DNA of 64,000 nucleotides. It comes from Streptomyces sp. NBC_01231 (GTDB lineage: Bacteria > Actinomycetota > Actinomycetes > Streptomycetales > Streptomycetaceae). A program made the translations under genes and the position numbers. The stretch lies in NCBI GenBank assembly GCA_035999765.1, contig CP108521.1, forward strand, positions 4,030,001 to 4,094,000, read 5' to 3'. The notes beneath the pieces were generated by a model. It was not told the DNA's origin. It saw only the letters and a program-made list of their open reading frames with translations, and made no database searches. The first letter of the stretch is position 1. The number at the start of each line of letters is the position of its first letter. Positions 1 through 64,000 of this stretch are shown one piece after another.

Positions 1-444
1 CACGCTGTCGAGGAACGACCGGTACGCGTCGCCGTCGGCGGCACCGCCCGAAGAGAACTGGCCGCAGTCCCGGTGCGGGATGTTGTAGACGACCAACAGT
101 GCTTCCCGGTCCGCCTTCGCGGCCGCCTCCGTGTAGCCCCGGGCCTGTTCCTCGGGGTTCTCCGGGTTGATCCACTCGGCGGTCGGTTGCTCGGCGACCT
201 TGCGGAGCTGCTGGGCCTCGGTCTTCTTGCCCGCCTTCTCGTACTCCTTCACCTGCCGCGCGGCGTTGCCGTCCGGGTTGACCCAGAACGGGTCCGTCTC
301 CTTGGGCTGTTGGGCGATGCCGGTGTTGTCGTCCTGCTGCTCCTCACCGTCGCCTCCGTCGCCCGAGGAACAGCCTGCGAGCAGCAGTGCCGCCCCCAGC
401 ACCGCCGCGGCAGCCCGCGTTCCAGCCCCCCTGCTGACGTACAT
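1..444 (-). CDS. GH6 family endoglucanase/cellobiohydrolase, lipoprotein (3' end outside window)
   Basis: Only the first 148 codons are present; the gene continues off the left edge. The N-terminus is a lipoprotein signal: a basic start, an Ala/Leu core and a lipobox LLLAGC with the lipidated Cys at residue 25, then an acidic Gly/Glu/Asp linker. Residues from about 50 on match the start of glycoside hydrolase family 6, with a FWVNP segment and the VVYNIPHRDCG strand that precedes the conserved Ser/Gly loop. GH6 enzymes cut beta-1,4-glucan by inversion. This copy would work at the outer face of the membrane. The catalytic Asp residues lie beyond the edge, so activity cannot be judged. Confidence 0.85.
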   Translation of the reverse strand, partial: MYVSRGAGTRAAAAVLGAALLLAGCSSGDGGDGEEQQDDNTGIAQQPKETDPFWVNPDGNAARQVKEYEKAGKKTEAQQLRKVAEQPTAEWINPENPEEQARGYTEAAAKADREALLVVYNIPHRDCGQFSSGGAADGDAYRSFLDSV

Positions 445-686
445 CCAACTCCCCCTTGGGTGCACCGTTCCAAGTCTCAATCGTGACACATCAGTCGCGT
501 CGCCCACGAGGACACCCGGGCCTTGTCCGGGAGCTGTTACAGCCCGATGGCCGCGGGTTCGTCCGCCGGTACGGGACACACCAAGTACCCGCTCACCGCG
601 TCGAACATCCGTCCGCCCGGGCGAACGGGGCACCGCTCGTCGACGGCGGCGGTCGCAGGACCGGGCCAGGTGCCAAGGGTCCGCCC

Positions 687-1352
687 TCACAGTGCCGTGC
701 CCGTGAGGTACGCCGAGACGATCACGTTCGCCGAGTAGCTGCGGCTCACCCGGTCGAAGGTGCCGCCGCAGGTGATCAGCCGCAGTTCGGAGCGCCCGGT
801 CTGCCGGGGTCCGTAGGCCTGCTGGGCGTCGAAGCGGTCGCGGTTGACGACCTGGACGTCGTCGACGGTGAACTCGGCGATCCTGCCGTCGTCGCGGAAC
901 ACCCGGACCGTCTCGCCGGGCTTCATCGCGCTGATCCGGTAGAAGACGGCGGGCCGGGTCTCGGTGTCGACGTGACCGACCATCAGGGCCGTCCCGGCCG
1001 CCCCGGGCTTCGCCCCGGCCGCGTACCAGCCGACCACACCCGCCTGGTCGAAGGGCGGCGGATCGATCGCCCCCTGCCCGTCCAGGCCGCGGGCCACGAC
1101 CGGTGCCTGGACGCCGAGGCCGGGGATGTCGACGCGCTGCGGAAGCGCGTCCCCGAGCGGCCGGTGCGGGGGCGGCAGTCGCACGTCCGGGGGCCGGCCG
1201 ACCGCCGCCATGTCGCCGGTGGCAGGAGCGGACACGCCCTGCCGTACGTCGGTCACCTCTCGTCCCCACAGCCACAGCCCGAGCAGCAGGAGCGCCCAGA
1301 CCACGCCGGTGAGCAGCCGGCCGGTGCCGGTGACGCGTTCTCGGTCGGACAT
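687..1352 (-). CDS. Class F sortase
   Basis: A 221-residue membrane-anchored cysteine transpeptidase. One transmembrane segment (about residues 12-30) is followed by an extracellular sortase fold. The catalytic set is visible: His127 in LMVGHVD, Cys195 in LITCGG, and Arg201 or Arg204 downstream. The C-terminal strand order fits class F, which is common in actinomycetes and poorly characterised. It starts 6 bases after the stop of the surface-protein gene on the same strand, so the two probably form one transcript. The neighbour is the most obvious partner, although it has no clear LPXTG-type motif. Confidence 0.88.
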   Translation of the reverse strand: MSDRERVTGTGRLLTGVVWALLLLGLWLWGREVTDVRQGVSAPATGDMAAVGRPPDVRLPPPHRPLGDALPQRVDIPGLGVQAPVVARGLDGQGAIDPPPFDQAGVVGWYAAGAKPGAAGTALMVGHVDTETRPAVFYRISAMKPGETVRVFRDDGRIAEFTVDDVQVVNRDRFDAQQAYGPRQTGRSELRLITCGGTFDRVSRSYSANVIVSAYLTGTAL

Positions 1353-1358
1353 CGCCGG

Positions 1359-1925
1359 TCAACCTGTCCTACGGCTCCGGCGGCTGCCGAGCAGCGCGAC
1401 GGCCACTGCGGCGACCCCGGCGAGGATCAGTCCGGTCACTCCTTGCGCCGTACCGGGACCGGCCGCGCGGGCGTCGTCCACGGCGGAGAGGTGGGCGGTG
1501 CCTCCGCCGCCGGCGGGTACCGGGGCGACCGGGGAGGTGTGGGCGGACGGGGAGGCGTGGGCGGGAGGCGCGGCCTGGCCGGACGGCTGCGCCGAACCGG
1601 GCCTGACGATGATCTTGCCGTTCACCCGGATGTCGGCACAGCTGATCCGCACGTCGTACGAGCCGGCCTTGATCGTGGTGCGGACGCGGGTCTCTCCGGC
1701 GAGCGTGCCGCCGGAGCCGGTGAGCCGGGCGTCCGTGACGAACGCCGCCGAGGCGGCGGTGGCCGACTTCACGGCACAGCCGCTCACCCGCAGCGCCACG
1801 TCGGCGCCGGGGGCGGGGGAGGACGGGGTCACCGTGACGCTGCCGCCGTCGGCCGCGTGCGCGGCGGGAGTGAGAACGGTGACAGCCAGGGCGGCGGAAC
1901 AGAGAGTGAGGCGAAGTGAACCCAT
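1359..1925 (-). CDS. Secreted, membrane-anchored surface protein paired with class F sortase
   Basis: A 188-residue protein with a Sec signal peptide ending near AHA (residue 24), an Ig-like beta-rich domain with two Cys in matching positions (SGCAV and ISCAD), an Ala/Ser/Pro-rich wall-spanning linker and a C-terminal hydrophobic helix with an Arg-rich tail (SRRSRR). This is the layout of a surface protein in Gram-positive bacteria. There is no LPXTG or LAXTG motif ahead of the helix, so it may simply stay in the membrane. It is the first gene of the pair with the sortase downstream. The family is hypothetical and no enzyme motif was seen. Confidence 0.75.
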   Translation of the reverse strand: MGSLRLTLCSAALAVTVLTPAAHAADGGSVTVTPSSPAPGADVALRVSGCAVKSATAASAAFVTDARLTGSGGTLAGETRVRTTIKAGSYDVRISCADIRVNGKIIVRPGSAQPSGQAAPPAHASPSAHTSPVAPVPAGGGGTAHLSAVDDARAAGPGTAQGVTGLILAGVAAVAVALLGSRRSRRTG

Positions 1926-2029
1926 CGTGAACCTCCAGACATCTGGAGCCTCCCCCCGGGCCCCCCTCCCCGCATCCTCACTGGGGGCCCCGTTACTCCG
2001 TGCGGGTGGTGTTTTTGGTCCGGTTGGTT

Positions 2030-2809
2030 TCAGATCCGGTCGACGAGGTCCGCGATCGAGTCCACCACCTTGGACGGCCGGTACGGGAAGTTGTCGACCT
2101 GCTCGGGCTGGGTCAGGCCCGTGAGCACCAGGAACGTCTGCATCCCGGCCTCCATGCCGGCCAGGACGTCGGTGTCCATCCGGTCGCCGATCATGGCGCT
2201 GGTCTCGGAGTGGGCGCCGATGGCGTTGAGGCCGGTCCGCATCATCAGCGGGTTCGGCTTGCCCGCGAAGTAGGGCTTCCTGCCGGTCGCCTTGGTGATC
2301 AGCGCGGCGACGGCGCCGGTCGCGGGCAGCGGGCCCTCGGTCGAGGGGCCCGTCTCGTCGGGGTTCGTGGCGATGAACCGGGCGCCGGCCTCGATGAGCC
2401 GTACGGCCTTGGTCATGGCCTCGAAGGAGTAGGTCCTCGTCTCCCCGAGGACGACGTAGTCCGGCTCGTGGTCGGTGAGGATGTAGCCGATGTCGTGCAG
2501 CGCGGTGGTCAGTCCCGCCTCGCCGATCACGTACGCCGAGCCGCCCGGCCGCTGGTCGTCCAGGAACTGAGCGGTGGCCAGCGCGGAGGTCCAGATGGAC
2601 TCGACCGGCACGTCCAGGCCCATGCGCCGCAGGCGGGCGTGCAGGTCACGCGGGGTGTAAATCGAGTTGTTGGTGAGGACCAGGAAGGGCCTGCCGGACT
2701 CGCGGAGCTTCTTGAGGAAGGCGTCGGCGCCGGGGATCGGAACGCCCTCGTGGATGAGTACACCGTCCATGTCGGTGAGCCACGACTCGATGGGCCTGCG
2801 GTCTGCCAT
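2030..2809 (-). CDS. HAD-IIA family hydrolase (NagD-like phosphatase)
   Basis: A 259-residue cytoplasmic phosphatase. The HAD motifs are in order: I as DMDG (nucleophile Asp13, acid/base Asp15), II as VLTNNS, III as the Lys in FAGKPNPLM, and IV as GDRMDTD near the C-terminus. The C2-type cap between motifs II and III is the size expected of subfamily IIA. Related enzymes remove phosphate from sugar phosphates, nucleotides or phosphoglycolate, and the substrate cannot be read from the sequence. It stands alone on the minus strand with a short gap on each side. Confidence 0.9.
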
Positions 2810-2919
2810 GTGCGGGATCTCCTGCCGTACGCATGTTCGCGGTGCTGCGTGCGCACAGCCTAGACAGAGGCCGGATCTTGAGGGAATGGCCGGTTCACGG
2901 AGGTCGTGGAGGGGGAGGG

Positions 2920-3708
2920 TCAGCGGCGCTTGCGGGCGACCAGCAGGGAACCGACGACGACGAGCAGCATGGCTGTGGTCGCGAGCGCGGCGGTCCGGCC
3001 GAGTCCACTGCGGGCGAGTTCGTCGGCGAAGGGGAGGCGGCCGGCGGCCGGTGTGGTGGCATCGGCGCCCGGGCTCGGCGTCGGCCGCACGTCGGTGGCC
3101 TCGGTGTGGATGCCGAACCGGTAGTCGTTCGACTGCCCGACCCAGTCGCCGTCGTCTTCCTTCCGCTGTACGACGGCAGCGCTGGCGGTGACCTCGTTCG
3201 GCCCGGCATCCGAGGTGAGCGCCAACCGCACCTTCACGGTGAGGGTCTCGCCGGGGGCGACGGTGAACCCGGGGAAGCGGTCCCTCTCCGGTCCCACCTG
3301 CCCCTTCTCCTTCCGCTTCCCTTCTCCCTCCTCCGCGGCGAAGACTCCGATCAGTTCGTCGGAGTCGGTTCGCTCGAAGCGGACGGAGTGCGGGCGCGGG
3401 CGGTCACCCGCGTAGAACTCCAGGCGGGCATGGCGGGGTCGAAGAGCACGGCGCTGGTCGACGAGGACGACGACCGGGTGGATGTTCCCGCAGGTCCGGC
3501 GGGCGATGTTGGTGAGATCGAGATACCAGACGCCGTATCCCCCACCCGCTTCGTAGGAGTCGGGCCCACCGTGGATCCGGGTCCTGACCGGGAAGTCCCT
3601 CCCGTCGGGTCCGGCCTCACAGGAATCGGCGTACGCCGGGGCCGCGAGCGGGAGATGAACGGCGGCGGCCGTCGCGAGGCAGAGCAGAGCGGACGAAGAC
3701 AGTCGCAT
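2920..3708 (-). CDS. Secreted surface protein with sortase-like C-terminus (LARSG variant)
   Basis: A 262-residue protein. I chose the Met that opens a normal signal peptide (MRLSSSALL, cleavage after AYA) over an in-frame Met 15 codons upstream, which would put charged residues ahead of it. The body has two early Cys and beta-rich sequence. The end is ELARSG, then about 20 hydrophobic residues, then RKRR. This is the layout of a class E sortase signal (LAXTG) but with Ser in place of Thr. Whether it is processed is open. No catalytic motif is visible. Confidence 0.72.
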
Positions 3709-3861
3709 GAACACATGACATGCCGGGTGTCGGTGGCCGACGGGCGACGCCATTCCGCCGGGGTCACCGTATGGGCGCGCGATACCGCCCGATTGGCGCC
3801 ACCGCGGACCGCCGCTGTGCGCGGGTGCCCGACCGCTCGGTGCGCCGTCCAGCAGCCCCGC

Positions 3862-5007
3862 CTACCCGTCCCCCCGCCCGAACAACGGCGCCAACAACAA
3901 CTGCGCCGCCCCCTCCGCGACCCCCCGCACCCCGCCGGAGGCAACCCGTACGGGCACCCCCTCCCGTCCCCCCTCACGCTCAGCACGCGCGTCCAGAACG
4001 GCCGCGACCCCTTGTACGAAGGGCGACGGATCGGCGGCCACCGTACGACCGCCCAGCAGCACCAGGTCGATGTCGAGCAGCCCCACCAGATTCGCGGCGC
4101 CCTCCCCCAGCACCCGCGCCGCCTCCGCCGGCTCCCCCCGGGCCATCGCGTTGAGACACAGCACCTCCACGCACCCGCGGTTCCCGCACCCGCACACCGG
4201 CCCGTCCAGCTGAATGACCTGGTGGCCGAACTCCCCCGCCCCGGTCCGAGCCCCCCGGTGCACGTTCCCGCCGATCACCAGCCCCGCCCCGAGGCCCGTA
4301 CCGAGATGCAGGTAGGCGAAGGAGCCGCCCTCGCCTCCGACCGCGAGTCCCAGCGCGGCGGCGTTCGTGTCCTTGTCGACGACGACCGGCAGACCCACCC
4401 GACGCGACAGGGCGGCCCGCAGCGGAAACCCGTCCCACTCGGGAAATCCGGTGACCCGGTGCAGCACTCCCCGGGTGTGGTCGAGGGGGCCGGGCAGCGC
4501 GACGCCGAGCCCCAGGAGGGAGCCGGCCGCGGCGAGCGGCCCGGGGACGGTTGTGCCGAGCGCGTCGGCGACCATGGCCTCCGTCTCCCGTGCCACCGCC
4601 GTCAGCACCGCGTCCGCCCCCGCGCCCAGGTCCAGCGGGGCGCGCCGCTCCCCCGCCACGGCCCCGGTGAGATCGACGAGCACGGTACGCAGCTCGTCCC
4701 GGTCCAGATGCACGCCGGCGGCGTGCCCGGCCTCCGGCACCAGTCGCAGTACCGTGCGCGGCTTGCCGCCGGTGGACGCCCGGCGCCCCGCCTCGGCAAC
4801 CAGCCCGTCCTCCCGCAGCCGTGCCGTGATCTTGCTGACCGCCTGTGGGGTGAGCCCGGTGCGGTCGGCGAGTTCGAGCCGGCTGATGCCTTCGGCGCCC
4901 GCCGTGCGCAGCAGGTCGAGGACGAGCGCCGTGTTGTGGCTGCGCAGGGCGAACAGGTTCACACCGACCGCTGATCCCGCTGATCCCGCTGATCCCGTCA
5001 CTCTCAT
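3862..5007 (-). CDS. ROK family transcriptional regulator
   Basis: A 381-residue protein with an N-terminal winged helix (SRLELADRTGLTPQAVSKIT) and a sugar-kinase-like ROK domain. The ROK zinc motif is present (CGCGNRGCVE, preceded by GEFGH), as is an ATP-binding-type Gly segment (LGTGLGAG). The start was chosen at ATG 5007 because GAGGGGAG sits just upstream; in-frame GTG codons lie further out. The segment after the zinc motif is shorter than usual for the family, which suggests a small internal deletion. It is divergent from a sugar-dehydrogenase-like gene with an inverted repeat between them, so it probably represses that gene in response to a sugar ligand. Confidence 0.88.
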   Translation of the reverse strand: MRVTGSAGSAGSAVGVNLFALRSHNTALVLDLLRTAGAEGISRLELADRTGLTPQAVSKITARLREDGLVAEAGRRASTGGKPRTVLRLVPEAGHAAGVHLDRDELRTVLVDLTGAVAGERRAPLDLGAGADAVLTAVARETEAMVADALGTTVPGPLAAAGSLLGLGVALPGPLDHTRGVLHRVTGFPEWDGFPLRAALSRRVGLPVVVDKDTNAAALGLAVGGEGGSFAYLHLGTGLGAGLVIGGNVHRGARTGAGEFGHQVIQLDGPVCGCGNRGCVEVLCLNAMARGEPAEAARVLGEGAANLVGLLDIDLVLLGGRTVAADPSPFVQGVAAVLDARAEREGGREGVPVRVASGGVRGVAEGAAQLLLAPLFGRGDG

Positions 5008-5103
5008 CACTCCCCTCGAGCCACCCGCACCAGCCGCACCGCTGCCCGCACTCGCATCGCCGCTCTCCCTCCCGTCCACCTTCCCATTGTCCCCGGCGCT
5101 TGC

Positions 5104-5128
5104 ACTTTGGCAACAGCGTTGCCAAAGT
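5104..5128. promoter_or_regulatory. Perfect 11-bp inverted repeat, probable ROK operator
   Basis: ACTTTGGCAAC, a 3-nt spacer AGC, then the exact reverse complement. It lies in the divergent gap and ends 8 bases before the ATG at 5136, so a bound protein would cover the 5' leader of the dehydrogenase gene. Confidence 0.75.
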
Positions 5129-5135
5129 GGGAGCC

Positions 5136-6245
5136 ATGACAGGCATGACAGCTACGACTGGAACAGCCGGTACGGCTGGCACCCCCCTTCGTGTGGGCCT
5201 CGTCGGCTACGGCCTCGCGGGCTCCGTCTTCCACGCCCCGCTGATCGCCGCCACCGAGGGCCTGCTCCTCGACACGGTGGTCACCTCGAACCCCGAGCGG
5301 CAGAAGCAGGCCCGCGCCGAGTTCCCCGACGTGCGCACGGTCGCCGGCCCGGACGAGCTGTTCGACCGCGCCGGCGATCTGGACCTGATCGTCATCGCGT
5401 CCCCGAACAAGACGCACGTTCCGCTCGCCACCGCCGCCCTGAAGGCCGGCCTGCCCGTGGTCGTGGACAAGCCCGTCGCCGGCACGGCCGCCGAGGCACG
5501 CGAGCTGGCCGCTCTCGCCGAGGAACGCGGCCTGCTCCTCTCCGTCTTCCAGAACCGCCGTTGGGACAACGACTTCCTGACGCTCCGCAAGCTTCTCGCC
5601 GACGGCGAACTGGGCGACGTATGGCGCTTTGAGTCCCGCTTCGAACGCTGGCGGCCGCAACCGAAGGGCGGCTGGCGGGAGTCCGGCGACCCGGCAGAGA
5701 TCGGAGGTCTGCTGTACGACCTCGGCAGTCATGTCGTCGACCAGGCACTGGTCCTCTTCGGCCCGGCCGTCTCCGTGTACGCCGAGTCGGACATCCGCCG
5801 CCCGGGCGCGGAGACCGACGACGACACCTTCATCGCGATCACGCACGCGAACGGCGTCCGCTCCCACCTGTACGCCTCCGCGACGACCGCCCAACTCGGC
5901 CCTCGCTTCCGGGTGCTGGGCGCGAAGGCGGGCTATGTGAAGTACGGCCTCGATCCGCAGGAGGCGGCGCTGCGCGAGGGCGAGCGTCCCGGTGCGGGAG
6001 CCGACTGGGGCCTGGAACCCGAGTCGCTGTGGGGCCGGGTCGGTGCCGGCGAGTCCCCGCTGAGCGGCGGCGGCCGGCCCGAACCGACCCTGCCCGGCGA
6101 CTACCCGGCCTACTATGCGGCCGTGGCCAGGGCCCTTACCGACGGCGGTCCCAACCCGGTGACCGCGCTGGAGGCGGCCGCCGCCCTCGACGTACTGGAG
6201 GCGGCGCGCCGTTCGGCCCGTGACGCGGTGGCGGTGAAGCTGTGA
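5136..6245 (+). CDS. Gfo/Idh/MocA family oxidoreductase
   Basis: A 369-residue NAD(P)-dependent dehydrogenase. The Rossmann motif is GYGLAGS (residues 24-30). The usual EKP signature appears as DKPVAGT, which still carries the catalytic Lys. The C-terminal half has the open-sheet substrate domain, including the His-bearing helix DLGSHVVDQAL. ATG 5136 is preferred because GGGAG lies just upstream; earlier in-frame starts fall inside the operator. The next gene overlaps its stop by 4 bases. The substrate is probably a sugar or inositol derivative, in keeping with the divergent ROK regulator. Confidence 0.9.
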   Translation: MTGMTATTGTAGTAGTPLRVGLVGYGLAGSVFHAPLIAATEGLLLDTVVTSNPERQKQARAEFPDVRTVAGPDELFDRAGDLDLIVIASPNKTHVPLATAALKAGLPVVVDKPVAGTAAEARELAALAEERGLLLSVFQNRRWDNDFLTLRKLLADGELGDVWRFESRFERWRPQPKGGWRESGDPAEIGGLLYDLGSHVVDQALVLFGPAVSVYAESDIRRPGAETDDDTFIAITHANGVRSHLYASATTAQLGPRFRVLGAKAGYVKYGLDPQEAALREGERPGAGADWGLEPESLWGRVGAGESPLSGGGRPEPTLPGDYPAYYAAVARALTDGGPNPVTALEAAAALDVLEAARRSARDAVAVKL

Positions 6246-6754
6246 CGCACAACCAGGAGATCGGCCCGAAGTTCCACCCGGAGCTCACCCCGCCGCTGGA
6301 GGAACTGGAGGCGCAGGAACGCCGCCTGGTCTTCCGGCAGTTCACGTTCGACGACGCGTGGGCCCTGGGCACCCTGCTCGTCGAGCTGGCCCGGGAATCG
6401 CAGGCGCCCGTCGCCATCGACATCCACCGCGCCGGCCAGCAGCTCTTCCACGCGGCCCTGGCCGGCTCCAGTCCCGACAACGACGCCTGGATCGCCCGCA
6501 AGCGCCGGGTCGTGGAGCGCTACGGCTCCGCCTCCTACCTGGTGGGCGCCCGCTTCCGCGCCAAGGGCAGCACGTTCGAGGAGTCCTCCCGCCTGGACCC
6601 GGACGAGTACGCGGCCCACGGCGGCTCCTTCCCGATCACCGTCGAGGGAGTCGGCGTGATCGGCGCGGTGACCGTGTCCGGGCTGCCCCAGCTACAGGAC
6701 CACCGGTTCGTCGTGGCAGCACTGGAGCAGTACTTGGGCTTGGACCGCGACTGA
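6242..6754 (+). CDS. UPF0303/heme-degrading-domain (DUF336-like) protein
   Basis: A 170-residue cytoplasmic protein of the UPF0303 group, related to the GlcG/HbpS fold. Seen in it are an Arg-rich core (RKRRVVERYGSAS) and a C-terminal VEGVGVIGAVTVSGL strand-turn-helix typical of this fold. The GTG start overlaps the stop of the dehydrogenase gene as GTGA, so the two are translationally coupled and likely act in the same pathway. The biochemical role of the family is not settled. No heme ligand can be assigned by eye. Confidence 0.8.
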   Translation: MTHNQEIGPKFHPELTPPLEELEAQERRLVFRQFTFDDAWALGTLLVELARESQAPVAIDIHRAGQQLFHAALAGSSPDNDAWIARKRRVVERYGSASYLVGARFRAKGSTFEESSRLDPDEYAAHGGSFPITVEGVGVIGAVTVSGLPQLQDHRFVVAALEQYLGLDRD

Positions 6755-6887
6755 CGGGAAGCCCGACTGCCGGGAAGATCCCGCCGCGCCCTCCGGTTGG
6801 CACCCTTGTAGCGCTGTAGTGCCGTAGTGCCCAGGCAGACCTGTGGCGCGCACCCGTAACACGCACCAACCGGAGGGACTCCGACCC

Positions 6888-7754
6888 ATGAGTGACGCCT
6901 TGAAGGAAACCGTCGGACGGTACGGCATCTGGAGCGTCGGGATGCGCTCCGAGGACCCGTCCCGACGCGGCGAACTCGCCGAGGCGGCCGTCGAGTTGGA
7001 GGAGCTGGGCTACGGCGCCCTGTGGCTGGGCGGCAGCAGCGCCGTCCGCAACGCCGTACCGCTCGTCGAGGCCACCTCGCGCATCACCGTCGGCACCAGC
7101 ATCCAGAGCATCTGGCAGCACGAGGCCGACGACGCGGCGGCGGACCTGGCCGAGCTGGAGGCCACGCACCCCGGCCGCTTCGTCCTCGGCCTCGGTGTCG
7201 CCCACGCCAGGAACACGGAGCAGTACCGCCGCCCCTACTCGTCCCTGGTCAGCTACCTCGACGCCCTGGACAAGGCGGGTGCCCCCGCGGACCGCCGCGT
7301 CCTGGCGGCCCTCGGCCCGAAGAACCTCGAGCTGGCCCGCGAACGCTCCGCCGGCTCGATCCCCTACCTGGTGACGGCCGACCACACGGCGAAGGCCCGC
7401 GAGATCCTCGGTGACTCGCCGCTCCTGGCCCCCGAGTTGATGGTCGTCCTGGAGACGGACCCGACCCGCGCCCGGGCCCTGGCCCGCGAGGCCCTCGCCA
7501 TGTACCTCGGTCTCCCGAACTACACCAACAACTTCCTCCGCGCCGGCTTCACCGAGGCCGACCTCGAGAACGGCGGCAGCGACCGTCTGATCGACGCGCT
7601 GTTCGCCTGGGGCGAGGACGACGCGGTCCGGGCGTCCATCGAGGCGTTCCACGAGGCGGGCGCGGACCACGTGGCGTTGCAGATCATCGACGGCAACTCG
7701 CGCGAGACCCTGCCCAAGGAGGCATGGCGCAGGCTGGCCTCGCTGCTGGCCTGA
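6888..7754 (+). CDS. LLM class F420-dependent oxidoreductase
   Basis: A 288-residue luciferase-like TIM-barrel protein. Features include GYGALWLGG near the N-terminus, the TSIQSIWQHEA strand, HPGRFVLGLGVAH, and a C-terminal GADHVALQII strand. Members of this class reduce substrates with coenzyme F420 or flavin. The start at 6888 is favoured by GGAGGG upstream; an in-frame GTG 45 bases earlier has no good ribosome site. It is monocistronic and ends in a strong hairpin. The physiological substrate is unknown. Confidence 0.87.
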   Translation: MSDALKETVGRYGIWSVGMRSEDPSRRGELAEAAVELEELGYGALWLGGSSAVRNAVPLVEATSRITVGTSIQSIWQHEADDAAADLAELEATHPGRFVLGLGVAHARNTEQYRRPYSSLVSYLDALDKAGAPADRRVLAALGPKNLELARERSAGSIPYLVTADHTAKAREILGDSPLLAPELMVVLETDPTRARALAREALAMYLGLPNYTNNFLRAGFTEADLENGGSDRLIDALFAWGEDDAVRASIEAFHEAGADHVALQIIDGNSRETLPKEAWRRLASLLA

Positions 7755-7763
7755 GTGGAGACA

Positions 7764-7802
7764 CCTCAGGGGCGCGGGACTGTGAGTCCCCCGCCCCTCA
7801 GG
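7764..7802. terminator. Hairpin between convergent genes
   Basis: A long stem of about 18 bp with two mismatches around a 3-nt GTG loop lies between the converging LLM oxidoreductase and FAH-family genes. There is no T-run, as is common for Streptomyces terminators. It can serve both strands. Confidence 0.7.
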
Positions 7803-7822
7803 CCCCTCGGCCCCTCGGTCCG

Positions 7823-8680
7823 TCAGGCGTCCTTGAACTCCTGCCGCTGCCGCCCGAGCCCCGCGATCTCCAGATCCACCACGTCACCGGCCCGCAGGAA
7901 CGGCTTGGGCTCGGGCGCGCCCAGCGCGACCCCCGCCGGCGTGCCGGTGTTGATCACGTCACCCGGATACAGCGTCATGAACTGGCTGACGTACCGCACG
8001 ACCTCCCCCACCGGGAAGATCTGCTCGGCCGTCGTCCCGTCCTGCTTCAGCTCCCCGTTGACCCACAGCCGCAGGGACAGCGTCTGCGGGTCGGGCACCT
8101 CGTCGGCGGTCACCAGCCACGGCCCGAGCGGGTTGAACGTCTCGCAGTTCTTGCCCTTGTCCCAGGTCCCGCCCCGCTCGATCTGGAACTCCCGCTCGGA
8201 CACGTCGTGCGCCACCGCGTACCCGGCGACATGCGCGAGCCCCTCCTCGGCGGACCCCAGATAGCGGGCCGTACGCCCGATGACGACGGCCAGCTCGACC
8301 TCCCAGTCCGTCTTCACCGACTGGCGGGGGATCAGCACCGTGTCCTGCGGTCCGACCACCGTGTCCGCGGCCTTGAAGAAGATCACCGGCTCGGGCGGCG
8401 GCTCGGCCCCCGTCTCGCGGGCGTGGTCGTGGTAGTTCAGGCCGATGCACACGATCTTGCCGATACGCCCGACGGGCGGCCCGACCCGCAGTCCCGCCGG
8501 GTCCAGAGCGGGCAGCGAACCCTCGTCGGCGGCAGCACGGATCCGGCCGAGGACCTCGTCGTCGGCGAGCAAGGGTCCGTCGATGTCCGGGACGACGCCG
8601 GACAGGTCCCGCAGCGTCCCCTCGGTGTCGAGCAGCGCGGGACGCTCGGCCCCCGCCGTACCGACTCGCAGCAACTTCAT
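7823..8680 (-). CDS. Fumarylacetoacetate hydrolase family protein
   Basis: A 285-residue enzyme. The family core is clear: IGLNYHDHARE, FFKAADTVVG, the metal-binding acidic cluster (DWEVELAVVIG) and a final GTPAGV loop. FAH enzymes cleave or decarboxylate beta-diketone or oxo-acid substrates in aromatic catabolism, using Mg2+ or Ca2+. The start at 8680 follows GAGGGAG with good spacing; the reading frame stays open far upstream, but that part lacks family similarity. There are no pathway partners nearby, so the substrate is open. Confidence 0.9.
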   Translation of the reverse strand: MKLLRVGTAGAERPALLDTEGTLRDLSGVVPDIDGPLLADDEVLGRIRAAADEGSLPALDPAGLRVGPPVGRIGKIVCIGLNYHDHARETGAEPPPEPVIFFKAADTVVGPQDTVLIPRQSVKTDWEVELAVVIGRTARYLGSAEEGLAHVAGYAVAHDVSEREFQIERGGTWDKGKNCETFNPLGPWLVTADEVPDPQTLSLRLWVNGELKQDGTTAEQIFPVGEVVRYVSQFMTLYPGDVINTGTPAGVALGAPEPKPFLRAGDVVDLEIAGLGRQRQEFKDA

Positions 8681-8808
8681 GATCACAATCTCCCTCGATC
8701 GCGGCGCTGTCGACCGACGGGCGCAGCCATCGGATGACTGGTCGATCCTCCAAGCTCGGCGTCCAGTCCGCAATACCCGGTTCACGGACTGGACCGCCGA
8801 GCCGGTCG

Positions 8809-9522
8809 TCACCTGTACAGCACGGCTCGCTCCACCGCGCTCCACGTCGTGCTGGTCACCACGTACAGGGCCGCCGCCAGCGGCACCACCGCCACGGTGA
8901 ACAGCGTGAAGAAGGACATGAGAGGCATGGCCTTGGTCATCGCGCCCATCCCGGGCAATGACTGGCCCTCTCCCACGGGCACCGCCGGAGCGGCGGCCAT
9001 CATCGACTTCGTACGGCGGTAGTTGAACGCGGCGACCGCGGCGACGAGCACGAACAGGCCGACGTAGACGAGGCCCGCGCCCCCGAACATCCCGCCGTCG
9101 CCGAGAGCGTCCGTCCACCGCTCCCCGAGGGGCGCGGCGAACAGCTGGTGCGTGAGCAGCTCGTTCGTCCGGCCGCCGATCTCCGTGTTCGAGAACAGGT
9201 GGTAGAGCAGGAAGAACGCGGGCAGCTGGAACAGGCTGGGCAGGCAGCCGGACAGCGGCGACACCTTCTCCTCGGTGTGCAGTTCCAGTACGGCCTTCTG
9301 AAGCTTCTCGGGGTTCTTCGCGTGCCGCTTGCGCAGCTCGGCGATCTTCGGCTGAAGCGCGGTCCGCGCCTTCTGCCCGCGGGCCGCCGCCCGGGACAGG
9401 GGGTGCACGAGGAGGCGTACGAGTGCCGTGAACAGGACGATCGCGGCGGCGGCCGCGGTGGCGCCGAACAGCGGTTGGAGCAGGTCGGCCAGGTGCTGGA
9501 CCAGGTCGGCGAAAACGGACAT
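8809..9522 (-). CDS. YidC/Oxa1 family membrane protein insertase (second copy type)
   Basis: A 237-residue integral membrane protein. An N-terminal helix is followed by the positively charged loop (ARGQKARTALQPKIAELRKRH) and the Oxa1 core: LSGCLPSLFQLPAFFLLYHLF, a long loop, then two C-terminal helices. The conserved hydrophilic-groove Arg region precedes the charged loop. It is shorter than the main Streptomyces YidC and sits away from rnpA/rpmH, so it is probably a paralogue. The start at 9522 follows GGAGGG. It lies about 105 bases downstream of a DUF6412 gene on the same strand and may share its promoter. Confidence 0.9.
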   Translation of the reverse strand: MSVFADLVQHLADLLQPLFGATAAAAAIVLFTALVRLLVHPLSRAAARGQKARTALQPKIAELRKRHAKNPEKLQKAVLELHTEEKVSPLSGCLPSLFQLPAFFLLYHLFSNTEIGGRTNELLTHQLFAAPLGERWTDALGDGGMFGGAGLVYVGLFVLVAAVAAFNYRRTKSMMAAAPAVPVGEGQSLPGMGAMTKAMPLMSFFTLFTVAVVPLAAALYVVTSTTWSAVERAVLYR

Positions 9523-9627
9523 GGGTGAGCCCTCCGGGGGTCTCGTCGTGCCGGGAGTGGTGAGAGACGGCATGACGACCCGCGCGGAGACACGGACGTA
9601 CGGAAGAGAGCTGGTGCGGCCGGTGCC

Positions 9628-9939
9628 CTACGCGACGGTCGTCGGGAGGGCGTGTCCGGGCGCTCGGGGGCGGGTGCGCCCCCTGGCGTCGGGATCTCGC
9701 TGGGGCAGGAACGCCGTACGGCGGGCGCGGTCCCGGATGGCCGTGCGCACCCGCGTGGGCGGCACGGCGGGCGCGGCCCGCGAGGCGAGCAGCGAGCAGA
9801 CGGCGAGCGCGGAGCCGGCCGCGGCGGTCGCGGCGAGCGCGACGGCGGCGGAGAGACTGCCGACGTCGAGCAGCGCGACGTCGAGGAGCAGGATCAGCAG
9901 TACGACGGCGGGGCGCGGGTTGGTCCAACCGCGGATCAC
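9628..9939 (-). CDS. DUF6412 family small membrane protein
   Basis: A 103-residue protein with two hydrophobic segments (about residues 8-28 and 32-50) and a basic cytoplasmic tail containing RARRTAFLPQRDPDARGR, a typical DUF6412 ending. It starts with GTG after a textbook AAAGGAGG ribosome site. TATAAC about 40 bases upstream is a plausible -10 element. The adjacency to a short YidC suggests a shared role at the membrane, but this is inference. Confidence 0.78.
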   Translation of the reverse strand: MIRGWTNPRPAVVLLILLLDVALLDVGSLSAAVALAATAAAGSALAVCSLLASRAAPAVPPTRVRTAIRDRARRTAFLPQRDPDARGRTRPRAPGHALPTTVA

Positions 9940-10094
9940 AAGCGGCCCCTCCTTTCGTACGACTGTATGTCCTGCCTCGGTTATACCCGATCGGTCTCGG
10001 ACACCTGGCCGCTCCCGGACACCTGATCGGTCACGATCGGCTGCAAGAGCCGCTTCCACGAGCCCACATAGCGGAACGTCTGCTGGGCGCCTGA

Positions 10095-10223
10095 GCCCAT
10101 CGCCGCGCGGCCGGGTCGTACCGCTACGACCTGGCGAAGGGCGCCGACGTCGCGATGCTGGTGTCGGCGGGGCTCGCGGTCGTGGCGGCGGCGAGTGTGG
10201 GGTTGCTGCGGGAGCGGGGGTGA
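10095..10223 (+). pseudogene. Remnant of a membrane protein C-terminus
   Basis: An open stretch of 42 codons with no start, beginning right after a TGA and ending in TGA. It encodes YRYDLAKGADVAML followed by an Ala/Val-rich helix and LLRERG, which looks like the last transmembrane helix of a transporter. It may be a decayed gene end. Apart from this, the 366-base gap 9940-10305 holds only the DUF6412 promoter and the hairpin at 10261. Confidence 0.35.
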
Positions 10224-10260
10224 CAGGCGGCGCCGCCTCCGGAAACATTCCCGGCACGCG

Positions 10261-10295
10261 CCAAGGTGGGCCCGCCGGAGTCCGGGCCACCTTGG
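10261..10295. terminator. Hairpin downstream of DUF4267 gene
   Basis: CCAAGGTGG and CCACCTTGG form 9-bp arms around a partly self-complementary GC-rich loop, just after the stop of the minus-strand gene at 10306. Confidence 0.65.
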
Positions 10296-10305
10296 ACCGA
10301 TGGGA

Positions 10306-10731
10306 TCAGGCGGGCTGCGGGGCGGGCGTCGCCGGAGCGGCCGGGACCTTGCGGGTCTCGCGCATCAGCAGCAGGCCGTTGACCACCATCAGCGTCGCGG
10401 TCAGGCCGTGGACGCCGAGCGCGGTGGCTACGGAGCCGTGGTGGGCCAGCACCGTGGACATGTCGCCGTACGCGGCGAGGGCCTCCACCAGCAGCACCCA
10501 GCCCAGCGCCCGGCGGTGGCCCATCACCAGCAGGATGCCCAGGACCAGGGCCAGGACGACGTCGCGGATTCCCTTGATGATCAGGAAGCCGCCGCCGTCG
10601 CCGGACGGCCAGCTCGGCAGGCCGAAGCCCGGCGCCGTCGTCTCCGGGCTCAGGATGAACTCCCCGCCGAACCAGAGGATGAAGAGGATGAAGGCGGCGG
10701 CCAGGACGGTGTTGATCTTCTTCAGCGACAT
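10306..10731 (-). CDS. DUF4267-like integral membrane protein
   Basis: A 141-residue protein with four predicted transmembrane helices, GIRDVVLALVLGILL in the second, and a short Ala/Pro tail. The pattern (SPETTAPGFGLP early, then KGIRDV) resembles DUF4267 proteins of actinomycetes, whose function is unknown. It is on the same strand as the DUF1772 gene upstream, with about 290 bases between them in which I recognise nothing. Both might respond to the TetR regulator beyond. Confidence 0.75.
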   Translation of the reverse strand: MSLKKINTVLAAAFILFILWFGGEFILSPETTAPGFGLPSWPSGDGGGFLIIKGIRDVVLALVLGILLVMGHRRALGWVLLVEALAAYGDMSTVLAHHGSVATALGVHGLTATLMVVNGLLLMRETRKVPAAPATPAPQPA

Positions 10732-11017
10732 GAGTCTTCTCCTTGCGAGTCTTGGTGAGCTTGGTGGAGCCCGGCGAGTCGTACGGCGCCCGGTCAGGCG
10801 GCGCTGACGCGGCTGACGTGGCGGGCGCGGCGAGGGCGGCCGATGGCGTGCCAGGTGTCGCGTACCGGCGCGGGGAGGGCGGACAGGAGCGTGGCGCGCG
10901 CTCGTCGGCTCCGGCGGTGGCCGCCCACGCCGGGACCGCAGCGTCCAGCCTGGTCAGCGTGGGCCCAACGCGCTCGGGCGGGCTGCGGGGTGTCCGGGTC
11001 CTGGTGAGCCCGCGGAG

Positions 11018-11464
11018 TCAGGTGAGGGCGGTGACCAGCAGGGTGAAGGCGGCGATGATGACGGCGACGCGGACGTAGTGGAAGCGGAGCCAGCGGTTCA
11101 TCTGCTCCTTCCAGTCCTCGGGCCGGTTCTCGGGGGTCCACGTCTTGTTCCGGTTGTTGATCGGGACGAGCAGCAGGAGCGACATGACCACGCTGAGGAT
11201 CAGCAGCACGCCGGCAGTGACGACGAGGCCGGTGCCGTGGTGGTGCCATCCGGCGATGGCCCAGACCGCGACGAGGACGAGCGAGCCGATGTACCAGACC
11301 GGCATCACGGCGCCGAGCATCCGGCCCCCGTGGGCGCGGCCGAGTTGACCGCTGTCCTCGGGGAGTGCGTTGAGAATCGGGTTCATGACGAAGGCGACGG
11401 AAAACTCCACCCCCACCATCACGCCGACGACCACGGTGGTGACGACCTCGAGTGCGTTGAACAT
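11018..11464 (-). CDS. DUF1772 (anthrone oxygenase-like) membrane protein
   Basis: A 148-residue four-helix membrane protein. Features match DUF1772: an N-terminal helix with FVMNPIL, a central helix pair, and the loop WTPENRPEDWKEQMNRW before the last helix. Some relatives are anthrone oxygenase-like proteins, but most have no known role. I prefer ATG 11464, with GGGGG upstream, over ATG 11479, which touches the operator and would be nearly leaderless. It is divergent from a TetR regulator and probably controlled by it. Confidence 0.8.
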   Translation of the reverse strand: MFNALEVVTTVVVGVMVGVEFSVAFVMNPILNALPEDSGQLGRAHGGRMLGAVMPVWYIGSLVLVAVWAIAGWHHHGTGLVVTAGVLLILSVVMSLLLLVPINNRNKTWTPENRPEDWKEQMNRWLRFHYVRVAVIIAAFTLLVTALT

Positions 11465-11479
11465 GACGACCCCCGACAT

Positions 11480-11543
11480 CTAGTGCTGCTAGCTGACAAT
11501 GCAACGCTAGTACTGCTGCCGCTTGATTGTCTAGCGGTGCTAG
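11480..11543. promoter_or_regulatory. CTAG-type inverted repeats, probable TetR operators
   Basis: Two palindromic sites lie in the divergent gap: CTAG-N5-CTAG at 11480-11492 and CTAGC-N3-GCTAG at 11531-11543, with a related CGCTAGTACTGC between them. CTAG is rare in Streptomyces DNA, so the cluster stands out. Both promoters would be covered. Confidence 0.65.
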
Positions 11544-11552
11544 GATCGAATC

Positions 11553-12131
11553 ATGTCGGTACAGGAACGCAAGGAGCGTGAACGGGCGGCCCGTGAGCGC
11601 CTCATCGTGGCGACGGCCCGCGAACTCGCCGAGCAGCAGGGCTGGGACGCGGTCACCACGCGTCGGCTCGCCGAGCGCATCGAGTACAGCCAGCCCGTCC
11701 TCTACAGCCACTTCCGCGGCAAGCGCGAGATCATCGGCGCCGTCGCCCTCGAGGGTGCGGCCGAGCTGGCCGCAGCGGTGCGCGCCGCGACCGCCGCCGC
11801 AGACGGCCCGCGCGAGCGGGTGTACGCCCTCGCCCGCGCCTACCTCGACTTCGCCTCACGCAACCCAGCGGTCTACGACGCCATCTTCCAGCTCGACGGC
11901 GGTCTCCCGTACGCACAGGAGGACACCCCGGAACCTCTCAAGGACGCTTTCGCCGCGCTGCTGGAGTGCCTCGGCGAGGTCACTGGGGACGGCGTCGATC
12001 CGGGGCTGTTCACCGAGGTGTTCTGGGCGTCCCTGCACGGGGTGGCGACCCTGACCCGGTCGGGACGGCTGCCGCCTGAGTACACCGAGGCGAGGCTGGA
12101 GCTGCTGGTGGACCGGCTCTCCAGGGTCTGA
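11553..12131 (+). CDS. TetR/AcrR family regulator
   Basis: A 192-residue repressor-type protein. The N-terminal HTH spans about residues 14-60 (VTTRRLAERIEYSQPVLYSHFRGKREI). The C-terminal half is all-helical, with AVYDAIFQLDGG and FWASLHGVATLTRSGRL, matching the WHG-type ligand domain. ATG 11553 is preceded by AGGA. The CTAG repeats immediately upstream point to autoregulation and control of the divergent DUF1772 gene. The inducer is unknown. Confidence 0.9.
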   Translation: MSVQERKERERAARERLIVATARELAEQQGWDAVTTRRLAERIEYSQPVLYSHFRGKREIIGAVALEGAAELAAAVRAATAAADGPRERVYALARAYLDFASRNPAVYDAIFQLDGGLPYAQEDTPEPLKDAFAALLECLGEVTGDGVDPGLFTEVFWASLHGVATLTRSGRLPPEYTEARLELLVDRLSRV

Positions 12132-12204
12132 CACACCGCCCTGGCACATAGCGACCGCCCCTCGCCGACGGACCCCTCGTGGATCACGACCTACAGCCGG
12201 ACCA

Positions 12205-13047
12205 CTACTCCTGCGCCTGGCGCGGCCGCATGGAGACGAGCTTGGCCCACACCACCAGGCGGTACCTGGACGTGTACTCCGGAGTGCAGGTGGTGAGGGT
12301 GAGGTAGTAGCCGGGGTCGGTGTAGCCGCGGCGTGGGTGGACGGTGGAACGCGGGATCCGGTGGATCACGGTCGCGTCGCGGGCCGAGGTCTGCGGCAGG
12401 GTCTTGTCGACGGCGTACGTGTAGACCGCGCCCTTGGTCTCGACCTCGACGACGTCCTTGGACCGCAGCCGGTTGAGGTACCGGAAGGGCTCGCCGTGGG
12501 TGTTGCGGTGCCCGGCGAGGGCGAAGTTCCCTGCCTGGCCCGGCTGTTGGGTGCTGGGGTAGTGGCCGACGTAGCCCTTGTTGAGGACGTTCTGCTTGCT
12601 GACGCCTTCGGCGACGGGAACGCGCAGGCGGAGGCGCGGGACGCTGAGGATGGCGTAGGCCTGGGAGCGGCGGGGCGCCGAGGACAGGTCGCCGATGGCC
12701 GGCGTCTCCGGCTGACGGGCGGCCCGCTCCTCGGGAGCCGCGGGCGGGGCGGACGGGGCGGACGTACCGGAATCGCCGCCGTCGGTGCCGCTCCCGTCGC
12801 CGCTGCCGCCGCCGCTCTTCTCGCCGCTCCCCTCTCCTTTGTCGCCGTCGTCCCACGTCCGCTCCAGCGCCTGCATCTTCCGCTCGGCGCCCTCCCGGGC
12901 CTCCCGGTTGGTCCACCACAGTTGGTGCACGACGAGAAGCAGCACCAGGACCCCGACGGTGACGAGGACCTCGCCGCCGCTCCACAGCGCCCGTCGGCGC
13001 AGGGCGCGTCGTCGCCGTGTGCCGTGGTGCACGACGTGAAGCCGCAT
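12205..13047 (-). CDS. srtE: Class E sortase
   Basis: A 280-residue housekeeping-type sortase of actinomycetes. It has a basic N-terminus, one membrane helix (about 24-43), a Gly/Ser-rich linker (65-115) and the sortase fold. Catalytic residues are His180 (ALAGHRN), Cys254 (LTTCTPEY) and Arg261 or Arg263. TCTPEYTSRYR is the class E signature. Class E enzymes prefer LAXTG over LPXTG. ATG 13047 follows GAGGAGG. An LAATG-bearing protein occurs at 46-47.6 kb in this window and is a likely client. Confidence 0.92.
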   Translation of the reverse strand: MRLHVVHHGTRRRRALRRRALWSGGEVLVTVGVLVLLLVVHQLWWTNREAREGAERKMQALERTWDDGDKGEGSGEKSGGGSGDGSGTDGGDSGTSAPSAPPAAPEERAARQPETPAIGDLSSAPRRSQAYAILSVPRLRLRVPVAEGVSKQNVLNKGYVGHYPSTQQPGQAGNFALAGHRNTHGEPFRYLNRLRSKDVVEVETKGAVYTYAVDKTLPQTSARDATVIHRIPRSTVHPRRGYTDPGYYLTLTTCTPEYTSRYRLVVWAKLVSMRPRQAQE

Positions 13048-13304
13048 GCGTACGCCTCCTCGACCGGGGTCGCGTCGTCCGCCGCCCGCACGATAAGGGC
13101 GGGGCCTCCAAGTCACCAGGCCCGAACGCCGCCGTAGCAGCCCGGCGTTCGATATACCGCACTTTCTCCATAGGTTTTAGAAAGGGCTGACAGAACCCTC
13201 GACAACCTCACGCGTCACACCCGATGCTTCGTCCTGGCATCACGGGACAGGCCACGTCGCCGGTTCAGGGATCGACGACGATCGAATCGGACTTCGGAGT
13301 AGCC

Positions 13305-14777
13305 ATGATCCGACGCAGAACGCTGCTCACGGCCGCGGGAGGCTCCCTCCTCGGCAGCGCCCTGGCGACCGGCACCGCACACGCGGACGCCACCATTGCC
13401 GTCAACCCCGGTACGTCGTACGGAACTTGGGAAGGCTGGGGCACCTCGCTGGCCTGGTGGGCCAATGTGTTCGGCGCCCGGGACGACTTCGCCGACATCT
13501 TCTTCACCACCAAGTCGGTGTCGTACAACGGCACCTCGCTGCCCGGCCTCGGAATGAACATCGCCCGCTACAACCTGGGCGCGTCCAGCTGGAACAACGT
13601 GTCGGGCACGACGATGGCGCAGTCGCCGAACATCCCCGCCTTCAAGCAGATCGAGGGCTTCTGGCAGGACTGGAACAACGAGGACCCGGCGTCCGCCGCC
13701 TGGGACTGGACCGCGGACGCCAACCAGCGCGCGATGCTGGTGAAGGCGGTGAACCGGGGCGCGACGACCGAGCTGTTCGCGAACTCCCCGATGTGGTGGA
13801 TGTGCATCAACCACAACCCCTCGGGCGCCTCGGACGGCGGCAACAACCTCCAGTCCTGGAACTACCGCCAGCACGCCTCCCACCTGGCCGCGGTGGCCCT
13901 GCGCGCGAAGAACAACTGGGGCGTGAACTTCGCGACGGTCGACCCCTTCAACGAGCCCAGCTCCAGCTGGTGGACGGCGACCGGCACCCAGGAGGGCTGC
14001 CACATGGACGCGACCGTCCAGTCGGCCGTACTCCCGTACATGCGCAGCGAGTTGGATACGCGCGGCCTGACCGCCACGAAGATCTCGGCGTCCGACGAGA
14101 CGAGCTACGACCTGGCCCGCACGACGTGGGGTTCCTTCAGCTCCTCGACGAAGGCCCTGGTGAACCGGGTGAACGTACACGGCTACCAGGGCTCGGGCGG
14201 CCGTAGGGACGGGCTCTACACGGACGTCGTCACGAACTCCGGCAAGGCCCTGTGGAACTCGGAGACGGGCGACAGCGACGGCTCGGGCGCCACCATGGCG
14301 AGCAACCTGCTCTACGACTTCCGCTGGCTCCACCCGACGGCCTGGGTCTACTGGCAGGTCATGGACCCGTCGACGGGCTGGGCGATGATCGCGTACGACC
14401 AGGGCACCCTCCAGCCGACCTCGGTCCAGACGAAGTACTACGTGATGGCGCAGTTCAGCCGCCACATCCGCCCGGGGATGAGGATCCTCGACACGGGCGT
14501 CAGCTACGCGGCGGCGGCCTACGACGCGAGCGCGAAGCGCCTGGTCATCGTCGCCCTGAACACCTCCACCTCCGCCCAGACCCTGACCTTCGACCTCTCC
14601 CGCTTCACCACGGTCAGCGGCGGCTCGGGCGGCCTGGTCCCGCGCTGGAACACGGGCACCACGGGCGGCGACAAGTACGCGGCGTACTCCGACACCCGCC
14701 TGAGCGGCAAGACGGTGGCGGTCCCGTTCGCGGCGAAGGCGGTGCAGACACTGCAGATCGACGGCGTGACGATCTAG
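13305..14777 (+). CDS. GH30-type endo-beta-1,6-galactanase, Tat-exported
   Basis: A 490-residue secreted glycoside hydrolase. The N-terminus is a twin-arginine signal ([13 protein letters not shown], cleavage near AHA). The mature part opens with [14 protein letters not shown], close to characterised Streptomyces endo-beta-1,6-galactanases once placed in GH5 and now in GH30 subfamily 5. Probable acid/base Glu is in [11 protein letters not shown] and the nucleophile Glu in [12 protein letters not shown]-terminal beta-sandwich follows. The likely substrate is beta-1,6-galactan of plant arabinogalactan proteins. ATG 13305 has GGAG just upstream. Confidence 0.88.
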
Positions 14778-14874
14778 TTGTGCCTGTGTGATGTCGCGAC
14801 AGGTCTTCGGGTTCCGTCCCGGTGCAGGGACGGGATCCGTCGTCGTCGATCAAGACGTTGGGCGTGACTCGCGG

Positions 14875-15003
14875 CAACCGACCGACGAACAGGGGAAGTT
14901 GATCGAGCCCCGCCTATCGGCCGGCGGGGTCGGCCCGCACCCCGAGCGGCTGCGGGAGCGGTGTGCGGGGGTGATCTGGCGGTTCCTGGGCGCGGCTCCG
15001 CGC
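14875..15003 (+). pseudogene. Remnant of IS5-family transposase N-terminus (DUF4096-like)
   Basis: In one frame the DNA reads QPTDEQGKLIEPRLSAGG followed by a helix ending in AGVIWRFLGA. This parallels the opening of IS5-type transposases (LTDEQW..L.P.LP, then ILWRLRTGA). There is no start and no continuation. It is a short fossil in the 247-base gap between the converging galactanase and SDR genes. Confidence 0.6.
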
Positions 15004-15007
15004 GCCC
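14988..15007. terminator. GGGCGCG/CGCGCCC hairpin between convergent genes
   Basis: A 7-bp perfect GC stem with a 6-nt loop sits 17 bases past the stop of the minus-strand SDR and about 210 bases past the galactanase stop. Confidence 0.5.
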
Positions 15008-15024
15008 ACGGAAAGCCTCCGCGC

Positions 15025-15975
15025 CTACAAAAAGCCGAGGTGCGGATCGGCGCCGACCAGCTCACCGCCGGCGGCCCACAGGCGAGCGGCGACGGCAGGG
15101 TCGGCCATATGAGAGGGGACGGGTTCACGCCGTGGCATGCCGCGCAGGCCGAAGACCCTCGGCCCCCACAGCTGCCCTCCCCGCACCTCCGGGTCGAGGA
15201 CGGCGCGGACGACGGGCCATGCTCCGGCGTCCTTGCCCTGCACCATGAGCCCGGCGGGCAAGGCGCGCAGCCGCTCGCCGGGTGTTGTCACGCGTACCGG
15301 CGGGCGGGACGGGGTGAGGGAGTCCAGTGCGCCGCCGGGGTGGGCCACCACACTGAGCACCGTGCTGCCGACAGCACGCAGGCGGCGGTCGAGTTCGAAG
15401 CCGAAGCACATCTGCGCCAGCTTCGACCGGCCGTAGGTGCGCTTGGGCCGGTAGTCCTGGGTCGACTGCAGATCGCGCAGGTCCAGTCGCTCGGACCGCG
15501 CCGCGAAGCTTCCCACCGTCACGATGCGACCCGCCGGCGCCGCCGACAGCAGGGGGGCCAGCCACTGGGTGAGCGCGAAGTGGCCGAGGTGGTTGGTTCC
15601 GAACATCAGCTCGTGGCCGTCCCCGGTCTCCCGCCGCGGCGGATCGTCGAGCGCGACCCCCGCGTTGTGGACCACCGCGTCGAGATGAGCGAGGCCCAGC
15701 CTGTCCACCGCGGTCTTCAGGGACGACAGGTCGGCGAGGTCCAGTTGCAGGTGCCGCACCTGCGCGCCGGAGACGCGCGAGCGGATCGAGGCCATGGCGG
15801 CGTCCGCTTTCGCGGCGTCCCGGCTGCCGAGTACGACCACGGCGCCGGTGGCGGCGAGCTGCTCCGCGGCGAAGTAGCCGATCCCGGCGTTACCCCCGGT
15901 GACCAGGAAGGTCCTGCCCTCGGCGGACGGCAGCCGGTGAACGTCCCACGCTCTGCTCTGGGATACGGAAGACAC
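15025..15975 (-). CDS. Short-chain dehydrogenase/reductase (retinol dehydrogenase-like)
   Basis: A 316-residue SDR. The cofactor motif TGGNAGIG is at residues 26-33, NAG follows at HNAGVAL, and the active site is YGRSK with an upstream Ser in VGSFAARS. Arg after the first strand (GSRDAAKADAA) suggests NADP(H) preference. Its length and the NHLGHFALT segment resemble the WWOX/retinol-dehydrogenase-like group. It is divergent from the AhpD-like gene across about 225 bases, where I saw no strong repeat. Confidence 0.9.
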   Translation of the reverse strand: MSSVSQSRAWDVHRLPSAEGRTFLVTGGNAGIGYFAAEQLAATGAVVVLGSRDAAKADAAMASIRSRVSGAQVRHLQLDLADLSSLKTAVDRLGLAHLDAVVHNAGVALDDPPRRETGDGHELMFGTNHLGHFALTQWLAPLLSAAPAGRIVTVGSFAARSERLDLRDLQSTQDYRPKRTYGRSKLAQMCFGFELDRRLRAVGSTVLSVVAHPGGALDSLTPSRPPVRVTTPGERLRALPAGLMVQGKDAGAWPVVRAVLDPEVRGGQLWGPRVFGLRGMPRREPVPSHMADPAVAARLWAAGGELVGADPHLGFL

Positions 15976-16201
15976 GATGACAGGCTCCTTGCGCTCTGGG
16001 CGGCGTGCTCACGGGGAGCACCAACCCGCCCAAGGTCGCAACCTCCGCCGACATACCACCGACGGATCGTGGCCACCGCCGACAGATCAGGGTCACCGCC
16101 GACACGCCTCCGATCCCCTGCCGGATTCCTGTCACATCCGCGTGCGCCGTTCCGTCAGTGCTCTGAAGACGCCGACCAGGCCGAAGCGAAGGAGAGCAGC
16201 C

Positions 16202-16690
16202 ATGACGAACACCTCCATCTCCCGGATGCCCAACCCCGCCGAGTTCGTGCCCGAGCTGAACGACATCAGCGCCGCCCTCTTCCGGGCCACCGGCAACCGC
16301 TCGGTACCGCGCACCACGATGAACCTCGTCCACCTGCGCGCCGGGCAGATCGTCGGCAACACCTACCTGACGATCCTGAACACCGGCTTCCTGCGCAAGG
16401 CCGGGGAGTCCGAGGAGCGCATCACCGCCGTCTCCTCCTGGCAGGACGCCCCCTACTTCACCGACGCCGAACGCGCCGCCCTGGCCTTGGTGGAGGCCAC
16501 CCTCCAGCCCGCCCCACACGGCAAGGAGCGCGTCTCCGACGAGCTGTACGCCGAGGTGGCGAAGCACTACGACGAGAAGGCGCTGGCGACCCTGACCATC
16601 GCGATCGGCCAGATCAACTTCTTCATCGCCCTGGCCGTCATCGGCAAGCCCCAGCCCGTCAGCTCCCTCTCCGACGAGCAGTGGGACTGA
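16202..16690 (+). CDS. Carboxymuconolactone decarboxylase (AhpD-like) family protein lacking the CxxC
   Basis: A 162-residue all-helical protein. The family segment normally reading NGCxxCVxxH appears here as VGNTYLTILN, with both cysteines gone; the whole protein has no Cys. The following GESEERITAVSSW and FTDAERAALALVEA fit the family closely. The thiol peroxidase chemistry of AhpD is therefore not possible. It may be a decarboxylase-like or regulatory member. The start follows GAAGGAGA. It is divergent from the SDR. Confidence 0.85.
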   Translation: MTNTSISRMPNPAEFVPELNDISAALFRATGNRSVPRTTMNLVHLRAGQIVGNTYLTILNTGFLRKAGESEERITAVSSWQDAPYFTDAERAALALVEATLQPAPHGKERVSDELYAEVAKHYDEKALATLTIAIGQINFFIALAVIGKPQPVSSLSDEQWD

Positions 16691-16815
16691 CTCATTCATC
16701 CAGGGACTCCCAGCGCCGGCGGGAGCTCCCGCCAGGGCCCTCCCACCGTCGCTGGCCTGCACCTCTCTCCACCTTCTTCTCTTCTTTGTCACCGCTCGGC
16801 AGTACGGTGTCCCCC

Positions 16816-17829
16816 ATGCGCCCCGACACGCCTGCCGAGAACGCCGACCACACCGCCGAAGCGGCACGCCTGGAGCGGACCGCCGGCCTGCATCCCGAGG
16901 ACGCCGAGGCCCTGCTGCTCCAGGCCTCGGCCCACCTGGAACTGTCCGGCGACCGCCCCGCCGCGACCACTCTCTACGACCGCCTGCTGTCGTCCCCGGA
17001 CAGCCTGGAGAACCCGCTTCTGGTACGCGCCCTCAAGGCGTCGAACCTCTGGGAGTACGGCCACGAGGCGGAGGCCAGAGCGATCATCGACGGCGTCCGG
17101 GCGGCGTCCCCCCGCGACCCGGCCCCCTGGGTGATCGTGGCGGAGTCCCTGGAGGCCCACGACGAGCTGGAAGCGGCGCAGGAGACGTTCACGGAGGGCG
17201 TGGAACTGCTCCTCGCGGACGCCCAGGAACCCCCGTACGCCACGCATCCGCTCCTCTTCGGCCGCCACCGGGTACGCAGGATGCTGGGCATGGGCCACGA
17301 CGACTGGGACGTCCTGGCCGACACCCTCCACTCCTCCCCCGTGTCCCTGGACGAGCTCCACGACCCCAAGCGCGTCTGGTCCCTGGGCTCGGACAACCCG
17401 GCGGAACTGGCAGCGGAGATCTCCCGCCTGCAAGCGGAGCTCGGCACCTACCGGGAGGCCCTGTCCCGCCCCTTCCCCGTAGCGGTCCTGCACTGGCCGG
17501 CGGACGAACTGGCGGAGCTGGTGGACGCGTATCCGTCGCTGGCCACGGAGTACTCCTCCCACCAGCAGCACCTGGCAACGATAGAAACGTCACTGCGCGA
17601 ACTGTCCGCCTCCGGCACCCCGAACCTCGGAATCGTCACGGGCACGGTCCCGTCGTACGAGGCGTTCGCGGCGTCGGAGGGCACCACCCCGGAGGACGTC
17701 TCCCTACTCCCCCAGTACGCGACGACGCTGGCGGCGCGGGGGCGAGCGGTGTCTTGGCCGCCGCAGCGGGGGGCGGTTTGCTGGTGTGGGTCGGGGCAGG
17801 GGTACCGGGAGTGTCACGGGAAGGAGTAG
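16816..17829 (+). CDS. TPR-like protein with C-terminal SEC-C zinc motif
   Basis: A 337-residue cytoplasmic protein. Residues 10-130 are helical repeats of TPR type (PEDAEALLLQASAHLELSGD). The last 16 residues hold a SEC-C motif, CWCGSGQGYRECHG (322-335), the metal-binding module at the end of SecA and many adaptor proteins. It may act as a scaffold or chaperone-associated factor. The function is unknown. The stop is 15 bases before the next small gene. Confidence 0.8.
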   Translation: MRPDTPAENADHTAEAARLERTAGLHPEDAEALLLQASAHLELSGDRPAATTLYDRLLSSPDSLENPLLVRALKASNLWEYGHEAEARAIIDGVRAASPRDPAPWVIVAESLEAHDELEAAQETFTEGVELLLADAQEPPYATHPLLFGRHRVRRMLGMGHDDWDVLADTLHSSPVSLDELHDPKRVWSLGSDNPAELAAEISRLQAELGTYREALSRPFPVAVLHWPADELAELVDAYPSLATEYSSHQQHLATIETSLRELSASGTPNLGIVTGTVPSYEAFAASEGTTPEDVSLLPQYATTLAARGRAVSWPPQRGAVCWCGSGQGYRECHGKE

Positions 17830-17844
17830 GGGGCGCACGACGAC

Positions 17845-18315
17845 ATGCCTGAGTCCCCCATGACTGAATCCGACGCCCGACGTACGACGTTCAGCTTCGC
17901 TGCCCCCGTGGACGACGCCGCCGCCTGGGACCTCGCGCTGGACGACTTCGCCAACCGCTTGATACAGGGCTTTCCAGGTACGGAGACCTGGACGCTGGGA
18001 ACTCAGGTCCCGTACCCCCAGGACGGCCTCGGGTTCGACATGCCCCTGGGAGGCGGCGCCCGGATGGAAGGCCTGCTCTCCGCCCCTTACCCGAAGGTCG
18101 GCGCTGTCATGGCCTTGGATGCCACCGCCTCTGAGGCGGCCGTTCTCGCACGGTGGCTCCGGGACCAGTACGCGCCCTCCCCGGACCTCGTGCACTTCAC
18201 CAGCGAGAGAGCCCTGGAACTTGGTGTCACCGAGTACGGGCAGATCCCGGCGACCGGGGACGCGCAAGAGATCGCCCGCGTCCTGCGGGAGCACCTCGAC
18301 GAAGTGGATGCCTGA
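17845..18315 (+). CDS. Hypothetical protein
   Basis: A 156-residue soluble, acidic protein that I do not recognise. It has no signal peptide, membrane helix or metal motif. Two start codons, ATG 17845 and ATG 17860, are possible; a purine-rich AGGAGTAGGGGG lies upstream. The size, acidity and position beside a barstar-like protein make an immunity-type role conceivable, but nothing in it proves this. Confidence 0.6.
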   Translation: MPESPMTESDARRTTFSFAAPVDDAAAWDLALDDFANRLIQGFPGTETWTLGTQVPYPQDGLGFDMPLGGGARMEGLLSAPYPKVGAVMALDATASEAAVLARWLRDQYAPSPDLVHFTSERALELGVTEYGQIPATGDAQEIARVLREHLDEVDA

Positions 18316-18520
18316 CAGCTTCCGTCCGCTCCCAACGGCGAACCTCGCACTCTCACCACCCGCTCACCGCAAGCCACTTGGACGGCCCGGCGTGCCGGCC
18401 AGGCGCGACCGGGCCCCCGGCTCACCCCTCAACAACCGCCAACGCCCCCTACATCGCTTGTGTGCGGGCGGTCAATGACCGCGCTGCTTGAGGCATGTGC
18501 GACCGCCGTCTACGGAGGAA

Positions 18521-19645
18521 ATGGCTTCGCCGTGGGAACCTGGCCCCGGCATGATTCCCACCGTGCACGAGGACGAGGACCATCGCAGGCGAATGCGGTA
18601 CACGCTGGCTGAGACGGAGCACGGGTATGCCTGGGGCGTCTGCGCCGAGACTGAAGGGCTGTTCGGGGAACCCCAGCGCAGGACCTACGAGCTGTTCGGC
18701 TGGGTTCCACAAGCAGAAGTGCGCGGCTGGGTCGGCAACCGAGTGTGGCTGGTGCCGGAAGACGAGGCACTCGAGCCCTGGCTGATGGAGGACGCGGAGA
18801 GTCTGGGGCAGCTCCATGGAACAGACAGTCTCGTGCTCACCGGCCTGGACGACTACGAAGGTCCGCCAGAGGGACACAGGGGTCGCGTTCGCGTGCACGA
18901 CGGGCACCGCTGGCTCGGCTCCTGCCGGGAATTCGCCCGCGTCCTGCCGCCCGAACAGGTGGCGCCCCCGCTCATCCTGCGGGGGCTCGCCCAGGGTGAT
19001 CAACTGCGGGCGGCACTAATGAAGGGCACCCGGCGGGCGCTGGACCTTGAGGAGGCCGTCCTGGAGATACGGGATGACCAGGGCGAGCCGCTTACCGAAC
19101 GACTGTTGTGGACCAAAGTCAGCGCCTGGCGCCCATCCTCCTACGGGACGGATCTGATCGACCTGGAGCTCGACGGAGAGCGCTTCACGCCCGTTCCCGA
19201 ATACGCCCGGCCCATCTGGGAGCGGTGGCTCGCCGGGCCGCCGGACACCCTGGGCGCTTGGTCCGGCCTCGACACCCGGCGCCGCGGTGCCTGGCACGAT
19301 CTCGTCCGGGAGCGGGCCTGCCGACGCGCCCACCGTGACCGGCCGGCCGATCACGCCTACGAACTGGACGGCCGGCACATCACCGACGAACCGGGCCTCT
19401 ACCTGGCGCTCGGCGAGGCGGTGAACGGGCCGGGTGGCTACTTCGGCGGCTGCCTGGCCGCTCTCGACGACTGCCTGGGCGGCGCCTTCGGCTACACCGC
19501 CCCCGCAACCCTGCTCTGGCGGGACGCCGCGATCGCACGCGAGTACCTGTCCCAGACCCTGACACCGGACGGTCGGCCCTACGACCTGTTCACCGAGGTC
19601 CTCGATGTCCTGGCCGAGGGCGGCATACACGTCACCCTGGCGTGA
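18521..19645 (+). CDS. Large protein with C-terminal barstar-like domain
   Basis: A 374-residue protein with an unknown N-terminal part of about 270 residues and a C-terminal barstar fold (about 278-374). Barstar hallmarks: YELDGRHI at the first strand, GYFGGCLAALDDCLGG matching the YFGxNLDALxDCL helix, then LLWRD and VLDVLAEGG. Barstar blocks barnase-type RNases. Here it is fused to a much longer partner, which could be a regulator or another immunity module. The start is uncertain: ATG 18521 touches GGAGGA too closely, while TTG 18488 and ATG 18551 are alternatives in frame. Confidence 0.72.
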   Translation: MASPWEPGPGMIPTVHEDEDHRRRMRYTLAETEHGYAWGVCAETEGLFGEPQRRTYELFGWVPQAEVRGWVGNRVWLVPEDEALEPWLMEDAESLGQLHGTDSLVLTGLDDYEGPPEGHRGRVRVHDGHRWLGSCREFARVLPPEQVAPPLILRGLAQGDQLRAALMKGTRRALDLEEAVLEIRDDQGEPLTERLLWTKVSAWRPSSYGTDLIDLELDGERFTPVPEYARPIWERWLAGPPDTLGAWSGLDTRRRGAWHDLVRERACRRAHRDRPADHAYELDGRHITDEPGLYLALGEAVNGPGGYFGGCLAALDDCLGGAFGYTAPATLLWRDAAIAREYLSQTLTPDGRPYDLFTEVLDVLAEGGIHVTLA

Positions 19646-19879
19646 GCTGGGGTCTGCCGCCGGCCATGACCCTGTTCAACGGTTGCTGACTAGGCCTCAA
19701 GCCGACTGGCGCATCTCGGCTCAGAAGCTGCGGGGCGCGGAGGGACGACACTGGCTGGGAAGCGGGCGGCCCGACCGCGACCTGACGACATGCGGCTCTC
19801 ATCCATGGCAGTGGTCGGCGCACCTCCGTCGAACCCAACCACCGACGCAGCATCTCGCCCGCGCCGGCACAATGCTCCC

Positions 19880-20314
19880 GTGCCAGATGCCGTCCCGTCC
19901 TCCGCTGCCGTCTCCGCCCGCATGAGCCGGCAAGGCTCCCGCGACACGGCACTCGAAGTGGCAGTACGACGGCTCCTGCACGCCTCGGGTCTTCGCTACC
20001 GAGTGCACGTGCCGGTCCCAGGAATGCCACGCCGCACCATCGACATCGTCTTCACCAAAGTCAAGGTCGCCATTTTCCTGGACGGTTGCTTCTGGCACGG
20101 CTGCCCCGAGCACGCGACTCACCCCAAGGCGAACGCCGAGTGGTGGCGCCTCAAGCTGGACAAGAACGTGGCACGTGATCGTGAGACTTCGGATCACCTC
20201 CGTGCTGCAGGCTGGACGGTCCTGAGGTTCTGGGAGCACGAGTCAGTCGAAGAGGTCGCGCGCCAAATCGTTGACGCTGTTGCAGCCCGGCGGCCACCCC
20301 CCAGGCCCTCCTGA
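19880..20314 (+). CDS. vsr: Very short patch repair (Vsr) endonuclease
   Basis: A 144-residue Vsr-like nuclease. The core is intact: MSRQGSRDTALEVAVRR, the metal Asp in RRTIDIVF, FLDGCFWHGCPEH, then the basic helix LDKNVARDRE and the last strand RFWEHE. Vsr nicks T:G mismatches formed when 5-methylcytosine deaminates, and its genes travel with C5 methyltransferases. Two such genes lie at 27-30 kb. GTG 19880 is the assumed start; an internal ATG at the MSRQ segment is possible. The following gene begins 272 bases later. That gap has no recognisable gene and probably holds the promoter of the main operon. Confidence 0.9.
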   Translation: MPDAVPSSAAVSARMSRQGSRDTALEVAVRRLLHASGLRYRVHVPVPGMPRRTIDIVFTKVKVAIFLDGCFWHGCPEHATHPKANAEWWRLKLDKNVARDRETSDHLRAAGWTVLRFWEHESVEEVARQIVDAVAARRPPPRPS

Positions 20315-20586
20315 ACGGGGATACCGGTGCCCGGCCCCGACCGTTTCGGCTGCATGGCTCATCCGCTGGAGCGAGTGCTGCGCCGCAAGCTTCACAATCC
20401 ATGAGGCGTCACCGGCGATCACTGCTTTGGTTTCGTGTATCAACGACTATCTCAGCTAATAGTGTGTAGGGGTCATATGGCAGTGGCGTGCCAGCACTCG
20501 CCGAGGCACCTGCGCCGTTCGCGGAGGCGGGCAGCCCCGCGGGTCGGCTGGTCTCGGCGAGCAGGAACGGGGAACGGTCGACTCTC

Positions 20587-23145
20587 ATGTCCGACGAATT
20601 CGACGGTATGTATGAAACGTTCAAGGCGCTCTTGGACCTGTTTCCCCCTTCGGAGGCCGTCAAGCGGTTGGAGCAGCTCGGCGTCAGTCCGGACGTAGTC
20701 GAACGGATTCGCGAACGACACGAGCAGCAGACCATACGCATACGGGAGTTGGAGGAACCGCACGCGGTGGTCATGGACAACCGCGACACCTGGTACACAG
20801 GCCCGCAGCCGAAGGACAAGTGCTGGCCGGCGGTCGTCGATCTGCTTCGCAAGGACGGCTGGCCTCAGGACCCTGCGATCACCAGTCTCGACGACTCTTC
20901 CACTCGCATCGTCTCGCTGCTGAACCATCCAAAAGAGAAAGCATTCTCCACCCGAGGCCTCGTGGTCGGCTATGTACAGTCCGGCAAGACGACCAACTTC
21001 ACCTCGGTCATGGCCAAGGCTGCCGACCGCGGGTACAAGTTGTTCATCGTCCTGGCGGGCATCCACAACGGCCTCCGGCGCCAGACTCAGGCGCGACTGG
21101 TACAGCAGCTCGTGGAACCGAACCCCTCGATGTGGTCCCAACTGACGGGACTCGAGAAGGACTTCACCCCGCAGGAGAACCCGGCCTCCTATTTCGGGAA
21201 GAGCAACAAGACCCGCGTGCTGTGCGTGGTGAAGAAGAACGCGACGGTGCTGCGCAAGCTCGCCCGCTGGCTTGAGAAGGCGTCCGACTACCTCGAGGAC
21301 TGCCCTGCTCTGATCATCGACGATGAGGCGGACCAGGCCACTGTTGCAACGAAATCGATCAACCCGCTGATCCGCGACATCATGAGCTCCCTGCCGAAGA
21401 GTGCGTACGTCGGGTACACCGCCTCGCCGTTCGCGAACCTACTGATCGATCCGAGCGCCAAGGACCTCTATCCCGAGGACTTCATCGTCAATCTGCCGAA
21501 GCCACAAGGGCACTTCGGCACCGAGGTCCTCTTCGGACGCTACGCACTTGATGGCGAAGACCCGGAGCAGGTGGACGACGGTTACGACATGATCAGGTCG
21601 GTGCCCGACGAGGACGTTCCCTGCGTGCGCCCAGGGACTAGAGCCGACGTGGAAGGCTTCGAACCCGTCATCACCGACACCCTTCGTAGGGCAATCGAGT
21701 ACTTCTGGCTGGTCACCGCCGCCAGGCGGGTTCGAGGCACCGGCAACCCGCACAGCACGATGCTGATTCACACGAGCGTCAACACGTCCGTGCACAACAG
21801 TTTCGGAAGGCCTCTGAAGCACCTACGTGACCGCTCGGCGCGGGATGTGTCAGATCCCGCTTTCCTTTCCCGCCTCCGTGCCCTGTGGGAGCAGGAAACT
21901 GCTCGTGTTCCGGCCGAGGACTTCGGCGAGACAATGGTGCCGTTCGAGGACCTGGTGCCCGAACTCCCGCGAGTCCTCGACAGTTGCCGCGTCATCATGG
22001 ACAACTCCAGTAGCGAGGACCGTCTCGACTACGAAAACGGTCCGGTCGTGGCCATTGCAGTGGGTGGCAACACCCTCTCGCGAGGTCTGACCCTCGAAGG
22101 GCTCTCGGTCAGCTACTTCGTCCGCGCCGTCTCTGCATACGACACGCTGCTGCAGATGGGGCGCTGGTTCGGCTTCCGGAACGGCTACGCCGATCTCCCA
22201 CGCATCTGGATGACCGACGAGTTGGCCGAGTGGTTCCGCCATCTGGCCACCGTCGAGACCGAGATGCGTCGCGACATCGACATCTATATGACCGAGGACG
22301 AGACGCCCCTCACCTTCGCCGTGCGCCTTCGTACGCACCCTGCCCTGCGGGTGACTGCGGCCGCCAAGATGCGTGGCGCCGTCACAGCAGCTTCGTCCTA
22401 CGGCGGCAAGCGAGTCCAAACCCACTACTTCCACACGAACGCCGACTGGCTGCGCGGGAACATCGATGCCGCGCGCACCCTGGTGGGCACCTCGGTCGCA
22501 CGTGCCGTCAAGGTGGAGGACCGCCCTGCAGAAGGCCGATACGTCTTTCGCGACGTGCCGCACGACGTCGTGATCGATTTCCTCAAGAGCTACAAGTTCC
22601 ACGAGAAGTCCCCGGAGAACGACGCAGACCTGATCATCGGCTACATCCGGAAGCGGGTCGCAATCGCCAAATCGTTGAAGCGATGGAACGTCGCGATCGT
22701 CGGCAACCCCCGAGGCAACGGCGACGACTTCACGTTTGCCTCCAACGTGTCGGTCGGACTCAACTCACGTGCCCGCCTCGCCGTCATCAACCCCGATCCG
22801 GACTTCGCAGACATCAAGACGCTCATGAGCCGCCGTGACGCCGCAGTGGACTTGGACGGTGACACCGGGAAACTGACGGAAAAGGACATCATGAGTATGC
22901 GTCGCAACAAGCTTCCGGACTCGGGCCTGCTGGTTCTGTATCCGATCGACAAGGTGTCCGAACCGAGCCCGTCGAAGAAGCTGCGTGCGCGTCTTGACGC
23001 CGCCGATCACGTGATCGGCGTCGGCCTGGTCTTCCCCGCGCCGTGGGACCCGGACAGCGAAGTGGAAAACTACATTTCCGCCGACCTGTCCAACGTACGA
23101 ATCGAGGACGAGGACTACAGCCTCCTCGACAGCGAGGACGCATGA
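20587..23145 (+). CDS. Z1-domain superfamily II helicase-like ATPase
   Basis: An 852-residue protein. SF2 motifs: Walker A GYVQSGKT (128-135), Walker B with an acidic box IIDDEADQ (243-250), a motif III-like TAS (278-280), GGNTLSRGLT (493-502) and the arginine-finger motif QMGRWFGFR (523-531). The Z1 domain follows the helicase core. Z1 proteins were defined by comparative genomics in restriction-modification clusters with MutL/MORC-type ATPases. It likely translocates on or remodels DNA for the nuclease encoded next. The ATG at 20587 lacks a strong ribosome site. Its stop overlaps the next start as ATGA. Confidence 0.9.
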   Translation: MSDEFDGMYETFKALLDLFPPSEAVKRLEQLGVSPDVVERIRERHEQQTIRIRELEEPHAVVMDNRDTWYTGPQPKDKCWPAVVDLLRKDGWPQDPAITSLDDSSTRIVSLLNHPKEKAFSTRGLVVGYVQSGKTTNFTSVMAKAADRGYKLFIVLAGIHNGLRRQTQARLVQQLVEPNPSMWSQLTGLEKDFTPQENPASYFGKSNKTRVLCVVKKNATVLRKLARWLEKASDYLEDCPALIIDDEADQATVATKSINPLIRDIMSSLPKSAYVGYTASPFANLLIDPSAKDLYPEDFIVNLPKPQGHFGTEVLFGRYALDGEDPEQVDDGYDMIRSVPDEDVPCVRPGTRADVEGFEPVITDTLRRAIEYFWLVTAARRVRGTGNPHSTMLIHTSVNTSVHNSFGRPLKHLRDRSARDVSDPAFLSRLRALWEQETARVPAEDFGETMVPFEDLVPELPRVLDSCRVIMDNSSSEDRLDYENGPVVAIAVGGNTLSRGLTLEGLSVSYFVRAVSAYDTLLQMGRWFGFRNGYADLPRIWMTDELAEWFRHLATVETEMRRDIDIYMTEDETPLTFAVRLRTHPALRVTAAAKMRGAVTAASSYGGKRVQTHYFHTNADWLRGNIDAARTLVGTSVARAVKVEDRPAEGRYVFRDVPHDVVIDFLKSYKFHEKSPENDADLIIGYIRKRVAIAKSLKRWNVAIVGNPRGNGDDFTFASNVSVGLNSRARLAVINPDPDFADIKTLMSRRDAAVDLDGDTGKLTEKDIMSMRRNKLPDSGLLVLYPIDKVSEPSPSKKLRARLDAADHVIGVGLVFPAPWDPDSEVENYISADLSNVRIEDEDYSLLDSEDA

Positions 23146-24167
23146 ACGAGGATGCGCTTCGCAAGCTCATAGAGGATCGCTGGACCGCACTCGACGCCGA
23201 TCAGACCACGGGTGAACGGAGCCTGCGAGTCTCGCAGTTACCCGTCGTCAGTGAAAGCGGGCCGTTGGCGGTGGCCATTGATCACAGCGGACATCGCCAC
23301 GTCTTGGTGCCGATTCACGCTCACCGGAAGGTTCGTCCCGGCCTTGACGGCCCGGTGCTCCGCTTGGTCAAGCGGGCTCTGGAGGACGAGGAGACCTACC
23401 AGACGTACGCCGATCTCGTCTGCCTGCGCAACGACCTCAATGACGTGTTCACGGAGCTGTGCGTGGACGTTTTGGGCGCGACCGAAGAGTTGCCCGACAA
23501 CCCGGTCAAGGCGCTCTACCGCGTTCTCGACCGATGGAAGGATCTCTTCAGGGCGCAGGCAATACCGCTGGGGTCTAAGCAACTTGCCGGACTGTTCGGC
23601 GAATTGATGGTGCTCAATCGCCTCCTCGAGAAAGACCCGAGCGCACACCGTCTATGGCGCGGTCCTGAGGGGCATCGTCACGACTTCACTGCTGGGGCCA
23701 TGGCCGTCGAAGTGAAAGCCACGACCACCGGCGAGGGCCGAAGGCCACGGATCCACGGGCTCGACCAACTCGAAGCGCCTAAGGACGGGACCCTCCGTCT
23801 GGCTTGGTTCCGCCTACAACGCACGTCGAGGAAGGGCGTGGGTATCGGATTCGTGGACTTGGTCGAACTGACACTGCGGCTCTGCGACGACGAAGGGGCA
23901 CTGCTCGATCTGCTCGCGGCCGTTGGCTACCGCCCTTCGGACTCCGACCACTATCACGACATCCGCTTCGTGATCGACGAGGAACGGTGGTACGACGTCG
24001 GCCCCGGCTTTCCCAGGCTTACGGGTCAGGCACTCGTCGAGGCCGACGTGCCCATATCGGTTACGGACGTCGAGTACACCATCGACCTCTCCGGTGAGAC
24101 CCCTTCTCCTCTGCCGTCCGGTCAGGTGCCCCAATTGATCGAGAGCATGATCCAGGAGTCTGTATGA
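23142..24167 (+). CDS. PD-(D/E)XK family nuclease (DUF4420)
   Basis: A 341-residue predicted restriction endonuclease. The nuclease core is visible: Glu in GLFGELMVLNRLL, Asp in RHDF, and the ExK pair in AVEVKATTT. These fit the PD-(D/E)XK motif protein family PF14390, regularly found beside Z1 ATPases. It overlaps both the upstream and downstream genes by 4 bases (ATGA), so the subunits are likely made in fixed proportions. It is the probable DNA-cutting component of the island. Confidence 0.88.
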   Translation: MNEDALRKLIEDRWTALDADQTTGERSLRVSQLPVVSESGPLAVAIDHSGHRHVLVPIHAHRKVRPGLDGPVLRLVKRALEDEETYQTYADLVCLRNDLNDVFTELCVDVLGATEELPDNPVKALYRVLDRWKDLFRAQAIPLGSKQLAGLFGELMVLNRLLEKDPSAHRLWRGPEGHRHDFTAGAMAVEVKATTTGEGRRPRIHGLDQLEAPKDGTLRLAWFRLQRTSRKGVGIGFVDLVELTLRLCDDEGALLDLLAAVGYRPSDSDHYHDIRFVIDEERWYDVGPGFPRLTGQALVEADVPISVTDVEYTIDLSGETPSPLPSGQVPQLIESMIQESV

Positions 24168-26155
24168 CGGAGCCGCGCTGGTTCTCACAGCCCTATCCTC
24201 CGGAAGGTGCGAGCGCCGCCGAGGGAATCCGCAACCAGCTCGGGCGTCCGGAACTCGACCTGCTCACCATCCTGGTGCGCGAGTCCGCGCAGAACAGCTG
24301 GGACGCCCGTCTCACGCAGGCATCCTCCCCTGTGGAATACCGCATCGACATGTGGACGGTTGGTCCGGCCCACACCGGGGCGTGGCGAGAACTCCTACTC
24401 AACGACGCGCCGGCGGGCACGGCAAAGTTTCCGTTGCGCGACACACTGCGGCACGGACCGGTTCAAGTCCTGGCCGTCTCCGATCGTGGTACACGAGGAC
24501 TCGGAGGGCCCACTCGCGCCGACGACGCAGTGGGCCCCGACCGAGACTTCGTCTCTTTCATCCGCAACATAGGTGAGCCTCGCGACACCGCGCTGGGCGG
24601 TGGCACCTACGGTTTCGGCAAGGGCATTTTCTACCTGCTGTCCAAGTCCGGAACGGTTCTCGTGCACTCCCGCTGCCGCACCGCGAAGGGCGGCCACGAG
24701 ACTCGGCTGATCGGTTGCACGCTCTGGAAGAGCTACGTGGCCGACGAACCCAGAGGGGGGCGCCGCTACACCGGTCGGCACTGGTGGGGCGACACGTCGG
24801 GAGACGTCGTCGAGCCCCTGGTCGGGCGCGACGCGGAGACCGTGGCTCAGCGTCTGGGTCTCAGGCCCTTCGGCACCGAGGAGACAGGGACGACGGTCGT
24901 CGTCATCGATCCGGACTTGGACGATCTGGCACCGCCGGCGGCGGCCGACTACCTGGCAGACAGCATCACTTGGCACCTATGGCCAAAGATGATTGCCGTT
25001 GACGGCAAGCCGCCCGCCATGAAGTTCGCCGTGGCCTGCGACGGTGTCGAACACTCCGTTCCTGACCCGCGGGAGACTCGCCCTCTCAACATGTTCGTCG
25101 CCGCCTACGAGTCCATGACCGGTCCGGACGGCAGCGCCCTGTACTGCATGAAGCCCAAGCAGTACCTCGGGCGCCTCGGCCTGGTGAAGCGGATCATGCC
25201 GCCGCTGGAGCCGACGCGCGCCTCACTCATGCTCGACATCGACGAAGTCGTCCATCACGTCTGTCTGATGAGACCGGCAGAGCTCGTCGTCAGGTACCAG
25301 CCCGGGCCGAAGCCTCCCAGTGTGAACCAGGGATACGCCGGAGTGTTCCGGGCCGACGAATCAATGGACGAGACCTACGCGAAGGCCGAACCGCCCACGC
25401 ACGACGCCTGGAATCCACAGTCACTTGCAAGGCCCGAGAGCACCTTCGTTCAGACGACTTTCCGGCGCATCAACGAAGCTCTGGACAGCCTGCTCTCCCT
25501 CGGCGGCGCCGCCCGCACCGGAGCCAGCAACGTCGCACTGGGCGCGGCCAGTTCGCTCTTTGCCGGGCTGGTGGGCGGAGCCTGGGGAATTGGTGGAGCG
25601 ACGGCCTATTCCAAACCCGGGAGCACCACCACCCGCGCCTCGAAAACGGACGCCACTGAGGACAGGACCTCCCGTTCGTCCCCGGACCGTCCCGTGTCGG
25701 CCCCGGCAACCACGAATTGGCCCACCGTAGACGGACCAGCCGGCACGGACGGATCCGGCACCGGCAGCGAGTCGTTCACCGCTGCCCCCGGAACGAATGG
25801 AACCGGCACGCCATCCCGTCGTCCGCGCGTCCAGTACGTCGGCGAGCCCTACTACGACGATCGCGGCGACGCCTCCCTACTCGTCCAAGACTTTCGGCTG
25901 CCCGTGCCCGGGCTGCAACGGGTCCGGATCGACCTGGCTGTAACCCTTCCCGGTACCGGCGGGCGTGAGACGGACCCTCCCATCGGGGCAAGCATGCCCG
26001 TGCTCATCGCGTGGGAGGACGACACGGGTCGCCTGCACGCACCCGAAGCATGCGTCGTCGAGGGCAGCGAATCCATCTGGCGGGCTCTTGTGCAGCCGGC
26101 CCCGGACACCATGACCGAGATCGGCATCAAGGTCGAGGCGGTGAAGACCTCGTGA
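24164..26155 (+). CDS. GHKL ATPase of the paraMORC/MutL-like type
   Basis: A 663-residue protein. The ATP site has an N box (Glu40 and Asn44 in VRESAQNSWDA), a G1 box (Asp107 in SDRGTRGLGG) and a glycine-rich lid (GGGTYGFGKG, 145-154). A second domain extends to about residue 380. It is followed by a Ser/Thr/Pro-rich low-complexity linker (about 480-560) and a C-terminal beta-rich domain. Such ATPases are thought to clamp or restructure DNA by ATP-driven dimer closure, as in MutL and eukaryotic MORC. It is coupled to both neighbours by 4-base overlaps. Confidence 0.87.
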   Translation: MTEPRWFSQPYPPEGASAAEGIRNQLGRPELDLLTILVRESAQNSWDARLTQASSPVEYRIDMWTVGPAHTGAWRELLLNDAPAGTAKFPLRDTLRHGPVQVLAVSDRGTRGLGGPTRADDAVGPDRDFVSFIRNIGEPRDTALGGGTYGFGKGIFYLLSKSGTVLVHSRCRTAKGGHETRLIGCTLWKSYVADEPRGGRRYTGRHWWGDTSGDVVEPLVGRDAETVAQRLGLRPFGTEETGTTVVVIDPDLDDLAPPAAADYLADSITWHLWPKMIAVDGKPPAMKFAVACDGVEHSVPDPRETRPLNMFVAAYESMTGPDGSALYCMKPKQYLGRLGLVKRIMPPLEPTRASLMLDIDEVVHHVCLMRPAELVVRYQPGPKPPSVNQGYAGVFRADESMDETYAKAEPPTHDAWNPQSLARPESTFVQTTFRRINEALDSLLSLGGAARTGASNVALGAASSLFAGLVGGAWGIGGATAYSKPGSTTTRASKTDATEDRTSRSSPDRPVSAPATTNWPTVDGPAGTDGSGTGSESFTAAPGTNGTGTPSRRPRVQYVGEPYYDDRGDASLLVQDFRLPVPGLQRVRIDLAVTLPGTGGRETDPPIGASMPVLIAWEDDTGRLHAPEACVVEGSESIWRALVQPAPDTMTEIGIKVEAVKTS

Positions 26156-27048
26156 CTCGGCGCGTTCTTCCGTACCGCATCCCGTCCGAAGACGTTGTCG
26201 CGGCCGATGCATGGTTGCTGGTGACCCCGGACGGCGAGATAGCGATGCCCGAGGCCCTGCCGGACTGGGACTACCAGATGGACTTGGGCCTTCGCAGGAC
26301 CGTCCGAGTCGACCTCGACAGAGCGCGGACGCAATCCGGTCTCCCGAGCGACGCTGCGCTCCTACTCGCGGCCGTGTGGACGGCCACCGGGTCCAACCTC
26401 AGTGGACCAGCTCAGCATGTGCGCTTGACCGACAGTGGCACATGCGCTGTGGAGCTTGACATAAGACTGCGGGGTGCGGATCTGGGCGGGTTGCTCATGC
26501 TCGACACCGCACTCGTCCTGGCCGAGCGCCGGAGCGATGGCCGGCCCTCGTCTCCTCGCCGAGCAGGCTCCGTGTTGTGGAGTGACCGGGAACTCCTGCG
26601 TCTACAGGGCGACGCACCTCAGTTCCCCATGGCCGTGATCGACTTCGCCCGGACGTCCTTCCCCGACCACGCAGCCTGGCACCTACAGATCAGCGGAAGC
26701 CTGGAGAGCGCGACGATGGGCTCCCTCCTGCTTCTCGTCAACGAGAGGAACACCGTTACCGCCACCGCGTTCGAGAACGCGGGCAAACCACGCCCCGTGG
26801 ATCGGATCGTGCTCTCCGCCGTTTACGCGGACGCCGCACGAATCATGATTGAACACGCTTTGGGCAACGAAGACTTCGCCGAGGACTCCGACTTCCCGGA
26901 AGGCTCGTTGGGCGCCACCATGCTGAGCCTGTTCGACCAGCTCTTCCCAGGACAGTCGATCACCGACATCCGCCTGCGCCAACGACAGTCGCCAGCTCTG
27001 TTCGCCTCCGATCTGCAGGCGGCGGTAAAGATCTTCGAGGTGTCCTGA
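26152..27048 (+). CDS. Uncharacterised protein of the Z1/paraMORC operon
   Basis: A 298-residue soluble protein, starting with GTG overlapping the ATPase stop as GTGA and ending with its TGA overlapping the methyltransferase ATG. I do not recognise a domain. The N-terminal half looks beta-rich (QHVRLTDSGTCAVELDIRL, GGLLMLDTALVLAER) and the C-terminal half is alternating strands and helices. There is no nuclease, helicase or methyltransferase motif. The tight coupling means it is part of the complex, perhaps a specificity or bridging subunit. Confidence 0.75.
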   Translation: MTRRVLPYRIPSEDVVAADAWLLVTPDGEIAMPEALPDWDYQMDLGLRRTVRVDLDRARTQSGLPSDAALLLAAVWTATGSNLSGPAQHVRLTDSGTCAVELDIRLRGADLGGLLMLDTALVLAERRSDGRPSSPRRAGSVLWSDRELLRLQGDAPQFPMAVIDFARTSFPDHAAWHLQISGSLESATMGSLLLLVNERNTVTATAFENAGKPRPVDRIVLSAVYADAARIMIEHALGNEDFAEDSDFPEGSLGATMLSLFDQLFPGQSITDIRLRQRQSPALFASDLQAAVKIFEVS

Positions 27049-28889
27049 TGAGCTTTCTCTACCCCCGTTTGCTGGCAGAGCAGGCAAAACCACTCTTCGA
27101 GGAGTACGGGCGCCTGACCATCGCGGAGCTGACCGGTCGGGTGGCCGCCACCCACGATTCCGCGGTGTTCGTGGCAACCGGTGGCGACCGAGTCTCCCCG
27201 GTTCGGCTTCACGAACTGCGTGCAGGCGTCGTCGACCTCGCCAAGAGTGCCGGCTTCCCCGACAACTCCGATCGCGCCGGCAATGCCGACTTCGACCTGC
27301 GGCTCGCTGCTCTGTTGCACGCCGAGACGGGCATGGTGCCGGCCGAGGCGGCCTCACGGGACGTCTGGGCCTTCATGGCTCTGGTCCTGCTCCCGGACGT
27401 CGCCTTCTGGCGTTATCCTCAGCCGCCCAGAGACCGCGTCCTCGGCACAGACCTCACCCGCCACGTCTTCGGCCGGCTGTGGTGGCGAGCGCAACTCGTG
27501 CGCTCCTCCGACGTCCACGAGCCGTACGGCGCCCTCAAGATCCTCGGCGAGGCGGCGTTCGACCAGATCTACGCCCGTCGGGCCGCGCTCGGCGGAAGTC
27601 CGCACATGGTTCGAGCCATCCTCCGCGTCTGGCAAGACCTCGACCTCACGGGCCTGAACGAACGCGAGACACTGCGCGACTTCCTCAAAAGGCTGCTACG
27701 ACTTGCACCGTTCGTGCTCTTCGACGGCATCGAAGAGCGGGCTCTGGACGAAGAGCTGCACGCAGTCGCCCAGGAGTCCGTCGATGCTCAGCGCGCCGCG
27801 TCGTCGCCGCCCGTCACTGACACTGCGCAGAGTGGTCAGGACACACTCCTGATCGTGCCCCGCGAGCTGCCCCAGTCTGTGGCAGTCGGGGACAAGGCAT
27901 CAGTGACCCGCACGGCTCCGATGGAGACAGCCGAGTCGCGTCGATTCCGCTCAGTCGAGATCTGCGCCGGGGCCGGAGCGCAGGCTCTCGGTTTGGAGCG
28001 AGCCGGATTCGACCCGGTCCTGCTCATCGACAGCAAGGCCGATGCCTGCTTCACGATTGACCTGAATCGGCCCGGGTGGGACGTGATCTGCATGGACATC
28101 GCGCACTTCCGTCCGAGTCTGCGTCCAGAAACCTTGGGCGTCGACTTGGTCAGCGGTGGGCTTCCCCGCGTGAAGTCTCCTGCCACTGTCGGTCGAGCAG
28201 AGGACACCGAGGAGCGTGGCGTACTCAGGGCCGCGATCGCACTGGCACACGCCATCAAACCAAAGGCCGTGCTCTTGGAGAACGTTCCGGGCCTGGTCGA
28301 GAGCCCGGACTTCGCGGCCGACCGTTCGTGGATCGAAACCGAGCTCGGAAATGCCGGTTACAAATGGAGTTGGCGAGTCCTCAATGCCGCAGACTTCGGC
28401 GTGCCCCAAAACCGGAGCAGCGGCTTCCTGGTCGCGATGCAAGACCCGTACTTCTCCCGATTCTCGTGGCCCGAGCCGGACGAGTTGCCACCGCCGTCCG
28501 TGGGCCAGGTCCTCGGTCCTTCCATGTCCGCATGCGGGTGGCCCGGCGCGGAACGCTGGATCAAGGGCGCCGACCGCATCGCGCCGGCCCTCGTCGGCGG
28601 CTCCGACCGCAGAGGAGGTGCTGACCTCGGCCCCACCGGCACCAAGAAGGCATGGGCGGTGCTGGGCGTGAACGGCAACAGCCTTGGTGACGAACTGCCA
28701 GGGGCGGACTTCCCTGTGGACGGCCAGCCCAAGCTGACGGTCGACCAGGCCGCGTTGGTCCAAGCGATACCCCAGGAGTGGAGCTTCTTCGGTGGCAAGA
28801 CATCCAGGTATCGTCAGATTGGTCATGCTATGCCCCCACCTCTCGCTACCGCCGTCGGCGGGGCCATCTCGGCTGCCCTACGCGGCTAA
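27048..28889 (+). CDS. DUF6339-like domain fused to C5-cytosine methyltransferase with missing catalytic Cys
   Basis: A 613-residue fusion. Residues 1-250 resemble DUF6339, including FGRLWWRAQL and WQDLDLTGLNERETLRDFLKR. Residues 298-613 are a Dcm-type fold: motif I EICAGAGAQALGL, motif VI LLENVPGL (411-413 ENV), target-recognition region DLGPTGTKKAWAVLG, and motif X RQIGHAMPPPLA. Motif IV, normally PCQ, reads GGLPRVKSP with Arg374 (codon CGC, 28167-28169) in place of the nucleophilic Cys. Motif VIII QxRxR reads QNRSS. It should not methylate DNA by the known mechanism, but could bind DNA and SAM. It may partner the intact enzyme encoded next. Confidence 0.85.
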   Translation: MSFLYPRLLAEQAKPLFEEYGRLTIAELTGRVAATHDSAVFVATGGDRVSPVRLHELRAGVVDLAKSAGFPDNSDRAGNADFDLRLAALLHAETGMVPAEAASRDVWAFMALVLLPDVAFWRYPQPPRDRVLGTDLTRHVFGRLWWRAQLVRSSDVHEPYGALKILGEAAFDQIYARRAALGGSPHMVRAILRVWQDLDLTGLNERETLRDFLKRLLRLAPFVLFDGIEERALDEELHAVAQESVDAQRAASSPPVTDTAQSGQDTLLIVPRELPQSVAVGDKASVTRTAPMETAESRRFRSVEICAGAGAQALGLERAGFDPVLLIDSKADACFTIDLNRPGWDVICMDIAHFRPSLRPETLGVDLVSGGLPRVKSPATVGRAEDTEERGVLRAAIALAHAIKPKAVLLENVPGLVESPDFAADRSWIETELGNAGYKWSWRVLNAADFGVPQNRSSGFLVAMQDPYFSRFSWPEPDELPPPSVGQVLGPSMSACGWPGAERWIKGADRIAPALVGGSDRRGGADLGPTGTKKAWAVLGVNGNSLGDELPGADFPVDGQPKLTVDQAALVQAIPQEWSFFGGKTSRYRQIGHAMPPPLATAVGGAISAALRG

Positions 28890-28898
28890 GATCCCCTC

Positions 28899-30248
28899 AT
28901 GAGCACGCCCCACCCCCTCGCCCCCGAGCCCATCACCGTCCTTGATCTTTTTTCTGGATGCGGCGGCTTCACTCAGGGGTTCCACGAGTTTCGGCCGGAG
29001 AGGGTGGAAGGTGGCGGACCCGTCTTCCGCAGCGTCGCGGCAGTCGAACACGATCTCGCTGCGGCGGCCACCTATGCCGTGAACTTCGGCGACAGCAAGC
29101 TGAACAACGGGCTTCCTGCCGCCCAGGTTCACCTCGAAGACATTGAGGACTGGAAACCGGAGGAGGATGCCCTCCATGCGGAAGTAGTGGTCGGAGGACC
29201 TCCCTGTCAGGGCTTCTCGGCCCTGAACCGCCACAAAAAGGGCGCCGAACGGAACCGCCTGTGGGAGGAATACGTTCGCATCGTTGCCAGAATTCGCCCC
29301 AAGGTCTTCGTCATCGAGAATGTCGATCGCTTCCTCAAGTCGGACGAGTTCAGCAATCTGCTCAGCGAAGTGAGGGAGGGCGGCCGGTTGTCCGAATACC
29401 GTCTGATCGATCCTCCCGGCCATGAACCGGGCGAACCGGAGGAGAAGAGGCACAAGCGCTATCTCCTCAACGCAGCGGACTACGGCGCGGTCCAAGCACG
29501 CCGACGGGCGATCGTGATCGGTGTCCGGAAAGATGTCGACAAGGGTCGCACGATGAGGTACCCGTCGACGACACATGCCCGACGCCCAAGGCGAAACACG
29601 GGCATCCCGGCTCAGCAGCTCGACGGTGTCGACATGGAACCGATGTACTGGCGAGCAGTTGACAGCGTATTCGACGAGTCAAAAGTGCTAAAACTCCGAG
29701 GCACTGAACTTCCGGACGGCAAAGAATACGTTTCCGCCGTGGACGCCTTCCTTCCCGGTATTTTCACGACTGGCGACCTCCATTTCGGCCGCAATCCGGA
29801 ACCACTGTCGATGGCCAGATATCGCGCCATCCCCAAGGGCGGAAACCGCAAAGACCTGCGGAACAAGTGGTATGCGGTGGACCGGGACGGTGAAATCCGA
29901 ATCTTCGACGAGCCGAACCCTCCGGGTGTGAAGACCACGGGATACCTCTCAACCACAAGTTGGGACAATCACAACACCGGCACGGGAGATGTCATGGGCC
30001 GGCTTCGGCTGGGCGAGCCGTCGGTGACCATCCGCACCGAGTTCTTCAAGCCGGAGAAGGGCCGTTACCTCCACCCAACTGACGCTCGCCCAATCACCCA
30101 CTATGAGGCCGCCCGCATACAGGGCTTCCCGCTCGACTTCCGCTGGTGCGGCTCGAAGACCGATATCGCCCGACAAATCGGCAATGCTGTACCCATCCCG
30201 CTCGGCACTGCCATTGCCTCGGCCGTGCACGCCTACCTGCGCGGCTGA
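28899..30248 (+). CDS. DNA (cytosine-5-)-methyltransferase, intact
   Basis: A 449-residue enzyme with a complete motif set: I DLFSGCGGF (16-24), IV PPCQGFS with Cys103, VI IENV (Glu140), VIII QARRR (199-203) and X RQIGNAVP near the C-terminus. The target-recognition region lies between about 215 and 400 and does not match a specificity I know. It begins 9 bases after the pseudo-methyltransferase and has no clear ribosome site, so it is probably translated by coupling. It would protect host DNA from the upstream nuclease, or mark the DNA the system recognises. Confidence 0.92.
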   Translation: MSTPHPLAPEPITVLDLFSGCGGFTQGFHEFRPERVEGGGPVFRSVAAVEHDLAAAATYAVNFGDSKLNNGLPAAQVHLEDIEDWKPEEDALHAEVVVGGPPCQGFSALNRHKKGAERNRLWEEYVRIVARIRPKVFVIENVDRFLKSDEFSNLLSEVREGGRLSEYRLIDPPGHEPGEPEEKRHKRYLLNAADYGAVQARRRAIVIGVRKDVDKGRTMRYPSTTHARRPRRNTGIPAQQLDGVDMEPMYWRAVDSVFDESKVLKLRGTELPDGKEYVSAVDAFLPGIFTTGDLHFGRNPEPLSMARYRAIPKGGNRKDLRNKWYAVDRDGEIRIFDEPNPPGVKTTGYLSTTSWDNHNTGTGDVMGRLRLGEPSVTIRTEFFKPEKGRYLHPTDARPITHYEAARIQGFPLDFRWCGSKTDIARQIGNAVPIPLGTAIASAVHAYLRG

Positions 30249-30403
30249 CCCGGGCCACTTCCGTCCACCGATTGGGGCACTGAGGAAGGGCTCGCCGTCC
30301 GCTGCTGAGCCACCTCTTCCGAAGGCTGGGCGTGGCGGGAGATTGGCGCATGGTTCAACGCCCTTGAGCCAGTTCCCTGTTCTGGGGATTCTTCACGCAC
30401 GGA

Positions 30404-31069
30404 TCAACAGGGCAGGCCTCCGGCTTCTGCGATCTGCACCTCGAAGTGCGTCTGCGCGCGGTCCAAAATCTCCTCCGCATCGCTGCCATGTGCCCGAAGC
30501 CAGTGGAGGAAGTCGGTGATGGCGTGAATCACCGCCTCTTCAGCCAGCGCCGAACTCAGGGTGCCCGAAGTCACCTGACGAGGCAGCCTGGCAGCCGCGT
30601 AGAGGCTCAGCAGCGCCTCGGCTCGCGTGACAGCGGCTCCGCCCACGTGGCCGTTCGGCGCGACAAGCCCTGTCTCCAACTCACACCAGGTCACCTTCCG
30701 ATCGGGCCGGAGCAGGACACCCCAGCGGTCGGCAACTGCATCGACGAGAGCCATGCCCCGTCCACCCTCGGAGTCGGAGCCCGCTTCCATGAGGGTGGGC
30801 AGGGCGCGGGTGTCGGGGTCGTGGACCTCGATGCGTAGGTGGGTGCTGTTCATGGAGACCATGAGCCTGACCGGCGTGCCGGGGCCGACGTGCGTAATAA
30901 CGTTGGACACCAGCTCGCTTACACAGAGTTGAGCCACGTCGGTGACATCGTGCAATCCCCAGGCGCCCAGATGTAGACGCATGATGCGGCGCAAGGCGCC
31001 CACTTCCTCAGGTTCGGCCGTGAAGGCCAGGTCCCACGGCTTCCGAGACACACACGCTTCCTGGATCAC
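30404..31069 (-). CDS. RsbW-like ATP-binding protein (anti-sigma factor kinase type)
   Basis: A 221-residue protein with an N-terminal HATPase_c_2 domain. The N box is CVSELVSNVITH, G1 is around EVHDPD and G2 is SEGGRGMALVDAVADRWGV. A C-terminal extension of about 70 residues is unusual. Such kinases are frequent in Streptomyces next to XRE/DUF397 pairs and act in developmental or antibiotic regulation. GTG 31069 follows GAGAGGG. It is divergent from the XRE regulator across a gap with a long palindrome. Confidence 0.85.
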   Translation of the reverse strand: MIQEACVSRKPWDLAFTAEPEEVGALRRIMRLHLGAWGLHDVTDVAQLCVSELVSNVITHVGPGTPVRLMVSMNSTHLRIEVHDPDTRALPTLMEAGSDSEGGRGMALVDAVADRWGVLLRPDRKVTWCELETGLVAPNGHVGGAAVTRAEALLSLYAAARLPRQVTSGTLSSALAEEAVIHAITDFLHWLRAHGSDAEEILDRAQTHFEVQIAEAGGLPC

Positions 31070-31163
31070 GAAATCCCTCTCATTGCATGCCCACTCCAGC
31101 CGAATAGCGGAGCGTTACGCCTCCTCACGGTGAGTGGCGTGCACCCAGAGTGGCGTGAACACA

Positions 31164-31190
31164 TCCCGTTGTGCAATGTGCACGACGGGA
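31164..31190. promoter_or_regulatory. 27-bp near-perfect palindrome between RsbW-like and XRE genes
   Basis: TCCCGTTGTGCA, spacer ATG, TGCACGACGGGA. The 12-bp arms have one mismatch. It sits centrally in the divergent gap. Just before it, GAGTGGCGTG occurs twice as a direct repeat (about 31132-31166). Probable operator for the XRE regulator. Confidence 0.6.
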
Positions 31191-31265
31191 TTCCCACTTC
31201 CGAGTGATTGGCAGGTGCGCACCTTGGCGCGAGACTGAACGTCCGCTAATCCACGGAGGGTTGAG

Positions 31266-32114
31266 ATGGCTGGTTCCCCGACGGCACGCCGCCGCCGTCT
31301 CTCGATCGAGCTGAAGAAGCTCCGAGAGAACAGCACCCTGACCTGCGCACAGGTCGGCGGGGCTCTGGACTGGAGCGGCTCCAAGGTGAACCGGATGGAG
31401 ACGGGGAGCGGCCGGGTCCAACCGTCAGACATCGACGCGCTGTGCCGGTTCTACGGCACAACCGACGAGCTGCGCGACTTCCTCAAGTCCTTGGCCAGGG
31501 AGGCCAAGACGCGTGGTTGGTGGCAGGTGCACGGCTCCGGTGTGCCCGAATGGTTCAACATCTACATCGGCCTGGAGCAGGAAGCCTCCACGTTCCGCCA
31601 GTACCAGTGCGAGGTGATCCCAGGCCTCATGCAGACGGAGGCGTACATCGGTGAGCTCCACAAGACGGGAGCTCACATGTCGGCCGATGACATCGACAGG
31701 GCCGTCCATGTACGCATGGAGCGCCAGGCCATGTTGACGCGAGCTGACGCCCCGGACGCGTGGTTCATCGTGAACGAGGGCGCTCTGCACAACGTCGTGG
31801 GGGATCGGGCATTGATGCGGGAGCAACTTGAACGTGTCCTGGACACAATCGAGTTGCCGAGTGTGACCTTGCAGGTGCTCCCTTTCGACTCGGGCACCTG
31901 TCCGGCCACGGGCTCCTTCACGATGCTTGGGTTCCCTGACCAGGAAGATCCGGACCTGGTCTACCGGGACGGCATTACCGATGCCGTGTACTTGGAAGGC
32001 GAGCATCATGTTCGTGAGTACACGAGGGCGTTCGACGGCTTGCGGGCGGCGGCCCTCAGTCCTCAGCGTTCCACCCAGCTGATCAACTCCGTACTGAAGG
32101 AACACACACGGTGA
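31266..32114 (+). CDS. XRE family regulator with DUF5753 domain
   Basis: A 282-residue protein. HTH at about 12-65 (LTCAQVGGALDWSGSKVNRMETG) and DUF5753 at about 95-275 (YIGLEQEASTFRQYQCEVIPGLMQT is the usual opening). These proteins are the most common Streptomyces-specific regulators and work with DUF397 partners. GGAGGG lies 6 bases upstream of the ATG. The next gene overlaps its stop by 4 bases. Confidence 0.93.
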   Translation: MAGSPTARRRRLSIELKKLRENSTLTCAQVGGALDWSGSKVNRMETGSGRVQPSDIDALCRFYGTTDELRDFLKSLAREAKTRGWWQVHGSGVPEWFNIYIGLEQEASTFRQYQCEVIPGLMQTEAYIGELHKTGAHMSADDIDRAVHVRMERQAMLTRADAPDAWFIVNEGALHNVVGDRALMREQLERVLDTIELPSVTLQVLPFDSGTCPATGSFTMLGFPDQEDPDLVYRDGITDAVYLEGEHHVREYTRAFDGLRAAALSPQRSTQLINSVLKEHTR

Positions 32115-32338
32115 GCATTGCAGAGCCCGAGGACGTCGGTCACCCGATGTGGTTCACGTCGACGTACAGCAATGGCGCGGGAGGCGAGTGCGTCGAGTGC
32201 GCGTGGATCGGCACACGTGCGCTTGTACGCGACTCCAAGAGCGCGGGTAGCCCAGTGGTCATGGTTCGGAGTGGCGCTTGGTCCTCCTTCGTGGAGGCCC
32301 TGAGCCACGGCAGGTTGGCGCAGCACCGGTCCTCTTGA
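32111..32338 (+). CDS. DUF397 domain protein
   Basis: A 75-residue protein: WFTSTYSNGAGGECVECAW, then LVRDSKSAGSPVVMV and AWSSFVEAL, the full DUF397 pattern. It starts with GTG overlapping the XRE stop (GTGA). DUF397 proteins pair with DUF5753 regulators; some such pairs behave like toxin-antitoxin units or developmental switches. Confidence 0.92.
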   Translation: MSIAEPEDVGHPMWFTSTYSNGAGGECVECAWIGTRALVRDSKSAGSPVVMVRSGAWSSFVEALSHGRLAQHRSS

Positions 32339-32471
32339 AGGCCACGGAGTCGGAGCAGCCAGTTGCTGAGCCAGGGCGCAGGCAGCCGAGCACTCCCTTT
32401 CCGTGCTCGGCGAGAACAACTCTCCACCGGTCAGCGAGGAGCAATTATCAATACTTGCGATCGGACAGCAA

Positions 32472-33164
32472 TCAAGGCCACAGCATCTGCTTGGTCCACC
32501 CGTCGGGTGTAGGCAGGTAGACGAGCCGGGTGTGGCGGCGCTGCTTGTCGCCCTGCCAGAACTCCACCGACTCCGGGCGCACCGAGTACAGCGTCCAACC
32601 TGGCGCCACGAGGTCCGGCTCGCTCTTGAGTCGCGTGAGCGATTCCTTCACCTGCGCGTCCCTCTCGGCGAGATCCGCGAGCGGTTGCGATTGCCGGCCG
32701 AGCAGGGCTTCCGCCCGTGCCCCCTCACTGCGGCCGAGGAAGTCCGCAGCGCACAGTTCAGGGCTCTCTTGCACAACCGGTCCGCGTACCCGGACCTGGC
32801 GGGCGAGCTGTGCCCAGTAGAAGGTCAACGCCGCATAGGGGCGGGCAGCGAGGTCGCGGCCCTTGAGGCTGCTCGCGTCCGAGGCGAACTGCCAGCCCTC
32901 GGGGCTCACGTCCTTGAGGATGAGTACACGGGCGGTCGGATCACCGCCGGCGTCCGCCGTGGCCAGCGTCATGGCATGCGGCTCCTTCACCCCGGCGCTC
33001 AACGCCTTGAGCAACCACTCGATGAACAGCTCGGACGGCGTGTCCGGCGCAATCGACGGGTCGAACCCGGGAAGGTCGCCGGCGAAGACCTCAATGTCCC
33101 GCAGCGTCTGACGCAGATTGCCCGCACCGGTCACGTTCCACTCCCCCCAGTCGTGATCACTCAA
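32472..33164 (-). CDS. pdxH: Pyridoxamine 5'-phosphate oxidase family (PdxH-like)
   Basis: A 230-residue FMN-binding oxidase. ELFIEWLLKALSAGVKEPHAMTLATAD opens the split-barrel. FMN and substrate contacts appear in ARVLILKDVSPEGWQFAS and FYWAQLARQVRVRGPV, and the C-terminal dimer segment ends in RRHTRLVYLPTPDGW. The ending departs from classical PdxH (usually RLxP), so substrate preference could differ. PdxH makes pyridoxal 5'-phosphate for the salvage pathway. Confidence 0.87.
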   Translation of the reverse strand: MSDHDWGEWNVTGAGNLRQTLRDIEVFAGDLPGFDPSIAPDTPSELFIEWLLKALSAGVKEPHAMTLATADAGGDPTARVLILKDVSPEGWQFASDASSLKGRDLAARPYAALTFYWAQLARQVRVRGPVVQESPELCAADFLGRSEGARAEALLGRQSQPLADLAERDAQVKESLTRLKSEPDLVAPGWTLYSVRPESVEFWQGDKQRRHTRLVYLPTPDGWTKQMLWP

Positions 33165-33214
33165 GTCGAACTGAACCTATCAACCTGCGTAATTCACAGG
33201 CTGGTTGAGGCTGA

Positions 33215-33622
33215 TCACGCCGCTGCAGTCCCAGGGCGTTCGACAAGGTGGCCGTTTTTGAAGCGGGCTCCAGCACGGACGGCCGGCGCCTTCCACAGGC
33301 CCATCGCGCCGTCGCTGACGACCAGTTCGGGATCGCGCATGCCGCGCCCGCGGCAGTCGCGCAGCAGGTCGGCCCACGACTCGGTCGACTCGCGCAGCCC
33401 CTCGGTCAGTGCGACCAGCGCCTTGGTACCGTCCAGCCGCACCCCCATCAGCACCAGGACGCACGAGTGCGCCTGCCCGAGTCGCACCTTGAAGTGCACC
33501 CCTCCCGCCCATACGCGGCTCCTGCGGAAGCTACGGCTCTCGACCACCCGCGTCACTGCACTCGTCCAGGCCGTCCTCACCCTGTATCCGCCCTGCCCCA
33601 ACTGAAGTTCGACAGAGGTCAC
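33215..33622 (-). pseudogene. Decayed IS256-family (Mutator) transposase fragment
   Basis: The reading frame holds the catalytic-core region of IS256 transposases: VHFKVRLGQAHSCVLVLMGV, then GLRESTESWADLLRDC and VVSDGAMGLW. The first Asp of the DDE triad, normally in W(A/V)DGVHF, is Gly here (WAGGVHF). Both ends are missing. It overlaps the tautomerase gene by 4 bases. It marks past transposition at the right side of the accessory region. Confidence 0.8.
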
Positions 33623-34011
33623 TGTTGTCGTTGGAGGTACTGGGCATCGCCGTTGCCGAGCGACCAGTCCGCGTTGTCGTTTTCGGTCAGTACGACGAAC
33701 ATGTTGCGTTGTTCGGTGCCTGCGTACTCCTGGGCGAGTTCGGCGATGCGCCGGTACAGTGCCTGCTTCTGCGCGTCCGGGCGGCCGGCCCGCAGCGTGA
33801 TGGCCACGTACACGATGCCCTCATCGCGCTGCACGCCGAGATAGGTGCCGTGGCGCAGCAGGCCTTGTTCTCCGTCGTGGCCAGTCAGGATCTGGAAGTG
33901 GTCCTCGTCCGGGAAGCCCATCGTCTCGCCGAGCGCCTCGTGAACGGCCCGTCCCAGTGCCTTCAACCGCTGTACGTCGCAATGCATGGCGTCGATACGA
34001 ACGAGTGGCAT
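33619..34011 (-). CDS. Tautomerase family protein
   Basis: A 130-residue member of the 4-oxalocrotonate tautomerase superfamily. The start Met is followed by the catalytic Pro (MPLVRIDAM), which becomes the N-terminal base after Met removal. Further family features are ETMGFPDEDHFQIL and the strand IVYVAITLRAGR. GGAGGCACC precedes ATG 34011, whereas an upstream in-frame start would bury the Pro. The substrate is unknown. It lies between two IS fragments and may have arrived with them. Confidence 0.85.
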   Translation of the reverse strand: MPLVRIDAMHCDVQRLKALGRAVHEALGETMGFPDEDHFQILTGHDGEQGLLRHGTYLGVQRDEGIVYVAITLRAGRPDAQKQALYRRIAELAQEYAGTEQRNMFVVLTENDNADWSLGNGDAQYLQRQQ

Positions 34012-34109
34012 GGTGCCTCCGAGATCGATCTGCAATGTGCCTTGATCACTGTACATACCAGTAGGTACAGACGGTGACCGTGTCTCCGGCCAGAGGTCAT
34101 AGGTGTAGG

Positions 34110-34232
34110 CGGCGGATCCTGCCGGTGATCTCCCGCAAGGGCGCCCCCACCATCAAGGGCCTGGGCAGACTCCGCCATGTCGTCGAGCAGACCTTCGCCC
34201 TGCTCCACCAGTTCAAGCGCCTGGCCCCGACG
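34110..34232 (+). pseudogene. Remnant of IS5-family transposase C-terminus
   Basis: RRILPVISRKGAP, then GLGRLRHVVEQTFALLHQFKRL, parallels the final DDE segment of IS5-type transposases (GLGRxRWVVERTFAWLHxFRRL). There is no start and the frame shifts into unrelated sequence. It occupies most of the 270-base gap between the tautomerase and methyltransferase genes. Confidence 0.7.
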
Positions 34233-34281
34233 CCATTTTGGGGTGCGCCTGGGATGGCCGGTCCGCGGCCGGAGGTGTGGC

Positions 34282-35049
34282 TCATGCCTGGTGGATCGCG
34301 TACCCCAGATACGTCACCACCGGGCTGCCCTCCGGTTCGAGCACCATGTCGACCAGCTCCGGCAGCTGATCGTCGGTCAGCGTGCCGCGCCTGCGCCCGC
34401 GTGTCGCGCGCACCAGGCTGCGTACGTTGCGCGGCCTGAACGCCGAGACGTCCTTCGCGGACAGCCCCGCCCGGTCGAGGGCCGCGGCGAGCTCTGCCGG
34501 GCGGCGCAGCCGGTGTGCGGCGTAACGGCCGCGGGGCATGATGCGTGTGCCCGGGATGGCTTGGAAGGCACCGAGGTAGATGAGGCGGGACACCGGGGTG
34601 CGGTTCACCGTGTCGTAGACGAAGGCCCCGCCGGGGCGCAGCACGCGCGCCGCCTGTGCGAGGACCGCGTCCGGCCGGTCGGTGATCTCGAGGGTGTCGG
34701 CGCAGTACACGAGGTCGAAGGAGCCGTCCGGCAGGTCGAGTTCCTCTGCGGGTGTCGTCAGGTAGGTGATGCCCAGCCCGTCGTCCGCGTCCAGGGCGAG
34801 GGCCGTCGCGGCGGGGGACGGATCGGCAGCGACGACCTCGAACCCGAGCCGGGCGAGGCCGCGGGCCAGAAGGCCGCGCCCGCTGCCGACGACGAGCGCC
34901 CGGCTGTCGGCCGCCGCGAGGCTCAGCTCCGACAGCACGTGCCGCAGGTACTCCAGCCGTACGGACTGGAAGGTCAGGGCCCGGATGTGGCGGCCGTCGA
35001 CGGCCGCGGGCCCGGCCGAGTCGAGTGCAATGTGCGGGGCGGTGGGCAT
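34282..35049 (-). CDS. Class I SAM-dependent methyltransferase
   Basis: A 255-residue methyltransferase. SAM motif I is VVGSGRGLLARGLA followed by the acidic VVAADPS. Post-I and motif II segments are FDLVYCADTLE and VLRPGGAFVYDT. The layout resembles UbiG-type O-methyltransferases. Some family Gly residues are changed (GSGRG instead of GCGxG) but the fold is intact. The substrate is unknown. The 211-base gap to the next gene holds nothing I recognise. Confidence 0.87.
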   Translation of the reverse strand: MPTAPHIALDSAGPAAVDGRHIRALTFQSVRLEYLRHVLSELSLAAADSRALVVGSGRGLLARGLARLGFEVVAADPSPAATALALDADDGLGITYLTTPAEELDLPDGSFDLVYCADTLEITDRPDAVLAQAARVLRPGGAFVYDTVNRTPVSRLIYLGAFQAIPGTRIMPRGRYAAHRLRRPAELAAALDRAGLSAKDVSAFRPRNVRSLVRATRGRRRGTLTDDQLPELVDMVLEPEGSPVVTYLGYAIHQA

Positions 35050-35260
35050 GTCAGGCTCCCTCGACGCTCCGGGTCAGGTTCCCTGAGGAACGTAACATCG
35101 ACGCCCGGACGTGCTGCCCGGTTGCACACCACGCGGCGCTCAGCCGCAGTAGCGGCTTGACCGCACCCAGAGGCTTTCGTCCACGATCCACGACCGCCTG
35201 CTCACGCACCATCGCCCCCGATGCCCCGACCACCCGCGAATGGTTTGAGAAGGAGCTCCT

Positions 35261-35812
35261 GTGAGCCTTGAGCTGCGGCACCACACCGATGTCGAGCCGG
35301 TGCGACAGGCAATCGTGGACATCCATGTAGAGGTTCGCCAGAGAAACCTCGGCCTCACCGGCCCCTTCTACTCCGCTGAGCGCTTCAACGAGCGCCTCAC
35401 GGGACACAGTTCGGTGCCCGGCTGGGAAACGGTCATCGCCTACGACGGGACCGAGCCGGCCGGGTTTGCGTATGCCACCCCCCTCGGTCCCAGCACCCGC
35501 TGGTGGTCGGCCATGACCAGCCCTCTGCCCGACGGGTACACCGTCGAGACGGGCAAGCGCACGCTCGCGCTGAACGAGATCGTGGTCCGACGGCCGTGGC
35601 GCGGCACGGGCGTCGCACACCGCATCCACGAAGAACTCCTGGCGAGCAGGGGCGAAGAGCGGGTCACGCTCCTCGTCAACCCGAAGGCGGGAAGCGGCAA
35701 GGTCCAGGCTGTTTACGAGCGTTGGGGGTACGAGAAGATCGGCGAGCAGCAGCCTTTCGCCGACTCGCCGGTGTTCGCGTCGATAATGCGCGAACCATTG
35801 CACCGGGGATGA
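35261..35812 (+). CDS. GNAT family N-acetyltransferase
   Basis: A 183-residue acetyltransferase. The acetyl-CoA site is RRPWRGTGVAHRIHEELL (motif A, R/Q-x-x-G-x-G/A), preceded by the strand LALNEIVV and followed by VTLLVNPKAGSGKVQAVYERWGYEKIG. GTG 35261 is preceded by GGAGCTCCT. The substrate cannot be inferred. Confidence 0.88.
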   Translation: MSLELRHHTDVEPVRQAIVDIHVEVRQRNLGLTGPFYSAERFNERLTGHSSVPGWETVIAYDGTEPAGFAYATPLGPSTRWWSAMTSPLPDGYTVETGKRTLALNEIVVRRPWRGTGVAHRIHEELLASRGEERVTLLVNPKAGSGKVQAVYERWGYEKIGEQQPFADSPVFASIMREPLHRG

Positions 35813-35826
35813 CCCTGGAAAACGGG

Positions 35827-35997
35827 TCAGGCACCTACGGATCTCGGGGCAGTCTCCTGCCCCTCGTCAGACCCGGCCGGTGTTTGCGTGACGCCGGTGT
35901 TCTCGGCGTCTACTTCACCCTGCCTTTTGAGGGCGAGTTCCCTCGCCGTCTTTTCTGAGTGCAGCCTCATTTCTGCTTCTGTCCGGAGATCGAACAT
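35827..35997 (-). CDS. Small hydrophilic protein, 56 residues
   Basis: Starts MFDLRTEAEMRLHSEKTARE and ends in an acidic, Thr/Gln-rich tail (EGQETAPRSVGA). A textbook AAAGGAGG lies 6 bases before the ATG, which is the main reason to call it. The first 25 residues should form an amphipathic helix; the rest is disordered. There is no Cys or leader-like motif to suggest a modified peptide. It is unrecognised. Confidence 0.55.
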   Translation of the reverse strand: MFDLRTEAEMRLHSEKTARELALKRQGEVDAENTGVTQTPAGSDEGQETAPRSVGA

Positions 35998-36246
35998 CGT
36001 TGCCTCCTTTGGGATGTGTTCTGCCGCGGTCGTTGCGGGAGTGTTGGAGTGTCAGGGTCTGCGTGCCGTCCGTCGCCCCGACCTGGGGCGAGGGGCAGTA
36101 GGGGATGAATGCCTGCGCGGCTGCGGTGAGCGCTGACTGACCGCAGCCGCGCTCGTGCGTGAGGGGGCGGTCGGTCAGGCTTCCTGAAAGGGGCACAGCG
36201 CTCGCGCATGGAGCGCTGAACGCGTCACGACCGTAGGGCGCCGGCG

Positions 36247-36327
36247 CTAGGAGCGCGAGTGAATCCGGTCCCGGAGTGACTGTGCCGACTGGTGTCCGGG
36301 TTCGTGTGGAATCCGTCGCCGCTGCAT
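36247..36327 (-). CDS. Very small basic peptide, 26 residues
   Basis: Begins MQRRRIPHEPGHQSAQSL and ends with RSRS. A strong GGAAGGAG ribosome site is 6 bases upstream. A TTGACC-type -35 element and the ATTACC repeats lie just beyond, so a promoter for this strand is likely. The peptide may be a leader ORF for the 56-residue gene downstream or a product in its own right. Confidence 0.4.
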   Translation of the reverse strand: MQRRRIPHEPGHQSAQSLRDRIHSRS

Positions 36328-36374
36328 GGTCACTCCTTCCGGATTGGCTACCGCGAGCACCTCTTTGCCTGGAC

Positions 36375-36431
36375 ATTACCGTATGCCCGAGGGTCCAGTC
36401 ACGGTCAAATTACCGTCGTACACAGGTAATT
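36375..36431. promoter_or_regulatory. ATTACC/GGTAAT repeat cluster
   Basis: AATTACC-N10-GGTAATT (36408-36431) is a perfect inverted repeat. ATTACCGT also occurs upstream at 36375-36382 as a direct repeat of the left arm. AT-rich symmetry of this kind is unusual here and lies between the small minus-strand genes and the plus-strand EACC1/caspase genes. The whole 765-base stretch 35813-36577 contains otherwise only the two small ORFs. Confidence 0.55.
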
Positions 36432-36577
36432 GACTCTGTGAACGATGCGTGAAGGGGGCGGCGCCATTCGCGTGCCCGTTGTGATCAGGAACGGCCGGAA
36501 AAGGAGGCGTTCGCGACAACCGCCGTGGCTGCCCGGAGCGGGAGGCCACACTGGCCGCCTACACACGAGGGGGCGCA

Positions 36578-37021
36578 GTGGGGACCGTGCGGATGACGTC
36601 CGGGGACGAGAGTCTGACGGGCGAGTTGGACGACTGGCTGCGTCGGGAGCCCGGGCTGCGTGGGCGGGTGCGCCGGGAGCAGTCGCCCACGCCAGGGACC
36701 TTGGGAGGCCTTCCCGAGTTGGTGATCGAGAGTGGTGTCTCGGGAGTCGCGGGGGCGCTTGCGACGGCGTTGTCCCAGTCGTTGGCCGGCTGGCTCAGGT
36801 CCCGGCGGGCCCGCCGCTCGGGATCGCCTGGCGCGACGCCCCTGACGCTCACCGCGCAGGACGGACGCAGCCTGACACTGGACGCCCGGTCCCCGATGGA
36901 CGCGGCGGAAGTCGAGCGGTTCCTGCGGGCCGCCTTGGGCAGGACCGTGCCGGCGCCGGACGCCGTGACCGCGCCCGCGAACCCGCCCGCCGCGCCGGTG
37001 GACGGCAACGGGAGCCTCTGA
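36578..37021 (+). CDS. Effector-associated constant component EACC1-like protein
   Basis: A 147-residue protein. The middle has SGVSGVAGALATALSQSLAGWL, an amphipathic or membrane-associated helix, and a basic patch (RSRRARR). After it comes TLTAQDGRSLTLDA and a C-terminal EVERFLRAALG helix, the pattern of EACC1. EACC1 proteins are the constant partners of variable effectors (caspases, trypsins and others) in actinobacterial conflict systems. The GTG start follows GAGGGGGC. The caspase gene begins 2 bases after its stop. Confidence 0.75.
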   Translation: MGTVRMTSGDESLTGELDDWLRREPGLRGRVRREQSPTPGTLGGLPELVIESGVSGVAGALATALSQSLAGWLRSRRARRSGSPGATPLTLTAQDGRSLTLDARSPMDAAEVERFLRAALGRTVPAPDAVTAPANPPAAPVDGNGSL

Positions 37022-37023
37022 CC

Positions 37024-38652
37024 GTGCGGCTGCCCGACCCCGCGCGATCGAACGCCGTGCTGATCGGTACGGGTACCTACCGGTCGCCCGACCTCCGGGA
37101 CGTGCCCGCGGTCCGGGGCAATCTCGCCGACCTCGCGGCGGCCCTCAACGACCCCGTGTTCGGGTCGTTTTCGGCCGGGCGGTGCGCGGCGGTGCCGGAT
37201 CCGGGCGACGCGCGGACGGCGTGCCGTGCGTTGCGGGACGCGGCTGACGCGGCCGAGGACACGCTCCTCGTGTACTTCGCCGGTCACGGGCTGCTCGGTG
37301 CACGGGGCGAGCTGTTCCTCGCGATGGCGGACACGGATCCGGCGGAACTGCGAGTGAGCGGGCTGGAGTACGACGTACTGCGGGAGGTGGTGTCGGAGTG
37401 CGGCGCGGACAACCGGATCGTGGTGCTCGACTGCTGCTTCAGCGGGCGGGCCGTTCCCGCTCTGGGGACGGTGCTCAGCCAGACGGCGATCGAGGGGACG
37501 TACGTGCTCGCCTCTGCCCCGCCGAACGGAGTCGCCCTCGCTCCCGACGGGGCGGCGCACACCGCGTTCACCGGAGAGTTGATCGCGCTCCTGCGGGACG
37601 GCGTGCCCGGTGGGCCGGAGTTGTTGGGCCTGGGCGAGATCTATCGCAGGCTGCTGCGGACGGCTCTGCTGCGCGGGCTTCCCCGACCGGAGTGCAGCGG
37701 CACCGGAACGGTGGATCTGCTGGCGCTGGCCCGAAACGCCGCCTCAGGCCCGACGGTTGTGGAGGTCGCCCCGGATGTCCCCACGGAAGTCTCCCCGGAG
37801 GCCCCCACGGATGTCCCCCTGGAGGCCCCGCGCACTCCGGAGGTCCCGGAAAGTCCCAGCCCCAGCCCGAGCCCCAGCCCCACAGCATCGGAGGCCGTCC
37901 TGTCAGGGGCGACCGGGGCGAAGGGGGCTACCGGGGCCTCCGAGACAGTGGTCCTCGTACCGCCCGGCGCCCCGGTCACCACGTCGCCCGGCCCGACCCC
38001 CGCGGGGCGCTCGCGGCGCCGGACTCTGGCGTCCATGGCCGCGGTCGCCGTGGCCGGCGGTGGCGTCGGCATCGGCATCACGGCGTGGAAGGTTCTGGAC
38101 CGGACGGGGGGTGGCGGCGGCAGCCACGCCGGTGGCACGGCCTCGGCCGGTACGCCGTCCGTCGGCGTGAAGGGCGCGACCACGACGGTCACCGCCACCT
38201 CCAGCACGACCGCCACCGCCACCGCCACCGATGATGCGAAGAGTGGCGATGACGGCGGCGCCGCCGGCGATCCCTCCGCGGACGGGTCCACCCCGGAGGA
38301 CGACGTTCCCTCCGAGGGCGCCACCACCGTGCAGAAAGACGCCCTCACCTGGAAAGTGATCGCCGATGCGGCGGACATCCCGGTCGGCGGCGGTCTGGTC
38401 GTCGCGGCGGAGAAGGTCGTGGTCACCCAGCCCCAACGAGGCGCGTTCCGGGCGTTCACCGCCGTCTGCACGCACCAGGGCTGCACGGTGAACGCGATCA
38501 GCGACGGGGAGATCCGGTGCCCCTGCCACGGGAGCGCCTTCGCCATCACGGACGGCTCGGTACACATCGGCCCGGCCACCGGACCGCTGGCCGCCCGCCT
38601 GATTCGGATCCGTGGAGACAGCATCGAGATCGCGGCGGACGCGGACGCATGA
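37024..38652 (+). CDS. Caspase-like protease - internal Tat/TM segment - Rieske [2Fe-2S] fusion
   Basis: A 542-residue single polypeptide. Residues 8-235 form a caspase/metacaspase domain with catalytic His88 (YFAGHG) and Cys138 in DCCFSG. A Pro/Ser linker follows (245-325). Residues 329-355 read SRRRTLASMAAVAVAGGG, a twin-arginine-like signal in the middle of the chain. A Gly/Thr/Ala linker leads to a Rieske domain (about 436-542): ligands Cys482 and His484 (CTHQGC) and Cys499 and His502 (CPCHG), with Cys487 and Cys501 as the disulfide pair. The protease would be cytoplasmic and the Fe-S domain outside. GTG 37024 is 2 bases after EACC1. Strongly supported as an uninterrupted frame. Confidence 0.88.
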   Translation: MRLPDPARSNAVLIGTGTYRSPDLRDVPAVRGNLADLAAALNDPVFGSFSAGRCAAVPDPGDARTACRALRDAADAAEDTLLVYFAGHGLLGARGELFLAMADTDPAELRVSGLEYDVLREVVSECGADNRIVVLDCCFSGRAVPALGTVLSQTAIEGTYVLASAPPNGVALAPDGAAHTAFTGELIALLRDGVPGGPELLGLGEIYRRLLRTALLRGLPRPECSGTGTVDLLALARNAASGPTVVEVAPDVPTEVSPEAPTDVPLEAPRTPEVPESPSPSPSPSPTASEAVLSGATGAKGATGASETVVLVPPGAPVTTSPGPTPAGRSRRRTLASMAAVAVAGGGVGIGITAWKVLDRTGGGGGSHAGGTASAGTPSVGVKGATTTVTATSSTTATATATDDAKSGDDGGAAGDPSADGSTPEDDVPSEGATTVQKDALTWKVIADAADIPVGGGLVVAAEKVVVTQPQRGAFRAFTAVCTHQGCTVNAISDGEIRCPCHGSAFAITDGSVHIGPATGPLAARLIRIRGDSIEIAADADA

Positions 38653-38793
38653 GGAGCGCCCGTGCCGACCTGAGCAGACGAGAGGCTCCCGGCGCAGTCC
38701 GAACCCCGAACCCCGAACTCCAAACTCCAACTTCCAGCCCTGACGCGCGTTCGCAGCTCCCGCTCCTGCCTGGGCACGCCCACCCGCCCGGCG

Positions 38794-40965
38794 TCAGGAG
38801 CTGGTCAGGATGACGAGTTGCTGGGTCGCCCGGGTCATCGCGACATAGCGGTCGACCGCTCCTTCGACGCCCGTTCCGAAGGTCTCCGGGTCGATGAGGA
38901 CGACCAGGTCGAACTCGAGGCCCTTCGACAGCTCCGGGGTCAGGGAGCGGACGCGGGACGTCGTACGGAAGGTGGGGTCGCCGATGACGCAGGCGATTCC
39001 GTCGGCGTGGGCGGCGAGCCAGGTGTCGAGGATCGAGGTCAGGTCCGACGTGGGTCCGTGGACGACGGGGACGCCGCCGCTGCGGATGGAGGTCGGGACG
39101 TTGGCGTCGGGGAGCGCGGCGCGGATGACCGGCTCCGCTTCCGTCATGATCTCCTCCGGCGTCCGGTAGTTGATGCTGAGGGAGGCCAGGTTGATGCGGT
39201 CGAAGCCGAGCCGTTCGAGGCGTTCCTGCCATGACTCCGTGAAGCCGTGCCTGGCCTGGGCGCGGTCTCCGACGATCGTGAAGCTCCGGGACGGGCAGCG
39301 CAGCAGCAGCATCTGCCATTCCGCGTCGGTCAGTTCCTGGGCCTCGTCCACGACGACGTGCGCGAACGGGCCGGCGAGCAAGTCCGGGTCGACGGTGGCC
39401 AGTTCGGACTCGTCGACCAGGCTGACCTGGGCGTCCTCGCCGCGCAGCATCCTCACCAGGCCTTCGCCGTCGTCACCGTCGGCGCCGGAGTTGGCCACGG
39501 CCTCGATCAGGTTGTCGACGACCTGCGCCATGCGCTCGCGCTGGCCGGCGATGACGGCCTGCTGGCGGCGCCTGCGCCGCGCCGCCTCCGGGTCGCCGAG
39601 CCGCTGCCGTGCCGCGTCCAGGAGCGGCAGGTCGGACACCGTCCATGCCTGCGGGTCCGCGCGCTGCAACTTCTGAACGTCGTCCCTGCTGAGCCAGGGG
39701 GCGCACATCCGCAGGTACGCGGGGACCGACCACAGGTCTCCGACCAGGTCGGCCGCTTCGAGCAGCGGCCACGCGCGGTTGAACGCCGTGAGCAACTCCC
39801 TGTTCCGCAGCAGCGACTTGCGGAGCTGGGCGGGCGGGACGTCTTCTCCGTCGTGCTTGTCGACGAGGATCGTGAGCAGTTCCTCCCAGACCTGCTCGCG
39901 TGCCTCGTTGTGCGGGGTACCGGGTTCGGCCGCGTCGAACGCCACGGCCCAGTCGTCGGCGCTCAGCGAGATGTCGGACCAGTGGGTGGTGACCGTCATG
40001 CCCTTGGTGGGCGGGTCCTCGTAGAACCGGACGGCCTTCTCGATCGCGTTCACCAGGTCCGCGGACGACTTCAGGCGGGCCACGTCCGGGGCGGCCTCGG
40101 TGGCCGCCGCGGCTCCCTCGGTGACGAGGTCCCGCAGGGTGCAGGTCTGCACGCCCTCCTCTCCGAGGCTGGGGAGGACGTCGGCGACGTAGCCCAGGTA
40201 CGGCTGGTGCGGACCGACGAACAGCACGCCGCCCCGGCGGTGACCGAGGCGCGGGTCGGAGTAGAGGAGGTAGGCGGAGCGGTGCAGGGCTACGACGGTC
40301 TTGCCCGTGCCCGGGCCGCCGTCGACGACGAGAGCGCCGCGGGATCCCGCCCGGATGATGGCGTCCTGGTCGGCCTGGATGGTGCCGAGCACGTCTCGCA
40401 TCCGGGGCGAGCGGTTACTGCCGAGGCTGGCGATGAAGGCGGACTGGTCGTCGAGTGCGGCGTGCCCGGCGAATCCGTCCGAGGTGAACACCTCGTCCCA
40501 GTAGTCGCTGATCCGGCCGCGGGTCCAGCGATACCTGCGGCGGCTGGCCAGGCCCATCGGGTTGGCGTGGGTGGCTCCGAAGAACGGCTCGGCCGCGGGG
40601 GAACGCCAGTCGAGCAGCAGCCGACGGCCCGTGCTGTCGGTGAGGCCGAGGCGTCCGACGTACACGGGCTCGGAACTGTCCGCGCCGACCATGTGTCCGA
40701 GGCACAGGTCCAGGCCGAAGCGGCGCAGGGTGCGCAGGCGACTGGTCAGACGGTGGATCTCCGTGTCCCGGTCCATCGCCTGCCGGCCCATGCCGCCGGG
40801 TGCCCTGCGTTCGGCGTCGAGGCTGGCGGTCAGCTCGGCGATCGACTCTTCGAGGCACTCCGCGATGGCCGCGAAGCGCTGCTCGTCGTCGGTGATCAGC
40901 GTGGGGTCGGCCTTGGGGGCGAGGCGGTCGGGAAGGTCGAACGCGCTGGTGGTCAGGGGGTTCAC
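38794..40965 (-). CDS. helR: RNA polymerase recycling motor ATPase HelR (HelD family)
   Basis: A 723-residue SF1-type ATPase. An N-terminal coiled-coil (about 25-85, ECLEESIAELTASLDAERR) is followed by LLDWRSPAAEPFF, Walker A GGPGTGKT (216-223), Walker B VVVDEAQE and the C-terminal 2A domain ending VDRYVAMTRATQQLVIL. HelD-family proteins displace stalled RNA polymerase from DNA. HelR also dislodges rifamycin from the polymerase and gives tolerance. The GTG start at 40965 follows CGGAG. It lies 116 bases downstream of an rgt-type gene on the same strand, which strengthens the rifamycin link. Confidence 0.88.
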   Translation of the reverse strand: MNPLTTSAFDLPDRLAPKADPTLITDDEQRFAAIAECLEESIAELTASLDAERRAPGGMGRQAMDRDTEIHRLTSRLRTLRRFGLDLCLGHMVGADSSEPVYVGRLGLTDSTGRRLLLDWRSPAAEPFFGATHANPMGLASRRRYRWTRGRISDYWDEVFTSDGFAGHAALDDQSAFIASLGSNRSPRMRDVLGTIQADQDAIIRAGSRGALVVDGGPGTGKTVVALHRSAYLLYSDPRLGHRRGGVLFVGPHQPYLGYVADVLPSLGEEGVQTCTLRDLVTEGAAAATEAAPDVARLKSSADLVNAIEKAVRFYEDPPTKGMTVTTHWSDISLSADDWAVAFDAAEPGTPHNEAREQVWEELLTILVDKHDGEDVPPAQLRKSLLRNRELLTAFNRAWPLLEAADLVGDLWSVPAYLRMCAPWLSRDDVQKLQRADPQAWTVSDLPLLDAARQRLGDPEAARRRRRQQAVIAGQRERMAQVVDNLIEAVANSGADGDDGEGLVRMLRGEDAQVSLVDESELATVDPDLLAGPFAHVVVDEAQELTDAEWQMLLLRCPSRSFTIVGDRAQARHGFTESWQERLERLGFDRINLASLSINYRTPEEIMTEAEPVIRAALPDANVPTSIRSGGVPVVHGPTSDLTSILDTWLAAHADGIACVIGDPTFRTTSRVRSLTPELSKGLEFDLVVLIDPETFGTGVEGAVDRYVAMTRATQQLVILTSS

Positions 40966-41081
40966 GTAATCGCTCCGGTAGTCCGATATGAGGTCGCTTG
41001 CGGCCGTCGCGCGCGGCACGGCGTCCGGGCCGGTGTGCCGAACCCGGGGTGTCAGGTGCCGGCTGGACGATCCCGTGCGGG

Positions 41082-42323
41082 TCACGCGGGCACGGGCGGC
41101 TTCTGTCGGCTGATCGTGTCGAGCAGCTTCGCGGCCACCGTCGCCCCGTCGGTGCGGATGGTTGCGGCCACGGCCCTCGCTCGTGCGTGGGTGTCGGGGG
41201 TCAGGGCTGTTTTGAGTGCGGCGGACAGGGAGTCGAAGGTCGGAGTCGGGCCGTCGTGGGCCACGCCGATGCCCAGGTCGGCGACCCGGCCGGCCCAGTA
41301 GGGCTGATCCACTCCCTGGGGCACCACCACCTGGGGTGCGCCGGCCCGGGTGGCCGTCGTCGTCGTGCCCGCGCCGCCGTGGTGCACGACGGCGGCCACC
41401 CGGCCGAACAGTACCTGCTGGTTGACCTCGCCGACGGCGAAGCAGTCGTCCTGCTCGTCGATCAGGGCCAGGTCCGCCCAGCCGCGGCCGACGAGGACAC
41501 GGCGGCCCTGCGCGCGGACCGCCTCCACGGCCACCTGGGCGACGTCCGCCGAAGCGTGCATGGGCATGCTGCCGAAGCCCACGTACACCGGCGGTTCGCC
41601 GGCCTCCAGGAAAGCGGCCAGCTCGGCCGGGAGCGGGCGTTCGTCGGACAGGATCCACGCGCCGGTCTGTACGACGTCGAGGTCCGGCGTCTCCTGCCAC
41701 GGGTCCAGGACCGGGTCCGTCGCCAGCCACGGATGGTCGCCGAAGGCGTAGGCGCGGACGTCGTCCACCGGGGGCAGGCCGATCGACGCCCGGTTGGTGT
41801 TGAGCGCCTCACCGAACAACGCGTTGATGTTCTCGGCGTCCAGGTCCCACAGCGTCCGGTTGTCCGTCACGTCCGGCGGGAGGGGGCGGCCCGGATACGC
41901 CAGCGGTCGGCGACGCGGTGACGGCAGGGTGAGCTGCTGCAAGGTCGCGCACACGGAGGGGATGCCCAGTTTCTCGGCCACCGACCGCGCACCGGCCACC
42001 GCCGGCAGGACGCCGGCCACCGCCACCAGCACGTCACAGCCCTCGGCCGCCGCGATGACCGCGTCCAGCTGGCCGGCGATGATCTCGGCCGCGCGCCGGG
42101 GCAGGTCCACCTGTGACGGCCGCGTCGCCGTCTTCGTCAGCGTGCGCGCCGACGGGCCGAAGGGCACCAGCGGCACTCCGACGCCGGCCAGCCGCCGCGC
42201 GAAGTCCTCGTCCGGCGGCGCGCACACCCGCACCTCTGCGCCGAGTTCCCGCAACCGCACCGCGAGTCCCACCACCGGTTCGACGTCCCCGCGCGATCCA
42301 TACGTCGACAACAACACCCGCAC
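41082..42323 (-). CDS. rgt: Glycosyltransferase, probable rifamycin-inactivating Rgt
   Basis: A 413-residue GT-B enzyme of the GT1/MGT group. It starts VRVLLSTYGSRGDVEP and has the donor-binding segment VVHHGGAGTTTTATRAGAPQVVVPQGVDQPYWA. The protein looks full-length and the acceptor domain is intact. Rgt glucosylates the ansa-chain hydroxyl of rifamycins. The assignment rests on overall similarity plus two contextual facts: a perfect rifamycin-associated element upstream and helR downstream. A macrolide or sterol acceptor remains possible. GTG 42323 follows GGGGG; an in-frame GTG at 42377 is less likely. Confidence 0.78.
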   Translation of the reverse strand: MRVLLSTYGSRGDVEPVVGLAVRLRELGAEVRVCAPPDEDFARRLAGVGVPLVPFGPSARTLTKTATRPSQVDLPRRAAEIIAGQLDAVIAAAEGCDVLVAVAGVLPAVAGARSVAEKLGIPSVCATLQQLTLPSPRRRPLAYPGRPLPPDVTDNRTLWDLDAENINALFGEALNTNRASIGLPPVDDVRAYAFGDHPWLATDPVLDPWQETPDLDVVQTGAWILSDERPLPAELAAFLEAGEPPVYVGFGSMPMHASADVAQVAVEAVRAQGRRVLVGRGWADLALIDEQDDCFAVGEVNQQVLFGRVAAVVHHGGAGTTTTATRAGAPQVVVPQGVDQPYWAGRVADLGIGVAHDGPTPTFDSLSAALKTALTPDTHARARAVAATIRTDGATVAAKLLDTISRQKPPVPA

Positions 42324-42380
42324 GTCGCAACCCCCGTTTTCCGCAGATTCTGGCCTCGGCCGGAGATTCTGCGGCACGAC

Positions 42381-42403
42381 GGGGGGCTTGCCGCAAGCCC
42401 CCC
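42381..42403. promoter_or_regulatory. Rifamycin-associated element (RAE) palindrome
   Basis: GGGGGGCTTGC, one central base, GCAAGCCCCCC: a perfect 23-bp palindrome containing the GGGGCTTGC-GCAAG core described upstream of rifamycin-resistance genes in actinomycetes. TATAGC, a plausible -10 for the minus strand, lies about 10 bases away. It is 58 bases upstream of the rgt start. Confidence 0.82.
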
Positions 42404-42528
42404 GGTGCGCTATACGTTGAGAGTGGCAAGGAGTGGGTGACCGGTTGGTGACCTCCTTGCCTTTGCTGTTTCCCCAGCCGCTCCCCTCGGCCGCTGTCCT
42501 TTTCTCTTCTTTCTCGCGCGGGGCGGCG

Positions 42529-44208
42529 TCACTTGTTGCGGTAGGGGCCCCAGGGGTCCGCCCTGCGTGCGAGGGTTCGGGCGCGACGGCGTACGTCCGG
42601 AGGCAGGTGGCGGAGTACCGTACCGGCCGCTCGGCGGACTCGGGGGGACGCCGTCGTGCCGAGGAGGATGCGGTCGCGGACCGTGGCGTCGCCCGGTTGC
42701 CCCACGGTCAGGCGGAGTTGACCGGTCTGGCCGAACCAGGTGGGTACGACGAGCCGGGGCGGGGTGCCGACACCGACAGCGGCGAGACCGGCACGGTGAC
42801 CGTCCGGAACGACGCGGGCCCTGCGGCCCACGCCGAGGAGCTGGCCGCTCGCCCACACCTCGTGCGTGCCGGGTTCCATCGGGGCGCCGCCGACCAGGGT
42901 GAGCGGGTCGATGACCGTCTCGCCGGTGAGGACCACGCGGTGACGGCCGCCGCCGAGGGGTTCGGTGCGCGGGGTGAGGTCGGCGTCCGGGTACCACCAC
43001 AGGTCGCGGGCGGTGTCGTGGAGGAGGAGTTCTCCGTGGGCGTGACCGAGGGGGTGCGCGGCCTCCCAGTCCTCGGCGCCCTTGATGCCGGCCAGCAGGT
43101 CGGGGTCGAGAAGCATGCGGCCGTAGCGTTCGACGAGGGTGAGGGGGCGGCCGTCGGGTCGGCGCATGCCGATCGTGGTCGTCACGTGGAGTCTGCCGGC
43201 GCGCCAGCGGATGTCGTCGACGGTGAGCTCGGGTCTGATTCCCTGGGTGCGGCGGGCGAGTTCCACGAGGGAGTCCAGGTGGCCCTCCTCCAGCAGGTGC
43301 GCTCTGAGCCGGGTGATGCCCGGGAGGCCGTCGCGTACGCCGGGCGGGTAGGCGTCGAGGGCCATGCGGCGTACGACGGTGAAGTGGCGTTCGAGGTTCT
43401 TGCCGGTGCGTTTGAGGGCGCGGGACTCGCCGACCGGGCGGAGGAGTTCGACGCGGTAGGAGCGGCGTAACAGGTGGTCCTGGAGCGGGCCCGGTGGGGT
43501 GTCCTGCTTGATGGCCTCCACGACCGTGCGCAGGTGTGCGTAGTAGTCCTCGGGCGTGACCACCCGGCTGCTGGTGTTGCCGCCGTCGTCCCGGCGCTTC
43601 CATACGTAGCAGGGGTGATCGGCGAAAATCGAGACCTTCTTGGCGCGCAGGTAGGCGCGGGCCATGAAGAGCTGGTCCTCCAGGCGCACCGGGCCCTCGG
43701 GGAAGGCGAGGTCGTGGGCGAGGAGGAACTCGCGGCGGAACATCTTGTGCGGGGTGAGGCTCTCCATCAGGGGCGCGGTCTCGACGGTGCAGTGGTCGAC
43801 GGTGCGTTTGAAGACGTTGCTGGGTCCCGCCATGCTGCCGACGACCTTGCCCAGGACGATGTCGGAGCCGTTGCGGTGGGCGAGGCGGTGGAGGTGTTCG
43901 AGGGCCTCGGGGGTGAGCTCGTCGTCCTGGTCGACGAACTGGACGTACTCGCCGCGGGCCAGTCGGACCCCGACGTTGCGGGGCTTGCCGGGCCAGCCGG
44001 AGTTCTCCTGGCGGACCACGCGTACGTGCGGGTGCCGGGACGCCAGCTGGTCGAGGCGGTCGGCGGAGTCGTCGGTCGAGCCGTCGTCGACGTAGATGAT
44101 CTCGTACGCGTCTCTGCCGAGGCTCTGGTTGACGAGCGATGGTGAGCAGAGATCGATGTACTGACCGGCGTTGTACACGGGCACCACGATGCTGACCTTG
44201 AGCGTCAA
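42529..44208 (-). CDS. GT2 family glycosyltransferase (wall polymer type)
   Basis: A 559-residue protein. The GT-A catalytic domain occupies residues 1-220: VSIVVPVYNAG, the UDP-sugar acidic pair in YVDDGSTDDS, DxD at 93-95 (VDQDDE), and an EDQ catalytic segment in RLEDQLFMARAYL. The long C-terminal part (about 330-520) is beta-rich and resembles the linker/trimer domains of teichoic-acid glycosyltransferases such as TarS. It probably decorates a wall teichoic or teichulosonic polymer. The TTG start at 44208 follows GGGGGAGC. Confidence 0.85.
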   Translation of the reverse strand: MTLKVSIVVPVYNAGQYIDLCSPSLVNQSLGRDAYEIIYVDDGSTDDSADRLDQLASRHPHVRVVRQENSGWPGKPRNVGVRLARGEYVQFVDQDDELTPEALEHLHRLAHRNGSDIVLGKVVGSMAGPSNVFKRTVDHCTVETAPLMESLTPHKMFRREFLLAHDLAFPEGPVRLEDQLFMARAYLRAKKVSIFADHPCYVWKRRDDGGNTSSRVVTPEDYYAHLRTVVEAIKQDTPPGPLQDHLLRRSYRVELLRPVGESRALKRTGKNLERHFTVVRRMALDAYPPGVRDGLPGITRLRAHLLEEGHLDSLVELARRTQGIRPELTVDDIRWRAGRLHVTTTIGMRRPDGRPLTLVERYGRMLLDPDLLAGIKGAEDWEAAHPLGHAHGELLLHDTARDLWWYPDADLTPRTEPLGGGRHRVVLTGETVIDPLTLVGGAPMEPGTHEVWASGQLLGVGRRARVVPDGHRAGLAAVGVGTPPRLVVPTWFGQTGQLRLTVGQPGDATVRDRILLGTTASPRVRRAAGTVLRHLPPDVRRRARTLARRADPWGPYRNK

Positions 44209-44346
44209 CGCTCCCCCTAAGAGACCAAGTCACCTGTCGTTCTGTTCTCGTTCTACGGACGTTCAGGTACCGGCAAAGGTTGTCCCGAGGAGAACAAGTT
44301 CAGGCGAATTCGTTCAGGTATGGCGTGATCGCCCCATCATCCGCGA

Positions 44347-44493
44347 TCACACCCGATCGCCCTCGACGCCACTCCTGGTCGGATCGGGTGACTTCGCCGC
44401 CGGGAACGCCTCGATCGCCGCGTGCGTCCACTCCGGCTGGTCCAGGTGTACGTCGTGGGCGGCGTTCGGGATGACATGGAGTCGTTGACCGGA
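44347..44493 (-). pseudogene. Remnant of an alpha/beta hydrolase C-terminus
   Basis: An open frame beginning right after a TAG and ending at TGA reads GQRLHVIPNAAHDVHLDQPEW and then AAIEAF. This is the last strand, catalytic His loop and final helix of an alpha/beta hydrolase. There is no 5' part. It lies directly downstream of an intact hydrolase on the same strand and probably records a lost tandem copy. The rest of the 308-base gap (44209-44516) is likely the GT2 promoter region. Confidence 0.65.
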
Positions 44494-44516
44494 CTACGGG
44501 AGGAACCGCATGCCGG

Positions 44517-45296
44517 CTACGGCCGGCCCTGGTCCGTGAGTGCGGCCGCGGTGGCGCGTACGAAGGCCTGCGGGTTGTCGAGCATGATGTTGTGCCCGCA
44601 GTCCGGGATCGAGACCACGGACACCCCGGCCTCGGTGAGCGCGTCGGTGCCGGGGAGCGGACCGTCGGCCTCGGGCAGCAGGAAGGTGCGGGGGATCTTC
44701 AGGTCCAGCAGGAGTTCGCGCATGGTGGGATCGGTCCCGCGGATGAGATGGGTGGCGGTCCGATGGAGGGCTTCCCGACCGGCCAGGCGCATCGTGGACC
44801 ACCAGTGGGGGCCGACCCGGTCGCGGACCTCTTCCCAGCCGCCTGCCAGGAACTCCTGTTCGGAGTAGGCGGCGATGCCGCTGCTGCCGCTGGAGCCGGG
44901 CGTGCGCGGGAGCGGGTCGAGGTTGGCGTCGACCAGGACGAGGCGGGAGACCAGGTGGGGGTGACGGGCGGCCAGGACGATGGCCACGGAGCCGCCCATA
45001 CTGTGCGCGATCAGCTCGGCGCCGGTGACACCCGCGGAGGTCAGAGCCACGGCGAGGGCGTCGGCGTGCGATTCCAGGGTGTAGTCGAAGCCCGTCGGCC
45101 GGTCGCTGATGCCATGGCCGAGGAGGTCGATCAGCAGCGAACGTCGGCCGGCCAGCAGGGGATGGACCGCGACTTCGGCGAAGTAGGCGGGCGACGTCGC
45201 ACCAAGTCCATGCACGTAGACGCGGGACGGCTCCCGTCCCGGCAGCTCCACCCAGCGAATCTGGTCACCGTCGGACGTCGCGGTGGCGGTACGCAC
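44517..45296 (-). CDS. Alpha/beta fold hydrolase
   Basis: A 259-residue hydrolase. Seen are the oxyanion segment VYVHGLGATSP, DLLGHGISDRP, the nucleophile elbow AHSMGGS, an acid in the LLPEADGPLPG region and the His in IPDCGHNIML. The start is GTG 45296, with GGGGAG upstream; the frame stays open another 99 bases, but that stretch lacks family similarity. The substrate is unknown. A decayed second hydrolase end follows it. Confidence 0.87.
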   Translation of the reverse strand: MRTATATSDGDQIRWVELPGREPSRVYVHGLGATSPAYFAEVAVHPLLAGRRSLLIDLLGHGISDRPTGFDYTLESHADALAVALTSAGVTGAELIAHSMGGSVAIVLAARHPHLVSRLVLVDANLDPLPRTPGSSGSSGIAAYSEQEFLAGGWEEVRDRVGPHWWSTMRLAGREALHRTATHLIRGTDPTMRELLLDLKIPRTFLLPEADGPLPGTDALTEAGVSVVSIPDCGHNIMLDNPQAFVRATAAALTDQGRP

Positions 45297-45529
45297 AGTC
45301 TGCTCCCCTGCAGTCAGGATCGGTGGTGGGACGAGAGTAACCACGGAGATCGGCACGTCACCGCCGGGCCCAGGCCTAGGCGTAGGCGTAGGCAATCCCC
45401 AACTGCCCGCGGAGGGAACTCGAGAGGGAACTTGACAGGCCTGGGCTCAGGTTCGATGCGGCGGCCCACCTGCGCGTTAGCCTCGGGGTTCGGTATTCGG
45501 CCGGTTGTGCAGGTGATCAGGAGGCAGGC

Positions 45530-45832
45530 ATGGCGAAGGTTCCCAGCGCGGTGGTCGCGGCGGGTGGGATCGTCGGCGGGTACGGCGTGGCCCGGTGGAC
45601 CAGGAAGCGGCAGCTGGGCGGGGCCGTGCTGGTCGTCGCCGGGGCAACGGCCGCGCGGCAGTGGCGGGAGCGGGCGGGCGGGAAGGCCGCGGGCGCGCTG
45701 ACGGCGGCGTACGTCGCCGCCTTCGCCGGGTCCCACCCCCTGGCCAAGAAGGTGGGCCCCTGGCCTGCCGTCTTCGGGGTGGCGGGCGCGATGGCCCTGG
45801 CGTCGTGGGCGGTCGCCGACCGGAACGGCTGA
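45530..45832 (+). CDS. Small membrane protein, hypothetical
   Basis: A 100-residue protein with three or four short hydrophobic segments and Gly/Ala-rich helices (AAGGIVGGYGVARW). GGAGGCAGGC precedes the ATG. No domain is recognised. The first third resembles packing helices of small membrane proteins. Confidence 0.65.
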   Translation: MAKVPSAVVAAGGIVGGYGVARWTRKRQLGGAVLVVAGATAARQWRERAGGKAAGALTAAYVAAFAGSHPLAKKVGPWPAVFGVAGAMALASWAVADRNG

Positions 45833-45915
45833 GCCACGGCGACGGGACGTGACCTCGGCGTCCTCGACCTCCACGCCGAGGTCGGGGACGACGGGGGCGG
45901 TGCGTTCCGTCTCAC

Positions 45916-46000
45916 GTCGGCGTGACTGGTCGGCGTAACTGGTCGGCGTAGCTCGTGGGCGTGACTGGTCGGCGTAACTCGTCGCCGTTCCTCGTCGGCG
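45916..46000. repeat. 13-bp tandem repeat, 6.5 copies
   Basis: Units follow GTCGGCGTNACTG with small variations, six full copies plus GTCGGCG. The period of 13 is not a multiple of 3 and no gene covers it. It lies between the small membrane protein and the alginate-lyase gene. Confidence 0.85.
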
Positions 46001-46090
46001 CACCCCAGTTTTCGTTATCGTCCCCACCCTCCGCGCGTCTCCTCAACGTCCCTGCCAGGTACGTGACTTACGACGTTGAGGTGCGAGCAC

Positions 46091-47578
46091 GTGACACGAC
46101 AGATCAGCCGCCGGAGCATGCTGAAGGCCGCGGGTACGGCCGCCGGGGCCGTCGCCATCGGTACGACGCTCACGCAGGCCCCTGCCGCCGCGGCGAACGC
46201 CGCCTCCGCGCACCCCGGTCTGCTGCACACCCGCGCCGACCTGGAGCGGATGGCGGCCAAGGTGAGGGCGGGGTCGGCCCCCCACACCGCCGGCTTCGCC
46301 AAGCTGACCGCCAACCGGCACGCACAGAGCGGCTGGCGGGCCAATCCGCGGGCCACCGTGTACCGGGGGTCGGGCAGCCCGCAGAACTACACGGTCCTCT
46401 ACAACGACATCCACGCCGCCTACCAGAACGCCCTGCGCGGCCACGTCAGCGGCGACAGCGCGCACCTCGACACCGCCGTCGCGATCCTGAACGCCTGGTC
46501 GGCCGAGCTGACCGCCCTCGAAGGCAGCGCAGACCGGTTCCTCGCGGCCGGGCTCTACGGCTACCAGTTCGCGAACGCCGCCGAACTCGTCCGCGACCAC
46601 CCCGACTTCGACCTGGGCCGGTTCCAGTCCATGCTGAGCACCGTCTTCGCGCCGCTCAGCGACAGCTTCCTGGCCGATCACAACGGCGCCGTCGTCACCA
46701 ACTACTGGACCAACTGGGACCTCACCGCCCTGGCCTGCGTCCTGGCCACCGGCATCCTCTGCGACGACAAGGCCCAAGTCGCCCGTGCCGTCGACTACTT
46801 CAAGCACGGCGACGGCCTCGGCTCTGTCCGGCACGCCATCCCCGTCGTGCACGACGACGGCCTCGGCGAGTGGCTGGAGGCCGGCCGGGACCAGGGGCAC
46901 GCGCTGCTCGGTGTGGGCCTGATGGGCACGGTCTGCGAGATGGCCTGGAACCAGGGCATCGACCTGTACGGCTACGACGACAGCCGTTTCCTCAAGGGCG
47001 CCCAGTACGTGGCCAGGTGGAGTATGGGCGGTGATGTGGCGTACACCGCCAACACCCGGGCGAAGGGCGCGGTGAACGGCTGGTCCGGCCGGGAGACCGC
47101 CGCCGACGCCGCCGCCGTGGACCCGGGCATGCGGCGGCCGATCTGGGCGATGATCGCCAACCACTACACCAAGCGGCGCGGACTGTCCGCCACGTACCTC
47201 ACCCGGATCGCCGCCCAGTCCGCGCCCGAGGGTGGCGGCGGGGACTACGGCCCCAACAGCGGCGGCTACGACCAACTCGGCTTCGGCACACTGGCGTTCA
47301 CCCGGGACCGGGCGGCCGACCCGTCGGCCGGCCCCAGCCCGGCGGGCGGCGGCGCCTCGGCCTCCGGCGGGGGCACCGGTTCCGGCCCCCGGCCCCAGAC
47401 GGCCGCATCCGCCTCACCGTCCGCCGCGGCCTCGGCGTCCGCCCGGGCCGACGGCGATCTCGCGGCCACCGGCTCCGACGACATCGTCGGCTGGACGGCC
47501 GCCGCGGGCGTCACCGCGGTCGCCGGAGGCCTGCTGTTCCTGCGCCGCCGGGACCAGGCGCGCCGCGCGGGTTCGTGA
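46091..47578 (+). CDS. Alginate lyase-like exported protein with LAATG sorting signal
   Basis: A 495-residue protein. It has a Tat signal (SRRSMLKAAG) and then an all-helical toroid typical of alginate-lyase family proteins: HPGLLHTRADLERMAAKV at the mature N-terminus, NYWTNWDLTALAC centrally, and a probable catalytic region RDQGHALLGVG. A Ser/Ala/Gly linker (about 405-455) leads to a class E sortase signal: DLAATGSDD, a hydrophobic helix and RRRDQARR. It should be fixed to the cell wall by the class E sortase encoded at 12.2 kb. The GTG start follows GAGGTG. Polymer specificity is unknown. Confidence 0.85.
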   Translation: MTRQISRRSMLKAAGTAAGAVAIGTTLTQAPAAAANAASAHPGLLHTRADLERMAAKVRAGSAPHTAGFAKLTANRHAQSGWRANPRATVYRGSGSPQNYTVLYNDIHAAYQNALRGHVSGDSAHLDTAVAILNAWSAELTALEGSADRFLAAGLYGYQFANAAELVRDHPDFDLGRFQSMLSTVFAPLSDSFLADHNGAVVTNYWTNWDLTALACVLATGILCDDKAQVARAVDYFKHGDGLGSVRHAIPVVHDDGLGEWLEAGRDQGHALLGVGLMGTVCEMAWNQGIDLYGYDDSRFLKGAQYVARWSMGGDVAYTANTRAKGAVNGWSGRETAADAAAVDPGMRRPIWAMIANHYTKRRGLSATYLTRIAAQSAPEGGGGDYGPNSGGYDQLGFGTLAFTRDRAADPSAGPSPAGGGASASGGGTGSGPRPQTAASASPSAAASASARADGDLAATGSDDIVGWTAAAGVTAVAGGLLFLRRRDQARRAGS

Positions 47579-47597
47579 CGCGAGCCCCGACATCCCG

Positions 47598-49157
47598 CTA
47601 CGCCGTAGCCGCCCGCGACCCCGGCCCCGAAGCTCCCTCCCCTGTCGACCCCGTCGACGCCGATGCCACGGACCCGGACCCCGACGCCGACCCCGACCCC
47701 GCCCCCGACGCCGCCGTCAGTGGCGTGGCGATGTCCTCCAGGGAGCGGCGTTCCGCGCGTACCGCGAGGGCCGCTGCCACCAGGCCGGCCAGGCACATCA
47801 GGGCCGCGCCGATCTGGAAGGCGAGGACCGTGTCGCCGACCTTGCCGGTGCCGGTGAGTTCGGCGAACAGCAGGGGGCCGCTGATGCCACCGGCGGCGGT
47901 GCCGAGGGCGTAGAAGAAGGCGATGGACATCGCGCGGGTCTCCATCGGGAAGACCTCGGAGACCGTGAGGTAGGCGCTGGAGGCGCCCGCGGAGGCGAAG
48001 AACAGGACCGCGCACCAGCAGGCCGTCAGGGTGCCCGCGCTCAGCGAGCCCCGGTCGAACAGCCAGGCCGTGCCGAACAGGAGCAGGCCGGAGAGGAGGT
48101 AGGTCGAGGAGATCATCACCTTGCGGCCGACCGTGTCGAAGAGCTTCCCGAGCAGCAGCGGGCCGAAGAAGTTGCCGACGGCGATGACGGCGAAGTAGTA
48201 CCCGGTGTCGCCGGTCGGAACGTCGTAGAACGTGGTGAGGATGGCGCCGAAGCCGAAGGTGATCGCGTTGTACAGGAACGCCTGGCCGATGAAGAGGGAG
48301 AAGCCGAGGACGGCCCGTCGGCGGTAGTCGGAGAAGACGGTGCGGCCGATCTCCACGAAGCTGACGCTCCGGCGCTGGTGGATGGTGATCTCGCCCTCGG
48401 GCCGCGGGAGGGGTTCGCCCGTCTCGGCCTCGACCCGCTTCTCGATCGAGGACACGATCCGTTCCGCCTCCTCGTCACGGCCGTGGATCAGCAGCCAGCG
48501 TGGGCTCTCCGGAACGTGACGGCGTACCAGGAGGATCACCAGGGCGAGGACCGCACCCAGGGCGAAGGTCAGCCGCCAGCCGACGTTCGCCGCGAAGAAG
48601 TCCGTGTTCAGCGCGAGGATCGACAGCAGCGAGCCGCCGACCGCGCCCAGCCAGAAGCTGCCGTTGATCATCAGGTCGACCCGGCCGCGGTACTGGGCCG
48701 GGATCAGCTCGTCGATCGCGGAGTTGATGGCCGCGTACTCGCCGCCGATGCCGAAGCCGGTCAGGAAGCGGAAGGTGAGGAACCACCAGGTGTCGAAGGA
48801 CACGGAGGTGAGCGCGGTGGCCGCGAGATACACCGCGAGAGTGATCATGAACAGCTTCTTGCGGCCCCACTTGTCGGTGAGACGGCCCCAGAAGAGGGCG
48901 CCCAGACAGGCACCGGCCACATAGAGCGCGGCGGCGATACCGGTGACCTGGCCGGAGGTGATCGGCAGTCCGCTGCCGGGCTCGGACAGGCGGCCGGCGA
49001 TGTTGCCGACGACCGTGACTTCGAGGCCGTCGAGGATCCACACGGTGCCGAGGCCTATGACGATGGTCCAGTGCCAGCGCGACCACGGGAGGCGGTCGAG
49101 GCGGGCGGGGATGTTGCTCGTGATCGTTCGGCCGGTCTGGGCCTGCGCGGTGGTCAT
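47598..49157 (-). CDS. MFS transporter, sugar/metabolite:H+ symporter family
   Basis: A 519-residue protein with 12 predicted helices. MFS signatures: GRLTDKWGRKKLF between helices 2 and 3, RFLTGFGIGGEYAAINSAIDELIP in helices 4-5, PESPRWLL before the central loop, and GKLFDTVGRKVM in the second half. A long cytoplasmic loop and an Ala/Gly/Ser tail are present. It fits the sugar porter or metabolite:H+ symporter groups. The start follows GAGGGAG. It is convergent with the alginate-lyase gene with 19 bases between stops, so it could import the breakdown products. Confidence 0.88.
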   Translation of the reverse strand: MTTAQAQTGRTITSNIPARLDRLPWSRWHWTIVIGLGTVWILDGLEVTVVGNIAGRLSEPGSGLPITSGQVTGIAAALYVAGACLGALFWGRLTDKWGRKKLFMITLAVYLAATALTSVSFDTWWFLTFRFLTGFGIGGEYAAINSAIDELIPAQYRGRVDLMINGSFWLGAVGGSLLSILALNTDFFAANVGWRLTFALGAVLALVILLVRRHVPESPRWLLIHGRDEEAERIVSSIEKRVEAETGEPLPRPEGEITIHQRRSVSFVEIGRTVFSDYRRRAVLGFSLFIGQAFLYNAITFGFGAILTTFYDVPTGDTGYYFAVIAVGNFFGPLLLGKLFDTVGRKVMISSTYLLSGLLLFGTAWLFDRGSLSAGTLTACWCAVLFFASAGASSAYLTVSEVFPMETRAMSIAFFYALGTAAGGISGPLLFAELTGTGKVGDTVLAFQIGAALMCLAGLVAAALAVRAERRSLEDIATPLTAASGAGSGSASGSGSVASASTGSTGEGASGPGSRAATA

Positions 49158-49211
49158 GGGCTCCCTCCTCATCGAGCGAGAACGCCCGGCGAGTGCCCGC
49201 AACCAGCGCGC

Positions 49212-50603
49212 CTACGCCCCCAGTGCCCGCGACACCGTGTAGATCAGCAGCCCCGCGAGCGAGCCGACCACCGTGCCGTTGATCCGGATGAACTGGAGGT
49301 CGCGGCCGATGTTCGCCTCGATCTTCCGGGTGGTGTGCTCGGGGTCCCAGCCGGCCACCGTGTCGGTGATCAGGGAGGTGATCTCCGCGCGGTAGGTGGT
49401 GACGACGTAGACCGCCGCGCCCTCGACCCAGCCGTCGACCTTGCCCTGGACCTTCGGGTCGGCGGCCATCCGGGCCCCCAGGGACAGCAGTGAGGCGCGC
49501 ACCCTGAGCCGCAGTTCGCTGCGTTCGTCCTCGGCGGCCGAGACGATCATGGAGCGGACGGCGGTCCACGCGGAGGCGATCAGGTCCTGGACCTCGCCGC
49601 GGCCCAGCACCTCTCCCTTGAGTCGCTCGACGCGCGCGCGGGTGTCCGTGTCGGACTGGAGGTCGGAGGCGAAGTCGGTGAGGAAGCGGTCGAGGGCGCC
49701 GCGGGCCGGGTGGGAGGGCATGTCCCGCATCTCCGCGCAGAACCGCAGCAGTTCCTTGTAGACCCGCTCGCCGACCTTCTTGTCGACGAACCTGGGGGTC
49801 CAGCCGGGCGCCCCGCCCTGTACGGCGTCCATCACGGAGTCGCTGTGCAGCACCAGCCAGTCGTGCGCCCGGGCGACGATCAGGTCGACGGCCCGGCGGT
49901 GGCCCCCGTCGGCCACGACCTTCTGGAGCATCTTGCCGATGCCGGGCGCGATCTCCTGCGCGTCGGCCCGCCGGGTGATCGCCTCGCCGACCACGGCCTG
50001 GACGTCCGCGTCACGCAGGACGGTCAGGGCGCCCCGCAGTGCCGCCGACAGCTCCGCCGTCACCCGGTCCGCGTGCTCGGGTTGTGCCAGCCAGGTGCCG
50101 AGCCGACTGCCGATGCCGACCGCTCGCAGCCGCTGCCGTACGACGTCCTCGGAGAGGAAGTTCTCGCCGACGAACTCGCCCAGTGTGACGCCGAGCTGGT
50201 CCTTCTTCTTGGGGATGATCGCGGTGTGCGGGATGGGCAGGCCGAGCGGGTGGCGGAAGAGGGCGGTGACCGCGAACCAGTCGGCGAGCGCGCCGACCAT
50301 GCCGGCCTCGGCGGCCGCGGCGACATAGGCCGCCCAAGCCCCCGCGCCCTCGTTCGAGGCCACTTTCGCGAGGACGTACACCACCGCGACGAACAGCAGC
50401 AGTCCGGCCGCGGTGAGTTTCATGCGGCGCACGCCGCGCTGCTTCTCCGCGTCCGCCTCGCTGAACGTGTTCATGGCACGGGCAGCCGCGGCGGGCACCC
50501 CGCGGGCGGCCGAATCGGGGACGGCACGGTCACCGGTCACCGCCGCCCGGGCATCCCGCCCGACGCCGGATGATCCCTTTTTTTCAGGTTTCGTACGTTC
50601 CAT
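49212..50603 (-). CDS. DUF445 family membrane protein
   Basis: A 463-residue protein. A helical hairpin follows the N-terminus (MKLTAAGLLLFVAVVYVLAKV). The conserved DUF445 segment is AEAGMVGALADWFAVTALFRHPLGLPIPHTAIIPKKKDQLG. A long helical cytoplasmic part follows and a final membrane helix (GTVVGSLAGLLIYTVSRALG) closes the protein. ATG 50603 follows GGTGGAG. The function is unknown; relatives occur across Gram-positive bacteria. Confidence 0.88.
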   Translation of the reverse strand: MERTKPEKKGSSGVGRDARAAVTGDRAVPDSAARGVPAAAARAMNTFSEADAEKQRGVRRMKLTAAGLLLFVAVVYVLAKVASNEGAGAWAAYVAAAAEAGMVGALADWFAVTALFRHPLGLPIPHTAIIPKKKDQLGVTLGEFVGENFLSEDVVRQRLRAVGIGSRLGTWLAQPEHADRVTAELSAALRGALTVLRDADVQAVVGEAITRRADAQEIAPGIGKMLQKVVADGGHRRAVDLIVARAHDWLVLHSDSVMDAVQGGAPGWTPRFVDKKVGERVYKELLRFCAEMRDMPSHPARGALDRFLTDFASDLQSDTDTRARVERLKGEVLGRGEVQDLIASAWTAVRSMIVSAAEDERSELRLRVRASLLSLGARMAADPKVQGKVDGWVEGAAVYVVTTYRAEITSLITDTVAGWDPEHTTRKIEANIGRDLQFIRINGTVVGSLAGLLIYTVSRALGA

Positions 50604-50670
50604 CCACTCCACCCGTTCGTGATCCCCTGCACACATTGTCCCTTCCTGACCGACTCCTGGAACGGAACAA

Positions 50671-50702
50671 GAGTTCCCGACGTCTGTCGGGTGGGGGAAC
50701 TC
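50671..50702. other. Strong hairpin in the divergent leader region
   Basis: GAGTTCCC pairs with GGGGAACTC, and inside it CCCGAC pairs with GTCGGG, so two alternative or coaxial stems are possible. It sits between the DUF445 and SGNH hydrolase genes, about 120 bases before ATG 50820. A leader structure or operator is possible. Confidence 0.4.
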
Positions 50703-50819
50703 ACGGGGAACTCCGCGGCCCAAAGGGGGGTCCTGTTCAACTACCCCTGACTTCATGACGCATCATGAGGTGATCACACCGGAGCCTCGGGCTCCCATTC
50801 CAAGGAGACACACAACCGC

Positions 50820-52160
50820 ATGACCAAGCGTCACGGTTATGCGCTGCTCAGCACGATCATCGCTCTGATCGTCGTCCTGTCCGCGGCCATATACGTCGGA
50901 GTCGCCTCCGACCACGGCAGCGGCGAGAGCAGCAACACCACCCTTTCCGGGGCCCGCGCCCCGCACAACTCCGCCGCCCCCGCCTCCTCCGGGGTCTGGG
51001 TCGGCACCTGGTCCGCCTCCCCGGTCGGCGGCGAGCCCGGCACCGAGACCACCGGCATGGCCGGCCGCTCGGTACGCAACGTCGTCCACACCACCATCGG
51101 CGGTACGAGTGCCCGTATCACGCTGTCCAATCTCTACGGCCAGTCGCCGCTGACCATCACGCACGCCACGATCGCCGTCGCGGCCGGCAACGGCACCGCC
51201 GAGGCAGCCGCGGAGACCATGCGGCGCCTGACCTTCGGCGGCAACACCGTCGTCGTGGTCCCGGCCGGACAGCAGGTGCTGAGCGACACCGTCGCGATCC
51301 GCGTCCCGGCGTTCAGCGACATCCTGGTCACCACGTACTCCCCCACGGCGTCCGGCCCGGTCACCTACCACCCGCGCGCCCGTCAGATCTCGTACGCCGC
51401 CGTCGGCGACCGCACCGAGGACCCGGCCGGCACCGCGTACACCGAGCAGACCGAGTACTGGCGTTACCTGACCGCGTTGGACGTGCTCAGCGACGAGGCC
51501 GACGGCACCGTCGTGGCCTTCGGCGACTCGCTCACCGACGGCGTCGGCTCCACCGACAACACCAACCGGCGCTGGCCGAACCTGCTGTCCGACCGGCTGC
51601 ACACGGCCATCGAGGCAGGCGACGACGTGCCCCGCTTCAGCGTCGTCAACGAGGGAATCGGCGGCAACCAGGTCCTCGCCGACGGCCTCGGCCGCCCCGC
51701 CGAGAACGAGGCCGGCGTGAGCCGCTTCGCCCGGGACGTGCTCGGCCGGACGAACGTCAAGGTCGCCGTCGTGGACCTCGGCATCAACGACATCCTGCGC
51801 AACCCCCGGCTGGCCGACCCCGACAGCGTTCTCGACGGTCTGCGCACCCTGGTCAGCCAGGCCCACGCCCGCGGCATCAAGGTCGTCGGCGCGACCCTGA
51901 TGCCCTTCGGCGGCCACCGCGGCTATTCCGCCGCCCGCGAGAACGTCCGCCAGGCGATCAACGCCCAGATCCGCGCGGGCCACGTCTACGACGCCGTCGT
52001 CGACTTCGACAAGGCCGTCCAGGACCCGTACGACCCGCGCAGGTTCCGCTCCGACTACGACTCGGGCGACCACCTCCACCCCAGCGACAAGGGGTACGAG
52101 GCGATGGCGGCGGCGTTCGACCTGGACTCCCTGAAGGGTTCGGCACCGGCGCAGCTCTAG
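50820..52160 (+). CDS. SGNH/GDSL hydrolase, secreted or membrane-anchored
   Basis: A 446-residue protein with an N-terminal membrane helix (residues 8-28), a Ser-rich linker and a beta-sandwich of about 120 residues. The SGNH hydrolase follows: block I FGDSLTDG (Ser nucleophile), II GIGGN, III LGINDI, V DHLHPSD (Asp and His). The layout resembles Streptomyces secreted esterases acting on polysaccharide acetyl groups or lipids. AAGGAG lies about 15 bases before the ATG. Confidence 0.88.
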   Translation: MTKRHGYALLSTIIALIVVLSAAIYVGVASDHGSGESSNTTLSGARAPHNSAAPASSGVWVGTWSASPVGGEPGTETTGMAGRSVRNVVHTTIGGTSARITLSNLYGQSPLTITHATIAVAAGNGTAEAAAETMRRLTFGGNTVVVVPAGQQVLSDTVAIRVPAFSDILVTTYSPTASGPVTYHPRARQISYAAVGDRTEDPAGTAYTEQTEYWRYLTALDVLSDEADGTVVAFGDSLTDGVGSTDNTNRRWPNLLSDRLHTAIEAGDDVPRFSVVNEGIGGNQVLADGLGRPAENEAGVSRFARDVLGRTNVKVAVVDLGINDILRNPRLADPDSVLDGLRTLVSQAHARGIKVVGATLMPFGGHRGYSAARENVRQAINAQIRAGHVYDAVVDFDKAVQDPYDPRRFRSDYDSGDHLHPSDKGYEAMAAAFDLDSLKGSAPAQL

Positions 52161-52216
52161 CGCCTGTTCCGCTCCGCAGCGTCTGTTCCGCTCCGCAGCG
52201 TCTGTTCCGCTCCGCG
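52160..52216. repeat. 19-bp tandem repeat, three copies
   Basis: GCGTCTGTTCCGCTCCGCA with single-base changes in copies 1 and 3, directly after the SGNH hydrolase stop. There is no coding role. Confidence 0.8.
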
Positions 52217-52299
52217 GATCCTCCGTCGGCGCCCTCGGTCGCCGGCGCCCTCAGTCGTCAGGGCTCCCGACCGTCAGGACCCCTCGGCCCTCACGGCCT

Positions 52300-52908
52300 T
52301 CAGGCAGGTGGCCAGCTTCGCAGAGCCATGTCGGCCACCTGCTGGAGGTCGTCGCGGGTGGCGCCGCCCGCGGCTTGCACGGCGATGCCGTTGGCCACGG
52401 TCATGAGATAGCGCGCGAGCAGTCCGGGATCGGTGTCGGGGGGCAGGTCGCCTTCGTCGACGGCTCGCCGGAACCGGTCACGGAGCAGGGAGATGTGCTC
52501 GTCGCGCCAGGCGGTGAGGGCGTCCCGGGCACTGCTTCCCGAGTCGCCGGCGGCGAGGGACCCCTGGACGCCGAGGCACCCGGCGGGGCAGCCGGGGCGG
52601 GTGGTGGTCCGGACGGAGCCGTTGAGGAACGCGGTGGCCACCTCACGGGCGGTCGGTTCCTTCAGAGCCCGGGCCCCGTACGAGGCGGGGCCCTCGGTGT
52701 AGCGCTCCAGGGCCTTGCGGAACAGGTCCTCCTTGTTGCCGAAGGCCGCGTACATGCTGGTGCGGGTGATGCCCATGGCGTTGGTGAGATCGGTGAGGCT
52801 GGCGCCTTCGTAGCCCTGTCCCCAGAAGACCCGCATGGCGCGTTCCAGGGCCTCGTCGGTGTCGAAACCCCTCGGTCGGCCGATCGGTGCCTTCTGACGC
52901 GAATCCAT
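52300..52908 (-). CDS. TetR family regulator
   Basis: A 202-residue protein. The HTH spans residues 17-62 (SLTDLTNAMGITRTSMYAAFGNKEDLF). The C-terminal domain contains CPAGCLGVQ and is close to the TetR_C group that controls SDR or oxidoreductase genes. It is divergent from such an SDR, with operator-like palindromes between them. Confidence 0.9.
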   Translation of the reverse strand: MDSRQKAPIGRPRGFDTDEALERAMRVFWGQGYEGASLTDLTNAMGITRTSMYAAFGNKEDLFRKALERYTEGPASYGARALKEPTAREVATAFLNGSVRTTTRPGCPAGCLGVQGSLAAGDSGSSARDALTAWRDEHISLLRDRFRRAVDEGDLPPDTDPGLLARYLMTVANGIAVQAAGGATRDDLQQVADMALRSWPPA

Positions 52909-52929
52909 GCCGACGATCCTACCTCTTCC

Positions 52930-52990
52930 GTACCGATCGGTGCAGATGTGCTACGGTCCCGCTCGGTAGCCGATCAGTACCGATCGGTAC
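52930..52990. promoter_or_regulatory. GTACCGATCGGTAC operator pair
   Basis: A perfect 14-bp palindrome at 52977-52990, a second copy lacking only the last two bases at 52930-52941, and a partial CGGTAGCCGATCAG between. Probable TetR operators controlling both directions. Confidence 0.75.
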
Positions 52991-53014
52991 TTAATTTTGT
53001 GGAGGTCATTCGTC

Positions 53015-53761
53015 ATGGGACAACTCGAAGGAAAGACCGCCGTCGTCACCGGCGGCAGCACCGGGATCGGCCTGGCCACCGCCGTCCGGCTGGCAGCCGA
53101 GGGCGCGCACGTCTTCATCACCGGCCGGCGCAAGGCCGTGCTGGACGCCGCCGTCGAGACCATCGGCGCGGCAGACGCGACCGCGGTGGTGGGCGACATC
53201 TCCGACCTGGCCGACCTGGACCGGCTCTACGACACGGTCCGCGCCCGGGGCCAGGGCCTGGACGTGGTGTTCGCCAATGCCGGCACCGCGTCGTTCGCGA
53301 CGCTGGAGCAGGTCACCGAGGACCACGTCGAGGAGATCTTCGGCGTCAACGTCCGGGGCACCCTGTTCACGGTGCAGAAGGCGCTGCCGCTGCTCAACGA
53401 CGGCGCGTCGGTGATCGTGAACTCCTCGGTGCGCGCCGACGACGGTGTCGCGGCGTTCGGCACGTACGCGGCCTCCAAGGCGGCGCTACGGTCCTTCACC
53501 CGGACCTGGGCCAACGAGCTCAAGGACCGCGGCATCCGGGTCAACGCGGTCTCCCCGGGCACCATCGACACTCCCGCACTCGACGCCGTGACCGCCGGAG
53601 ACACACCCGTCACCAAGTCACAGTTCGCCGCGAATGTCCCCCTGGGCCGGATCGGACACCCGGACGAGGTCGCCGACGCGGTGGTCTTCCTCGCTTCCGA
53701 GCAGAGCAGGTTCATCCTCGGAGCCAACCTGTACGTCGACGGCGGCGAGAACCAGGTCTGA
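53015..53761 (+). CDS. SDR family oxidoreductase
   Basis: A 248-residue classical SDR. Cofactor motif TGGSTGIG, NAG in VFANAGTAS, a catalytic Ser in NSSVRAD and YAASK, with the C-terminal ANLYVDGG. TGRR after the second strand suggests NADP(H). GGAGG is well placed before ATG 53015. It is under the divergent TetR and is a common Streptomyces pair with an unknown substrate. Confidence 0.92.
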   Translation: MGQLEGKTAVVTGGSTGIGLATAVRLAAEGAHVFITGRRKAVLDAAVETIGAADATAVVGDISDLADLDRLYDTVRARGQGLDVVFANAGTASFATLEQVTEDHVEEIFGVNVRGTLFTVQKALPLLNDGASVIVNSSVRADDGVAAFGTYAASKAALRSFTRTWANELKDRGIRVNAVSPGTIDTPALDAVTAGDTPVTKSQFAANVPLGRIGHPDEVADAVVFLASEQSRFILGANLYVDGGENQV

Positions 53762-53870
53762 CGCGCGGGCGCCCCATCCGCCGCGCGATCACCAGCGGGG
53801 ACGATCCGTGACGTACGCGCGTACCGGCGCCCGCGACCAGTACCCGTCCGCGGTCAGCGACCGTCCGCGG

Positions 53871-54740
53871 TCAGTACTCGCGGTCGCGGCGCCGGTCCCG
53901 TGCCTCACGGCGCTGGTCCTGTGCCTCCCGGCGCCGGTCCCGCTCCTCCTGGCGCTCCCGCTTCCGCTCGCGCATCAGGTCGTGATGGCCGTCGAGCATC
54001 CTGCGGTGAGCCTCGAGGGCGTCGTCGCGGTACGACTCCCCGAGCTCCCGCAGGGACTCCTTGCGGTCCAGCTTCTCCTGCCGGCGCTCCTCCTTCAGAC
54101 GCTGCCGCTCGGCCCGGGTGACCTTGCGCTCGACGCCGACGCCGCCCCAGAAGGCGAAGCCCGTCACGATCACCCGCGGGGCGCCCGGATCGCCCGGCAC
54201 ACCCTCCTCACGGTGGTCGAAGCCACCCATGACGCCGATCCCGCGCACCACGACCTCGACGCCGGGCGGCACGATCACCTGCATCCCGCCCATGATCGCG
54301 ATGCAGTTGATCTCGACCTCGCCGGCCTCGAAGTCCGCCTCCCGCAGATCGATCTCGCCGCCGCCCCAGAAGGCGAAGCAGTTGAACCGCCTCGGTACCG
54401 TCCAGCGGCCCTTGCGCTGAAAGCCCGACATGACGGCGACGGCCCACGTCGACGACCCCTCGCGCCCGGTGATCCGGCCCGCCCAACTCCCGCTCGGCGC
54501 CGGCTCCTTGCTCATCGAGACTCGAGGTGCTGTCCCGGCGGACGCGGGGGACGGGGCGGACGGCAGATCCCGGGTGATCGGCGCGAGGTCGCCGTACGTG
54601 CGGGCCTTGTACGTGGCGTCCAGGCGCTCCTCGAACTCCTCCATGTCGAGACGCCCCTCCGCGAGGGCGTCCCGCAGGACCTCGGTGACTCGGTCACGAT
54701 CGGCGTCGGAGGCGCGCAGCTCCGGAGCATCCTCGGTCAT
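53871..54740 (-). CDS. DUF1707 and cell-wall-active antibiotics response (LiaF-like) domain protein
   Basis: A 289-residue protein. Residues 8-60 are DUF1707 (RASDADRDRVTEVLRDALAEGRLDMEEFEERL). Residues 115-205 form a beta-helical LiaF C-terminal-like domain with FAFWGGGEIDLREADF and AIMGGMQVIVPPGVEV. The last 80 residues are a highly charged Arg/Glu coiled-coil. LiaF-like domains sense cell-envelope stress. There is no membrane segment, which is atypical for LiaF. It lies 33 bases downstream of the ABC operon. Confidence 0.85.
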   Translation of the reverse strand: MTEDAPELRASDADRDRVTEVLRDALAEGRLDMEEFEERLDATYKARTYGDLAPITRDLPSAPSPASAGTAPRVSMSKEPAPSGSWAGRITGREGSSTWAVAVMSGFQRKGRWTVPRRFNCFAFWGGGEIDLREADFEAGEVEINCIAIMGGMQVIVPPGVEVVVRGIGVMGGFDHREEGVPGDPGAPRVIVTGFAFWGGVGVERKVTRAERQRLKEERRQEKLDRKESLRELGESYRDDALEAHRRMLDGHHDLMRERKRERQEERDRRREAQDQRREARDRRRDREY

Positions 54741-54773
54741 ACCCAGCAGCCTACGAGGTGTCGGCGCCGGGCA

Positions 54774-55799
54774 CTATGCGATCGAGCCCGGCACTGCGCG
54801 CTCGCCCGCCCCGCGCCCCTCCTCGTACATCTTCGCGATCACGGCCTCGATGTCCGGCTCCCGCACCGACAGGTCCAACAGCGGGTACTCCGCCGCGATC
54901 CGCGCGACGAGCGGAGCCGCCGACTGGGACGCCGGGAAGGCCACCCACTGCCGGGGCCCGTCCACCTTCACCACCCTCGCGGGCGGCGGCACGGCGATCG
55001 GCGGCAGCTCCCGTTCCAGGTCCACCACCAGGGTCCGCTCGCTCTCCCCCGCCTCGTGCAGCCCGGCCAGCGCGCCGTCGTACATGAGCCGCCCGTGGTC
55101 GATGACCATCACCCGCGAGCACAACTGCTCGATGTCCTGGAGGTCATGGGTGGTCAGCAGCACCGTCGTGCCCCGCTCGGTGTTCACCTCCCGCAGGAAC
55201 TCCCGCACCCTGGCCTTGGAGACGACGTCCAGCCCGATCGTCGGCTCGTCGAGGTACAGCACCTCCGGGTCGTGCAGCAGGGCCGCCGCGATGTCGCCGC
55301 GCATCCGCTGGCCGAGCGAGAGCTGACGCACAGGGACGTCCAACAGGTCGGCCAGACCGAGGAGTTCGACGAGCCGGTCGAGGTTCTCGCGGTAACGGCC
55401 GTCGGGGATGCGGTACATGCGGTGCATCAGCCGGTACGAGTCGATCAGCGGAAGGTCCCACCACAGCGTCGTACGCTGCCCGAACACCACCCCGATCCGG
55501 TGCGCCAGCCGGATCCGCTCCCGGGACGGGTCGATGCCCGCGACCCGCAGCCGGCCGCCGCTCGGCGTCAGGATGCCGGTCAGCATCTTGATGGTCGTCG
55601 ACTTCCCGGCACCGTTCGGGCCGATGTAACCGACCATCTCACCGCGCGCCACGGAGAAGGAGAGCGCGTCGACCGCCCGCACCTGACGCCGTTCCCGCTT
55701 CATGAAGCCGGTCTTGCGACGCACGTCGAAGACCTTCTCCAGCCCGTCCACCTCGATGAAACGCGTGTCCAGGGAACCCGTGCCCGCGTCCGTGTCCAT
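54774..55799 (-). CDS. ABC transporter ATP-binding protein (ABC-2 exporter)
   Basis: A 341-residue ATPase. Walker A GPNGAGKST, Q-loop near FGQRTTLWW, signature LSLGQRMR (a variant of LSGGQ), Walker B VLYLDEPTIGLD and H-loop TTHD. The extended N-terminus and FGQRTTLWWDLP are typical of the subfamily paired with DUF990-type ABC-2 permeases. It is the last gene of a three-gene operon with the two permeases upstream. The exported substrate is unknown. Confidence 0.93.
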   Translation of the reverse strand: MDTDAGTGSLDTRFIEVDGLEKVFDVRRKTGFMKRERRQVRAVDALSFSVARGEMVGYIGPNGAGKSTTIKMLTGILTPSGGRLRVAGIDPSRERIRLAHRIGVVFGQRTTLWWDLPLIDSYRLMHRMYRIPDGRYRENLDRLVELLGLADLLDVPVRQLSLGQRMRGDIAAALLHDPEVLYLDEPTIGLDVVSKARVREFLREVNTERGTTVLLTTHDLQDIEQLCSRVMVIDHGRLMYDGALAGLHEAGESERTLVVDLERELPPIAVPPPARVVKVDGPRQWVAFPASQSAAPLVARIAAEYPLLDLSVREPDIEAVIAKMYEEGRGAGERAVPGSIA

Positions 55800-55805
55800 C
55801 AGTCC

Positions 55806-56627
55806 TCAGCTCCCCGTACTCCGATACGACCGCAGCCCCGCCCGCCAGGCCAGCCCGGCGAGCGCACAGCACGCCACCGCCACCAGCGGGGGCGTGAACG
55901 CCGCCCACTGCGGCAGCCCGAGCGGATACGGCCGCCCCAACACATAGGTCCCGGGCACCCAGTTGACGAAGGCGAGCGGCAGCATGAACGTCACCCCGCG
56001 CACCAGGTCCTTCCCGAACACGGTCGGCGGATACTGCAACAGCGTGGTGCCGCCGTACGTGAACGCGCTCTGCACCTCGGCGGCGTCCTGTGCCAGGAAC
56101 TGGAACGCGGCGCCCGCCACGAACACCGCCCCGAAGATCGCCGCGCCGCTGACCAGCATCACCGGCACCAGCAGCACCTTCGCCGGAGTCCAGACGACGT
56201 CGACCGACACCAGCGCCCAGCCCAGCACCAGCGCGCCCTGGGTGATCCGGCCCAGGCGGCGCAGCGCGAAGTGGTCCGCGCCGACCTGGGCGAGCACCGG
56301 GGCGGGCCGTACCAGCAGGGTGTCGAAGGAACCGTCGCGCATCCGGGCGCCCAGCACGTCCATGGAGCCGAACACCAGGTCGGTGATCCCGAACGCGGTC
56401 ACGGACAGGCCGTACAGGAAGGTGACCTCGGGCAGGGTCCACCCGCCGAGCGAGTCGACCTGCGAGAACATCAGCAGGATCGCGACAAAGTCCAGCCCGG
56501 TCACCAGCAGGTTGCCGAACACCGTGACGCCGAAGGAGACGCGGTAGGTCATGGCCGACCTGATCCACATCCCGGCGATCAGCCGATAGGCCCGCAGCCC
56601 CTCCGTCAGGCGGTTGTGCTCACCCAC
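55806..56627 (-). CDS. ABC-2 family permease
   Basis: A 273-residue protein with six helices. YRVSFGVTVFGNLLV in the first helix and FGSMDVLGARMRDGSFDTLLVRP in the loop before helix 3 are characteristic of ABC-2 permeases of this group. The GTG start overlaps the stop of the upstream permease by 8 bases. It is 6 bases from the ATPase gene. Confidence 0.9.
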   Translation of the reverse strand: MGEHNRLTEGLRAYRLIAGMWIRSAMTYRVSFGVTVFGNLLVTGLDFVAILLMFSQVDSLGGWTLPEVTFLYGLSVTAFGITDLVFGSMDVLGARMRDGSFDTLLVRPAPVLAQVGADHFALRRLGRITQGALVLGWALVSVDVVWTPAKVLLVPVMLVSGAAIFGAVFVAGAAFQFLAQDAAEVQSAFTYGGTTLLQYPPTVFGKDLVRGVTFMLPLAFVNWVPGTYVLGRPYPLGLPQWAAFTPPLVAVACCALAGLAWRAGLRSYRSTGS

Positions 56628-57438
56628 CCTGCACCACCACCCGGCGGGTCGCGGCCGACTGCAGCAGCCGCCCCGCCCACAGCAGCACCACCGCCCACAC
56701 CGCCTGGAACGCGTACGCCCCCAGCGGGGCGGTCTCCCCCATCAGCACGTCCGCCGGCATCTGGAGCTGTGCCGCCCACGGCAGCACCCGGACGACGTCG
56801 CCGAGCGCGCCCGGGAAGGCGTTCAGAGGCAGTGTCATGCCCGAGCAGAAGACCCCCAGGACCATCAGGGCCTGGTTGACGCCAGTGCCGTCCATGAGCC
56901 AGAACATGCTCAGGGCCGCCAGATAGCGGATCCCGAAGCTGACGACCATCGCCAGCAGCAGCGCGACCAGGAACGCCACCCAGGTGCTGACGTCCGCCGG
57001 CAACGCCATCGGGAAGAACAGCGCCCCGAAGGCGAACGGGATCACACCCCGCCCCAGCGTCTGGAACAGCGCCCGGCCCAGGTCGCTCGCCAGCCACCAC
57101 AGCTGCAGGTCGGCCGGCCGGTACAGATCGATGGCGATCTCGCCCGTGCGGATGCGGGCCATCAGATCCTTCTCCACGCCGCCGCCCTGGATGGCGAGGG
57201 TCGCGTACAGGCACTGTCCCAGCCACACGTAGGTCACCGCCTGCGTCTGGTCGTAACCCCCCAGGTGCGGCCGCTCGTCCCACAACGCCAGGTAGGTGTA
57301 GACGAGGATCAGCCCGAAGACGGTGTTCGTGAACACCCCCGCCGCCGTGGCCACCCGATACGTCGCGTACCGCCGGAATCCCCCCGCCGCGACGGCCGCG
57401 TACAGCCGTGCCGAACCCACACCCACGGCCCTCCTCAC
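56620..57438 (-). CDS. ABC-2 family permease, first gene of the exporter operon
   Basis: A 272-residue six-helix protein. RRYATYRVATAAGVFTNTVFG opens the first helix and DLMARIRTGEIAIDLYRPADL matches the conserved loop also seen in its partner. The two permeases form a heterodimer in this family. The first 100 bases of the gene and its upstream region recur in imperfect form about 365 bases further upstream. Confidence 0.9.
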   Translation of the reverse strand: MRRAVGVGSARLYAAVAAGGFRRYATYRVATAAGVFTNTVFGLILVYTYLALWDERPHLGGYDQTQAVTYVWLGQCLYATLAIQGGGVEKDLMARIRTGEIAIDLYRPADLQLWWLASDLGRALFQTLGRGVIPFAFGALFFPMALPADVSTWVAFLVALLLAMVVSFGIRYLAALSMFWLMDGTGVNQALMVLGVFCSGMTLPLNAFPGALGDVVRVLPWAAQLQMPADVLMGETAPLGAYAFQAVWAVVLLWAGRLLQSAATRRVVVQGG

Positions 57439-57500
57439 CCGCGCCGGACACCGAAGCGCAGGAGCCTAGTACGGGGGCGACCGGGCGGGCGAGCCGTTTT
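57339..57500. repeat. Imperfect direct repeat, copy A (5' end of permease gene)
   Basis: Contains the start of the permease gene and its leader. Similar to 57705-57860, sharing CCCGATACGTCGCGTA, CCCTCCTCACCCGC and CAGGAGCC blocks in the same order and spacing. Confidence 0.75.
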
Positions 57501-57532
57501 CCCACCGCCGAGAGCGGCCGACGAAGGGGGCC

Positions 57533-57612
57533 GGGGCCCTGCCGGATCATGGGCCGAGACCTGCCGGTCATGGGTTCGGGGCCCTGCCGGTCATGGACTC
57601 GGGGCCCTGCCC
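57533..57612. repeat. Short tandem repeats GGGGCCCTGCCGGTCATGG
   Basis: About three and a half degenerate copies of a 23-26 bp unit between the two copies of the larger duplication. The 539-base gap 57439-57977 holds only these repeats, duplicate B and the PBP promoter. Confidence 0.6.
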
Positions 57613-57704
57613 CACCGGTCGCACGGGTCAACTCACCACCGAATCACCGCTGTTGAGACGCCTTGGGGAGAGCGGACTCCAGCGCCTCCGGACCTGCCAC
57701 CCCG

Positions 57705-57860
57705 GCGACCGTCGCCGCCCGATACGTCGCGTATCGTCGGGAGCCCCCGCCACGACGGCGCGTACAACCGCCCCGAATGCGCACACACGCCCCTCCTCAC
57801 CCGCACCGGACGCCGAAGCACAGGAGCCCGATGCGCGGATGGCCGGGCGGGCGGGCCATT
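57705..57860. repeat. Imperfect direct repeat, copy B (decayed permease 5' end)
   Basis: A degenerate copy of 57339-57500 without an intact permease frame. It lies between the ABC operon and the PBP gene and looks like the residue of a local duplication. Confidence 0.7.
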
Positions 57861-57977
57861 TTCCGGGCGAGACGCGCGCCATATCCGGGAACGGAACGCG
57901 TGGTGCGAGAGTCTTCAGCAGGGGGCGCACAAGGCGTAACGAGACGTACGGGAACGTACGACGCGAAACAGGAGTCC

Positions 57978-60419
57978 GTGCACGAGATGAGCGACGAGCC
58001 GCAGCCGCAGCCGAACGAGGGCTCGGCACCGAGAGAGCCGGAAACGGCCGAAGTGCCCGCGGCCGGGGGGCCGGCCGGGAAGAAGCCCAAGCGGCCGGCG
58101 CGCACCGGCTGGCGGCGGATCATCCCCACCTGGCGCGTGGTGCTCGGCACGTTCGTCCTGGGCGTCCTGCTGCTGACGGGCATGTTCTTCCTCGGCTACT
58201 CGATGGTCAAGATCCCGTCCGCCAACGCGTTCGCCATCAAGCAGAGCAACGTCTACCTCTACTCGGACGGCAGCCAGCTCGCCCGCGACGGCGAGGTCAA
58301 CCGGGAGATCATCCCGCTCTCCCAGGTCTCCAAGCCAGCCCAGCACGCCGTACTGGCCGCCGAGGACCGCGACTTCTACACCGAGTCCGCGATCGACCCC
58401 AAGGCGATGGTCCGCGCCGGCTGGAACACCGCCACCGGCAAGGGCAAGCAGTCCGGATCCACGATCACCCAGCAGTACGTGAAGAACTACTACCTGGCCC
58501 AGGAGCAGACCGTCACCCGCAAGGTGAAGGAGTTCTTCATCTCGATCAAGCTGGACCGCACGGAATCCAAGGACCAGATCCTCGAGGGCTACCTCAACAC
58601 CAGCTACTTCGGCCGCAACGCCTACGGCATCCAGGCCGCCGCCCAGGCCTACTACGGCATCGACGCCACCGAGCTGGACCCCGCCAAAGCCGCCTACCTC
58701 GCCGCACTGGTCAACGCGCCCAGCGAGTACGACGTCGTCGCCCACCCCGAGAACAAGGCGGCCGCCCAGGCCCGCTGGAACTACGTCCTGAACGGCATGG
58801 TCAAGAAGGGCTGGCTCACCCAGTCGAAGCGGGCAGGCCTCACCTTCCCGATGCCGAAGGAGCAGACCGTCGCCATAGGCAAGTCCGGGCAGCGCGGCTA
58901 CGCCATCGAAGCGATCAACCAGTACCTCACCACGAACAAGATCGTCACCGCGGACGAGCTCCAGGCGGGCGGCTACCGCATCACCACCACCCTGCAGAAG
59001 AGCAAGCAGGACGCCTTCGTCAAGGCAGTCGACGACCAGGTGATCTCCAAGCTCGACAAGAAGAACCGCAAGGTCGACAACTACGTCCGCGCCGGCGGTG
59101 CCTCCGTCGACCCCAAGACCGGCAAGGTCGTCGCCATGTACGGCGGCATCGACTTCGTCAAGCAGTACACGAACGGCGTGACCCGCCGCGACTTCCAGGT
59201 CGGCTCCACCTTCAAGCCGTTCGTGTTCACCTCCGCCGTCCAGAACCACTCCGAGACGCAGGACGGCCGCGTCATCACCCCGAACACGATCTACGACGGC
59301 ACCAACAAACGCCCCGTCCAGGGCTGGGACGGCGGCACGTACGACCCGGAGAACGAGGACCAGGGCTCCTACGGAAACGTCACCGTGCGCGAGGCCACCG
59401 ACAAGTCCATCAACTCGGTGTACGCGCAGATGGCCGTGGACGTCGGCTCCGACGACGTCAAGGGGACCGCGATCGACCTGGGCCTCCCCTCCACCACCCC
59501 CGAACTGGTCGCCAGCCCCTCCATCGCGCTCGGCGTGGCCCGGGCGAGCGTCCTCGACATGGCGGAGGCCTACGCCACCCTCGCCAACCACGGCAGGCAC
59601 GGCACGTACACGATGGTCGAGAAGATCACCAAGGACAGCACGAGCGACGTCGCGCTGCCCGAGAAGCGGACCAGCCAGGCTGTCAGCCGCGAGGCCGCCG
59701 ACACCACGACGGCCGTCCTGCAGAGCGTCGTCGAGAACGGCACCGCCACCGCCGCCCAGGCCGCCGGCCGCCCCGCCGCGGGCAAGACCGGCACCGCCGA
59801 GGAGGACACGGCGGCCTGGTTCGCCGGCTACACCCCAGACCTCGCCACCGTCGTCTCCGTCATGGGCCAGGACCCGGTGACGGGCGCGCACAAGTCGCTG
59901 TACGGCGCGATGGGCCTGGAACGCGTCAACGGCGGCGGGGCTCCCGCGGAGATCTGGGCGCAGTTCACCAAGGAGGCCCTCGAGGGCAAGACGGCCACCG
60001 ACTTCGACCTCCAGATCCAGCCGGGCTCCGACGAGTCCCAGGCCCCGAGCACCGACGTCCCGGTGGACCCGACCACGGGCGGCCAGGACACCGGCGGCAC
60101 CACGGACGGAACCACCGGCACCCCGGACCCCGAGGGCCAGACCCAGGGCCAGACCGGCGGCACCACCGACACCGGGGGCACCACGGACGGCACCACCGGC
60201 GACCCGACTGGGACGCCGGGGACCACCGGGGATCCGACCAGCGGTGACACCACCACGGACGGCGGCACCACGGACGGCGGCACGACGGACGGCTCCGGCG
60301 GGGACACGGCCACCGGCGGCACGACGGACGGCACGGGCGGCGACACCGGCGGCGACGACGGCGGTGGCGACGACGGCGGCGGCGGCGAGACAGAGGGCAC
60401 GACCACCGGCCCGGGCTAG
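57978..60419 (+). CDS. Class A penicillin-binding protein (GT51 transglycosylase/transpeptidase)
   Basis: An 813-residue bifunctional peptidoglycan synthase. A cytoplasmic Pro/Glu-rich N-terminus leads to one membrane helix (54-74). GT51 motifs: AAEDRDFY with catalytic Glu129, GSTITQQYVKN, RKVKEFFISIKL and ILEGYLNTSYFG. Transpeptidase motifs: Ser410-TFK413, Ser477-I-N479 and Lys603-TG. The final 120 residues are an extracellular Gly/Thr/Asp tail with GGTTDGTTG-type repeats. The start is GTG 57978 (GGAG close by) or ATG 57987. Confidence 0.93.
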   Translation: MHEMSDEPQPQPNEGSAPREPETAEVPAAGGPAGKKPKRPARTGWRRIIPTWRVVLGTFVLGVLLLTGMFFLGYSMVKIPSANAFAIKQSNVYLYSDGSQLARDGEVNREIIPLSQVSKPAQHAVLAAEDRDFYTESAIDPKAMVRAGWNTATGKGKQSGSTITQQYVKNYYLAQEQTVTRKVKEFFISIKLDRTESKDQILEGYLNTSYFGRNAYGIQAAAQAYYGIDATELDPAKAAYLAALVNAPSEYDVVAHPENKAAAQARWNYVLNGMVKKGWLTQSKRAGLTFPMPKEQTVAIGKSGQRGYAIEAINQYLTTNKIVTADELQAGGYRITTTLQKSKQDAFVKAVDDQVISKLDKKNRKVDNYVRAGGASVDPKTGKVVAMYGGIDFVKQYTNGVTRRDFQVGSTFKPFVFTSAVQNHSETQDGRVITPNTIYDGTNKRPVQGWDGGTYDPENEDQGSYGNVTVREATDKSINSVYAQMAVDVGSDDVKGTAIDLGLPSTTPELVASPSIALGVARASVLDMAEAYATLANHGRHGTYTMVEKITKDSTSDVALPEKRTSQAVSREAADTTTAVLQSVVENGTATAAQAAGRPAAGKTGTAEEDTAAWFAGYTPDLATVVSVMGQDPVTGAHKSLYGAMGLERVNGGGAPAEIWAQFTKEALEGKTATDFDLQIQPGSDESQAPSTDVPVDPTTGGQDTGGTTDGTTGTPDPEGQTQGQTGGTTDTGGTTDGTTGDPTGTPGTTGDPTSGDTTTDGGTTDGGTTDGSGGDTATGGTTDGTGGDTGGDDGGGDDGGGGETEGTTTGPG

Positions 60420-60447
60420 CCCGTCGGTGTGCGAAGGGACGACGAAA

Positions 60448-60475
60448 GGGGCTGGTGACCATGGTCACCAGCCCC
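60448..60475. terminator. Perfect palindromic terminator between PBP and GroES-like genes
   Basis: GGGGCTGGTGACC, AT, GGTCACCAGCCCC: a fully self-complementary 28-bp sequence flanked by A-rich and T-bearing sides, between converging genes. Confidence 0.85.
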
Positions 60476-60506
60476 TCGAACCTTCGCGAACTCTCGAACC
60501 CGCTGC

Positions 60507-60863
60507 TTACAGATACAGCCCCGTCGAGTCCTCGGACCCCTCGAACCGGTCGGCGGCCACCGCGTGCAGATCGCGCTCACGCATCAGCACATAGGCGATC
60601 CCCCGCACCTCCACCTCGGCCCGGTCCTCCGGATCGAACAGAACCCGGTCGCCCGGCTCCACGGTCCGTACGTTCTGCCCCACGGCCACGACCTCGGCCC
60701 ACGCCAGCCGACGACCGACGGCCGCGGTGGCCGGAATCAGAATCCCGCCACCGGAACGCCGCTCGCCCTCGCTGGTGTCCTGCCGCACGAGGACCCGGTC
60801 GTGCAGCATCCGGATGGGCAGCTTGTCGTTCAGGGTGCTGTGCTCTTTTCTCTTGGCGCTCAC
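60507..60863 (-). CDS. GroES-like co-chaperonin family protein
   Basis: A 118-residue protein. IRMLHDRVLVRQDTSEGERRSGGGILIPATA corresponds to the GroES N-terminal strand and mobile loop. AEVVAVGQNVRTVEPGDRVLFDPEDRAEVEVRGIAYVLMRERDL covers the barrel. It is divergent from classical GroES and not next to groEL, so a chaperonin partner is not assured. The GTG start at 60863 has a weak AGGT site. Confidence 0.85.
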   Translation of the reverse strand: MSAKRKEHSTLNDKLPIRMLHDRVLVRQDTSEGERRSGGGILIPATAAVGRRLAWAEVVAVGQNVRTVEPGDRVLFDPEDRAEVEVRGIAYVLMRERDLHAVAADRFEGSEDSTGLYL

Positions 60864-60918
60864 GGCACTGAACCTACCTGCCTTTGCCGGGCCCGTAAGC
60901 CGTCGGGTCCGTCGTCGG

Positions 60919-61248
60919 TCAGCTCCTGCGCCGACGCGTCCCCAGGACGAGCAGGCCGGCGAGCCCGGCGACGACCAGCGCGACGGGGACGACCCGCTCC
61001 AGCCGGGGAGCGCCGTCCTCGTCCACGAACTGGGACTTGACGTCACTCACGGCCCGGTTGACCCCGACGTAGGCCCGCCCCAGCGTGTGATCAATGTTCG
61101 ACACGACCTTGGCCTTGGCGTCACCCATGATCGTCTTCGGGTGCACCCGCACCCCGAGCTCGTCGAGCGTCTCCGCCAGGTTCTCGCGGCGGCGCCTGAT
61201 GTCCGCCTCGATCTGCGCCGGGGTTCTGGTGTCCGACGTGTCCGCCAC
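60919..61248 (-). CDS. DUF3618 family membrane protein
   Basis: A 109-residue protein: TPAQIEADIRRRRENLAETLDEL is the DUF3618 signature, HPKTIMGDAKAKV follows, and a C-terminal membrane helix ends in GTRRRRS. The start is GTG 61248 after GGAGG. It is divergent from the Bcp gene, a common actinomycete arrangement. Its role is unknown. Confidence 0.9.
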   Translation of the reverse strand: MADTSDTRTPAQIEADIRRRRENLAETLDELGVRVHPKTIMGDAKAKVVSNIDHTLGRAYVGVNRAVSDVKSQFVDEDGAPRLERVVPVALVVAGLAGLLVLGTRRRRS

Positions 61249-61378
61249 CGTAAGGCCTCCGAAGTCCGCTGATGCCTGTTGCTGATGCCTGCTGGTTGTT
61301 CTGGAAAGTTGCTTGTCGGGACAGTCTGTCAGCTCGGTGCGCCGTCGCACGGCCAGGACCCCCGGTTACGCTTGCCCG

Positions 61379-61846
61379 ATGAGCGAGCGACTCCAGCCCG
61401 GTGACGTGGCCCCCGCCTTCACCCTCCCCGACGCAGACGGCACAGAGGTCTCCCTGTCGGAGTACCGGGGCCGCAAGGTCATCGTCTACTTCTACCCCGC
61501 GGCCCTGACCCCCGGCTGCACCAAGCAGGCCTGCGACTTCACGGACAACCTCGACGTCCTGGCCGCCGCCGGCTACGACGTCATCGGCATCTCCCCGGAC
61601 AAGCCCGAGAAACTGGCGAAGTTCCGCGAGAAGGAGTCCCTGAAGGTCACCCTGCTGGCAGACCCCGAGAAAACGGTCACCGAGTCCTACGCCGCCTACG
61701 GCGAGAAGAAGAACTACGGCAAGACCTACATGGGCGTCATCCGCTCCACGATCGTCGTCGACGCGGAGGGCAAGGTCGAACGGGCCCTGTACAACGTCCG
61801 TGCGACGGGCCACGTGGCGAAGATCATCAAGGACTTGGGTATCTGA
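61379..61846 (+). CDS. bcp: Thioredoxin-dependent thiol peroxidase (Bcp/PrxQ)
   Basis: A 155-residue peroxiredoxin. The active site is LTPGCTKQACDF with peroxidatic Cys47 and resolving Cys52. YFYPAALTPGC and the Arg in GVIRSTIVVD match Bcp enzymes. It reduces H2O2 and organic peroxides. Its 3' end overlaps the converging GNAT gene by 20 bases. Confidence 0.94.
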   Translation: MSERLQPGDVAPAFTLPDADGTEVSLSEYRGRKVIVYFYPAALTPGCTKQACDFTDNLDVLAAAGYDVIGISPDKPEKLAKFREKESLKVTLLADPEKTVTESYAAYGEKKNYGKTYMGVIRSTIVVDAEGKVERALYNVRATGHVAKIIKDLGI

Positions 61847-62345
61847 ACGAGATCCAGATGTCGGGAACCAGGTCGGGCCGCTCGGGCACCGGCCTGGCTT
61901 CCTCGGTCCACGCTTCCCCGACGAGCTCGGTCGCGACCCGCCGCCAGAAGCGGGCGGCACCGGTGTTCTCGTCCTGAAAGGGAATCTCCCAGTCCCCCGG
62001 ATGCCGGGCGACCACCTCCCGTATGCCCCGGAGCCCCACCCCGCTCCTCCTCACCGCGCGCACGACAAAGAAGCTGTTGAGCACCCGGACAGGCCCACCG
62101 AGCGCCCGCACGAACGCGAACCCGACGGGACTCTCGCCGACGCTGAAGAGATACGGCGCCCAGTCCGGGTCACCGGAAAAGGCAGCCTCCAACCGCTCAC
62201 TGCGGAACGTCCCGTCCGGGTTGGGCAGTTGCCCCCCGAACGCGGACAGGTCATGCCGGAAGAGAAGCCAGAGGCGTTCGACTGCGGGGCGATCGGCGGG
62301 GGTGGCCGGGCGGATGTTCAGCCCTGGGTCCATGGTCTCGGTCAT
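61827..62345 (-). CDS. GNAT family N-acetyltransferase
   Basis: A 172-residue protein: IRPATPADRPAVERLWLLF opens the fold, SPVGFAFVRALGG is strand 4, and VVRAVRRSGVGLRGIREVVARH is the acetyl-CoA loop. GDWEIPFQDENTGAARFWRRVA is typical of the end of the domain. ATG 62345 follows GGGAGG. The substrate is unknown. Confidence 0.85.
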   Translation of the reverse strand: MTETMDPGLNIRPATPADRPAVERLWLLFRHDLSAFGGQLPNPDGTFRSERLEAAFSGDPDWAPYLFSVGESPVGFAFVRALGGPVRVLNSFFVVRAVRRSGVGLRGIREVVARHPGDWEIPFQDENTGAARFWRRVATELVGEAWTEEARPVPERPDLVPDIWISFRYPSP

Positions 62346-62496
62346 GAAAAAAGCCTCCCGAGCGGACAAGCGTCCGCACCTGGAAGGCCTCGCCGGTAAG
62401 TATATCAACTGTCTTTTCGTTTCGCGGGTGACCGTCCGATAAGCGGTTCGTTACTCCGTACGAGGCCACGAACGTGTGGCCGAGATCGGAGGGGAC

Positions 62497-63555
62497 ATGG
62501 ACGTGCAGGACACACCGGAACCGGCGACGACCGCAGCGCCCGGTCGCGGCACACTGCGAGCCGACCCGTACAGCAAGGAGCAGCTCGCACCAGTCGTCGC
62601 CGAGGCACGCAACTGGACTGATCTGATGCGGCGGCTCGGTCTCACGACCAGCGGGGGACAACGGCGTGTGCTGCAGGAGAAAGTAGCCGGGCATGGACTC
62701 GACACAAGCCACTTCGTCAAGCGCAGCCCGTGGCGCAAGTACCCTGACTCAGCCATCGCCGAAGCCGCCGCTTCGTCGTCCTCGCTGCGCCAAGTGGCAC
62801 TGAAGCTGGGCGCAACCCCAGCCACCGGCACCCTGTCGCACATTCGACGCCGCATCCAGGCGGCAGGCATCGACGTCAGCCACTTCCCCGGTATCAACCG
62901 GCCTGACTTGGACCTGCCCTTCACCACAGAGGAACTCAGGGCAGCCGCAGCAGCGGCTACCAGCGTGCGCGGCGTGGCTCGGGCACTGGGCGTACCGGAC
63001 GACAGTCGCTCGCGGGCAACTCTGAGCCGCATGCTGCGCACCGGGTCCATCGAGACCGGGCACTTTTCGCACAGGCGCGTATCGATCCCCGAGGACAGGC
63101 TCCGCGACCTCGTGCAGCACTCTGAGAGCTTCGCGGACGTCGCACGCAGCCTGGGTCTGGACGTCAACGACACCAATCACCGGCGTGTCCGACGCGCGGC
63201 GACCCGGCTCGGGCTGGACACGAGCCACTTCAAGCGCCGGACATGGCCGCAGCCGGAACGCCCCGCCCCCGGACCCGTCTCTCACCGGGTACTGGTCGTC
63301 CTGCCCTCAGACGCCGGACGCACCAACAGATCTCAGCTTCATCGAGCCCTGACCAAGATCGGAGTGCCGTATGCATGCGAGACCTGCGGCAACACGGGCG
63401 AGTGGTTGGGCCGATCGATCACACTGCAGATCGACCACGTCAACGGAGACTGGCGCGACAACCGCAAGGAGAATCTGCGATACCTGTGCCCCAACTGTCA
63501 TGCGCTGACGGAGACGTGGTGCCGCCAGAAGAAGAGGGCTCCACTCGCCGCATAA
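62497..63555 (+). CDS. HNH endonuclease with four HTH-like repeats
   Basis: A 352-residue protein. Four repeats of roughly 50-60 residues each end in a near-identical signature: GLDTSHF, GIDVSHF, SIETGHF, GLDTSHF. Each contains a predicted helix-turn-helix (for example LRQVALKLGATP, VRGVARALGVPD, FADVARSLGLDV). The C-terminal HNH domain has a zinc frame CETC (294-297) and CPNCH (331-335), and the catalytic IDHVNGDWRDNR (312-322). Each repeat may read one part of a DNA site. GGAGGGGAC precedes ATG 62497. It ends 54 bases before tRNA-Leu. Confidence 0.87.
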   Translation: MDVQDTPEPATTAAPGRGTLRADPYSKEQLAPVVAEARNWTDLMRRLGLTTSGGQRRVLQEKVAGHGLDTSHFVKRSPWRKYPDSAIAEAAASSSSLRQVALKLGATPATGTLSHIRRRIQAAGIDVSHFPGINRPDLDLPFTTEELRAAAAAATSVRGVARALGVPDDSRSRATLSRMLRTGSIETGHFSHRRVSIPEDRLRDLVQHSESFADVARSLGLDVNDTNHRRVRRAATRLGLDTSHFKRRTWPQPERPAPGPVSHRVLVVLPSDAGRTNRSQLHRALTKIGVPYACETCGNTGEWLGRSITLQIDHVNGDWRDNRKENLRYLCPNCHALTETWCRQKKRAPLAA

Positions 63556-63583
63556 CCTGCTCTGCCCGTACACTGAACGCTGC

Positions 63584-63607
63584 CGGTCGAGCTTGATGAC
63601 CGTTTTT
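63584..63607 (+). terminator. CGGTC/GACCG hairpin with T-run
   Basis: A 5-bp stem with a 9-nt loop followed by TTTTT, between the HNH gene and the tRNA. Weak, but one of the few with a T-run in the window. Confidence 0.45.
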
Positions 63608-63609
63608 GA

Positions 63610-63694
63610 GCGGCCGTGATGGAATTTGGCAGTCATGCTTGGTTTAGGTCCAAGTGGGTTCACACCCGTGTGGGTTCGAGTCCCACCGGCCGCA
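63610..63694 (+). tRNA. tRNA-Leu (anticodon UAG)
   Basis: An 85-nt class II tRNA. The acceptor arm GCGGCCG pairs with CGGCCGC. The anticodon stem CTTGG/CCAAG encloses TTTAGGT, giving anticodon TAG. The variable arm has its own stem (GGGT/ACCC). The T arm is GTGGG-TTCGAGT-CCCAC. No CCA is encoded in the 3' end. Confidence 0.93.
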
Positions 63695-63707
63695 CTGACC
63701 TTGCAAT

Positions 63708-63746
63708 CGAAGGCTCGGCTCATGCACTCTGCGAGCCGAGCCTTCG
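63708..63746. terminator. Perfect 14-bp stem between tRNA-Leu and rdgB
   Basis: CGAAGGCTCGGCTC and its exact complement around an 11-nt loop, followed closely by the stop of rdgB on the other strand. A bidirectional terminator. Confidence 0.8.
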
Positions 63747-63752
63747 GTGCGC

Positions 63753-64000
63753 TCAGCCCAACAACTCCCGAACCACCGGCACCAGCCCCCGAAACGCCTC
63801 CCCCCGGTGGCTGATCGCGTTCTTCTCCTCCGCGGTCAGTTCGGCGCAGGTGCGTGTCTCGCCCTCGGGCTGGAGGATCGGGTCGTAGCCGAAGCCGTTC
63901 GTGCCGGTGGGGGCGTGCCGCAGGACGCCTCGCAGTCGGCCCTCGACCACCCGTTCCGTGCCGTCGGGCAGAGCGAGCGCTGCCGCGCAGGCGAAGTGGG
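63753..64000 (-). CDS. rdgB: XTP/dITP pyrophosphatase RdgB (C-terminal part)
   Basis: The last 81 codons are present; the 5' part is beyond the right edge. EGRLRGVLRHAPTGTNGFGYDPILQPEGETRTCAELTAEEKNAISHRG is the conserved C-terminal half of Ham1/RdgB, with the substrate-binding GFGYDP loop and SHRG near the end. The enzyme removes non-canonical purine triphosphates such as XTP and dITP. Confidence 0.93.
   Translation of the reverse strand, partial: HFACAAALALPDGTERVVEGRLRGVLRHAPTGTNGFGYDPILQPEGETRTCAELTAEEKNAISHRGEAFRGLVPVVRELLG

Follow-up and report, generated by a model that had tools for sequence, protein, structure and literature searches.

The window, that is, the whole stretch of 64,000 nucleotides of the Streptomyces sp. 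NBC_01231 genome analysed here, carries on its forward strand a compact unit of two genes. The first codes for an EACC1 protein and lies directly 5' of a caspase gene, its stop codon being 2 nucleotides upstream of the GTG start of the latter. The second gene is a frame of 542 codons plus stop, with no stop codon near 38000. From the N- to the C-terminus, its product comprises an EACC1-type caspase, a first linker, the motif SRRRTLAS with a weakly hydrophobic helix, a second linker and a Rieske domain. The features are the following:

36453..36577, forward strand: leader of the two-gene unit, within the first blastn match to the second species described below (alignment A4)
36578..37021, forward strand: EACC1 gene, 147 amino acids, the constant partner (PF19953, 69.5 bits, cut-off 23.6)
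37024..38652, forward strand: caspase-anchor-Rieske fusion protein, single uninterrupted open reading frame of 542 amino acids, GTG start, TGA stop
37024..37749, forward strand: caspase module, residues 1-242 (NF047832 match over 9-213, 236.6 bits, cut-off 140)
37285..37287, forward strand: codon of His88, putative catalytic histidine by homology (unchanged in all 20 caspase rows)
37435..37437, forward strand: codon of Cys138, putative catalytic cysteine by homology (unchanged in all 20 caspase rows)
37750..38010, forward strand: linker 1, residues 243-329, Pro/Ser/Thr/Ala-rich, predicted cytoplasmic (w 0.96 for residues 243-325 against the second species)
38011..38103, forward strand: internal Tat-type signal-anchor, residues 330-360, SRRRTLASMAAVAVAGGGVGIGITAWKVLDR (w 0.36 for residues 326-360; in the register of Rieske Tat signals)
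38104..38349, forward strand: linker 2, residues 361-442, Gly/Ser/Thr-rich, predicted extracytoplasmic (w 1.24; pLDDT mostly below 50)
38350..38643, forward strand: Rieske [2Fe-2S] domain, residues 443-540 (PF00355, 48.2 bits, cut-off 20.3; w 0.32)
38467..38484, forward strand: Rieske box I, CTHQGC, residues 482-487, ligands C482 and H484, disulfide cysteine C487 (24 of 24 Rieske rows)
38518..38535, forward strand: Rieske box II, CPCHGS, residues 499-504, ligands C499 and H502, disulfide cysteine C501 (24 of 24 Rieske rows)

An earlier note on this DNA had described one uninterrupted frame, coupled to EACC1, with a caspase domain bearing His88 and Cys138, a mid-protein SRRRTLAS segment plus hydrophobic helix, and a Rieske domain with all four ligands and the disulfide pair. 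Our analyses bear out this description, including the placement of the residues (GHG at 87-89, DCCFSG at 136-141, SRRRTLAS at 330-337 and the two Rieske boxes as listed), and support its reading of the mid-protein segment as an internal signal of the Tat type, here a conserved anchor. The same frame is open in the upstream direction as far as an ATG at 36445; this longer start was rejected because that stretch is the EACC1 gene read in another frame. A relative of the whole unit occurs in Streptomyces sp. MUM 2J (locus L028), with EACC1 again directly 5' of the caspase gene and a GTG at the equivalent position, 2 nucleotides past the EACC1 stop.

The N-terminal module belongs to the family NF047832, named "caspase, EACC1-associated type", as does that of the MUM 2J protein (234.4 bits), and the generic Pfam caspase family PF00656 gives 20.0 bits, slightly below its cut-off of 21.4. 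Alignment A3, 42 sequences chosen by score, holds 20 caspase rows and 24 Rieske rows, with both fusions in each set; Asp136 is likewise invariant in all 20 caspase rows, Cys137 in merely 16. AlphaFold2 models the module with pLDDT mostly above 90 and a dip at residues 141-160, and a Foldseek search with this model gives the MALT1 paracaspase, caspases and metacaspase 9 as top matches; by sequence, the module matched no solved structure in the PDB at E 0.1. The module is predicted to be a member of the caspase fold with a putative His/Cys dyad, in which the residues needed for activity are present. Among the PADLOC defence models, the caspase gave a single weak match, to PDLC02987, "caspase" (16.5 bits, E 9e-4), and EACC1 none, which makes assignment to a known defence model doubtful. 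Downstream of the unit, a convergent open reading frame on the reverse strand (38794-41730) contains UvrD-helicase-like stretches and partial GajB-like PADLOC matches, the best being RTasHel at 40.4 bits.

The EACC1 protein is 71% identical to its MUM 2J counterpart (L028:5570-5995). Its AlphaFold2 model (mean pLDDT 79.5) has an alpha+beta arrangement with a 25-residue helix at residues 55-79 and strands on either side, and found no match in the PDB at E 0.001 (best E 0.029). The supposed transmembrane helix of EACC1 corresponds to this same strand-flanked segment. The leader, which includes a Shine-Dalgarno-like GAGGGGG before the GTG, is kept in MUM 2J, and no blastn match extends farther upstream. 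A search for sigma-70 promoters gave no match within 36000-39000. The leader, common to both species and devoid of such a match, may contain the promoter of the two-gene unit.

Between caspase and Rieske domain, the pLDDT of linker 1 declines along its length to below 50. The anchor helix that follows is weakly hydrophobic, with a 19-residue mean hydropathy of 1.73 (1.82 in MUM 2J), and has positive charges behind it (K356 and R360). This is the order of features of a Tat substrate, namely a twin-arginine motif, a weakly hydrophobic helix and then a folded cofactor domain, and it is conserved in MUM 2J. The motif stands in the same register in the window (SRRRTLASMAAVAVAGGG), in MUM 2J (SRRRALASLAAVAVGGGG) and in a stand-alone Rieske protein, L057 (NRRRALSGSAAVAVGVPILAAC). 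The Tat signal of the stand-alone protein contains a cysteine, as in NRRRALSGSAAVAVG, versus SRRRALASLAAVAVG in MUM 2J, and the fusion of the window has no cysteine between residues 224 and 482 and hence no lipobox cysteine; the MUM 2J fusion lacks it too. Apart from the missing lipobox cysteine, the segment is like the Tat lipoprotein signals found on other actinobacterial Rieske proteins. It is likely to form an uncleaved Tat-type anchor, with the Rieske tail probably exported across the cell membrane. Passages of PMC5449189 describe an equivalent case in the actinobacterial Rieske protein Sco2149, where a helix of low hydrophobicity follows an internal twin-arginine motif and has positive charges after it, in a Tat-dependent arrangement: the low hydrophobicity and these charges release the helix from Sec, and Tat inserts it. 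Against this topology in the fusion, AlphaFold2 formed no helix over residues 334-356 (pLDDT about 30), in a region where the alignment is covered by the two fusions only. Arginine pairs also occur near transmembrane helices of other EACC1-caspases (L004, L017, L023, L024 and L029), and part of the twin-arginine motif could be plain positive-inside charge. One of these EACC1-caspases (L017:1495-3372) has, inside the chain and ahead of WD40 repeats, a Tat-like anchor with the motif NRRGFLV; anchors of this internal kind may recur in the EACC1-caspase system.

The C-terminal domain is modelled with pLDDT mostly of 94-97 and matches solved Rieske chains by sequence (best 8hn2, E 4.5e-11). Its six cysteine and histidine residues, invariant throughout the Rieske rows of A3, would form a Rieske-type ligand set and disulfide pair within a Rieske fold. 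The earlier note had compared this domain with stand-alone Tat-exported Streptomyces Rieske proteins, and the likeness holds: the domain is 57-65% identical in 22 rows of A3 to lipoproteins of this type, described from sequence in Streptomyces and other actinobacteria, and shares with them the ligand boxes, the register of the Tat motif and its placement in the tree. In the stand-alone proteins the signal is N-terminal and accompanied by a cysteine, whereas in the fusion it is internal, after the caspase, and without cysteine. The quick Rieske tree (113 domains, 93 columns, with 55 of 110 inner branches open) groups the two fused domains as sisters (SH-aLRT 98) within a set of 26 rows (91, below the 95 mark). 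Among the other Rieske open reading frames scoring at least 90 bits, 69 of 94 have a Tat-like motif within 90 amino acids upstream and 25 of 94 have none (counts made without a shuffled control); a cysteine lies 8-30 residues past the motif, as for a lipobox, in all 69 that have the motif. Besides the two fusions, no Rieske frame has a caspase match. A simple history would be that a gene for a Tat-exported Rieske lipoprotein, including its signal, was joined to an EACC1-caspase, and that the signal stayed as an uncleaved anchor once the lipobox had been lost. QcrA was rejected as the origin of the domain, and the fusion is probably not a bc1 subunit: the score against the subunit-level QcrA family is 34.4 bits versus a cut-off of 275 (PetC, 42.2 versus 250), so that bc1/b6f membership is not indicated, and the genome's own QcrA-like protein (L008) has a different ligand box, CTHVGC..CPCHQS. 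The bc1 Rieske subunit QcrA/Sco2149 resembles the fusion in having an internal twin-arginine motif ahead of its last helix and then the Rieske domain, according to the same passages of PMC5449189, but it has three helices and differs in QcrA score and ligand box. In Nonomuraea cavernae (L036:5803-7313), three consecutive Rieske frames occur, two of them with a Tat-like motif and cysteine.

The MUM 2J locus provides the strongest evidence for the architecture. The earlier note had proposed a gene fusion, to be checked by searching other genomes for it, and one such genome was found, in which the same two genes are present and the fusion is 65% identical over its full length. An assembly or frameshift artefact was rejected because the whole architecture is present in this second species. 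At E 1e-5, blastn matches between the MUM 2J locus and the window cover 36453-37758 (79.5%) and 37979-38640 (71.3%), the flanks are not shared, and the open reading frames flanking the unit differ from those of the window. Because the matches end at the unit and the neighbouring frames differ, EACC1, fusion and leader would have moved as a unit, or their surroundings would have been exchanged. Nei-Gojobori estimates of w from this one genome pair, which carry no error bars, give 0.33 over caspase residues 1-242 and 0.365 over EACC1; the values for anchor, Rieske domain and linkers are listed above. Caspase, anchor, Rieske domain and EACC1 are thus under purifying selection while the linkers drift. 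With two known fusions, the coupling of both ends is read from a single pair of genomes.

Beyond this pair, the fusion was rare wherever we searched. In the species-level genome collection, MUM 2J was the only whole-length match among at least 69 loci, and a protein search of 41 genomes, with at most 35 candidates scored in each, found a full-length match in one, the own genome. Overlapping draws of 392, 394, 393 and 362 genomes, searched by DNA with two candidates scored per genome, yielded no third fusion, although distant ones would escape such a search; Rieske matches dominated the draw of 392, which led to Rieske-free queries for the other three, and in the draw of 362 the own genome was absent among the matches listed. 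Across 131 loci compared, only the window (L001, L116 and L118) and MUM 2J had frames matching both halves. Fifteen caspase frames among these loci are cut C-terminally at the locus edge (L004, L007, L011, L015, L016, L018, L020, L023, L024, L120-L124 and L131). Longer stretches (L126-L129) for L120, L122, L123 and L124 contain complete genes and no Rieske domain; the frame in G166 (L121/L131) runs off its contig, the C-terminus of L015 is likewise incomplete, and the remaining edge-cut frames have no Rieske match beside the caspase match in the match tables. Caspase-only DNA searches reached eight other places, of which L097, L117, L125 (also L130) and L126-L129 are complete and without Rieske, the eighth being that in G166. 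Relatives on plasmids were rejected, as 120 plasmid records matched but in none of them did a single region span 80% of the query. The caspase-Rieske fusion is real, conserved and rare, and we hold its architecture and anchor, apart from any mechanism, with high confidence.

How new is this arrangement? The main text of Kaur et al. (2020, eLife; PMC7159879) describes a "System 4" in which EACC1 is paired with a constant caspase whose C-terminal domain comes in up to 50 alternative kinds. Transmembrane helices are present in at least 33% of these caspase proteins, and a transmembrane segment with an extracellular PBP domain occupies the same slot. In that proposal, EACC1 is the sensor and autoproteolysis of the caspase deploys the C-terminal effector. 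The unit of the window agrees with System 4 in its 5' EACC1 gene, in a 3' gene that joins a constant caspase at the N-terminus to a variable C-terminal domain, in its predicted membrane association and in its actinobacterial host. It departs from System 4 by having, in the variable slot, a Rieske [2Fe-2S] domain that follows a Tat-type anchor. The statement of the earlier note that no described system has this arrangement must therefore be narrowed: EACC1, caspase and a variable C-terminal domain, at times behind a transmembrane helix, are the published System 4, whereas the choice of a Rieske domain appears new. By homology, the pair can be assigned to the EACC1-caspase two-gene conflict systems, with a Rieske domain in the variable slot, and this domain appears to be the only new element. 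The main text of PMC7159879 contains none of the terms Rieske, iron-sulfur, 2Fe-2S, ferredoxin, redox and Tat; an entry for Rieske in its supplementary domain list is possible. Among the literature matches listed, with coverage that leaves out most subscription papers, titles and abstract starts contained no caspase-Rieske fusion, and no experimental trigger for EACC1 systems was found. The EACC2-caspase systems (Kaur et al. 2021, PMC8195603) also have variable C-terminal domains, some extracellular behind transmembrane helices (CHASE2), according to their main text, from which the word Rieske is absent; they differ in that EACC2 replaces EACC1, partly together with TRADD-N genes.

Other C-termini occupy the slot among the relatives scanned, namely S1 (L009), WD40 (L017), multi-helix (L097) and unmatched tails. 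The caspases nearest by DNA (L097 in genome G397 and L117 in G671) have EACC1 upstream and a multi-helix membrane tail, with four hydrophobic segments above cut-off after the caspase in the former and six in the frame of the latter, and no Rieske domain. These tails on the nearest caspases imply an exchange of the C-terminus, in keeping with System 4. In both frames (L097:1501-3156 and L117:342-2063, reverse strand) the tail is hydrophobic, has no Pfam match and stands on a closely related caspase. The own genome contains a second EACC1-caspase near position 11041023 (L002:1480-3039), whose C-terminus weakly resembles the Eco29kI restriction endonuclease (25.6 bits, below the cut-off of 30.8).

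As an explanation of the whole, we tentatively favour a reading that may well prove wrong, in which the exported Rieske domain is the input and its redox or cluster state, or a membrane partner, gates the cytoplasmic caspase together with EACC1. By homology, the Rieske domain would fold and gain its cluster in the cytoplasm and then be exported by Tat, the uncleaved helix keeping the caspase inside, with EACC1 beside it, and the Rieske domain outside. A change in its redox or cluster state (by oxidants, by NO or metal attack, or by damage at the respiratory surface) or an altered contact with a membrane partner might then serve as the trigger. The signal could cross the membrane via the helix or through altered clustering, whereupon EACC1 would permit the caspase to act, and the caspase might cut itself or targets in the cell, leading to growth arrest or death. 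The redox sensing, redox triggering and suicide-type outcome put forward in the earlier note enter this reading as hypotheses. Against this input reading, the main text of Kaur et al. (PMC7159879) casts the C-terminal domain as effector, not as sensor. Transferred to the fusion, that published model would have EACC1 sense and the caspase cleave itself to deploy the Rieske domain as effector, for instance as a carrier at the membrane surface diverting electrons from the respiratory chain. It has behind it the general System 4 proposal, as far as the main text of PMC7159879 sets it out, and the two long unconserved linkers, which are possible cleavage sites; we nonetheless regard it as possible but rather doubtful. 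If Tat exports the Rieske domain, as the topology suggests, a cut in linker 1 would free the caspase and leave the Rieske domain anchored outside. We therefore consider an input role of the Rieske domain likelier than an effector role, since cytoplasmic self-cleavage would release the caspase and not the exported domain. Moreover, Rieske domains have, to our knowledge, no obvious toxic activity.

Other readings assign less to the Rieske domain or more to its export. Since EACC1-caspases swap their C-termini, and the nearest by DNA have multi-helix membrane tails, the domain might be a chance passenger of C-terminal shuffling, a mere anchor or a docking tail; this is unlikely, its w being on par with that of the caspase and all ligands being kept while the linkers drift. 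Were a signal peptidase to cut the chain at its internal signal, the caspase would be set free in the cytoplasm and the Rieske protein outside it. This would accord with the A-x-A triplets (AVA) in the hydrophobic stretch and with the many Rieske relatives that resemble processed lipoproteins, but these triplets lie within the hydrophobic core and not past it, and neither fusion has the lipobox cysteine, so that we consider such a cut very improbable. The internal Tat-type signal, its low hydrophobicity, the positive charges behind the helix and the missing lipobox cysteine in both fusions, along with the release from Sec and insertion by Tat described for such helices in passages of PMC5449189, would also suit a sentinel of export and cluster assembly. 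Only a healthy cell would keep the fusion at the membrane, and failure of cluster assembly, of Tat or of the membrane potential would leave newly made, unanchored caspase in the cytoplasm to fire. Unexported nascent chains exist in healthy cells as well and would have to be restrained by EACC1 or some other brake, and we think this reading improbable. Its bolder form, to which we give an equally small chance, sees conditional Tat export as the arming switch of a cell-death protease. The fusion would report cluster supply, export and membrane energy, because the Rieske domain leaves the cytoplasm only after Fe-S assembly and through Tat driven by the proton-motive force, and it would fire upon a hit by phage, antibiotic or oxidant.

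The history proposed above suggests a capture of a Tat lipoprotein as a protein domain, in which the signal becomes an anchor once the lipobox is lost. Conditional Tat export as an arming switch, if true, would amount to a new sensing principle. Should the favoured reading hold, in which the exported Rieske domain is the input, it would place a redox cofactor across the membrane from a bacterial caspase and would provide a concrete, testable input for EACC1 systems.
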